IMG/VR virus record: IMGVR_UViG_3300043788_000045 | Location: 1-28,413 of that record | Direction: 5' to 3' (one strand) | Source: a virus | DNA: 28,413 nucleotides | Made by a program: the position numbers and the translations under genes | Notes under the pieces: model-generated | The model's database searches: none | What the model was told of the DNA's origin: nothing | The model's input: only the letters and a program-made list of their open reading frames with translations | Shown: piece after piece, positions 1 through 28,413 of the stretch | Numbering within the stretch: the stretch's first letter is position 1 | Layout: the number at the start of each line of letters is the position of its first letter

Positions 1-1785
1 AGAGGTGACAGCGGCCGTGCTCTTCCAGGTGCCGCCCAGCAGACCATTGAATACACCCGTGCTGGCAGATGTGTCCTCGCGCAGCCATTCGCCTCTCACC
101 ACTTTGTTGAAAACGGTGCCGGAGTAATTCTGAATAATGATCGACACGCAGGCCGGCTGATTGGCGATGGAATTGCTCGGAATGGGTGTGGGCCACGCCA
201 TCGAAGTGGCTGCAAACCCAGAGCTTCCTGTGGCGGTTCCGTTACCTTCGGTATACGAAAACAGCCAATCATAATGAGCCGCGGTGTCTCCGTTTAGCTG
301 CAGCTCAAGTGTCGGATTGGTATTCACGGATGCTGCGCAGACCACTCGCAAAATAAGGTTGCGGTATGTAGTGGGAATGCCACTGAACGTGATGGTTCCG
401 CTCGGGCTGCTCACGATTTGTTCGGCAATCTTGATCACTGCAGACCCATAGCTGGTCTGGTTTATCATGACGATGGAGTCACCTTCCGGACCCATATCGC
501 CCTCCATTCCGGGTGGCCCGGCTGGTCCCTGCGATCCAGTAGCGCCAGCAGATCCTGCAGCACCTGTCGCGCCCACCTGGCCTGACGGGCCAGGCGGTCC
601 AGACTCGCCTTCAAGGCCGTCATCACCAGGGAACCCGGGCGGTCCGGCCGGACCGGTTGCACCAGATGGACCAGTTGGGCCAACCATGCCAGGAGGGCCC
701 TGATCGCCGTTCTCGCCGTCCTCGCCTGGCATTCCTGGCGGCCCCATGGCCCCAGAAGCCCCTGTGGCGCCAGCTGCGCCGGGCGGACCGGGAATGGGCT
801 GTCCATCCTCCCCGCGCTCGCCGTCCTCCCCAGGGATGCCAGGGGGGCCTTGGACGCCCTGGAAGCCCTGCGGCCCAGTCGGACCAGTCGGTCCGCCAGG
901 AGTGCCAGCCGGCCCAGGAGGCCCAATGGCTCCTTCTTCCCCTGGCTCACCATCTTGACCCGCCTGTCCAGGCGGACCCTGCGGACCGGTTCCGCCCACC
1001 CCTCCAACAACGATGGCCTGCACAAGGCCATCTCCAGTATCCACCAGCCACTGCACGGTATCGCTGTCGGCGAACATGCCTGCGGCCGCGATTCGCGCGC
1101 GCTGATCGAAGCCGGCTGTCGAGTACTGGTCGCCCCACCCGTAGTCCAAGAAGTCCAGGGCGGCCTGTACGTTGGTGGAGCTGTACAGAGTCAGGTTGTC
1201 GTCGAACGTCACGCCAGCTGCACTGGTGGCGCCGAACGTCGTCAGTGTTCCGCCAGACAACTCTAGGCCGGCGCCCACGATGATCTCGGTCGGGTTGCCG
1301 CTATCATCTGTGCCGAACAGCACGTCAGGATCGCCAACAGCCAGCTGACTGACCTTGATGCCACCGGGCACATAGTTCCATGTCAGCACGCCACCGGTGT
1401 TTGATGGCGCGATGGTTGCGGTGGCCTCGCTTGCTGCGGCGACCGCGGCAACCGCGGCGGCCGGGCTGAACGGTGCCGGCGCGCCTTCGATCTGGCTGTA
1501 GTTGATCTCCAAGTCTGCTTCGTACTGCTGGACGGCACCCAGCGGAACCTGGGACGGATCGATCTCACCGGTGATCTGGCTGAACGGCCATTCGGCTGTG
1601 GGGTCTGGCGGGAACGTCGCCGGCTTGCCGGTGATGTTGTCCCAGCTGACCGTGGCAACCGGCACAGTGGAGCTGGCCTTCTTGGCTGCGAACAGTTGGA
1701 TCTGGTCGGTGAGCATGCGCAGCTTTTGCGCGCGCACCGGCTCAGACTCGCCTGTCTTGAACTGGATGTCAGCGAATGCGGTCAT
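1..1785 (-). CDS. Collagen-like tail fibre protein (3' end cut by window)
   Basis: The reading frame is open from the ATG to the left edge, about 595 codons without a stop, so the C-terminus is missing. Residues 1-260 are a non-repetitive N-terminal part, probably for virion attachment. Residues of about 265-432 are Gly-X-Y triplets (GPQ, GPP, GED, GAT and so on), some 50 triplets with two breaks: one extra Gly after GTP, and a GQPIP insert. After the collagen stretch comes a beta-rich domain with the signature [15 protein letters not shown] followed by [13 protein letters not shown], a pattern I associate with receptor-binding-type C-terminal domains of phage fibres. The start codon overlaps the stop of the nozzle gene as TAATG, with a GGGAAG-type ribosome site. 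Collagen-like repeats are known to trimerise in phage fibres; that role is inferred here. Reverse-frame ORFs in this area are shadows of the repeat. Confidence 0.88.
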
Positions 1786-3947
1786 TACCGCTTCCCGTCT
1801 ACTTTGATGTAGAACGTGTAGGTCCCCGCCCTCCATGCGGTCGCAACTACTGGGCTCACGCTACCGAACGTCAGGCGCACCGCCATCTGTCGGCCGCGCG
1901 CGCGGACGCCGGTGAACTCATCGCCCGGGTTGATGCCGTACGGGCCCTTGATCCAGTAGTTGGTTTCCTGCGGGCGGCGCTTCGTCTTCAGGTACATGTC
2001 GATGCGGCCCTGCAGGTACTTGTTGTCCGCGATCACCTTCCACACGTAGTACTGCTGATCGCCGCTCACCGTCTGCATGGTGCCGGTGTCGAACGCGCCC
2101 ATCTCAAAGTCGCCTGACTCCAAGTATCCGACCATGGGAGAGCCTGCCGCCATGATGCCGTTCTCATGTGTGAAGAGGTCGCCACTAGAATCAATTGCGA
2201 TGGGATATCCGTAGGTCAGCGTGCGTTTCAAGGCTGCCGTGCGCACCCGCTGTCCGTAGTACCAGTACTTCTGCGTCGGGTTGAAGACCACGAAGCTGTC
2301 GTTCTCGGTGCCGGTGGCGCTGGTGAAGTCCCACCACACCTCGCCGAACACGTCGTTGTAGCTGCAGAACACCTTGTCGGCTGCCGCCAGATTGATGCCG
2401 AAGCCAACACCTTCAGCCTGTGCCTCTGGGTCGAAGATCTTCGTCCACACATCAGAAAGGATTTCCTGCGGGATAGAGTCATACATCATGAACTTGTCGC
2501 GGCACATCCAATACGCCGTACCATTCACGTCGGTGCCAGCGTTTGGACCTATGATCGGATTGCTGTCGCCAACCTGGCGGATACTGTAGACGTTCTCGTC
2601 GCCCGTGGGCTGCATGATCTGCTGACCAACGTCAGTGTGGATAAGGATGCCGTTGGTAACAAAGTGTCCAGTCAGGATCTTGTTGCCGCCAGACAGCGCC
2701 TGCTCATAGACCTCATTCGAAGCCGTGGAAGTGAAGTTGGTGAAGTCCCCGTCATCCGAGGTGCGCACGTTCATCGGATCCGGCGCCAGTGTGTCGCTGG
2801 GCTGCGCGCCCAGGCAGATCAGCTGGCGGTTCTGTTGGCTGACCAGGATGCGTTGGTTGCTAGACGGCGCGGTGGGCACCAGCACGGCTGGACTCAGCGG
2901 ACCCAGGCTGCGCTGCCAGAAGTACACGGGGCCGCCATTGTAGGAAGCCAGCAAGTCCTCGCCATACGGCGTCAGGCTCCAGATGCGCAGCGGCTTGACC
3001 ATCGTGGATGTCAGCACCGCGATCACTGTGATATGAAAGCCTGAACCGGTTCCACCAAGGTTAGCATTGCTCGCGCTCAGCACATCGCCGACCACATATC
3101 CAGTGCCTGGCGTAGTGATGGTGACAGCCGTTACCACGCCGCCCGTGACCACGATGGTGGCGACAGCTCCGGTCCCGCTGCCACCGGTCAGCGGTACGCC
3201 GGTGTAGGTGTGAGTGCCGCCGCTGTCGTAGCCGCTGCCACCGACCAGGTTGCCCAGCGTCTGGATCTGACCGCTGCCGCGCGGTGTGCCCCAAGTCCCT
3301 GTGCCCCACGTGCTGACGCCCCAGCCGTACCAGAAGCCGGAGTCTGCGCCGCCGCTGACGATCTGGTACACCGCGTTGCCGCTGCCGCCGCCATTGGTAA
3401 CCGTGGAGGTAGCCGCGATGCCGGTGTTGATCACGTAGGAGCTGTTGGAGTTGACCTGCTGGATCTGGTACTCGCCATTCAGGGTCAATCCGCCCACGGT
3501 GGCGAAGCCGTTGTAGGTGACGTAGTCGCCCGTGCTGGCGCCGTGTCCGGCATCGAACACAGTGACAAGGTCAGATCCGCTTTCGGTTGAGAACGGATTG
3601 GTCAGCCCGATCTGCCGGCGGATTGGCGTGATGTCGTACAGCGTGCCGTTGTTGATCAGGAAGAGCTTGGAATTGGTGCCGATGGCGATCCACACCTGAC
3701 CATCCAGGCTGGCCCACTCGATCACGTTGCGCGCCACGCCCAGGATGTTGCCGCCACTCAACATCTCCTGCACCCAGCCACCAAGGGTCTGCGGCAGACC
3801 GTTGTGGAAGCGGATGTTGTTGCCGTCCTTCCAGCGGCCCTGCGCTCCGGCACCGCGATCCGTGGCCTCAGTGAAGAGCCCGGGCGAGAACGTCGGGAGC
3901 CGCGGGCTCGGGACTACGTCGATCTGTTTGGGCTGGGTGATTGGCAT
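1785..3947 (-). CDS. Tail nozzle-like (tail tubular B / P22 gp10-type) protein, 720 aa
   Basis: This large virion protein starts with a segment typical of short-tail phage hub proteins: [14 protein letters not shown], then LGGWVQ, an arginine-containing strand (GVARNVIEW), [11 protein letters not shown] and a YDITPIRR motif. These resemble the blade repeats of the nozzle beta-propeller that closes podovirus tails. Between about residues 220 and 310 a module is inserted with the patterns [19 protein letters not shown] and [12 protein letters not shown], a Gly-rich beta module common in phage tail proteins. The remainder is beta-rich and ends with [11 protein letters not shown]. It lies between two fibre genes and starts 26 bases after the upstream stop. 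There is no good Shine-Dalgarno sequence; a palindrome occupies the place instead. The call rests on N-terminal motifs and context, not on a search. Confidence 0.75.
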
Positions 3948-3952
3948 GGCGT

Positions 3953-3976
3953 GTACTCGACACTATTGTCGACTAC
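3953..3976 (-). promoter_or_regulatory. Palindrome at the fibre/nozzle junction
   Basis: Directly upstream of the nozzle ATG is a palindrome with arms TCGACA and TGTCGA around the loop ATAG, extended by GTA and TAC after one G-G mismatch. It overlaps the TAG stop of the preceding fibre gene. No purine-rich ribosome site is visible between it and the ATG. It may be an RNA hairpin affecting translation or processing, or a protein-binding site; the sequence alone cannot tell. Confidence 0.5.
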
Positions 3977-5619
3977 GAGACATTTCCCATCACATGCGGT
4001 GCGCCAGCACCGCTCACGAAGTTGATCGTCCCGGAGTTGAGGTTGATCGCCTTGCCAGCTGCTCCAGCGTTTCCAGGCGGGGGAGCCGCCGTGCCAATCG
4101 TATGCGTAGCCGCAACGCCGTTTGTGCCACTTGCGCCCCATGTGCCCCCAGCTCCGCCAGCCGCGCCGCTGCCGCCGCCACCGCTATTGCCGCTACCGCC
4201 AGTACCAGCCGCGCCGCCTGGACCACTGCCTCCAGTGACACCACGAGCGCCGCTGGTGTCGGCGCCATAAGCGTTACCGTTGCCCTTCTGGCCGCCGATG
4301 CCGCCGCCCGCGCCGCCGCCACCACCGCCGCCGCTTCCCGAGGAGCCGGCCGCGTTGCCAGATGCGCCACCACCACCGCCGCCGCCTCCGCCGCCCCAGA
4401 TGAAGCCGTTGGCGTTCGTGATGTTGAACGTGACGCCTGATCCAGGCCCCTTGATGGCCGGACCGCCTGGCTCCCCGTCCCCGCCGCCAGTCGCGTACGG
4501 CGCTGAGTTGCCAGAGCTGAGTGTGACCGCCGCGCTTGCACCACTGCCGCCCTCGCCACCGTGACCCAGGATGTATCCCAGGTTGATCAGGTTCACGGTC
4601 GAGCCGCTGGAGAAGCCGGTGAAGTCCAGGGCCGGAGTCGAAGTGCTGGTGGACGTGCAAGTAACGCCAGCCGCGATGGTGATGTTGTAGGTGCCAACCG
4701 CGGCAGGACTGCCAAGCAGCTGCCAGACATTGGTATCCACAAGGCTGCCAACAATGGTCACCGAGGTGACAGCGGCATTGCTGAAGTTGGTGTCAGCGGT
4801 GCCCAACCATTCGGACTGGCTGGCGTTGTACTTGATCTTGAAGATGTTTACGTGCCCAGCGGTTTGATCGAGCACTGGCGCTCCGCCCTGGAACGTGATG
4901 TTGCTAGGGAACGTGAAGGTGTGACTGCCGGCGCCGTCCTGGATCACCCACAGCTCTACCTCCTGACCATCTACCGGGTTGGTGATGTCAAGCGTGCGAT
5001 TGCCGCTGATGGTGACCTGGAAGTTGTTGCCCTTGGTAGCGTCTAGCGTCACGGTAGCCGCATCCGCCAGCGTCACGAACGCATAAGCCTGTCCGCCTGC
5101 CCAGAACTGCTGCACCGTCACAGTGTCGGTCGGCGGATTGCTGTACTGCTGCACCAACTGCGCATAGTCAGCCGCCGGCACGCCACCTAGGCTGGTGGCA
5201 TTCGTAGAGCCCTGCGCAGCCACGTAGATCACGTTGGTGCCGTCGCAATACATGGCAGTGCACGAACCCTGCTCTGTGGTCACACCAGTGGCACCGGCAG
5301 CCCCGGTGATCACCGTGATGGTGAAGTCTCCACTCGTCTGGTCTCGGATCAGATAGTCCTTCGTGCGCTGCGGAAGGATCAGCTGGATGTCTGCGCTCAA
5401 TGTGCCGGTGATGTTCACGCAGCGGCAGCGCGCCTGGTCTGCCGCATACTCTGTGTCGGTCAGCGTGATATTCACATCTGTGGCAACCACGGAAGTCTGG
5501 CCAGCAATGGCGCTTTCCACGAGCTGCCAGTTGGTGTTGGTGTTGTCGCCCCAGCTGTTCTCATCCTCACCATCAGCCATAAGCTGGAGAAGCAATAGGG
5601 TCGAAGGGGAGCTGGGCAT
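3973..5619 (-). CDS. Glycine-rich tail fibre / adhesin-like protein, 548 aa
   Basis: The first ~340 residues are beta-rich. A tail-protein-like N-terminus (ADGEDENSWGDNTNTNW) resembles fibre proteins that begin with LMADGEN-WG-N-N motifs. From about residue 350 to 525 the protein is extremely Gly-rich, with runs of up to eleven glycines and GSGG, GAGG and GGTGG patterns. It ends with a short beta module (GKAINLNSGTINF) that resembles the ends of some phage tip and fibre proteins. Such Gly-rich regions can form polyglycine-II bundles in phage adhesins; that is inference. An AAAGGA ribosome site stands 8 bases before the ATG. An extended -10 box and a hairpin lie in the 78-base gap upstream, so it may have its own promoter. 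Expected location: virion tail tip or side fibre. Confidence 0.78.
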   Translation of the reverse strand: MPSSPSTLLLLQLMADGEDENSWGDNTNTNWQLVESAIAGQTSVVATDVNITLTDTEYAADQARCRCVNITGTLSADIQLILPQRTKDYLIRDQTSGDFTITVITGAAGATGVTTEQGSCTAMYCDGTNVIYVAAQGSTNATSLGGVPAADYAQLVQQYSNPPTDTVTVQQFWAGGQAYAFVTLADAATVTLDATKGNNFQVTISGNRTLDITNPVDGQEVELWVIQDGAGSHTFTFPSNITFQGGAPVLDQTAGHVNIFKIKYNASQSEWLGTADTNFSNAAVTSVTIVGSLVDTNVWQLLGSPAAVGTYNITIAAGVTCTSTSTSTPALDFTGFSSGSTVNLINLGYILGHGGEGGSGASAAVTLSSGNSAPYATGGGDGEPGGPAIKGPGSGVTFNITNANGFIWGGGGGGGGGGASGNAAGSSGSGGGGGGGAGGGIGGQKGNGNAYGADTSGARGVTGGSGPGGAAGTGGSGNSGGGGSGAAGGAGGTWGASGTNGVAATHTIGTAAPPPGNAGAAGKAINLNSGTINFVSGAGAPHVMGNVS

Positions 5620-5647
5620 CGGCTGTGTCCTTTATGTAGATACATTG

Positions 5648-5692
5648 GCCGTCTAGGCGGCCTTGATTGCATCCGTGGCGAGCATTATACCA
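5648..5692 (-). promoter_or_regulatory. Extended -10 promoter candidate and leader hairpin before the Gly-rich fibre
   Basis: On the minus strand TGGTATAAT (5692-5684) is a perfect extended -10 element (TGn plus TATAAT). No -35 match is found 17 bases upstream. Downstream, an imperfect palindrome GGCCG-CCTAGA-CGGCC (5663-5648) would lie in the leader RNA before the fibre start. The element lies just after the TAG stop of the adaptor gene. Similar TGGTATNNT boxes occur at 26666 and 9674. Confidence 0.5.
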
Positions 5693-5697
5693 GGACC

Positions 5698-6396
5698 CTA
5701 GAGGGTGTTGGCTGGCCCTTCCGCATTGCTCGGGCGCTGGATATCAGCCATCTGAATGTGGTCTGTACTCAGCACTCGACGCAGCTTGCTGGTCTCGGTC
5801 TTAGCCGTCGGCAGCTGGATGTCGAACTCGCGCTTGGCTACAGCCCATCGGTCGTCGTTCTTCAAGAAGCGCTCAGCCACCATCAGACACTGCAGGAACA
5901 GGATGTCGGCGTAGTTCGTTGACAGCCAACTGGTACCAGTCGGCAGGTCGCTCGACAGCTCATCAGGGCGCTGGATGCACTGCAGGTTCATGGTGCCAGT
6001 GAAATTGGGGGTCGGTGCGATCAGCCACGTCAGCGTGTCGTTCTCGCAGTACCAGCGCGGGCTGCCCAGCACGGGATTGGTCATCGAACCGTTCACGGCA
6101 CGGATCCAGTCCGGATGGGCGCGAATCAGCTGCTGCGTGACCAGGTTGTTGTTCGGATCATCGTAGTACATCTCCTCCAGGCTTATGATGCCCAGGGGCT
6201 TTTCCAGCTCATTGCTGTTGGCGGTGATGGCCGCGACGTTGTTGGCCTCGAAGATCTGCAGCCCAAACTCTCGTACCAGCTGGTCCTCGCCCTCGCTGAT
6301 GATGTTGGGGAGCGCCGCAACGAACTCTGGGTCATCTGTTTCGGGCCACTGCTGCAATGCCGTTGCCAGGGTTGCGTATGTGTATTGCAAGCTCAT
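5698..6396 (-). CDS. Head-tail adaptor-like protein, 232 aa
   Basis: It has the layout of phage adaptor / gp6-type connector proteins. An N-terminal helical part contains LPNIISEGEDQLVREF, where an acidic helix leads to an Arg. A beta-rich middle follows, with SPRWYCENDTLTWLIAPTPNFTG, and then the helical end PTGTSWLSTNYADILFLQCLMVAERFLK. In this family the tW..nypd.ll..clveA..fl pattern is typical. It would form a ring between portal and tail, or between connector and nozzle. The start follows the upstream stop by 8 bases, with AGGTGA as ribosome site. A second adaptor-like protein of the same length lies at 8085-8783, so their division of labour is unclear. Confidence 0.65.
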   Translation of the reverse strand: MSLQYTYATLATALQQWPETDDPEFVAALPNIISEGEDQLVREFGLQIFEANNVAAITANSNELEKPLGIISLEEMYYDDPNNNLVTQQLIRAHPDWIRAVNGSMTNPVLGSPRWYCENDTLTWLIAPTPNFTGTMNLQCIQRPDELSSDLPTGTSWLSTNYADILFLQCLMVAERFLKNDDRWAVAKREFDIQLPTAKTETSKLRRVLSTDHIQMADIQRPSNAEGPANTL

Positions 6397-6404
6397 CTGA
6401 TCAC

Positions 6405-8081
6405 CTAGCTATAGGTCGTCACCACGACGACTCCTGGACCGCCATTTCCACCGTTGCCGCTGAGGCTGTTCGGTGAGAATTCCACACCGCCAGCGCCACC
6501 AGTTGCGCCACCAGCGCCATATCCTTCTCCGGCTCCGCCATTGCCACCGCCGGACTGGAAGTCATTCGTGCCACCACCACCACCGCCGCCGCCACCGCCG
6601 ACGATCTTGCCGAGCGCGGCAGCCGAACCATTCGAACCTGGGGATCCTGATGTTACACCACCGGCTCCTCCGGCTCCGCCTGTGCCGCCATTTGCGCAAG
6701 ATCCGCCATTACCACCGGTGATGCCAGGGTTAGATCCACCCTGCGCACGGCCCCCTGAGCCGCCGCCGGGTCCTGCGTTAGTAGTGCTTGAGCCATTCGG
6801 TGTTGCCAGTCCGGAATTCTGAGAATGACCGCCTTCGCCACCGGTCTCCTGAGTTGCACTGCCAATCAGTCCCGTACTGCTGATAAGAGTCGTTGTGCCG
6901 CCCAATCCGCCCTGCACGCCATCAGGAGTAACCCCACCACCGTTTGCCTGAATAAATCCAGAGAAGACTGAGTTTCCTCCAGCCGTACCAAGGATTGGGC
7001 TGCCAGTATTTGGAAGAGAGATTCCGCCAATACCCTGAGAACCAACAACTACCGATACGTTGGATGGAATGGCCGACGCATGGTAGGTGGCTGCAATGTA
7101 TCCGCCGCCGCCAGCACCTGGCCACCAGTTTCCATCTGCGCAGCGCGCGCCGCTTCCCCCGGCGCCAGCTCCTATTGCCACGGCGCTCACTATCTGGGCA
7201 CTGGATGGCTTGGAGTAGTTTCCGTTTGCTGTGAATACCTGTGTGACGACCACGGGCGCGGTAACGGTGTTCGAAGGAACAGAGTTGGCTCCCACGAACT
7301 CAGCAACGATGTAGTACTCGTAGGTATTCAGGAAGCTGGTAGCGGTGGTGTCGATGTAGCTGCTCTGCGTGCCAGCCTGGGTCGTAAGCACCGAGAACGC
7401 GCCACCGTTTACGGATCGCGAGATGACAAAGTTCTGTACGCTGGCCGTCCAACCAGAAGGCATTTCCCATGACAGGTCAACCTGATTGGTGCTGTAGTTG
7501 TACTGGCCGGACAGTGTGGGAGGAGGCGGCTGCGTAAAGATGCTAAGCACATTCGAGTTTGGGCTCAGCCTCTTGTCAACTGCCTGTGACACGACGTAGT
7601 AAGCATAGGTATTGCCTGGAAGAACTTCATCGTCTGCATAGGTGGTTGGTGTTGCCACCGGCTGCACCTGATTGTTGGGAAATTCCAGGTCAACCTCATA
7701 AGGAACGCTGGCGATTAACACCGCCGGGCCGCCATTTACTTGCCTGTAGATGAAGTACTCGTTGATCAGGTCTGCGTCATCAAAGCTATTCGTCCACGAC
7801 AAATCGATGACATTGGTGGTCGCGTAATCACCACTTAGGGTTGGGGCCAGCGGTCCTGGGTATTGATCTGGCGCCGGGATCAGCGGCGGGAAGCCCTCGG
7901 CCCGCGGCTCAGCCGGATAGCGCTGCGGCTGATCCGGGTCGTGGCAATAGCAGCACACCAAGAGGCCCTTGATGTAGTCGTCCTCGGTCAGCTCCGTGCG
8001 CAGGTATTTCCACCCGCACCTTTGACAGTAGCCGGTCTGCTGGATGTAGCCCTGGCCCTTCTTGCCCAGGTAGAGCGTCAT
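6405..8081 (-). CDS. Zinc-ribbon, FnIII and glycine-rich virion protein, 558 aa
   Basis: Three parts are visible. Residues 1-75 hold a zinc-ribbon-like knuckle pair, C19-x2-C22 and C43-x2-C46, followed by a Pro-rich linker. Residues of about 78-184 and 187-280 are two fibronectin type III-like domains (IDLSWTNSF with EYFIYRQVNGG; VDLSWEMPSG with NFVISRSVNGG). Residues 285-558 form a Gly-rich region that starts with VFTANGNYSKPSSAQ and ends GNGGPGVVVVTTYS, as in phage Gly-rich fibre domains. FnIII and Gly-rich parts point to a virion surface or adhesin role. The zinc knuckle at the N-terminus of a fibre is odd and looks like a small separate protein fused on. It sits between the two adaptor genes, 3 bases after the upstream stop. 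Confidence 0.75.
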   Translation of the reverse strand: MTLYLGKKGQGYIQQTGYCQRCGWKYLRTELTEDDYIKGLLVCCYCHDPDQPQRYPAEPRAEGFPPLIPAPDQYPGPLAPTLSGDYATTNVIDLSWTNSFDDADLINEYFIYRQVNGGPAVLIASVPYEVDLEFPNNQVQPVATPTTYADDEVLPGNTYAYYVVSQAVDKRLSPNSNVLSIFTQPPPPTLSGQYNYSTNQVDLSWEMPSGWTASVQNFVISRSVNGGAFSVLTTQAGTQSSYIDTTATSFLNTYEYYIVAEFVGANSVPSNTVTAPVVVTQVFTANGNYSKPSSAQIVSAVAIGAGAGGSGARCADGNWWPGAGGGGYIAATYHASAIPSNVSVVVGSQGIGGISLPNTGSPILGTAGGNSVFSGFIQANGGGVTPDGVQGGLGGTTTLISSTGLIGSATQETGGEGGHSQNSGLATPNGSSTTNAGPGGGSGGRAQGGSNPGITGGNGGSCANGGTGGAGGAGGVTSGSPGSNGSAAALGKIVGGGGGGGGGGTNDFQSGGGNGGAGEGYGAGGATGGAGGVEFSPNSLSGNGGNGGPGVVVVTTYS

Positions 8082-8084
8082 TGG

Positions 8085-8783
8085 CTACCGCCATCCGCGG
8101 CGGCCGCGGGCTGAGACGCGGAATCGAGCCGGCGCCCGCTCGCGATCAGCTTCACGCGCAGCGGTGAAAGACATTGCAGCCACGTTCTCCATGTTGTTCT
8201 GCTGCACGGCTTGCGGGTTGAACTTGCGGGCCACGCGCAGCGCGACGATGTCGCAGAACGCATCCAGCCACTCGGTGCTGATCGGTAGCGTCTCTGTGAT
8301 AGCGGTGATGACTTCGGGGCTGCGAATCATCCACTGCCGCATGACATCGGTGCTGTTCTCCGGCACCGGCCACAGGTACATGGTGCGCGCGCTGCCAGCG
8401 TAGGCGCCACTGGCATCCCAGAACGCTTCGCTGGTCGCGCCGGTGTCGGCCTTGTTTGGGATGTCCTCGTAGTCCCAGCGGCTGATGGCCAGCACCGGGA
8501 TGTCGACTCCAGCGCGGCGCCGCGTCATCGTGAACGGATACAGATACTGAGCCGGAAACACATAGCTCGCCTGGCCCTGCACAACCGTATATTCGTAGAA
8601 CGCCAGCTCGTACTGCTTGGCGCCCAAGTTGTTGAGCTGCTGCATCGCGAAGTTCGCGCTGCGCAACGCCGACTCGATCTTGTCGTAGCTGGCATTCGCC
8701 GGATCGATGAGAGCGCGCTCGAAGCACTCTCGCAGGATGTCTGCGCCGAGCGGATTCCAGCCGAACTGGCCAGAGGTGCTCAT
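8085..8783 (-). CDS. Head-tail connector / tail tubular A-like protein, 232 aa
   Basis: The ATG at 8783 forms a TAATG overlap with the upstream stop; a longer frame upstream is not needed. The sequence fits connector proteins of the tail tubular A / P22 gp4 type: an N-terminal helix (ADILRECFERALI, then LRSANFAMQQLNNLG), then YTVVQGQASYVFPAQY, a beta region with ARTMYLWPVPENST, and the helical end LPISTEWLDAFCDIVALRVARKFN. The y.lP.....i.lwP.P...........lP......l....A motif order is characteristic of this group. It would dock on the portal ring. The basic C-terminus (RVSARGRRGWR) may contact DNA or a partner. Confidence 0.68.
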   Translation of the reverse strand: MSTSGQFGWNPLGADILRECFERALIDPANASYDKIESALRSANFAMQQLNNLGAKQYELAFYEYTVVQGQASYVFPAQYLYPFTMTRRRAGVDIPVLAISRWDYEDIPNKADTGATSEAFWDASGAYAGSARTMYLWPVPENSTDVMRQWMIRSPEVITAITETLPISTEWLDAFCDIVALRVARKFNPQAVQQNNMENVAAMSFTAAREADRERAPARFRVSARGRRGWR

Positions 8784-9607
8784 TAGGCCGTCCGAGTCGG
8801 GATCACCCGCAGCACAACCTGGGTGTTCTGACCGGCCACGACCTTGATGCGCACATACGCCCATGGGTCGGCGTTGTCGGTCGTGACGCTGTCGGTGAAC
8901 GTGCCGTTGCCGTTGTTGGTCGCGGTCGCTGTGCCAACGCTCTCCACGTCATCCGGATAGTCGCCACCGTTCCAGGTGAGACCGGTGTCGTCGATGGGCG
9001 CGTAGGCCGTCTGACCGGCCGGCACGCCAGCGACCTTGCTCATGGCCATGCTGGTGTACTGGATGAACAGCTGCGTGTTGCTCAAGACAGTCTTGGACAG
9101 CACGATGATCTTGTGCTGGTAGTGCCCTCGGCGGTTCGCCAGGTTGATCCAGCGGCTGTAGCTCGATCCGTCCCAGCCAGCCTCGATGCTGGTCGCGGCG
9201 CCGCTGACGGCAATCTGGGTCACGACAGCGAACAGGCGCGCCGTGGTCACTGTGGCATTGCCGGCGGGCCCGGTGATGGTCTCGCTGATGGGCAGGCCAA
9301 CGCGGTCGAAGCCGGTGACGGTCACGTTGATGCCGGCATTGGTCGTGGCGCTGGCGCTGGTGATGGCGACAGTGCGCGGCGGGTTCAGGATGGCCGCGAC
9401 GTTGTTGGCGATCTGGATGCCGCCCTGGAAGTCACCACTGGCCTGCGTGCTGGGCTCGTTCGCGGTAAACGCGAGCGGACCGGTGGCGGCAGGCCACGTT
9501 GAGCCGGTGACGAGCGTCAGGTTGCCGGCAGCGCCGGGCGACTGTGAGGCCGCAATGGCGGCAAGGGATGCGGACAGAGCCGCAGCGACAGCTTGGAGAA
9601 CACGCAT
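8783..9607 (-). CDS. Structural-type beta protein, 274 aa (paralogue of 17992-18780)
   Basis: The start MRVLQ at 9607 is chosen because AAGGTG precedes it at the right distance. The first ~25 residues are Ala-rich and hydrophobic and could act as a signal or membrane-interacting segment. The core shares a motif series with the 262-residue protein at 17992-18780: GAAGNLTL, PPRTVAITSASATT, VTVTGFDRVGLPISETIT, TVTTARLFAVVTQIAVSGA and, further on, NLANRRGHY. This indicates a duplication. The C-terminal half has strands ending in QNTQVVLRVIPTRTA. It precedes and is translationally coupled to the connector gene, so a virion role is likely, but I do not recognise a named family. Confidence 0.7.
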   Translation of the reverse strand: MRVLQAVAAALSASLAAIAASQSPGAAGNLTLVTGSTWPAATGPLAFTANEPSTQASGDFQGGIQIANNVAAILNPPRTVAITSASATTNAGINVTVTGFDRVGLPISETITGPAGNATVTTARLFAVVTQIAVSGAATSIEAGWDGSSYSRWINLANRRGHYQHKIIVLSKTVLSNTQLFIQYTSMAMSKVAGVPAGQTAYAPIDDTGLTWNGGDYPDDVESVGTATATNNGNGTFTDSVTTDNADPWAYVRIKVVAGQNTQVVLRVIPTRTA

Positions 9608-9673
9608 GGGGCACCTTCTAGTCGGCACCTCTCGTCTGCGTAGGACTCACGGCACCGCTTGTTGTTGTGGCGC

Positions 9674-9682
9674 CAGCATACC
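9674..9682 (-). promoter_or_regulatory. Extended -10 promoter candidate before the tail module
   Basis: The minus strand reads TGGTATGCT, an extended -10 box (TGn plus TATGCT), 67 bases before the ATG of the 274-residue gene. No convincing -35 is visible. The flanks (TCA before, GGCGC after) resemble the boxes at 26666 and 5684. Its position at the head of the tail operon makes it a plausible late promoter. Confidence 0.4.
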
Positions 9683-9702
9683 ATGAGGCGCAAATCTGCC
9701 AT

Positions 9703-9849
9703 TTACGCTTCAGGGATTGGGCCCGGCGGGGCGTAGCTGGCCATGTCACAGCTCTTTGGACTCGCGTCCGCCAGGCCCTTTCGCGTCAGGTGGTTGATGG
9801 GCTGGACACCGCCATGTGGCAGTCTCCCATCCCCGTAATGCCTGAACAC
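9703..9849 (-). CDS. Small hypothetical protein, 48 aa
   Basis: The frame reads from a GTG at 9849 (a TTG at 9900 would give 65 residues). It contains GGVQPINHLTRKGLADASP and ends SCDMASYAPPGPIPEA, a soluble, Pro-rich tail that looks protein-like rather than random. No good ribosome site supports either start. It lies between the tRNA and the tail module. A competing frame (9746-9943) is rejected. Function unknown. Confidence 0.4.
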   Translation of the reverse strand: MFRHYGDGRLPHGGVQPINHLTRKGLADASPKSCDMASYAPPGPIPEA

Positions 9850-10003
9850 TGAGCGCGTTGCCGGCTTTAACGGCAGGTGTTTGGCTCTCGCACGCGCCAA
9901 GGCGGGAACCTGTCTTGAGTCTCACTCGACTTCGGCTGCGCACGCTCTTTAAACCAGAGAGCGCTAGGCTTTTACGGTCATGACCCGATGGTGAGCCGAA
10001 TTC
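9850..10003 (-). other. Gap downstream of the tRNA with a stem-loop
   Basis: No gene is supported here. The stretch 9943-9963 forms a stem-loop (arms CGCTCT and AGAGCG, nine-base loop). It has no U-run on the minus strand and so is not a classical terminator. It may be a processing or stability element 3' of the tRNA. Confidence 0.35.
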
Positions 10004-10080
10004 TGGTAGCGGGGGCGGGCTACGATCCCGCGACCTCTCGATTATGAGTCGAGCGCTCTACCTGGCTGAGCTACCCCGCA
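10004..10080 (-). tRNA. tRNA-Met/Ile2-type, anticodon CAU, CCA encoded
   Basis: A complete 77-base cloverleaf can be drawn. The acceptor 5' strand is TGCGGGG, then TA, D-stem GCTC/GAGC with a nine-base loop, anticodon stem CTCGA/TCGAG around the loop CTCATAA (anticodon CAT), variable loop AGGTC, T-stem GCGGG/CCCGC, acceptor 3' strand CCCCGCT, discriminator A and encoded CCA. Oddities: positions 1 and 72 are U-U, a mismatch at the site where initiator tRNAs also lack a pair. The D-stem 11-24 pair is C-G, as in elongators, and the anticodon stem lacks the three G-C pairs of initiators. The T-loop is ATCGTAG, so the usual U54-A58 pair is reversed. CAU could mean elongator Met, initiator, or Ile2 after lysidine modification. 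Confidence 0.9.
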
Positions 10081-10088
10081 TAAGACTG

Positions 10089-10117
10089 TTGGTGGAGGTT
10101 TTACGTCTTACCACCAA
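10089..10117 (-). promoter_or_regulatory. Stem-loop just upstream of the tRNA
   Basis: Perfect seven-base arms TTGGTGG and CCACCAA enclose 15 bases and end nine bases before the mature tRNA 5' end. It could be a leader element for RNase P processing or a remnant; no function is shown. The rest of the interval up to 10161 holds no supported gene. Confidence 0.35.
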
Positions 10118-10161
10118 GGACGGCGGCCTCATTGCGGAGACCTCTGGGGCTATGCCCACAA

Positions 10162-10365
10162 TCATCCTATCACGCGAGCGGGGTGCATCCATGTCAGCGC
10201 CAGGCCCGCGCCGCGGATGTGAAGGCTGCACGGCTCGCGCAGCCATGCCCAACCGGCTTCGATCCCAACCCATGCCAGCTGGACGTTATGCAAGTACCAG
10301 GATACCCACACCAGGCTGCTGCCACCGAAGCAAACGCTAATGCCCTTGATCCTGAACTTCTTCAC
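10162..10365 (-). CDS. Small Trp-rich hypothetical protein, 67 aa
   Basis: It starts at GTG 10365 behind a strong GGGGGAG ribosome site and overlaps the end of the holin-like gene by 29 bases. The protein is rich in Trp and hydrophobic residues (SLVWVSWYLHNVQLAWVG, then EAGWAWLREP) with a basic N-terminus (MKKFRIKG). It could be membrane-associated or an amphipathic beta structure. It is the last gene of the lysis-like cluster before the tRNA. No family recognised. Confidence 0.6.
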   Translation of the reverse strand: MKKFRIKGISVCFGGSSLVWVSWYLHNVQLAWVGIEAGWAWLREPCSLHIRGAGLALTWMHPARVIG

Positions 10366-10597
10366 GCTTCTCCCCCGTCGGCGTCACTCCGCCCGTGTCC
10401 AAGTAGAACTTGAAGGCTGCCACGAAGAGCCCGGTGAACAGGCCGACCATGGCGACATCCTCAGGCGTCACAGCGCGCGGCAGATGCATTGCCCATTCAC
10501 CCATTTTCCACGTGATGTGCATCAACCACAATAGGACGATACGTGGAATCACACGAAAATTGTTGATGTGGGTCGCGAAGCAGTCCAGGGCTCTCAT
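10337..10597 (-). CDS. Small membrane protein, holin candidate, 86 aa
   Basis: Two hydrophobic segments are visible: about residues 17-37 (IPRIVLLWLMHITWKMG) and 49-67 (VAMVGLFTGLFVAAFKFYLD). A polar, charged tail follows (TPTGEKREEVQDQGH). Length, two helices and charged C-terminus suit a class II holin, and the layout HINNxRVIPR-hydrophobic-xxW resembles small phage holins. The ATG overlaps the upstream stop as ATGA. The neighbouring genes at 10594-10836 and 10162-10365 are also small and membrane-like, but no endolysin motif is seen nearby, so the lysis role is inference. Confidence 0.6.
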   Translation of the reverse strand: MRALDCFATHINNFRVIPRIVLLWLMHITWKMGEWAMHLPRAVTPEDVAMVGLFTGLFVAAFKFYLDTGGVTPTGEKREEVQDQGH

Positions 10598-10836
10598 GAC
10601 TGCAGCCGCTTGATGGCTGCCTCGCAGCGCGCGATGTCATCGATGATGGCCTGATCGGTGTGGCCAGCGCTGATCTTGTTCAGGCCCAGGCCGATGGCTT
10701 GCTCGACCAGTCCGGTCTTGTGCTGCAGTGCCTTGCCGCACGCAGCGCTGATGGTGATGTCTCCGTCTTCGAAGTTGAAGACGACCGCCATGAACACGTC
10801 AAAGGCGATCAGGACTCGCAGTAGGTACGACAGCAT
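10594..10836 (-). CDS. Small protein with N-terminal membrane segment, 80 aa
   Basis: Residues 1-21 (MLSYLLRVLIAFDVFMAVVF) form a hydrophobic segment. The rest is polar and helical (SAACGKALQHKTG, ending CEAAIKRLQS). The start lies seven bases after an AAGAGG ribosome site. It is coupled to the holin candidate by an ATGA overlap. Such proteins occur in phage lysis cassettes next to holins; whether this one is a spanin-like or regulatory partner cannot be told. It has no lipobox and no catalytic motif. Confidence 0.62.
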   Translation of the reverse strand: MLSYLLRVLIAFDVFMAVVFNFEDGDITISAACGKALQHKTGLVEQAIGLGLNKISAGHTDQAIIDDIARCEAAIKRLQS

Positions 10837-10906
10837 TAGCAGGCCTCTTATTCACGGGCACGTTCTTGGGCGCCTCGACGATGGGCGGGATTATAACAGG
10901 GCTCAT
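10799..10906 (-). CDS. Small Pro/Val-rich ORF, 35 aa
   Basis: A short frame starts at an ATG with AAGGGA five bases upstream. It overlaps the start of the 80-residue membrane gene by 38 bases and is rich in Pro and Val (SPVIIPPIVEAPKNVPVNK). A TATAAT with a TGT extension lies inside it, so this stretch could instead be a promoter region. Function unknown. Confidence 0.4.
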   Translation of the reverse strand: MSPVIIPPIVEAPKNVPVNKRPANAVVPTASPDRL

Positions 10907-10922
10907 ACAGTCCCTTGCGTGC

Positions 10923-10942
10923 CGCCAGCCGGCGGGCTGGCG
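10923..10942 (-). promoter_or_regulatory. GC-rich stem-loop without U-run
   Basis: Perfect eight-base arms CGCCAGCC and GGCTGGCG surround a four-base loop between the 70-residue gene and the lysis-like cluster. No T-run follows on the minus strand, so it is not a standard intrinsic terminator. It could be an mRNA processing or pausing site. Confidence 0.4.
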
Positions 10943-10964
10943 ACAGTAGCTACAGCGGTACGGC

Positions 10965-11177
10965 TCAGCCACGCGGCGCGTCCTCGATCTGCTGGTCGGT
11001 GATCTGCCCCACGGTGCTACCGTCCTTGTCGACGATCTCGAACCAGGTGGCGTATTGATCCCCGCGGCACATCCGGTACGGGCCGTTGTCGACATGCTCG
11101 CTCTTGGAAGCCTTGAGGAACGGCTTGACCGTCTCGAACGTCAACCACAGATGATCTTCCTTGTGACTACCTTGCAT
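10965..11177 (-). CDS. Hypothetical protein, 70 aa
   Basis: The start overlaps the end of the oxidase-like gene (ATG inside its last codons), which suggests translational coupling. The protein is compact, with a beta-like centre (GPYRMCRGDQYATWFEIVDKDG) and an acidic/basic mix. It looks like a small domain and has no membrane segment. I recognise no family. Coupling to the oxidase candidate makes a functional link possible, but only by context. Confidence 0.6.
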   Translation of the reverse strand: MQGSHKEDHLWLTFETVKPFLKASKSEHVDNGPYRMCRGDQYATWFEIVDKDGSTVGQITDQQIEDAPRG

Positions 11178-11862
11178 TGGCTATCTCCTGCATGGCCGCC
11201 GCAAACATCCTGGCAGTCGCCAGGGCGGTGCGTTCGACGATGGCGAACCGACGTGGCGCAAGTAAGTCGATCTGCGCCAATAGGTCCAATGCGTGCGCCC
11301 TATCGTGCGTGGCGTGGTAGCGGATGGTGCGCAGCAAGGTCTTGCCCCAGTGCGCCTCCAGCATGCACAGCTCGCCCTCTGTCAGGGGGAAGCATTCGCC
11401 GATGATCTGCCAGCCAAGCAACGCGCACGGATCGATGAACTCGATGCTGTACATGACGGTGCCAATCAGGCTGGCCGCGATAAGTGGGCACTCGCCCTCG
11501 AAGTATCCGCTCTCGCGCAGGTCCTTCATCATCCAGCGGTCGTGATGCTTCTCCTCGCGCGCGTGGTTGCGGAAGTAGGCCGACAGCGTGAGCTGGTCAT
11601 GATCCTTGTTGGCCGCCTTGAGCAACATCATGTGGCTGGCCTTCATGGTCCAGTAGTTGAACTGGAGGATGGGCACCAGCTGCGTACTCAGGTCGGGCCG
11701 CGGCGTATATCCGCGCAGGATGGTGCCGACCCGCTTGACTAGCTCGCGGGACTGGCTTTGCGGTCTGAACTGGCAGTCCCGAATTTGCGTCCCTTGTCCG
11801 CCGCTGCGAATTCCTTCGCTACGCTCACCGGTGGCGGCTTCTTCATCCCGCTCGGTTTCCAC
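11167..11862 (-). CDS. Heme-oxygenase-like di-iron oxidase candidate, about 231 aa
   Basis: The C-terminal ~170 residues look all-helical and carry metal-ligand patterns of heme-oxygenase-like di-iron oxidases (iron-containing redox enzyme group, TenA/PqqC fold). In the numbering from GTG 11862 these are E103-x2-H106 within REEKHHDRW, a mid-protein acidic ligand (E141 or E156), and H183-x3-D187-x2-H190 within HATHDRAH. The known members UndA, CADD and SznF use this HxxxDxxH helix. A further Glu of the first helix is not evident around residues 61-85. A GGAGGGG site lies 11 bases before GTG 11862; a GTG at 11970 would add a low-complexity head. The first ~38 residues overlap another small gene in a different frame, so the true start is unsure. 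Substrate unknown. Confidence 0.65.
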   Translation of the reverse strand: METERDEEAATGERSEGIRSGGQGTQIRDCQFRPQSQSRELVKRVGTILRGYTPRPDLSTQLVPILQFNYWTMKASHMMLLKAANKDHDQLTLSAYFRNHAREEKHHDRWMMKDLRESGYFEGECPLIAASLIGTVMYSIEFIDPCALLGWQIIGECFPLTEGELCMLEAHWGKTLLRTIRYHATHDRAHALDLLAQIDLLAPRRFAIVERTALATARMFAAAMQEIANAR

Positions 11863-11915
11863 CCGTGCGCGATCCCCTCCATCAGTCGGTGTTGCTTCAA
11901 CGACTGGCTTGGCAT
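11739..11915 (-). CDS. Small basic hypothetical protein, 58 aa, overlapping the oxidase gene
   Basis: This frame runs from an ATG at 11915 to a TAG at 11739, in a different frame from the oxidase candidate. It contains MEGIAHGWKPSGMKKPPPVS followed by VAKEFAAADKGRKFG, a Lys/Pro-rich pattern seen in small phage proteins. The overlap of the two frames is 124 bases if the oxidase starts at 11862. The codon pattern here looks more natural than the low-complexity product of the other frame. Function unknown; no strong ribosome site. Confidence 0.45.
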   Translation of the reverse strand: MPSQSLKQHRLMEGIAHGWKPSGMKKPPPVSVAKEFAAADKGRKFGTASSDRKASPAS

Positions 11916-11924
11916 CTGCGCGGC

Positions 11925-12104
11925 TCACTGGTGTAGGTACGTCTGTTGCTGCGGGGCGCCAGACGGGCACGGCAGCTCGATCCCGAACTTACTGTCCTTG
12001 CTCAGTTGCTTGCTCAAGGCAGCCAGCACGGCTGGGTCGGGCTCCTGGGTGGCGTGGATCACGCCGTCACCTGTCACCGTCAGCAGTCCGCGCTCATCGC
12101 AGAC
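11925..12104 (-). pseudogene. In-frame continuation of the upstream gene after an amber codon
   Basis: The 59 codons after the TAG of the membrane-anchored gene stay open in the same frame up to a TGA at 11925. They encode a sensible protein (VCDERGLLTVTGDGVIHA, then PAVLAALSKQLSKDSKFG). No ATG, GTG or TTG with a ribosome site opens this frame separately; the first GTG is eleven codons in, without a Shine-Dalgarno sequence. It is therefore either the second half of a 120-residue protein read through the amber, or a gene broken by a CAG-to-TAG change. Other genes here (for example at 6405 and 5698) end with TAG, so general reassignment is unlikely. Confidence 0.5.
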
Positions 12105-12287
12105 CTAAATGATGATGCCGGCGATGACCATGTGGTCGTGGTCAGCCTGCAGTGCGGCTTCGAACTGTTGATGCCTGACCTGGGCGATATCTTCGCGGAT
12201 CAGGGCGTAGGTGGGAATCAGCAGGAGCGCGATGGCCCCCAAGATCGCGAGAGTCTTGACTGGGCTGGATCGCTTTGGCTGAAACAT
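12105..12287 (-). CDS. Membrane-anchored small protein, 60 aa (ends at amber)
   Basis: The start MFQPK follows a GGAGGG ribosome site. Residues 10-28 (TLAILGAIALLLIPTYAL) form one membrane helix behind a basic N-terminus, then a helical polar part (REDIAQVRHQQFEAAL) and the ending MVIAGIII. The stop is TAG and the same frame continues for 59 codons, so the functional product may be longer. Type II or N-in topology is suggested by the positive residues before the helix. No family recognised. Confidence 0.62.
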   Translation of the reverse strand: MFQPKRSSPVKTLAILGAIALLLIPTYALIREDIAQVRHQQFEAALQADHDHMVIAGIII

Positions 12288-12301
12288 ACGCCCTCCGAAG
12301 G

Positions 12302-12529
12302 CTAGTAGCACTGGAACTCGTGATCACCCTTTGTGCTCACGTCTTGACCCTTCATACGCTCATTTTCGCGCGAATGGAATGCAGGTTTGGTGAACCGATG
12401 GCTCGAAGCCACATATGGGTGATCGGCGTGTGAGGCCGGGTGGCTGTCTTCGCTTTGCGAGACCGGCTGATCGATCTCCTCGAAGCCATCCGGAGTGGGG
12501 TGATTGTGGCCGGGGTTGCGCTTGCTCAT
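12302..12529 (-). CDS. His-rich polar small protein, 75 aa
   Basis: The start MSKRN at 12529 is preferred over a TTG four codons upstream because TTGGAGA precedes it. The protein is hydrophilic and unusually rich in His and Ser (NPGHNHPTPDG, SHPASHADHPY, SSHRF) and low in hydrophobic residues. It is probably disordered or metal-binding. It lies in a tight run of small genes. Function unknown. Confidence 0.58.
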   Translation of the reverse strand: MSKRNPGHNHPTPDGFEEIDQPVSQSEDSHPASHADHPYVASSHRFTKPAFHSRENERMKGQDVSTKGDHEFQCY

Positions 12530-12541
12530 GGTCGTCTCCAA

Positions 12542-12745
12542 CTAGTGTCTATGCTCGACGGCCTGTAGGCCGCGAATCAGGTCTGGAATCTGTGTACGGG
12601 GGATCTCAGCTTGCCCGCAGCCGCCGCCATCGGCCTCACTGCTGCGCACCGTGATCATGACGCGACCATCCTCTTCCACGTTGACGCTGACGAAGGGGGG
12701 CATCCCTTGGTTCGGCGCCGTGTAGGCGAAGATGTTCAGCTTCAT
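12542..12745 (-). CDS. Hypothetical protein, 67 aa
   Basis: A clean AAGGGG site lies six bases before the ATG, and the gene starts three bases after the upstream stop. Predicted strands (KLNIFAYTAPN, PFVSVNVEEDGRVMITVRSS) precede a helix (IPDLIRGLQAVEHR), so this is a small alpha/beta protein. No known motif. Gene order suggests co-translation with the 57-residue gene upstream. Confidence 0.6.
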   Translation of the reverse strand: MKLNIFAYTAPNQGMPPFVSVNVEEDGRVMITVRSSEADGGGCGQAEIPRTQIPDLIRGLQAVEHRH

Positions 12746-12748
12746 GAT

Positions 12749-12922
12749 CTACCCCTTGATCACCGTGGCGGCGTTCGCCGTCAGATGTTCGTGATGTCCG
12801 TCATTGTTCTTCAAGACGGACTCCAAGTCGATGGTATTGCGGCCCGGGCTCAAGCGCGTGACCACGAAAGGCACCAGCACCGTGTCACCAACCGCAATCT
12901 CTTTTCCCTGCGAGTCGAGCAT
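12749..12922 (-). CDS. Small beta-barrel-like hypothetical protein, 57 aa
   Basis: The start MLDSQ at 12922 lies just after the stop of a membrane microprotein (TAGCCATG). The pattern GKEIAVGDTVLVPFVVTRL followed by a strand, a His-rich turn (NDGHHEHL) and NAATVIKG looks like a small KOW/SH3-like barrel of phage origin. A longer frame upstream overlaps the microprotein and is not used. Function unknown. Confidence 0.58.
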   Translation of the reverse strand: MLDSQGKEIAVGDTVLVPFVVTRLSPGRNTIDLESVLKNNDGHHEHLTANAATVIKG

Positions 12923-12924
12923 GG

Positions 12925-13014
12925 CTACACCCGATGCGGACGCTTCTGGTACTGCCGCGCGCTCAGCGCGAGGATCAGCACGCACAACGCGGTCTGGAGG
13001 AGCTGGTTAAGCAT
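12925..13014 (-). CDS. Membrane microprotein, 29 aa
   Basis: The ATG overlaps the TAA of the 134-residue gene. The peptide is one hydrophobic helix (NQLLQTALCVLILALSA) followed by a basic tail (RQYQKRPHRV), consistent with a C-in single-pass peptide. The next gene starts two bases after its stop. Placement between coupled genes and positive-inside charge support translation, though length alone cannot prove it. Confidence 0.5.
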   Translation of the reverse strand: MLNQLLQTALCVLILALSARQYQKRPHRV

Positions 13015-13411
13015 CGAGGAAATTCTCGTCGCCGTCTTCGCTCACGTCGGTGCCGTCCATCTGGCCGGTCGACTCTGGGGCGGACATGCCGGCGCCCTGC
13101 GATTCGTTGTGGCTGTTCGGCGGCTCGGTGCCGCCACTGAGGACCTTGCCCTGCGCCTCGCGCCGGTGCTCCTGAATGGTCTTGGCTTCCTTGCCCTGGA
13201 ACTCACGGCTACCCTGACGGGCGCCGCTGTGCTCTTTGGCCAGGTGCGGGAACTGCTTGGTGGCGCGCTCGGCGGTGCCGTCGCTGTCGCCATACATGCC
13301 CACATGTCGAAGCGCGGCTCGCGCGTGCGCCTCGGTGCTGAAGCCTGACTCGCCCATGCCGGACTCGACGGCTCGATTGCGCATGTGCGCGGGATTGACT
13401 TGCTTGCTCAT
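13007..13411 (-). CDS. Polar hypothetical protein, 134 aa
   Basis: It starts in a TAATG overlap with the 68-residue gene behind AGGGGCG. It is a very hydrophilic protein with His/Arg-rich and Gly/Ser-rich stretches (AHMRNRAVESGMGESG, HARAALRHVGMYGD) and an acidic end (SEDGDENFLDA). Probably largely disordered. No signal or membrane segment. The HARAAL motif recalls the SHARNAL motif of the neighbour at 13411-13617, hinting at related small modules. Function unknown. Confidence 0.62.
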   Translation of the reverse strand: MSKQVNPAHMRNRAVESGMGESGFSTEAHARAALRHVGMYGDSDGTAERATKQFPHLAKEHSGARQGSREFQGKEAKTIQEHRREAQGKVLSGGTEPPNSHNESQGAGMSAPESTGQMDGTDVSEDGDENFLDA

Positions 13412-13617
13412 TACACGCCCCTGTGACTCATGCCCGGATACTTGCGTCGCACCGCCGCACGAACCTGGGCCTTCTCTTTGGCCGATCCGAATTGGCTCAC
13501 GCGGGCCAGGGCATTGCGCGCATGACTCTCGTCGTGTATTGGATATGCGCGCTCCGAGGGCTCAGCAAAGTCTGAGGTCGGCAGCGCGTTCCGCTTTTTC
13601 GCGTTCAGCTTGGCCAT
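13411..13617 (-). CDS. Conserved small phage-type protein, 68 aa
   Basis: The start MAKLNAKKRNALP at 13617 is chosen because many phage proteins begin with MAKLxAKxRxxLP; an ATG four codons upstream is possible. The body continues SDFAEP, YPIHDESHARNALARVSQFG and VRAAVRRKYPGM. This is the layout of a small conserved phage protein of unknown function that I recognise by pattern (SHARNALARVSQ, AAV.rKYP). It is coupled to the next gene by TAATG. Confidence 0.72.
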   Translation of the reverse strand: MAKLNAKKRNALPTSDFAEPSERAYPIHDESHARNALARVSQFGSAKEKAQVRAAVRRKYPGMSHRGV

Positions 13618-13682
13618 CGTAACCACCATGGCCGGGATTCTTCTGCGGGTGGCCCAGGAGGGGCGACGACCGGTGTCCCAGC

Positions 13683-13982
13683 TCAGTGCAGGATAGAGGA
13701 TACCACAGCGCCGATCAGGGCCCTGGCGCGGGGGTTGACTGGCTTGCGGACATCCACCGGATCGCAGTGCAGCTCACCCCTGTGATCGAACCACGTGCGC
13801 ACCCATGGACCGTTCCACAGCTTATCGGCGCGCGCCGCCGAGAATGACGCAGCCAGCGCTCGGTCGTATGCAGCCTGCAGCTCAGGCGTGTCGGCTTCCT
13901 TCGGCACCACCATGTGCATGCCGTAGCGGCTGTACACGTAGAACGGCTGCGGGTGGCACAGGTATTCGGTCACCTTCGGCAT
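13683..13982 (-). CDS. Hypothetical protein, 99 aa
   Basis: Its start lies within the last codons of a membrane microprotein (13-base overlap). It has an N-terminal beta-like part (YLCHPQPFYVYSRYGMHMVV) and a helical centre (LQAAYDRALAASFSAARADK), followed by WVRTWFDHRGELHCDPVDV. No catalytic motif recognised. The 65 bases downstream hold no further supported gene. Function unknown. Confidence 0.58.
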   Translation of the reverse strand: MPKVTEYLCHPQPFYVYSRYGMHMVVPKEADTPELQAAYDRALAASFSAARADKLWNGPWVRTWFDHRGELHCDPVDVRKPVNPRARALIGAVVSSILH

Positions 13983-14107
13983 ATCGTCACCGGATCAGTT
14001 GCGCTCACGGCGATGCAGATGCCAAGCGCGCCCAGGCCGCATATCACGCACCACACGATGGTGAAGGCGGTCGGCCAGTCAAGTCGCTGAGCGCGGCGCC
14101 ACGGCAT
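13970..14107 (-). CDS. Membrane microprotein, 45 aa
   Basis: It starts in a TGATG overlap with the tiny ORF upstream. A basic N-terminus (MPWRRAQRLDWP) is followed by one long hydrophobic helix (FTIVWCVICGLGALGICIAV) rich in Cys. The C-terminus overlaps the following gene. The positive-inside rule suggests N-in topology. Function unknown; one of several such peptides in this region. Confidence 0.52.
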   Translation of the reverse strand: MPWRRAQRLDWPTAFTIVWCVICGLGALGICIAVSATDPVTICRR

Positions 14108-14160
14108 CACGCCAGCACCAGGATGGTCAGCGTGCAGATCCACACAGTCAGATCTCTCAT
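14107..14160 (-). CDS. Very short hydrophobic ORF, 17 aa
   Basis: The ATG is embedded in the stop of the 194-residue gene (ATGA) and its own stop forms TGATG with the next microprotein. The product is a short hydrophobic peptide (DLTVWICTLTILVLA). It may be only a coupling cistron that hands ribosomes on to the next gene. Translation is uncertain. Confidence 0.3.
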   Translation of the reverse strand: MRDLTVWICTLTILVLA

Positions 14161-14741
14161 GGGACTATCTCGCCAAACAGACGCAGAATACGCATCCACC
14201 ACGGCTTACGTGCCGGCGGCACGGCCTTCGTCTCGTAGCGTGATTCACGCGCCTGTTTCCAGTAGTGCTCTTCCTTAAACTTCAGCCGCTCGTGCTTATC
14301 AACGTCAGTGACTATGGTGTGGTCGCACCACATGCACTTGTGCTGCCCCATGAACCATGGCCTGTAGTCGTGAGCGCCAATCCTACAACGCTCTGCCGGC
14401 GTTGACGCAAAAGCCAGAGTAGGCGCGCCTTCCCATGGCGCCAGGTCCGGATATCTGCGCGGCGTTATCTCCTCGACCGTCAGTTCGCTTCGACCGTGGA
14501 AGTGGTTCTTGACAGTCATGGTGTCGGTGCTGAAGTCTCGCGGACCGAGCTCTGCATTGAGAATGTCTGCCGCCAGCTTCTCGAACAGATCATTCGCTGT
14601 CAGCTTCTCCCAGGTTGGGTACCACTGGTCGTAGGCGCCGCGGTCCAGCGTGGCCAGGTGCGGCACGCTCGTGTGGCCGGCGCCCTTAACGCACCCACAG
14701 TACACGCAGCGGTGGACCAGCTTGCGATCAGCGGCGCTCAT
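14157..14741 (-). CDS. Cys-motif hypothetical protein, 194 aa
   Basis: An N-terminal knuckle C12-x2-C15-x-C17 (CVYCGC) and a later CMWC near residue 138 suggest zinc binding. A helical stretch lies between them (WEKLTANDLFEKLAADILNAEL). The C-terminus is basic and aromatic (KPWWMRILRLFGEIVP) and could touch a membrane. The start overlaps the end of the preceding gene by 14 bases. CxxC-bearing small proteins are frequent in this segment (14728, 14928, 15216). No named family recognised. Confidence 0.62.
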   Translation of the reverse strand: MSAADRKLVHRCVYCGCVKGAGHTSVPHLATLDRGAYDQWYPTWEKLTANDLFEKLAADILNAELGPRDFSTDTMTVKNHFHGRSELTVEEITPRRYPDLAPWEGAPTLAFASTPAERCRIGAHDYRPWFMGQHKCMWCDHTIVTDVDKHERLKFKEEHYWKQARESRYETKAVPPARKPWWMRILRLFGEIVP

Positions 14742-14931
14742 TCTTCCAATTCCAACGACAAAAGTGGCAGCCCCAGCCGTGGTACTTGCCTTTCAGCTTC
14801 AACCTAACCATGCGCGCCCTCAGCCATGCATAGAACGCCATCTGCTCGCCCATGGGCACCGGCGGCAGCGGCGCATCGTACGGGATGCGCGCGCCCTCGC
14901 TCTTCTTCGGCGCCAATCCGAAGATGGTCAT
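14728..14931 (-). CDS. CxxC small protein, 67 aa (paralogue of the next upstream ORF)
   Basis: The start MTIFG at 14931 is chosen because it forms ATGA with the stop of the upstream ORF; an ATG at 14949 is possible. The C-terminal part (MGEQMAFYAWLRARMV, then GWGCHFCRWNW) matches the whole 38-residue ORF at 14928-15044 (MGEQFAFYTWLLYR, then GWNCWNCRYEW). The N-terminal ~28 residues are extra (LAPKKSEGARIPYD). The single CxxC with flanking Trp could be a half zinc site completed by dimerisation. Function unknown. Confidence 0.6.
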   Translation of the reverse strand: MTIFGLAPKKSEGARIPYDAPLPPVPMGEQMAFYAWLRARMVRLKLKGKYHGWGCHFCRWNWKNERR

Positions 14932-15044
14932 GGCTGCATATTCTGCCATTCGTACCGGCAGTTCCAGCAGTTCCAGCCGCGGCCGGAATGGAGATTGAGT
15001 GTCCGGTAGAGCAGCCAGGTGTAGAACGCGAATTGCTCACCCAT
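14928..15044 (-). CDS. CxxC mini-protein, 38 aa
   Basis: An excellent AGAGGA ribosome site stands six bases before the ATG. The peptide is MGEQFAFYTWLLYR, a short linker, then GWNCWNCRYEWQ. It is a tandem paralogue of the C-terminal half of the gene immediately downstream, to which it is coupled by ATGA. The pairing suggests recent duplication or a paired zinc hook. Function unknown. Confidence 0.6.
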   Translation of the reverse strand: MGEQFAFYTWLLYRTLNLHSGRGWNCWNCRYEWQNMQP

Positions 15045-15174
15045 TTGATGTCCTCTTGAGTGAGATGGCTAGCAGGAGCAAGAAGCTCCCGCCAAGAATG
15101 AATGCGATGCCGACCAGCGTGCCGTGGATCTCGCGCAGCAGCTCGATGATCGTCCAGGATGTGTAACCGTCCAT
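15037..15174 (-). CDS. Membrane microprotein, 45 aa
   Basis: It starts behind GGGG six bases upstream and ends inside the start of the CxxC mini-gene. A polar N-terminus (DGYTSWTIIELLREIHG) leads into one hydrophobic helix (LVGIAFILGGSFLLLLAI), then a short basic tail (SLKRTSNG). It is a single-pass protein of unknown function in the microprotein series. The 41 bases upstream carry only a nine-codon ORF. Confidence 0.58.
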   Translation of the reverse strand: MDGYTSWTIIELLREIHGTLVGIAFILGGSFLLLLAISLKRTSNG

Positions 15175-15215
15175 CACGTACCCCTATGTAGACTTTCTAC
15201 CATGGTGTTCCCTGA

Positions 15216-15800
15216 TCAGTCGTGTGTCTTCGCCCGCCCGAACACAACTCCCGCCAAATCGCCGTCCATATGATCCGCCACATACTCACGGCCACTCCGG
15301 ACCGCCTCGTACCTGGCTGCCGCATCATAGGCTTGAGCTACCAGCAGACAATTGTGTGCGGTATTGGCGCGCACCATTCGCGGATCAACTCCATCCATCA
15401 CAGGAATACCCTCGGTGTATGCAGACATTCTGCGCAAAGTGGCGCCTAAATCGGTCGTATTTGGGCTGCCATAGTGCAGCATGACCCTCAATCCGCGGAT
15501 GTCCACGGCATTGGACATATTGATCATGGCGCATTCCAGGTCGCGAGCCAGCTGCGCTAGACGCTCATCTGGCGTCAGCTTGCGTACATACGGCCCATAT
15601 TCATAGGGATACCGATTGCACTCACAGCACTCGTCAGTGCAGTACTGGCCGCCACCCACAGAGATGCCCCGGTGTGGTAGCCGCCCGCTGATGTCGTTCA
15701 GGCCGCACGCATCGGTCATGGCTGCCTTCCGGATGTTCTCGCAAGTCACGCAGATGCAGTCGACCCTGTGCAGGGTGTGCCAAATGGTTGGCTTGCTCAT
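15216..15800 (-). CDS. Cys-rich hypothetical protein, 194 aa
   Basis: ATGA overlap with the DUF6197-like gene gives the start. The N-terminus holds C-x-C-x2-C (CICVTC) and, further on, YCTDECCEC, so zinc binding is likely in the first 60 residues. A helical part follows (DERLAQLARDLECAMINM; later AHNCLLVAQAYDAAARYEAV). The C-terminus ends VVFGRAKTHD. No known fold recognised. It may be a small nucleic-acid or protein-binding adaptor; that is only a guess from the Cys pattern. Confidence 0.62.
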   Translation of the reverse strand: MSKPTIWHTLHRVDCICVTCENIRKAAMTDACGLNDISGRLPHRGISVGGGQYCTDECCECNRYPYEYGPYVRKLTPDERLAQLARDLECAMINMSNAVDIRGLRVMLHYGSPNTTDLGATLRRMSAYTEGIPVMDGVDPRMVRANTAHNCLLVAQAYDAAARYEAVRSGREYVADHMDGDLAGVVFGRAKTHD

Positions 15801-16123
15801 GCTCCCACCCCTTCCAGCTCATGGATGGCGCGCTCGAATGCCCGGCGCACCGATGGGAATTTGCGGTTGCTGCGGTCGTTGAACCGCACGATTTGGACCC
15901 CACCCATGCCACGCTCCAGGGCCCGCATGGCTTCTACCCATACAGGCGAGTAGCTCTTGCCAACCGCGTTGAGCGCTCCGGCTGAGCACCAGCACACCGC
16001 GTACGGGTTGCGCTCGCTGACTATGTGGCCCTTATTGTCCACCGCGTAATGCTTCTTGACCCAGTGCTCCCCGTTGGGACCTAACTTGGCCAAGGCTGCC
16101 TTGAGTAGCTCGGAAGCTTTCAT
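15797..16123 (-). CDS. DUF6197-like protein, 108 aa
   Basis: The start MKASELLKAAL at 16123 forms ATGA with the upstream stop and follows GAGGGCG. The pattern GPNGEHWVKKHYAVD, a Gly turn, YAVCWCSAGALNAVG, then IVRFNDRSNRKFPSVRRAFERAI, corresponds to small phage and bacterial proteins grouped as DUF6197, with an AvxWCxxGAL centre and an FND...f..v...fe.Ai end. The biochemical role of the family is unknown to me. Confidence 0.68.
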   Translation of the reverse strand: MKASELLKAALAKLGPNGEHWVKKHYAVDNKGHIVSERNPYAVCWCSAGALNAVGKSYSPVWVEAMRALERGMGGVQIVRFNDRSNRKFPSVRRAFERAIHELEGVGA

Positions 16124-16866
16124 ACGCCCTCGCACCAGATGACGCCCTGCTCAGTGGAAGGCAGACTCACGCCACGCATCACCAGGCGGCAGCGCATGTA
16201 TGTCACCCCCTGGTCGGTGTCGCTCGTGAACTGCGGGCGCACGCGCCAAACCAGCAGCGGCTGCGCGGTGCCCTTGAGACCCACGGCAGAGTTCTTGATT
16301 AACTTGAACAGCTGCGTGAGCATCTCGACCTTGGCCACCGGATCCGGCAAGTGACTGCCGAACTTCAGGGTGCAGTAGTACCAGCGGTTGAGCTGGCGCT
16401 CGATCTCAGTGTTGACTCCGTCGAAGGTGTTCTGCTTCGGTACCTGCGTCTCGACCACGACCTCCATGTAGGCAGCCGGCACGCCGTCGATCTGCTGGAT
16501 CTCTTCGATGGAGAGCGCCTTGTACAGACCATCCAGCGTGTACACGCGGTCCTTGGCCATATTCTCCAGGGATTGCGTTTCAACAAAGCCCTTGCGGCGC
16601 ACCACGATTTCCACCGGCACGCCACTATAGGTAATCTCGCAGCCGCCAACATTGCCACCACCGCCAACCCACTCCAGGGCTGCAGTAAGGAATTCTCCTA
16701 CCGTCGTCTGCTCACCGAGGCGTTTCTTGCCCAGCAGGATCTCCAGATCCTCGACGCTGTTGACCGGCTGTTGCCCCTCGAACATGGGCTGATCCGTCAC
16801 CGGCGGATCCGAGAGGCGATCCGTCTCGCACTCGATACAGCCGGGGTCACCACAATGATTTGTCAC
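16120..16866 (-). CDS. Hypothetical protein, 248 aa
   Basis: The GTG start follows a strong GGAGGATGG ribosome site. A short Cys cluster at the N-terminus (CGDPGCIEC) is followed by an acidic linker, a helical segment (EDLEILLGKKRLGEQTTVG), and a beta-rich body with YMEVVVETQV, NRWYYCTLKFG and LVWRVRPQFTSD. The end of the protein has YMRCRLVMRGV. It is the largest gene of the accessory run. It may be a soluble alpha/beta enzyme or a binding protein, but I see no catalytic signature. It is coupled to the DUF6197-like gene. Confidence 0.62.
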   Translation of the reverse strand: MTNHCGDPGCIECETDRLSDPPVTDQPMFEGQQPVNSVEDLEILLGKKRLGEQTTVGEFLTAALEWVGGGGNVGGCEITYSGVPVEIVVRRKGFVETQSLENMAKDRVYTLDGLYKALSIEEIQQIDGVPAAYMEVVVETQVPKQNTFDGVNTEIERQLNRWYYCTLKFGSHLPDPVAKVEMLTQLFKLIKNSAVGLKGTAQPLLVWRVRPQFTSDTDQGVTYMRCRLVMRGVSLPSTEQGVIWCEGV

Positions 16867-16867
16867 G

Positions 16868-17005
16868 TTACCATCCTCCAGTCTGATTGATCACGCCCTC
16901 AATGATGATGCCCACCAGCAGGGCTGCAGAGCACACCTGAAGAAGCAGCAAAAGGTCCTCTCCAAACATGCGCCACTCGGGGCTCGGCTCGCGCTGCCTC
17001 TTCAT
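16868..17005 (-). CDS. Membrane microprotein, 45 aa
   Basis: The ATG at 17005 overlaps the upstream stop as ATGA; a second ATG twelve codons in is possible. A charged N-terminus (KRQREPSPEWR) is followed by a hydrophobic helix (LLLLLQVCSAALLVGIIIEG). Its stop TAA lies within the ribosome site and spacer of the 248-residue gene. Function unknown. Confidence 0.55.
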   Translation of the reverse strand: MKRQREPSPEWRMFGEDLLLLLQVCSAALLVGIIIEGVINQTGGW

Positions 17006-17172
17006 CTGCGATACGAGACATCATAGGGACCGCCCTTGCGGATGCCACGCGGAAGCCGATTCGCGCAGTAGTCTTCCCACGCCCCCATCACGCTTGTTCC
17101 GATCCCCCCGATGCGCCCACCGGTATCAACAATCCACCAATCGTCTAACTTCCTGATGTGCGGCTTCCTCAT
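17002..17172 (-). CDS. Small hypothetical protein, 56 aa
   Basis: The frame starts at an ATG shortly after the 17191-17214 terminator. It reads MRKPHIRKLDDWWIVDTGG, a Gly-rich turn, then AWEDYCANRLPRGIRK. This matches the layout of small phage proteins with a WW-x-V beta hairpin followed by an A-W-x-x-Y helix. It is coupled by ATGA to the microprotein and opens the accessory operon. A promoter is expected in the 18 bases upstream or within the terminator, but none is convincing. Confidence 0.58.
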   Translation of the reverse strand: MRKPHIRKLDDWWIVDTGGRIGGIGTSVMGAWEDYCANRLPRGIRKGGPYDVSYRR

Positions 17173-17190
17173 TCACTGACCCTATAACGC

Positions 17191-17214
17191 GGAAAGGCCC
17201 CAATCAAGGGGCCT
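17191..17214 (-). terminator. Intrinsic terminator after the Ala-rich genes
   Basis: Minus-strand stem GGCCCC and GGGGCC with a six-base loop, followed by TTTCC. It lies 29 bases after the stop of the 107-residue gene. The U-run is short, so efficiency is probably partial. Confidence 0.65.
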
Positions 17215-17242
17215 GGCGTGCCTATTTGCGATTCCCGAACGA

Positions 17243-17566
17243 TTACGCTTTTGGCGCCGTATTTTGCGTCGGCGCTGGTACAGCAGCCAGGGGGGTGATG
17301 CCCAAAGCCTTCTTGACATCAGCCAGGGCGGCATTCACGTGGGCGCCGATCAGCGCGTCCAGCTGGGCGGCATCGGCTTTGGCCTTGGCTTCCACCGCGG
17401 CGGCATCAGCTTCGACCTTGGCAGCCTTGGCGGCGAGCCACGCCTTCACCTTGGCGACGGCCGTGACGATACCCACCTCGGACACCTTGAAGCCGGCAGC
17501 GCCGCTGGCGACAGCCGTGATGGTGCCAATGTGGGCGAGTGCGAACGAGAGGAGCGTTGAAAACAT
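17243..17566 (-). CDS. Ala-rich helical protein, 107 aa
   Basis: The first ~30 residues are hydrophobic (STLLSFALAHIGTITAVASG). The middle (about residues 38-75) is an Ala/Lys/Glu coiled-coil-like helix (AKVEADAAAVEAKAKADAAQ). It ends with a Pro/Ala tail. A membrane-interacting head with a helical stalk could suit a virion or lysis-associated protein. It follows a structural-type gene and another Ala-rich gene with three-base spacing, and a terminator closes the unit. No family recognised. Confidence 0.62.
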   Translation of the reverse strand: MFSTLLSFALAHIGTITAVASGAAGFKVSEVGIVTAVAKVKAWLAAKAAKVEADAAAVEAKAKADAAQLDALIGAHVNAALADVKKALGITPLAAVPAPTQNTAPKA

Positions 17567-17569
17567 GAC

Positions 17570-17989
17570 TTACTTCCCTTGGGCGAGTTTTTCGATCAGA
17601 GCTTCGGCATCCGGATGGGACTTCAGGAAGGCCAGCACGGCCGGGTCCAATTCGGATTGGGTCGCGGCAGCCTCTGTGGCAGCCGGAGGAGTCGCGGCAG
17701 CCGCTGTCGGCGTCTGCCCAGTCTGGGCTGACTCGGCGGCTTCCGTCGGTTCTGCGGGCTTCTGAGCGGCTTCAGCGGCCTTGACCTGTGCGGCTTTGGC
17801 GGCCAGAGCAGCCTTCTCAGCTTCAGTCAGCCCCGCCGGTGCCCCGGCCTGCGATTTTGCGGAGGGAGCGGCAGGCTGCGGGGTCACCGGCTTGACGTTG
17901 GGTACGCCGGTCTTGCCGCCAGCAATGGGCTTGACGCGCGCTTTGCTGTAGGCAATCTCCAGCGGAGTCTCTGGCTTGTCTACGCTCAT
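17570..17989 (-). CDS. Ala/Pro-rich low-complexity protein, 139 aa
   Basis: The start lies two bases after the stop of the 262-residue gene. Most of the protein is low-complexity, rich in Ala, Pro, Glu, Thr and Lys (TEAEKAALAAKAAQVKAAEA). The short C-terminal module SELDPAVLAFLKSHPDAEAL forms a plausible helical domain. It is probably disordered and may be a linker or chaperone for the neighbouring structural protein. Function unknown. Confidence 0.6.
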   Translation of the reverse strand: MSVDKPETPLEIAYSKARVKPIAGGKTGVPNVKPVTPQPAAPSAKSQAGAPAGLTEAEKAALAAKAAQVKAAEAAQKPAEPTEAAESAQTGQTPTAAAATPPAATEAAATQSELDPAVLAFLKSHPDAEALIEKLAQGK

Positions 17990-17991
17990 AC

Positions 17992-18780
17992 TTACGCCTG
18001 TGTCTGGCCGAAGCCGTCTGAGTTGTTGGGGCCGTTCTCGGCGACGTACATCATGGAGTAGATGTAGCCGGTGTTGCCAGAGCCGGTCGGGGCGGTATGC
18101 GGGGCGTAGGTGCCGCGCACGTCAGCCGTGGCGCTCGTGGCCGGGCTGGTGTTGTCGTAGAACGTGAAGGTGCCGATACTGGCCACGCCGATGTTGTAGT
18201 CCAGGACCGGGGCGACGGCATTGGCGACCACGCCAGCAGTCATGGTGTAGCGCTGCACTGTCAAAAAGCCGCCGCGCCGCGCCTTGTAGCTAAGGCCGAA
18301 CGTGTTGCCCACGTCCACCGTAATGTTGCCGGTCAGCGCCGCGCTCACCGCGATCTGCGTGACGGTGTAGAACGCCTTGGTCGTGGCGACCGTGGTCTCA
18401 CCGTTCAGGGTGAGCGCCTGCGTCATGGTGGCGCCGTAGAGGTCGGTACCCGTGATGGTGACCGTCTGTGTGGTGTCGCCGCCGTTGCTGGAGGCGACCG
18501 CAATGGTGCGCGGCCAGTCGACCGTCGCAACGCCCGCCGCAGCCCAGCTGCCGTTGATGGTCAGGTTGCCGGCCCCGGTCACGGCCTGCGATGCCGCAAT
18601 GAACGGGGTGGCGAAGACACCGGCGGTATTGGTATGGGCGGCCACAACCGGGCTGCCGCTCGCGTTGATCAGATCCTCATACACGAGGTTCTTGGTCGGT
18701 ACGCCCAGGACGGCGCGGTTGGCGGGCAGAGCGTTGCCGCTCCGGACATCGTTGGCGTTGGTGATGCGATGGGTAGTCAT
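17992..18780 (-). CDS. Structural-type beta protein, 262 aa (paralogue of 8783-9607)
   Basis: A good AGAGATG-type ribosome site precedes the ATG. The core shares with the 274-residue tail-module protein the series GAGNLTI, WPRTIAVASSNGGDTT, VTITGTDLYGATMTQALT, TVATTKAFYTVTQIAVSAA, and then a charged turn RRGGF. The last ~90 residues (YTMTAGVVANAVAPVLDYN, TFTFYDNTSP, GYIYSMMYVAENG) are beta-rich and not shared. It is likely a virion surface or capsid-associated protein, inferred from its beta repeats and its glycosyltransferase neighbours. I do not know a named family. Confidence 0.68.
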   Translation of the reverse strand: MTTHRITNANDVRSGNALPANRAVLGVPTKNLVYEDLINASGSPVVAAHTNTAGVFATPFIAASQAVTGAGNLTINGSWAAAGVATVDWPRTIAVASSNGGDTTQTVTITGTDLYGATMTQALTLNGETTVATTKAFYTVTQIAVSAALTGNITVDVGNTFGLSYKARRGGFLTVQRYTMTAGVVANAVAPVLDYNIGVASIGTFTFYDNTSPATSATADVRGTYAPHTAPTGSGNTGYIYSMMYVAENGPNNSDGFGQTQA

Positions 18781-18792
18781 TGGGTCATCTCT

Positions 18793-18846
18793 TTATTGGT
18801 TGAGAAAGCCGGCACCGACTAGAGTGCTGGCAGACGGGTGAAGCAT
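18793..18846 (-). CDS. Tiny ORF between GT34-like and structural genes, 17 aa
   Basis: An ATG directly after the glycosyltransferase stop, with GGGGGTG upstream, opens an 18-codon frame (MLHPSASTLVGAGFLNQ). It may be a genuine micro-cistron or only a spacer that keeps ribosomes moving to the 262-residue gene. Weak evidence. Confidence 0.3.
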   Translation of the reverse strand: MLHPSASTLVGAGFLNQ

Positions 18847-18847
18847 A

Positions 18848-19534
18848 TCACACCCCCAAATATGTCTCGTACGGCTGGGCGGCGCGCAAGAAGGGGCGCA
18901 ACTCCGCACTGAACCGCCGGAAGGCCGGTATCAGCACGGCGCGCTCAGCCATGGTCATGCCGGCAAAGTGCGCGATAAAGTCCCCCACCTTCCACGGCGA
19001 GCGGCCCCGCACGTAGGAATTCAGCAGGTTGGTGTTGGCAACCTTGAGCACGTGCGCCTCGAAGAACTCGCGGCGGTCGGCCTGCGCGCGCACCGCGGCG
19101 GCATTTGCCCACCAGGGATGATCGATATACTCGGTGCAACCCCACAGCCATTGCAGGTACTCCATGGTGCGCGGATCGTTGCGGTAGATGGCCACGCCAT
19201 CGTTGAGGTTGTTCGCCCCGTCGATGGTGTAGGCGACCAGGCGGTCTGTCCCAGCCATGTGTTCGATCAACGGCTCCAGGCGAAACATCGGATTGGTCAC
19301 CATTGCATCAGCATCGATCCACACCAGCCAGTCAAGGTCGAATTGCTTCGCCATCAAAGTTTGCAGCAGTGGAATGCGCCCCCAGGACACCGGGCGATCT
19401 GGAGCCATGGTCTCTGCGGTAAGGTGGCATTGATAGCCGCGAAGTGCGCAATAATCCCAGACGCTATCGATGCAGGGCTTGAGGATTCGCCGGTATTCCA
19501 GATCACCGACACACAGTGAGACGATGCCGATCAT
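18848..19534 (-). CDS. GT34-like (galactosyltransferase GMA12/MNN10-type) glycosyltransferase, 228 aa
   Basis: It is a GT-A fold candidate. A short beta start (MIGIVSLCVGDLEYRR) and WGRIPLLQTLMAKQFDLDWLV lead into IDADAMVTNP, whose DxD motif would bind the sugar-nucleotide metal. Then follow NNLNDGVAIYRND and a C-terminal VGDFIAHFAGMT, all in the order of the GMA12/MNN10 group. It would transfer a sugar from a nucleotide donor in the cytoplasm; the acceptor is unknown. It overlaps the GT9-like gene by ATGA and is followed by a structural-type gene, so virion protein glycosylation is one possibility and host surface modification another. Confidence 0.75.
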   Translation of the reverse strand: MIGIVSLCVGDLEYRRILKPCIDSVWDYCALRGYQCHLTAETMAPDRPVSWGRIPLLQTLMAKQFDLDWLVWIDADAMVTNPMFRLEPLIEHMAGTDRLVAYTIDGANNLNDGVAIYRNDPRTMEYLQWLWGCTEYIDHPWWANAAAVRAQADRREFFEAHVLKVANTNLLNSYVRGRSPWKVGDFIAHFAGMTMAERAVLIPAFRRFSAELRPFLRAAQPYETYLGV

Positions 19535-20322
19535 GATTGGATGCCGGCGCGTGCCGGGTCCTCAGCTTCGAGTGCGGTGGGCAGCGGCGTGTTGGGCCAC
19601 ACGTACTTCCAGTTGTGCATCAGCACCGGCGGTCGCGACATGGGGCGCAGATGCAGCACCTTGGGCGAGTCGATGCCCATCTGGTCGGTGAGGTTTGCGT
19701 ACACGCTGTCGACCATGAAGATCTTGGCGGCGCGCTCGATGAGCAGCAGCCAGTCGAACAGGCAGTCGGTGTCGGGTCCAATGCGCACGATGGGCAGCCC
19801 CTCGGCACAGAACTCCAGAGGACCCTCTGCCACCGCCGGATCGAAGTCAGACCCCTCGGTGTGCGCGATGCAGTACGGACGGCCCGGCCACTTCATGTGG
19901 AACAGCTCGGTCTCGCGCTCCGGGAATCGGCTGATGCACTTGGGCAGGTTCCACTTCTCGCTGAACGGCACGCCGGCAATGGCGTACTTGATCTCATCGA
20001 ACGCCAGCGCGCGGCCGAGCGGAAGCAGCGACTGATGGCACTGCTGGTACAGGAAGTGGTAGTGGCTGACGCCGTGCTTGCGCAGCAGATCGACGGGATC
20101 TGAAATGTAGTAGCGCTCAGATCCCTTGGGCCCGCGGTAGTCAGCATGGTCTGGCTCGACCGGCAACCACTTCACGTACGGTGCCGTGTGCTGGAAGTGC
20201 GAAATGAATCTGGCATCGATTGGGAAGTGGACTTGGTGGCCCTGGCGGGTGAACCAGTGGGCTATGGGCAGCGCGACAATGATGTCGCCCAGGCCGCGGG
20301 TGTTGATCAGACCAATTTTCAC
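19531..20322 (-). CDS. GT9-like (heptosyltransferase-superfamily) GT-B protein, 263 aa
   Basis: The GTG start follows GGAGAG. The N-terminus MKIGLINTRGLGDIIVALPI has the RGLGDII Gly loop of GT9-type enzymes, then VHFPIDARF and VKWLPV strands. The C-terminal half has PIVRIG and ERAAKIFMVDSVYANLTDQM, resembling the nucleotide-sugar part of GT-B enzymes (vDS..ahla). At 263 residues it is shorter than typical heptosyltransferases (about 320-350), so one lobe may be trimmed. It is paired by an ATGA overlap with the GT34-like gene, suggesting two steps on the same acceptor. Donor and acceptor are unknown. Confidence 0.7.
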   Translation of the reverse strand: MKIGLINTRGLGDIIVALPIAHWFTRQGHQVHFPIDARFISHFQHTAPYVKWLPVEPDHADYRGPKGSERYYISDPVDLLRKHGVSHYHFLYQQCHQSLLPLGRALAFDEIKYAIAGVPFSEKWNLPKCISRFPERETELFHMKWPGRPYCIAHTEGSDFDPAVAEGPLEFCAEGLPIVRIGPDTDCLFDWLLLIERAAKIFMVDSVYANLTDQMGIDSPKVLHLRPMSRPPVLMHNWKYVWPNTPLPTALEAEDPARAGIQS

Positions 20323-20391
20323 ATGCTCTCCAGACGTTCTTACGAACAGGCCGCCCGTCGGCGGCCAATCTGCTGAGTCTAAGCGACCCAG

Positions 20392-20493
20392 TTAGCGCAT
20401 GGGCGGCGTCCCGCGATGCGGCCCGGGTCTGGCGTCCGGGTCTTTCCACTTGCCGTCACAAAGACATGGGTGGAGCAGAGAAGATGGTAGCAC
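20392..20493 (-). CDS. Small Cys/Pro-rich ORF, 33 aa
   Basis: The frame starts at a GTG right behind the U-run of the terminator at 20494-20521, without a clear ribosome site, and ends in TAA. It contains HPCLCDGKWKDPDARPGPHR, a compact CxCDGxW pattern that looks protein-like. The downstream ~70 bases before the GT9 gene carry no other supported gene. It may be a true small gene or leader. Confidence 0.35.
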   Translation of the reverse strand: MLPSSLLHPCLCDGKWKDPDARPGPHRGTPPMR

Positions 20494-20521
20494 ACAAAAT
20501 AAAGGCCCCGATCTGGGGCCT
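20494..20521 (-). terminator. Intrinsic terminator before the glycosyltransferases
   Basis: Minus-strand stem GGCCCC and GGGGCC with a five-base loop, followed by TTTATTTTGT. It ends the accessory gene set at 21717-20548, 26 bases after the last stop. Confidence 0.78.
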
Positions 20522-20547
20522 CGTTCGCTATTCGCGAATTGCGAAGA

Positions 20548-20640
20548 CTACTTGCGGCGGGCGATGCGCCAGAAGATCAGCAGTGAGTACAGGATGGTCC
20601 CGATGCAGGTAGCTACCCAGACGTGGCCGAAGACGCTCAC
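20548..20640 (-). CDS. Membrane microprotein, 30 aa
   Basis: The GTG overlaps the upstream stop as GTGA. The peptide is one hydrophobic helix (HVWVATCIGTILYSLLIFW) with a basic tail (RIARRK), so C-in topology is expected. It is the last gene before a terminator. Function unknown; one of the microprotein series. Confidence 0.52.
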   Translation of the reverse strand: MSVFGHVWVATCIGTILYSLLIFWRIARRK

Positions 20641-20843
20641 AGCTCGCGCCCGGCCAGCGCGTGGGCCGCCGCCTCGAACGCCTGGCCGCGGCTCTGGTAG
20701 CCGTGCACCGGCACTTCATCGTATGGCCGTGCCGCCAGCTGGTAGCTGGCAGAGCCGTCGCCCCCAAAGATTCGGCCGGCGACCTGGTCGAAGCCGCTCG
20801 GGTGCCGGCGCCAGATGTAGCCCTGCTTGGTGTAGAGCACCAT
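20637..20843 (-). CDS. Hypothetical protein, 68 aa
   Basis: The start is in a TAATG overlap. It has a beta-rich N-terminus (MVLYTKQGYIWRRH) and a C-terminal helix (SRGQAFEAAAHALAGREL). It has the look of a small phage modulator protein without recognisable motifs. It is coupled on both sides, which supports translation. Confidence 0.6.
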   Translation of the reverse strand: MVLYTKQGYIWRRHPSGFDQVAGRIFGGDGSASYQLAARPYDEVPVHGYQSRGQAFEAAAHALAGREL

Positions 20844-21049
20844 TACTGCACCTCTGGAGTCACGTCGCGGTGCTCAATGGTCTGCTCACCGAATGGCCCC
20901 TTGCGGTTCTGGGCGAAGGTGCGGCCACTCTCGCGCACAGTGAACATGTTGACGTGCTCCACCTCGTCGCTGCGCTCCAGCATCGCGGTGTTGATGTCCA
21001 GGACCTGCGCGAAGCGCTCGGTCGAATAGATCTCTCGGAATCTGCTCAT
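20843..21049 (-). CDS. Hypothetical protein, 68 aa
   Basis: A strong GAGGAGG site precedes the ATG. The sequence is helical at the start (SRFREIYSTERFAQVLDI) and polar at the end (EQTIEHRDVTPEVQ). No motif recognised. It is co-transcribed with its neighbours from the promoter at 21747-21775. Confidence 0.6.
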   Translation of the reverse strand: MSRFREIYSTERFAQVLDINTAMLERSDEVEHVNMFTVRESGRTFAQNRKGPFGEQTIEHRDVTPEVQ

Positions 21050-21071
21050 GTCATCCTCCTCAGGAATGGTT

Positions 21072-21341
21072 CTAGGCTACCTCGAAGAGCGGACCAGCGC
21101 AACCGCTGACCACGGTACCGTCGCTCTGGCGGATCAGACGCACCCGGCTGACGTGCGGCACGATGTCGGTGCGGCCACTGGGGAAGTTGAAGCCGCCAGG
21201 CTGGAAGCTGCGGTTCAGCTGTCGCCGGTAGTTCTCAAGCTGCGTGGTGTTCATGAAGCGGTCGCGACCGATGTCGGTGATCTGCACGTTGGCAGTCAGC
21301 GCCAGGCGGTACTTGAAGGCCTTGTTGTCGTTGCGGTTCAT
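21072..21341 (-). CDS. Hypothetical protein, 89 aa
   Basis: The start MNRND at 21341 has AGGGGG seven bases upstream, and the upstream gene's stop overlaps this site. A short strand-rich N-terminus (KAFKYRLALTANVQITDIG) precedes a basic helix (QLENYRRQLNRSFQ) and a beta C-terminus (VSRVRLIRQSDGTVVSG). Function unknown. Confidence 0.6.
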   Translation of the reverse strand: MNRNDNKAFKYRLALTANVQITDIGRDRFMNTTQLENYRRQLNRSFQPGGFNFPSGRTDIVPHVSRVRLIRQSDGTVVSGCAGPLFEVA

Positions 21342-21342
21342 G

Positions 21343-21717
21343 TCACACCCCCTGCGGCACGGCATCAAGATCATTCGGGGGCAGCGTGTTGGCCGCCTGG
21401 CGTGTCACACCCACCCATCGCCGCGCGCTGCCGCCAGCTGCCAGCGTCGAGATGCGCACGCTGAAGAACTGGCCGTCCAGCTCGCCCTCGGTCACGTTGC
21501 ACTTGCGGGCGCGCGGGTTGGCTTCGAAGAACGCCAGCGCTGCCTCGCGAGGCGTGTCGCGGTGACGTTGCGCGTAACCGGTGGCGCTGGCCATGAATGA
21601 TTTCTGTTTGGCAGACGGCGGAGTCCAGACAGTAGCGCCGGTGGCTTTGTCCAGCTCCAGCTTGCCTTTCGTGAACTCGCCACGGGCGTGGCGGGCGAAG
21701 TCTCTTGCGGTAGTCAT
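21343..21717 (-). CDS. Basic hypothetical protein, 124 aa
   Basis: It is the first gene after the promoter at 21747-21775 and has a GAGGAGGG ribosome site. A basic helical N-terminus (TTARDFARHARGEFTKGKL) is followed by SAKQKSFMASATGYAQRH and a beta C-terminus (GQFFSVRISTLAAGG; WVGVTRQAAN). It could be a nucleic-acid-binding or host-takeover protein by position and charge, but that is a guess. The ribosome site sits in a predicted hairpin, so translation may be controlled. Confidence 0.62.
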   Translation of the reverse strand: MTTARDFARHARGEFTKGKLELDKATGATVWTPPSAKQKSFMASATGYAQRHRDTPREAALAFFEANPRARKCNVTEGELDGQFFSVRISTLAAGGSARRWVGVTRQAANTLPPNDLDAVPQGV

Positions 21718-21750
21718 TTTCAGTCCCTCCTCAGGGTTGAGGCCTGAAAA
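21717..21750 (-). promoter_or_regulatory. Leader hairpin over the ribosome binding site
   Basis: In the mRNA the arms TTTTCAG and CTGAAAA enclose an inner stem CCTCA/TGAGG. The outer arm ends at the A of the start codon, and the GAGGAGGG site lies within the fold. Melting or protein binding would be needed for efficient initiation. The fold is seen by eye; its stability was not calculated. Confidence 0.5.
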
Positions 21751-21775
21751 TACACCTGATACTGTAGGCTGTCAA
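21747..21775 (-). promoter_or_regulatory. Sigma70-like promoter
   Basis: Minus strand TTGACA (21775-21770), 17-base spacer, then TATTTT (21752-21747). It begins right after the terminator at 21780-21805. Fifteen bases around the -35 (AGGCTGTCAACAAGA as read on the plus strand) are identical to the promoter at 27046-27074. Confidence 0.72.
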
Positions 21776-21779
21776 CAAG

Positions 21780-21805
21780 AAAAAGGCCCGGGGGTCTCCC
21801 GGGCC
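21780..21805 (-). terminator. Strong intrinsic terminator
   Basis: Minus-strand stem GGCCCGGG and CCCGGGCC with a five-base loop, followed by TTTTTC. It lies five bases after the stop of the 21810 gene and is the strongest terminator seen in the window. Confidence 0.85.
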
Positions 21806-21809
21806 AGTG

Positions 21810-22022
21810 TCATGCCGTCATCTTGAACCTCATCGCCTCGCCGCCTTCGGGCCACTCGTACGACAGCGTCACGTCAGCGTGTACCAGCACCTCTTCTTTT
21901 TGGACACTGAAGGCGATCACGGTGAATTCCTTCTTGCCGGACCTGCCAGCGTTGCGCTTGCAGTTCTTCAGTGCGTCGGCCAGCGTGTCGGCCTTACCCC
22001 ACGCGCCCTCTGTTGCTAGAAG
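21810..22022 (-). CDS. Small protein without a proper start codon, up to 70 aa
   Basis: An open frame between a TGA at 22023-22025 and a TGA at 21810 encodes a convincing small phage protein. It has EGAWGKADTLADALKNCKRN, then KKEFTVIAFSVQKEEVLVHA and VTLSYEWPEGGEAM. The GxWGkadTl.eAl pattern is familiar from small phage proteins. No ATG, GTG or TTG exists before that motif in this frame. A TTG with ten codons sits in another frame just upstream. A one-base change or assembly error at the 5' end, or a non-canonical start, must be assumed. Confidence 0.5.
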   Translation of the reverse strand, partial: LLATEGAWGKADTLADALKNCKRNAGRSGKKEFTVIAFSVQKEEVLVHADVTLSYEWPEGGEAMRFKMTA

Positions 22023-22029
22023 TCAACAC

Positions 22030-22078
22030 CCAGGTTCTGGCCTGGTTGGGCCTCAGCTGGCGCCAGGTCGCGCCCTGG
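22030..22078 (-). repeat. Two tandem hairpins with identical stems
   Basis: CCAGG-N6-CCTGG occurs twice (22078-22063 and 22045-22030), 17 bases apart, in the gap between the capsid terminator and the start-less ORF. Loops differ (GCGCGA and CCAGAA). They could be RNA or protein binding sites. Confidence 0.5.
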
Positions 22079-22083
22079 TTCCA

Positions 22084-22111
22084 AAATGCAGAAGGCCCCC
22101 GAAGGGGCCCT
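22084..22111 (-). terminator. Terminator-like hairpin after the major capsid gene
   Basis: Minus-strand stem GGCCCC and GGGGCC with a TTCG loop, about 24 bases after the capsid stop. The following TTCTGCATTTT is only partly U-rich, so readthrough is likely. Confidence 0.65.
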
Positions 22112-22132
22112 CTGTCGCACTCCGCGGTGGCC

Positions 22133-23038
22133 TTAGATGCCGCCGGCAAAGATGCCGCGCCAGTTGCTCCAGCCCGTGCTGTAGCGCTCGCGACCCTTGT
22201 ACCGCATGTTGCCGGTCTCGAAGTGACCTTCCATGCCGCGCTTGATCTTGACGCGCACCATGTGCTTGAGACCGTTCTGGCAGTCCGTACGCAGGAACCA
22301 CTGCTCGGGGTCCGTCAGGTACGGGGTGGCCATGTAGCCTTCCGGGATCGAGCCGTCGTGACGCATGGCGTTCACGTCGTTGTCGCCGGTACCCGGTCGG
22401 TACGGGGAGTCCAGTAGCCGGGTCGCCACGAAGCGCAGGGCGTTCGGGATGATCAGCTTCTTGACCATGATGTTGATGAACTTGCCGCGGTCGTCCGTCC
22501 AGTTGCTGATCTGGATGATCGAGTCCTCCAGAGCATCCTCGGACAGGTCCGACGGGACCGCCAGGGTGTTGGACAGCACACCACCGCCGTACAGCGGGTG
22601 GTTCGCGTTCACCAGGGACACGCCGTCGCCGCCGACGTACGAGCTGGAGGTCGCGTTGTTGTACACGGCCGCCACGTTGACTTCCTTGGTCTCCTGGAAG
22701 CTGGCAGCCAGCGCCTTGGAGTAGCGCGCGCCCAGCGAACCATACAGACCGTCTTCCTCGGCCTCTTCGGTGATGTCGAAGGCCAGGGCGTAGGTCTTGT
22801 GGTTGTAGCGCGCAACCCATGCGTCGCTGGCGTTGTCGTAATCGACTGCTCCGCCTTCGTTCTTCACCGGGACCAGGCCGAAGTCGGTGTTGAACACCTC
22901 TTCCTCGAACGCCTTCTCGGAGTTTTCCAAGTCGACCATCTGACGCCACAGCTCGGGATACCGACGGTATTCCTTGCCGAAGACGGCATTGAGCCCCATC
23001 TGAAGCTCTTTGTAATGTGCAGCACGAGTGATTGTCAT
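22133..23038 (-). CDS. Major capsid protein, Mu gpT-like HK97 fold, 301 aa
   Basis: A strong GAAGAGAGAAA ribosome site precedes the ATG. The layout matches the Mu gpT-type coat group: N-terminal helix (HYKELQMGLNAVFGKEYR), acidic region (ITEEAEEDGLYG), NANHPLYGGGV turn, KLIIPNALRFVATRLL, GDNDVNAMRHDG, and the C-terminal strands YLTDPEQWFLRTDCQNGL and RERYSTGWSNWRGIFAGGI. It lacks a long N-terminal scaffolding domain, consistent with a separate scaffold gene upstream (25615-26610). It forms the icosahedral shell. The neighbours are the 218-residue capsid-associated protein upstream and a terminator downstream, so it is the end of the head operon. Confidence 0.85.
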   Translation of the reverse strand: MTITRAAHYKELQMGLNAVFGKEYRRYPELWRQMVDLENSEKAFEEEVFNTDFGLVPVKNEGGAVDYDNASDAWVARYNHKTYALAFDITEEAEEDGLYGSLGARYSKALAASFQETKEVNVAAVYNNATSSSYVGGDGVSLVNANHPLYGGGVLSNTLAVPSDLSEDALEDSIIQISNWTDDRGKFINIMVKKLIIPNALRFVATRLLDSPYRPGTGDNDVNAMRHDGSIPEGYMATPYLTDPEQWFLRTDCQNGLKHMVRVKIKRGMEGHFETGNMRYKGRERYSTGWSNWRGIFAGGI

Positions 23039-23069
23039 TGCTTTTCTCTCTTCTCAGACCGATCCGCTA

Positions 23070-23726
23070 TTACGGATTCTTGTAGGTCTCGTACTTGTTG
23101 CGATGCTGGACCAGGAGGACTTCGGCAACCGCGTAGGCGCCGTACACGTTCTGCTGCCCGTTGCGTGGCTTCTTGCTCAGGCCAAGGATCTTCAGCTGGT
23201 TGGTGGCCGTGGACACCGTCGTGCCGCCCGGGCTGGTCGCGAAGGCCGTCGACTTGCCGTTGGCATCGTACGTGGTCGGGGCATCCAGCTGGGCGTAGGT
23301 GCCGACCTGTGCCGGGGTGAAGCCGGTCACGTCGAACTGCACTTCGTAGACGATGTCCGCGCTGTCGGACACCAGCACGTCATACGCGCCCTGCGCGCTG
23401 AAGGTCGTCTGCGACGCCGGCCAGTAGGGGCGGAAGAAGATGCTGCCGTCCGTCAGATTCCAGGTTGCACCCAGGAACACGCCGAGCACCGGCGTCGAAT
23501 TCACGACGGAACCGGACAGGGCCGCCTTGTTGATGTTCAGGCCGGGATCGAAAGCCGCGGGACCGGTGTAGGTCGAACCGGCTGGATTCAGTATGACCAG
23601 GTCGCCGGTACCGATGGCAGTCGCATACGAGTCGGCGATGGTGTAGCCGCCAATCGAAGGGGCGTAGGGACGGCCGTCGAGATATCGAACCGGACGAAGG
23701 CCAAAGGGCGCATTCGGATTGCTCAT
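23070..23726 (-). CDS. Capsid-associated (decoration/minor head-type) protein, 218 aa
   Basis: The start MSNPNAPFGLRPVRYLDGRP is a signature of phage virion proteins found beside coat genes. Later motifs are YTIADSYAT, GDLVILNPAG, PVLGVFLGATWN, FFRPYWPASQT and LGLSKKPRNGQ. The beta-rich composition and position just before the major capsid gene suggest a cement or decoration protein; a direct structural role is inferred. A GGAGAAAG ribosome site and two leader hairpins precede it, as expected for a highly expressed late gene. Confidence 0.75.
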   Translation of the reverse strand: MSNPNAPFGLRPVRYLDGRPYAPSIGGYTIADSYATAIGTGDLVILNPAGSTYTGPAAFDPGLNINKAALSGSVVNSTPVLGVFLGATWNLTDGSIFFRPYWPASQTTFSAQGAYDVLVSDSADIVYEVQFDVTGFTPAQVGTYAQLDAPTTYDANGKSTAFATSPGGTTVSTATNQLKILGLSKKPRNGQQNVYGAYAVAEVLLVQHRNKYETYKNP

Positions 23727-23736
23727 GCTTCTTTCT

Positions 23737-23808
23737 CCGCCGATCTATGTCGGCTTCAGCTGCCCGTCGTTGCGCGGGCTTACTCAATCAGTGCGGCGAA
23801 CTATAGCA
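23737..23808 (-). promoter_or_regulatory. Promoter candidate and leader hairpins of the capsid pair
   Basis: TGCTATAGT (23808-23800) is an extended -10 box without a clear -35. In the leader two stem-loops follow: GCCCG/CGGGC (23779-23762) and GCCGA/TCGGC (23752-23737), the second ending 20 bases before the start codon. They may stabilise the mRNA of the highly expressed capsid genes. Confidence 0.45.
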
Positions 23809-23813
23809 TAGGT

Positions 23814-24170
23814 TTAAAACACACCCCTTTTCAGGTAGTCGACCGCCTTGAGAATTCCCTCAAGGCAGTCTCCCAGCAGCGAGATTCCATGGTTGCATCT
23901 GCGGCATATCCATCCGCGAAAAGCGCCGGTCTTGTGATCATGGTCTATAACCAGCGCGTACTGCGATGGCTGCCCACATAGCTCGCACAGCTCGGGACAG
24001 GGGCGAGTGGCTTCTGGTACGCCAAGTTTCTTGCGCCACCAAAGCTTTGAACGCTCATTAGCGACGGCCCGGTCCACCACATGACGACGCGGCCGATGGG
24101 GCTCTTTGTGCCCAACCTTCAGGATGCAACGCACCTTGCTGTTGCGGCAGATGTGCTGGCATCGATTCAT
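23814..24170 (-). CDS. Endonuclease VII-family recombination nuclease, 118 aa
   Basis: The ATG at 24170 forms TGATG with the stop of the microprotein, so this start is preferred over a longer frame. The C-terminal domain matches T4 endonuclease VII. Zinc ligands are C62-x2-C65 and C89-x2-C92, the catalytic DH is in IDHDHKTG (D76, H77), and N93 follows the last Cys (CRRCNHGISLLGD). It ends with YLKRG. This family resolves Holliday junctions and branches before packaging. The N-terminus has a separate motif C15-x-L-x2-G-H-x3-H. T4 gp49 is longer (157 residues), so this is a compact form. Located in the head module, between capsid-type genes. Confidence 0.82.
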   Translation of the reverse strand: MNRCQHICRNSKVRCILKVGHKEPHRPRRHVVDRAVANERSKLWWRKKLGVPEATRPCPELCELCGQPSQYALVIDHDHKTGAFRGWICRRCNHGISLLGDCLEGILKAVDYLKRGVF

Positions 24171-24277
24171 CAGTGATACCAGGTCCAGATCATGTGGACA
24201 TCGATGGCGATGTTGATCACCACCAAAGCGATGAAACCCCACAGCAGCCCCTCGACGATGTTCAGTATCCACTTCAT
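24170..24277 (-). CDS. Membrane microprotein, 35 aa
   Basis: The ATG overlaps the upstream TGA (ATGA) and its own TGA overlaps the endonuclease start (TGATG). A GAGG site lies eight bases upstream. The peptide is one hydrophobic helix (WILNIVEGLLWGFIALVVIN) with an aromatic C-terminus (HMIWTWYH). The double overlap supports real translation. Function unknown. Confidence 0.6.
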   Translation of the reverse strand: MKWILNIVEGLLWGFIALVVINIAIDVHMIWTWYH

Positions 24278-24774
24278 GGTGTGATCCTCGGAAGCCTTAG
24301 GAATGCGGTAACCGGCGCGCGGTGCCGGCGGTCCTTGCAACGACGCAGCTCCACGCTGGCACGCTCGCGATCCTCGTGAGTCAGTAGCTTATCGACGATG
24401 CCCCAGTCACTGCGGCGGATCTTGCCATCCAGGCGCAGCAACCAGCTCTTCTCGACGCTTTCGATGTTCTTGAGCACCACCTGGAGCATCGAGCGCTTGA
24501 CGGTCCTGCGTCTCTTGCGCGCATATTCGATGCGCTGCCGCTGGTTGGCGTAGTAGAAGCGGGCGTCGCGCGCGACCTGGACGGCCTTGCGCTCTGCTGC
24601 GGATCGCCGGTGCTGCCCGCGATGCCCGGCAGGCAACGCGCAGACGCAACTAGCGACGCTGAAGATTCGCCCGCAGGTCTCGGATTGCACTGATGTGCGC
24701 CTTGATGACTGCTCGGACTGCCGGCTGCGAACGCAGCGGCCACCATTCAGAAACGCGCCGCTCGTGGGCACCAA
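24274..24774 (-). CDS. Basic hypothetical protein with C-x-L-x2-G-H-x3-H motif, up to 166 aa
   Basis: The stop is in an ATGA overlap with the microprotein, which fixes the frame. Near residue 45 it has CALPAGHRGQH, the same C-x-L-x2-G-H-x3-H pattern as the endonuclease VII protein. A very basic helix follows (ARFYYANQRQRIEYARKRRR), then LDGKIRRSDWGIVDKLL. The start is uncertain: the TTG or GTG at 24774-24771 lacks a proper ribosome site, and the first 125 bases overlap the 62-residue frame at 24650-24838. The basic charge suggests nucleic-acid binding; the motif may hold zinc. No named family. Confidence 0.55.
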   Translation of the reverse strand: MVPTSGAFLNGGRCVRSRQSEQSSRRTSVQSETCGRIFSVASCVCALPAGHRGQHRRSAAERKAVQVARDARFYYANQRQRIEYARKRRRTVKRSMLQVVLKNIESVEKSWLLRLDGKIRRSDWGIVDKLLTHEDRERASVELRRCKDRRHRAPVTAFLRLPRITP

Positions 24775-24838
24775 TCCTAGCCGGCAGATGTCGGTTGTTC
24801 AGTGCGCATGCTACGGTTTTTGATAGGTTCCTGAACAT
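24650..24838 (-). CDS. Small basic hypothetical protein, 62 aa
   Basis: This ATG frame starts 32 bases after the stop of the 243-residue gene. It reads MFRNLSKTVACALNNRHLPA, with WWPLRSQPAVRAVIKAHISA and DLRANLQRR at the end, a plausible amphipathic small protein. No strong ribosome site is present; TACAAT upstream could be a -10. It overlaps the next frame by 125 bases. One of the two may be mis-started. Function unknown. Confidence 0.48.
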   Translation of the reverse strand: MFRNLSKTVACALNNRHLPARIGAHERRVSEWWPLRSQPAVRAVIKAHISAIRDLRANLQRR

Positions 24839-24870
24839 GCCGGTATTGTAGCCCCGGCTGGCGATGAAGT

Positions 24871-25602
24871 CTACTCTTCGGCGGGACGCGGCGTACGACG
24901 ACCGCGGCTGAAGCTGTCCTTGTTGGTCTGGTAGATCGGCAGGTTCGGATCCTCGGCGGCCCGGAACTTGTTGTGTGCCGACTTGAACTGACGAGCCTGG
25001 CGCTCGCGGAAGTACTCCTGGCGCTTCTTCCACAGCTCGCGCGGCATCTTGCACAGGATCAGGCTGCCCACGGCAACCGTGTCGCCGAACTTCGTCTTGG
25101 CGGTCTCCGGCGGAATGTAATCATCCGGGACCTCGCTGATCAGGTACGGCACCCAGCCCTCGCGGAACTTTCGACTGATGTTCCTGGTGTCTTCCTTGTC
25201 GCCGATCTTGTAGCGGATCCAGCGCAGCACCATGCCGCGGGGAGCCGGGGGTGCATCAAGGGCGGTTGCCGGCACGTAGGCCACCGGGTTCTCGCGCTTG
25301 GGTTGCTGGTTGCGGCCAGCCACCTTGGCCGGCGTGTCGTGGCGGCGCTGCGGGCGCTGCGTGTCTTCCACGTTGCGGCGCTGCGGGCGTGCGGCCTGCT
25401 GAGCGCGGCGGTTCTCGTCCTCGGCGTTGCGCGCCATCTCGCGCACGGTGCGCGTGGTCAGCTCGACGTTCTCGAAGCTCTCGGGGATGTCCTGAAGGCC
25501 GTCCTCGTCTTCGTCCTCGACGCCTTCGATCCCATCAAGGGCATCGTCCTCGTTGAAGCCCGGATCGTTCAGGTCTTCGTTCTGCGGAATTACGCGGGGC
25601 AT
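24871..25602 (-). CDS. Virion-type protein of the head module, 243 aa
   Basis: The start follows AAGGA nine bases upstream. Residues 1-50 are acidic (DDALDGIEGVEDEDEDGLQD), 60-110 are Arg/Gln-rich linker, and the C-terminal domain has GMVLRWIRYKIGDKEDTRNI, REGWVPYLISEVPDDYIPPE and GSLILCKMPRELWKKRQEYF. The lRWiR.....D..Ni....r.Gw and LiLckmP.e patterns occur in proteins of unknown function in phage head operons. It stands between the scaffold and capsid genes, so it is probably an internal or accessory head protein. Function not known. Confidence 0.65.
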   Translation of the reverse strand: MPRVIPQNEDLNDPGFNEDDALDGIEGVEDEDEDGLQDIPESFENVELTTRTVREMARNAEDENRRAQQAARPQRRNVEDTQRPQRRHDTPAKVAGRNQQPKRENPVAYVPATALDAPPAPRGMVLRWIRYKIGDKEDTRNISRKFREGWVPYLISEVPDDYIPPETAKTKFGDTVAVGSLILCKMPRELWKKRQEYFRERQARQFKSAHNKFRAAEDPNLPIYQTNKDSFSRGRRTPRPAEE

Positions 25603-25614
25603 AGTCTATTTTCC

Positions 25615-26610
25615 TTACAGGTTCTCGCGCACAAAGGTCTTGCGGTCTTCAGGGTCGGTCGGATCAAGGCCAACTTTGCGCATGATCCCTTCCTGGCGCC
25701 GGCTCAGCACGTGTGCCTTACCCTTGCGCTGGAACGTCGCTGCAGGGCGCTGGCGATTGCCATCACGATTGGAGCCACCGTCCGCGTCCGGGCCGCTGGC
25801 GGGGTGCTGCTGGCGACGCGGGGGCGTCTTGCCGTACTCCTCCGGGTAGCGCTCTTTCACGCGCTTGTCCAGCTCGGCGAAGTAGCGGTCTGTGTTGCGG
25901 TTGTAACCCTCACCGGCAAGTGAGCGGTCAATGGCCGCCACGTAGGAACTGAACACCGGGTCGGTATTGAACCGTTGGTGCTTGCGCTTCCACTGCGCTG
26001 CCAGGCGCTGATACCGCTCGACGGGGCCCCCGGCATCGGTAGCACCCTTGGATGCCTCGGCCAGGGCCTCGGCCTTCTTGACATCGGCCTTGATGTCCGC
26101 CAGCTCTTCCGTCAGACGCGCCTGCGCATCGCTGTCGCCGGCCTCAATGGCCACCTTCAGCTTCGCACGGACATCGCTCAGTTTGGCCTCGGCGTCCTTC
26201 TTGGCCTTCTCGACATCGCCGCCTGACTTCAGCTTCTGCAGCTCGGCGCCCATCCGCTGATTGGAATTGGCCAGCTCAGCGTTCTCGTCGCGCACTTCGG
26301 CGATCTGCCGCTCGGCGCGCTTGAGCCGCTTCAGGAATGCGTCGCGGGGATTGCCCTTGGGGGCCTGACGCTGCTGACGGGATTCGCGCCGCGGTTCCGG
26401 CTCGTCGTCCTGGTCGTCATCGTCTTCGTTTTGATCTTCGTCGTGGTCTTCCAGATCGTCTTGATCTTCGTCTTCGACTTCGGAGAGGTTGCTGTCGCGG
26501 CCCTCGATCTCGTCGTCTTCGTTGTTGTCCACGTCGTTGGGGTCGACCTCGGTCATTACGACTTCAAGGTCATCATCGCGGTCGTTACCGCGGGAGGCTT
26601 GTTTTGGCAT
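25615..26610 (-). CDS. Capsid scaffolding-type protein, 331 aa
   Basis: The start MPKQASRGND at 26610 is chosen because an AAGAAGAG site precedes it; a longer frame upstream has no such site. Layout: a very acidic N-terminal third (DDLEDHDEDQNEDDDDQDDE), a long coiled-coil-like helix (residues of about 100-205, with LKRAERQIAEVRDENAEL), and a basic C-terminal third with KRKHQRFNTDPVFSSYV and a Gly/Arg/Gln linker. Acidic head, helical rod and basic capsid-binding tail are typical of phage scaffolds. It directs coat assembly and leaves the prohead. No protease domain is seen. A terminator and an extended -10 box lie directly upstream. Confidence 0.75.
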   Translation of the reverse strand: MPKQASRGNDRDDDLEVVMTEVDPNDVDNNEDDEIEGRDSNLSEVEDEDQDDLEDHDEDQNEDDDDQDDEPEPRRESRQQRQAPKGNPRDAFLKRLKRAERQIAEVRDENAELANSNQRMGAELQKLKSGGDVEKAKKDAEAKLSDVRAKLKVAIEAGDSDAQARLTEELADIKADVKKAEALAEASKGATDAGGPVERYQRLAAQWKRKHQRFNTDPVFSSYVAAIDRSLAGEGYNRNTDRYFAELDKRVKERYPEEYGKTPPRRQQHPASGPDADGGSNRDGNRQRPAATFQRKGKAHVLSRRQEGIMRKVGLDPTDPEDRKTFVRENL

Positions 26611-26665
26611 ACACCAGCTCTTCTTGTGCTGTGGGCGCGTAGGAAAATTCACAACGCGAGCCGCA

Positions 26666-26674
26666 AGTATACCA
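26666..26674 (-). promoter_or_regulatory. Extended -10 promoter candidate before the scaffold gene
   Basis: TGGTATACT on the minus strand is an extended -10 (TGn plus TATACT) right after the U-run of the terminator at 26680-26726. There is no -35 match. It lies 55 bases before the scaffold start and would open the head operon. Confidence 0.5.
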
Positions 26675-26679
26675 GACAT

Positions 26680-26726
26680 AAAAAAGGGCCCACTTGGGGC
26701 CCAGCAGGCAGTCCTCCACAGGACTG
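26680..26726 (-). terminator. Double-hairpin terminator
   Basis: First hairpin CAGTCC/GGACTG (26726-26709), second GGGCCC/GGGCCC (26702-26686), followed by six T. The first hairpin begins directly after the stop of the 98-residue gene. The second is a strong intrinsic terminator. Confidence 0.82.
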
Positions 26727-27023
26727 TTAGGCAGCTGTCCGATCCAGTTCGTCAGCTTCGATGTCCATCTCCGCGGCACGCGCATCATCATCGTTCTGCG
26801 CGTCGCGGCCGGCGCGATCAGCCACCGGCACGATCTCGTAGATCTCTGCGATCAGTACGCCGCCAGAAGCGTGGATGAAAGTCTCACCGCCCTCGGCGCG
26901 GCGGTGGCCGCCTTCCGTGATGGTGTCGGCGAGCAGGCGCTGCCACTCGGCGCGAGTCTGCTCGATCTGACGGTACGGCGCGTAGATGGCGCCATGGATC
27001 TTTCGGTCGTTGCGTTTGCTCAT
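26727..27023 (-). CDS. Acidic hypothetical protein, 98 aa
   Basis: A strong AGGAGG site stands before the ATG. The N-terminus is basic (SKRNDRKIHGAIYAPYRQIE), followed by a beta/helix part (GGETFIHASGGVLIAEIYEI) and an acidic end (DIEADELD). It is a monocistronic unit with its own promoter (27046-27074) and terminator. Stand-alone control suggests a regulated accessory or early function, but no domain is recognised. Confidence 0.62.
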   Translation of the reverse strand: MSKRNDRKIHGAIYAPYRQIEQTRAEWQRLLADTITEGGHRRAEGGETFIHASGGVLIAEIYEIVPVADRAGRDAQNDDDARAAEMDIEADELDRTAA

Positions 27024-27074
27024 GGAACCTCCTCAGGTTGCGCTCAGTCTAGCAAAGTACTTGGAGGCTGTCAA
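27024..27074 (-). promoter_or_regulatory. Sigma70-like promoter and leader stem over the ribosome site
   Basis: TTGACA (27074-27069), 17-base spacer, TAGACT (27051-27046). In the leader AACCT-GAGG-AGGTT forms a five-base stem that includes the AGGAGG ribosome site. The -35 region shares 15 identical bases with the promoter at 21747-21775. Confidence 0.75.
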
Positions 27075-27102
27075 CAAGAGAAAGGGGCCCGAAGGCCCCT
27101 GT
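27074..27102 (-). terminator. Intrinsic terminator after the DUF932 gene
   Basis: Minus-strand stem GGGGCC and GGCCCC with a TTCG loop, followed by TTTCTC. The next promoter begins at the end of the T-rich run, so terminator and promoter are fused back to back. Confidence 0.8.
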
Positions 27103-27133
27103 TGGTGGGTGCCGCTGTCGCGGCGGTAGGATT

Positions 27134-28135
27134 CTAGGCGGCCAGGAGCACGCTGTCGTCCACGTCGGCCAGGCGCATCGCCTGCTCCAGCGCGCGCTGT
27201 TTGATCATCCGACCGTTGCCGAAGGTGGCCGACATCGCGCGAGCCTTGTCGGCGCCGTCTCCGTCGGTGTCCTTCGTCGCAGCCAGGTGATCCACGAAGT
27301 GCGTGACCGCATTCAGGAGCCCGTAGGCGGTTCCGTTGGCGGTGGGGCTGTTGGCGCCAGGGCCTGACTCGAAGGCCAGCCGGAGGGCCGTCAGCTTGTT
27401 CTCAGCGATGGTGGACAGCTTCTTGTCCTCCAGGCCTAGCACGCGGGCGAAGTACTGGTCGACATTGTCCTTGGTGACCTTGTAGCCGGCCAGGGTGTTG
27501 AACACCTTGGACTGCACCGCCAGTTCCTTGCCGAAGAGCCCCATGGCTGCCGCCAGGACCTTGCCGCTGAACACAGACTGGTGCGGGACGCTGAAGAGCC
27601 GGCCGCCGCGGTTCGCCCGGGCCAGGCTGGCCACCAGCTGGTTCAGGCATAACAGGCGCTCACCGCTCACGAACCCGAAGCTGGCCAGCTTCTTGTTGTA
27701 GCCGCCGCCGATGTACAGGTAGTTGACCGTGATGTCGTCGTTGCCGACCACCATGTTGTACTCCTCGGGGAGCTGGGCGCCGAACATCACGACGCGGCCG
27801 CCACCCAGGTTCCAGCCCCGGTCGATCTGCAGACCGACTTCCTTCAGGCTAGTCAAGGCCGCCTGGGCGTAATCGAGCGGCTGAACCAGGTTGTACCGGT
27901 TCTGGCTGACCAGTGATAGGACCTTGCCGGTGTCGCTGCGCACCTGGGCGCTGGCGTTCGGCACCAGGGTCTGGGCATGGCCCATGCCGCCCACGTACAG
28001 CGGCCGCTTCTCGACCCTGTAGTCGGTCTGGATGTGCTTGAGGATCGCGCCGGCATCCCGCTGTATTTCAGCCGGTACGTCGATTGCGAACTTCGATCCC
28101 CGGTTCGCGTTTATCTCTTGTGCTAACTGACTCAT
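27134..28135 (-). CDS. DUF932 family phage/plasmid protein, 333 aa
   Basis: The pattern fits DUF932. A mid region has DRGWNLGGGRVVMFGAQLPEE, VGNDDITVNYLYIGGGYNKK and FGFVSGERLLCLNQLVASLA, then RLFSVPHQSVFSGKV, as in the family order W-x-gGgr, D-x-y-l-i-x-ng-h, R-x-v-C-x-N-x-l, H-x-x-s-x-x-x-kv. Members of about 300-350 residues occur in phages and plasmids; their biochemical role is not established. A promoter (28163-28191) and a GAGGAGAG ribosome site precede it, and a terminator follows, so it is expressed as a single unit. No enzymatic motif is obvious. Confidence 0.8.
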   Translation of the reverse strand: MSQLAQEINANRGSKFAIDVPAEIQRDAGAILKHIQTDYRVEKRPLYVGGMGHAQTLVPNASAQVRSDTGKVLSLVSQNRYNLVQPLDYAQAALTSLKEVGLQIDRGWNLGGGRVVMFGAQLPEEYNMVVGNDDITVNYLYIGGGYNKKLASFGFVSGERLLCLNQLVASLARANRGGRLFSVPHQSVFSGKVLAAAMGLFGKELAVQSKVFNTLAGYKVTKDNVDQYFARVLGLEDKKLSTIAENKLTALRLAFESGPGANSPTANGTAYGLLNAVTHFVDHLAATKDTDGDGADKARAMSATFGNGRMIKQRALEQAMRLADVDDSVLLAA

Positions 28136-28162
28136 GTCTCTCTCCTCGTTGATGATGGAGGT

Positions 28163-28191
28163 AGACTACAGGAGCACAAGGCGGCCGTCAA
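28163..28191 (-). promoter_or_regulatory. Sigma70-like promoter for the DUF932 gene
   Basis: TTGACG (28191-28186), 17-base spacer, TAGTCT (28168-28163). The -35 overlaps the stop codon of the upstream gene. The promoter has the same spacing as the one at 27046-27074. Confidence 0.65.
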
Positions 28192-28413
28192 GTGGGAACT
28201 ATCAGGCCCTCATTCGCGGCCCCGGTGGCAGTCACGACCTGGATCTTCGGCTTCATGATCACCAGGGACTTGAGGATATTGGAAGCCGCTGCGCCGCAGT
28301 TGGTGCTGGCGGCGATCAGCGCGGCCACGTCCTGTTCTTCCATCTCGCCGCCCTCGGCGCATTTGTCCAGGCGCGTGGTGCACACGTACAGCATACGGCC
28401 GGCGGTCTCAACC
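28188..28413 (-). CDS. Small hypothetical protein, 5' end cut by window
   Basis: The frame is open to the right edge (VETAGR before the first ATG at 28394), so the start may lie outside. The visible part contains YVCTTRLDKCAEGGEMEEQD, a helical stretch (VAALIAASTNCGAAASNILK) and VTATGAANEGLIVPT. No motif recognised. The stop overlaps the promoter of the next gene. Confidence 0.55.
   Translation of the reverse strand, partial: VETAGRMLYVCTTRLDKCAEGGEMEEQDVAALIAASTNCGAAASNILKSLVIMKPKIQVVTATGAANEGLIVPT

Follow-up and report, generated by a model that had tools for sequence, protein, structure and literature searches.

Does a phage encode a working heme-oxygenase-like di-iron oxidase (HDO) and, if so, on what would such an enzyme act? 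The question is raised by a stretch of 28,413 bases (a linear IMG/VR virus record, referred to below as the window), which encodes a phage major head protein (PHROG, 3.3e-16; Pfam Phage_capsid_4, 4.1e-11) as well as virion and tail proteins, and in which an initial annotation had identified one ORF as a candidate oxidase of this type. HDOs activate O2 and form an enzyme class that is expanding rapidly; a 2026 review of it does not mention phages.

Family identity and predicted fold

Searched on its own, the window protein matched nothing in Pfam, the PDB sequences, the IMG/VR patterns, the phage records or the genome collection. The family could be recognized because a tblastn search of plasmids with this protein yielded a single group of matches, in Sinorhizobium fredii (29.5% identity, E 4e-3), which opened the way. 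The S. fredii protein is a member of Pfam PF14518, 'Iron-containing redox enzyme' (E 1e-11), and a pairwise comparison revealed that it shares 29% identity over 163 aa with the phage protein (E 5e-12), as part of a common HO-type family. With a pattern built from this phage and S. fredii pair, two viral relatives were found in IMG/VR, i.e. the 50,423-base contig L004 and the 8,124-base contig L005, which is near-identical to L004 in this region. The profile of the two phage proteins aligned with the S. fredii protein at an hhalign probability of 97.6%.

Seventeen of the 18 members of our family alignment match PF14518 at E ≤ 0.1, and this is the only Pfam family that they match. The exception is the window protein: a PF14518 search of this protein alone and of the window gave no match, although its L004 relative is recognized at the same threshold. 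Since the phage-only profile retrieves bacterial proteins (E to 4.6e-17) and the phage relative matches PF14518 unaided, the motifs can be taken as not due to chance. Judged by sequence comparison, the phage protein is homologous to the PF14518 proteins.

The 231-aa form of the protein was modeled by AlphaFold2 from the 18-sequence alignment, with a pLDDT of 85.6 (below 50 for residues 1–32), while the core was predicted to be all-helical with a pLDDT of 93.2 and a pTM of 0.88. This conserved core (11170..11742, minus strand) is common to the phage relatives. A Foldseek comparison with the PDB placed 3DDE first, followed by CADD in its metal-bound form (8VA9; TM 0.78/0.71), TenA proteins, UndA, PolF, BesC and AetD, and the model together with these matches identifies the predicted fold as the all-helical one of the heme-oxygenase type. 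3DDE (Sden_3740 of Shewanella denitrificans, a protein with an HO-like fold and without an assigned function) is the best PDB match by profile (1.5e-11) as well as by fold, with 12–13% identity to the phage protein in the structural alignment. CADD, UndA, AetD, PolF and BesC have folds similar to that of the phage core (TM 0.57–0.78, normalized by the phage core), but their identity to the phage protein in the structural alignment is 11–14% and their substrates differ.

No family match indicative of a true heme oxygenase (HO-1, HmuO or cyanophage ho1) was found in Pfam, PHROG or NCBIfam, and searches of NCBIfam, PHROGs and PADLOC provided nothing further on this protein. Cyanophages and other phages have heme oxygenases that share the HO superfamily fold with the protein described here, but these degrade heme and belong to a different family. 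Among the BFVD viral protein models no Foldseek match passed E 0.001, the closest being a phage 'heme oxygenase' (TM 0.41/0.51, E 0.17).

Metal ligands

The string EEKHH at residues 103–107 satisfies the motif E-x2-H in two ways. The motif noted in the initial annotation thus exists, but its assignment to E103/H106 has to be shifted by one residue: H106 varies among the 18 homologues and H107 is invariant, and therefore the ligand pair is E104/H107 (11542..11553, minus strand; E86/H89 in MboA), followed by the invariant D108. The second motif, H-x3-D-x2-H at 183–190, is exact (HATHDRAH, i.e. H183, D187 and H190; 11293..11316, minus strand) and is located in helix 175–199. A glutamate that had been considered absent is provided by E156 (11395..11397, minus strand; E143 in MboA) in the second core helix (residues 147–157); this residue is invariant, and with it the canonical set of six ligands is complete.

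In the alignment of 2 phage and 16 bacterial sequences the invariant residues include E103, E104, H107, D108, E156, H183, D187 and H190, and all six HDO ligands (E104, H107, E156, H183, D187 and H190) are among them. The majority set of HDOs comprises three histidines and three carboxylates on core helices 1–3, and about a quarter of these enzymes add a fourth carboxylate from an auxiliary helix, according to a 2026 review (PMC13108848). In the phage family the three histidines and three carboxylates are found on core helices 1–3. Because helix 127–142 is without an invariant acidic residue in the 18-sequence alignment, the ligand set is likely to be of the 3H/3C type rather than the SznF-like 3H/4C type.

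The register of these residues was compared with that of the HDO MboA, the mangotoxin acetylenase (9YPI, 9YPL and 9YPM), whose crystallographic ligands are E86, H89, E143, H172, D176 and H181 (PMC13185094). The match of the family profile to MboA is weak (E 0.29); in the profile alignment E86, H89, E143, H172 and D176 nevertheless fall on the ligand columns of the family, and D90 on a further invariant column, with the crystallographic ligands at one constant numbering offset. H181 is reached after a two-residue insertion, MboA having H-x3-D-x4-H where the phage protein has H-x3-D-x2-H. The presence of an HDO-like oxidase in a phage, as originally proposed, is thus supported by the fold, the PF14518 homology and the six conserved ligands in the MboA register; the core model matches the CADD and UndA folds with which a comparison had been proposed, and in sequence the six ligands are aligned with those of MboA.

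TenA structures are frequent among the fold matches, which might point to a thiaminase of the TenA/THI-4 type or to a metal-free enzyme resembling PqqC, but given six invariant HDO ligands and PF14518 as the sole Pfam family matched we regard such an identity as very improbable.

Gene organization, start codon and selection

The gene order around the HDO gene is alike in the window and in L004, the adjacent ORFs in both being small phage ORFs, and the window protein shares 70–72% identity with its phage relatives over the core (residues 38–230). The coupled 70-aa ORF described in the initial annotation (10965..11177, minus strand; its ATG overlaps the HDO stop codon) is confirmed, and the same pair recurs in L004, where the ORF again follows the HDO gene immediately and shares 41% identity with that of the window. 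No relative of the 70-aa ORF was found among the phage records. The 'holin-like cluster' proposed for the neighborhood gained no support from family searches, in which a membrane-like ORF (10337–10597) matched only a PHROG of unknown function.

The ORF annotated at 11167–11862 is real; it is, however, encoded by the minus strand (11862 to 11167, GTG start, 231 aa), and its N-terminus at 11862 is doubtful, because the sole start codon conserved between the two phages is GTG 11928 (5836 in L004) and selection in the overlapping segment acts in another frame. The HDO gene probably starts at GTG 11928 (11167..11928, minus strand; 253 aa), where a GTGA overlap with the stop codon of the preceding ORF is present in both the window and L004.

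A 58-aa ORF (11739..11915, minus strand; counterpart L004:5846-6025) is embedded, in a different reading frame, in the 5′ end of the HDO gene; it matches phrog_16759 (E 1e-7), which has no function assigned. Substitutions at codon positions 1/2/3 of the overlap number 4/4/19 in the frame of the 58-aa ORF and 19/4/4 in the HDO frame, with dN/dS values of 0.09 and about 2.9, respectively. As judged from this pattern, selection in the overlap serves the 58-aa protein and the N-terminus of the HDO is unconstrained. The HDO core has a dN/dS of about 0.29, the same value as a neighboring phage gene (0.29), and on this measure the gene is under purifying selection. We also considered a programmed frameshift fusing the 58-aa ORF to the HDO; there is no evidence for such an event, and phrog_16759 (58 positions) has the ORF's own length.

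From the 5′ quarter of the HDO gene, which overlaps the 58-aa gene and is free of constraint in its own frame, one might have suspected that the ORF is spurious or decaying and stays open because other genes overlap it; with a core that is 72% identical in the second phage, evolves at the dN/dS given above and retains its ligands, the probability of this explanation is close to nil.

Several other differences between the two phages were observed. At 12311–11925 (minus strand) a single frame of the window is interrupted by a TAG (12107–12105), which leaves ORFs of 68 and 50 aa on its two sides; the counterpart in L004 is one unbroken lipoprotein-like ORF (to 5839), and therefore the window copy is either split or contains an in-frame amber codon. 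The major head protein (22133–23038, minus strand) is 98% identical in the 50-kb relative, while most other proteins are about 35–83% identical. In the same comparison nothing in the relative's contig corresponded to two adjacent ORFs of the window (18848–20322, minus strand), one of which matches Glyco_transf_34 (E 1e-13); the contig for its part encodes an RtcB RNA ligase (L026:12394-13635, minus strand; E 3.5e-125) and contains a 3,301-aa ORF (G001 32746-42651).

The gene is rare in the collections searched. HDO homologues were found neither among 50,697 phage records, for which only chance-level fibritin matches were listed, nor in PHROGs. Several pattern sets (including a phage-only one) recovered the same two contigs from IMG/VR, such pattern scans being limited in sensitivity, and a search for further relatives via a neighboring structural gene again gave only these two. 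Searches of open-licence papers for phage proteins of PF14518, or for phage di-iron enzymes of the heme-oxygenase-like kind, provided nothing relevant.

Bacterial relatives and the YcaO-TfuA context

A scan of the genome collection revealed 17 loci with HDO relatives, all of which (17/17) have YcaO and TfuA nearby, within the retrieved locus; the patterns used included the S. fredii sequence, so this linkage count is biased. In rhizobia, PF14518 proteins of this kind (e.g. that of S. fredii, L002:5896-6597) have the six ligands in register with those of the phage protein, and Sinorhizobium YcaO-TfuA clusters have been reported to contain a heme-oxygenase-like gene (PMC8120280). In 9 of the 12 loci examined, YcaO is preceded on its own strand by a conserved ORF of 67–90 aa, which in rhizobia ends in variants of HIYLNKDHSIICGF, as expected of a precursor peptide. 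Precursor-like peptides with a HIYLNKDHSIICGF-type end were seen upstream of YcaO in L009, L012, L015, L017, L019, L020 and other loci.

The rhizobial proteins are bacterial and are encoded beside YcaO, TfuA and this precursor-like peptide, whereas no YcaO was seen in the phage contigs searched, i.e. those of the relatives (50.4 and 8.1 kb), which are possibly fragments from which partners could be missing. The 70-aa phage ORF has no visible similarity to the rhizobial precursor peptide.

The phage-only profile found matches in 6 of 398 sampled Pseudomonadota and in 5 of 284 sampled genomes of the phylum to which a Myxococcales bacterium (G005) belongs. Its strongest matches are mostly linked to YcaO-TfuA, but two of them (L036 and L037) have neither YcaO nor TfuA nearby. 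Another HDO without YcaO or TfuA (L046:7866-8540, minus strand) is divergent from a large ORF (8965–11577, plus strand) whose start, LLFSDIEGSTNLV, is cyclase-like, and the S. fredii cluster has a similar ORF next to it (L002:415-3147).

In the phylogenetic tree the phage pair is sister to a group composed of the YcaO-TfuA-linked proteins and two unlinked HDOs, with moderate support (89/72 and 89/81), and the stem of the phage clade measures 2.75 changes per column. A position of the phage protein inside the RiPP-linked clade was rejected on the basis of this tree. Both observations bearing on membership of the YcaO-TfuA-linked subfamily, the lack of a neighboring YcaO and the position outside the linked clade, speak against it. 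Since the phage clade lies outside the linked group on a long stem, the transfer of a substrate type from these relatives is weak. In view of the biased scan and the tree position, an amino acid or peptide is taken here as no more than the likeliest substrate, and we do not class the protein as a RiPP enzyme.

The long branch, together with a small conserved partner in the form of the 70-aa ORF, would also suit an HO-fold protein that binds metal without catalysis, for example one that holds iron or O2 as a scaffold or forms a complex with the 70-aa protein. This explanation appears improbable: the six ligands and their flanking residues are invariant despite 20–26% identity between the phage and bacterial proteins in the alignment, and selection on the gene is ordinary.

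Proposed function

Two characterized enzymes bear on the possible reaction. VarO, the dehydrogenase of a YcaO-TfuA cluster, is HO-like and comes from the same context as the nearest bacterial kin of the phage protein, a likeness drawn by description only; deletion of varO in the thiovarsolin cluster abolishes the dehydrogenated products (PMC6511847). MboA, a tripeptide desaturase with MboB as its redox partner, shares about 30% identity with VarO. This kinship points to amino-acid or peptide substrates, and we consider it probable that the phage protein is an active O2-dependent HDO of the 3His/3carboxylate type, related to PF14518, that acts on an amino acid or a short peptide. Two irons (or Fe/Mn) would be bound through the six ligands, and the dimetal site would activate O2. 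The substrate, of host or phage origin, would then be oxidized, most likely by desaturation or hydroxylation. YcaO and TfuA, the thioamidation partners that most of the nearest bacterial kin have as neighbors, would play no part in this oxidation.

The E-x2-H spacing of UndA resembles that of the phage protein. This spacing, and the presence of CADD and UndA among the best fold matches, would fit a competent HDO that acts on a lipid or another small metabolite (a fatty acid, as in UndA, or a pABA-type self-sacrifice, as in CADD) and serves the metabolism of the infected host; we hold this to be unlikely, as the profile search finds 3DDE, MboA and AetD but neither UndA nor CADD, and the closest relatives in sequence are located in peptide clusters.

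Within the reading that we prefer, an HDO acting on an amino acid or short peptide, the 70-aa protein may be a partner of the enzyme or its substrate. A more speculative idea, which we hold to be less likely than not, is that the phage introduces an oxidative change (desaturation or hydroxylation) into a peptide or amino acid while infecting its host, the coupled 70-aa protein being one possible target.

Significance

The kind of enzyme described here is already known, and its phage setting is new as far as the collections searched show. Until now HDOs have been known from the synthesis of cofactors and from natural-product pathways of bacteria. With a phage-borne HDO that is under selection, has the full ligand set and stands apart from the RiPP genes of its kin, viruses would be added to the range of the class. 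The HDO gene and the 70-aa ORF form a compact two-gene unit, whose substrate and role are directly testable. If the phage does modify an amino acid or peptide inside the host by oxidation, as it may, this would be a form of post-translational or natural-product chemistry hitherto undescribed for viruses.
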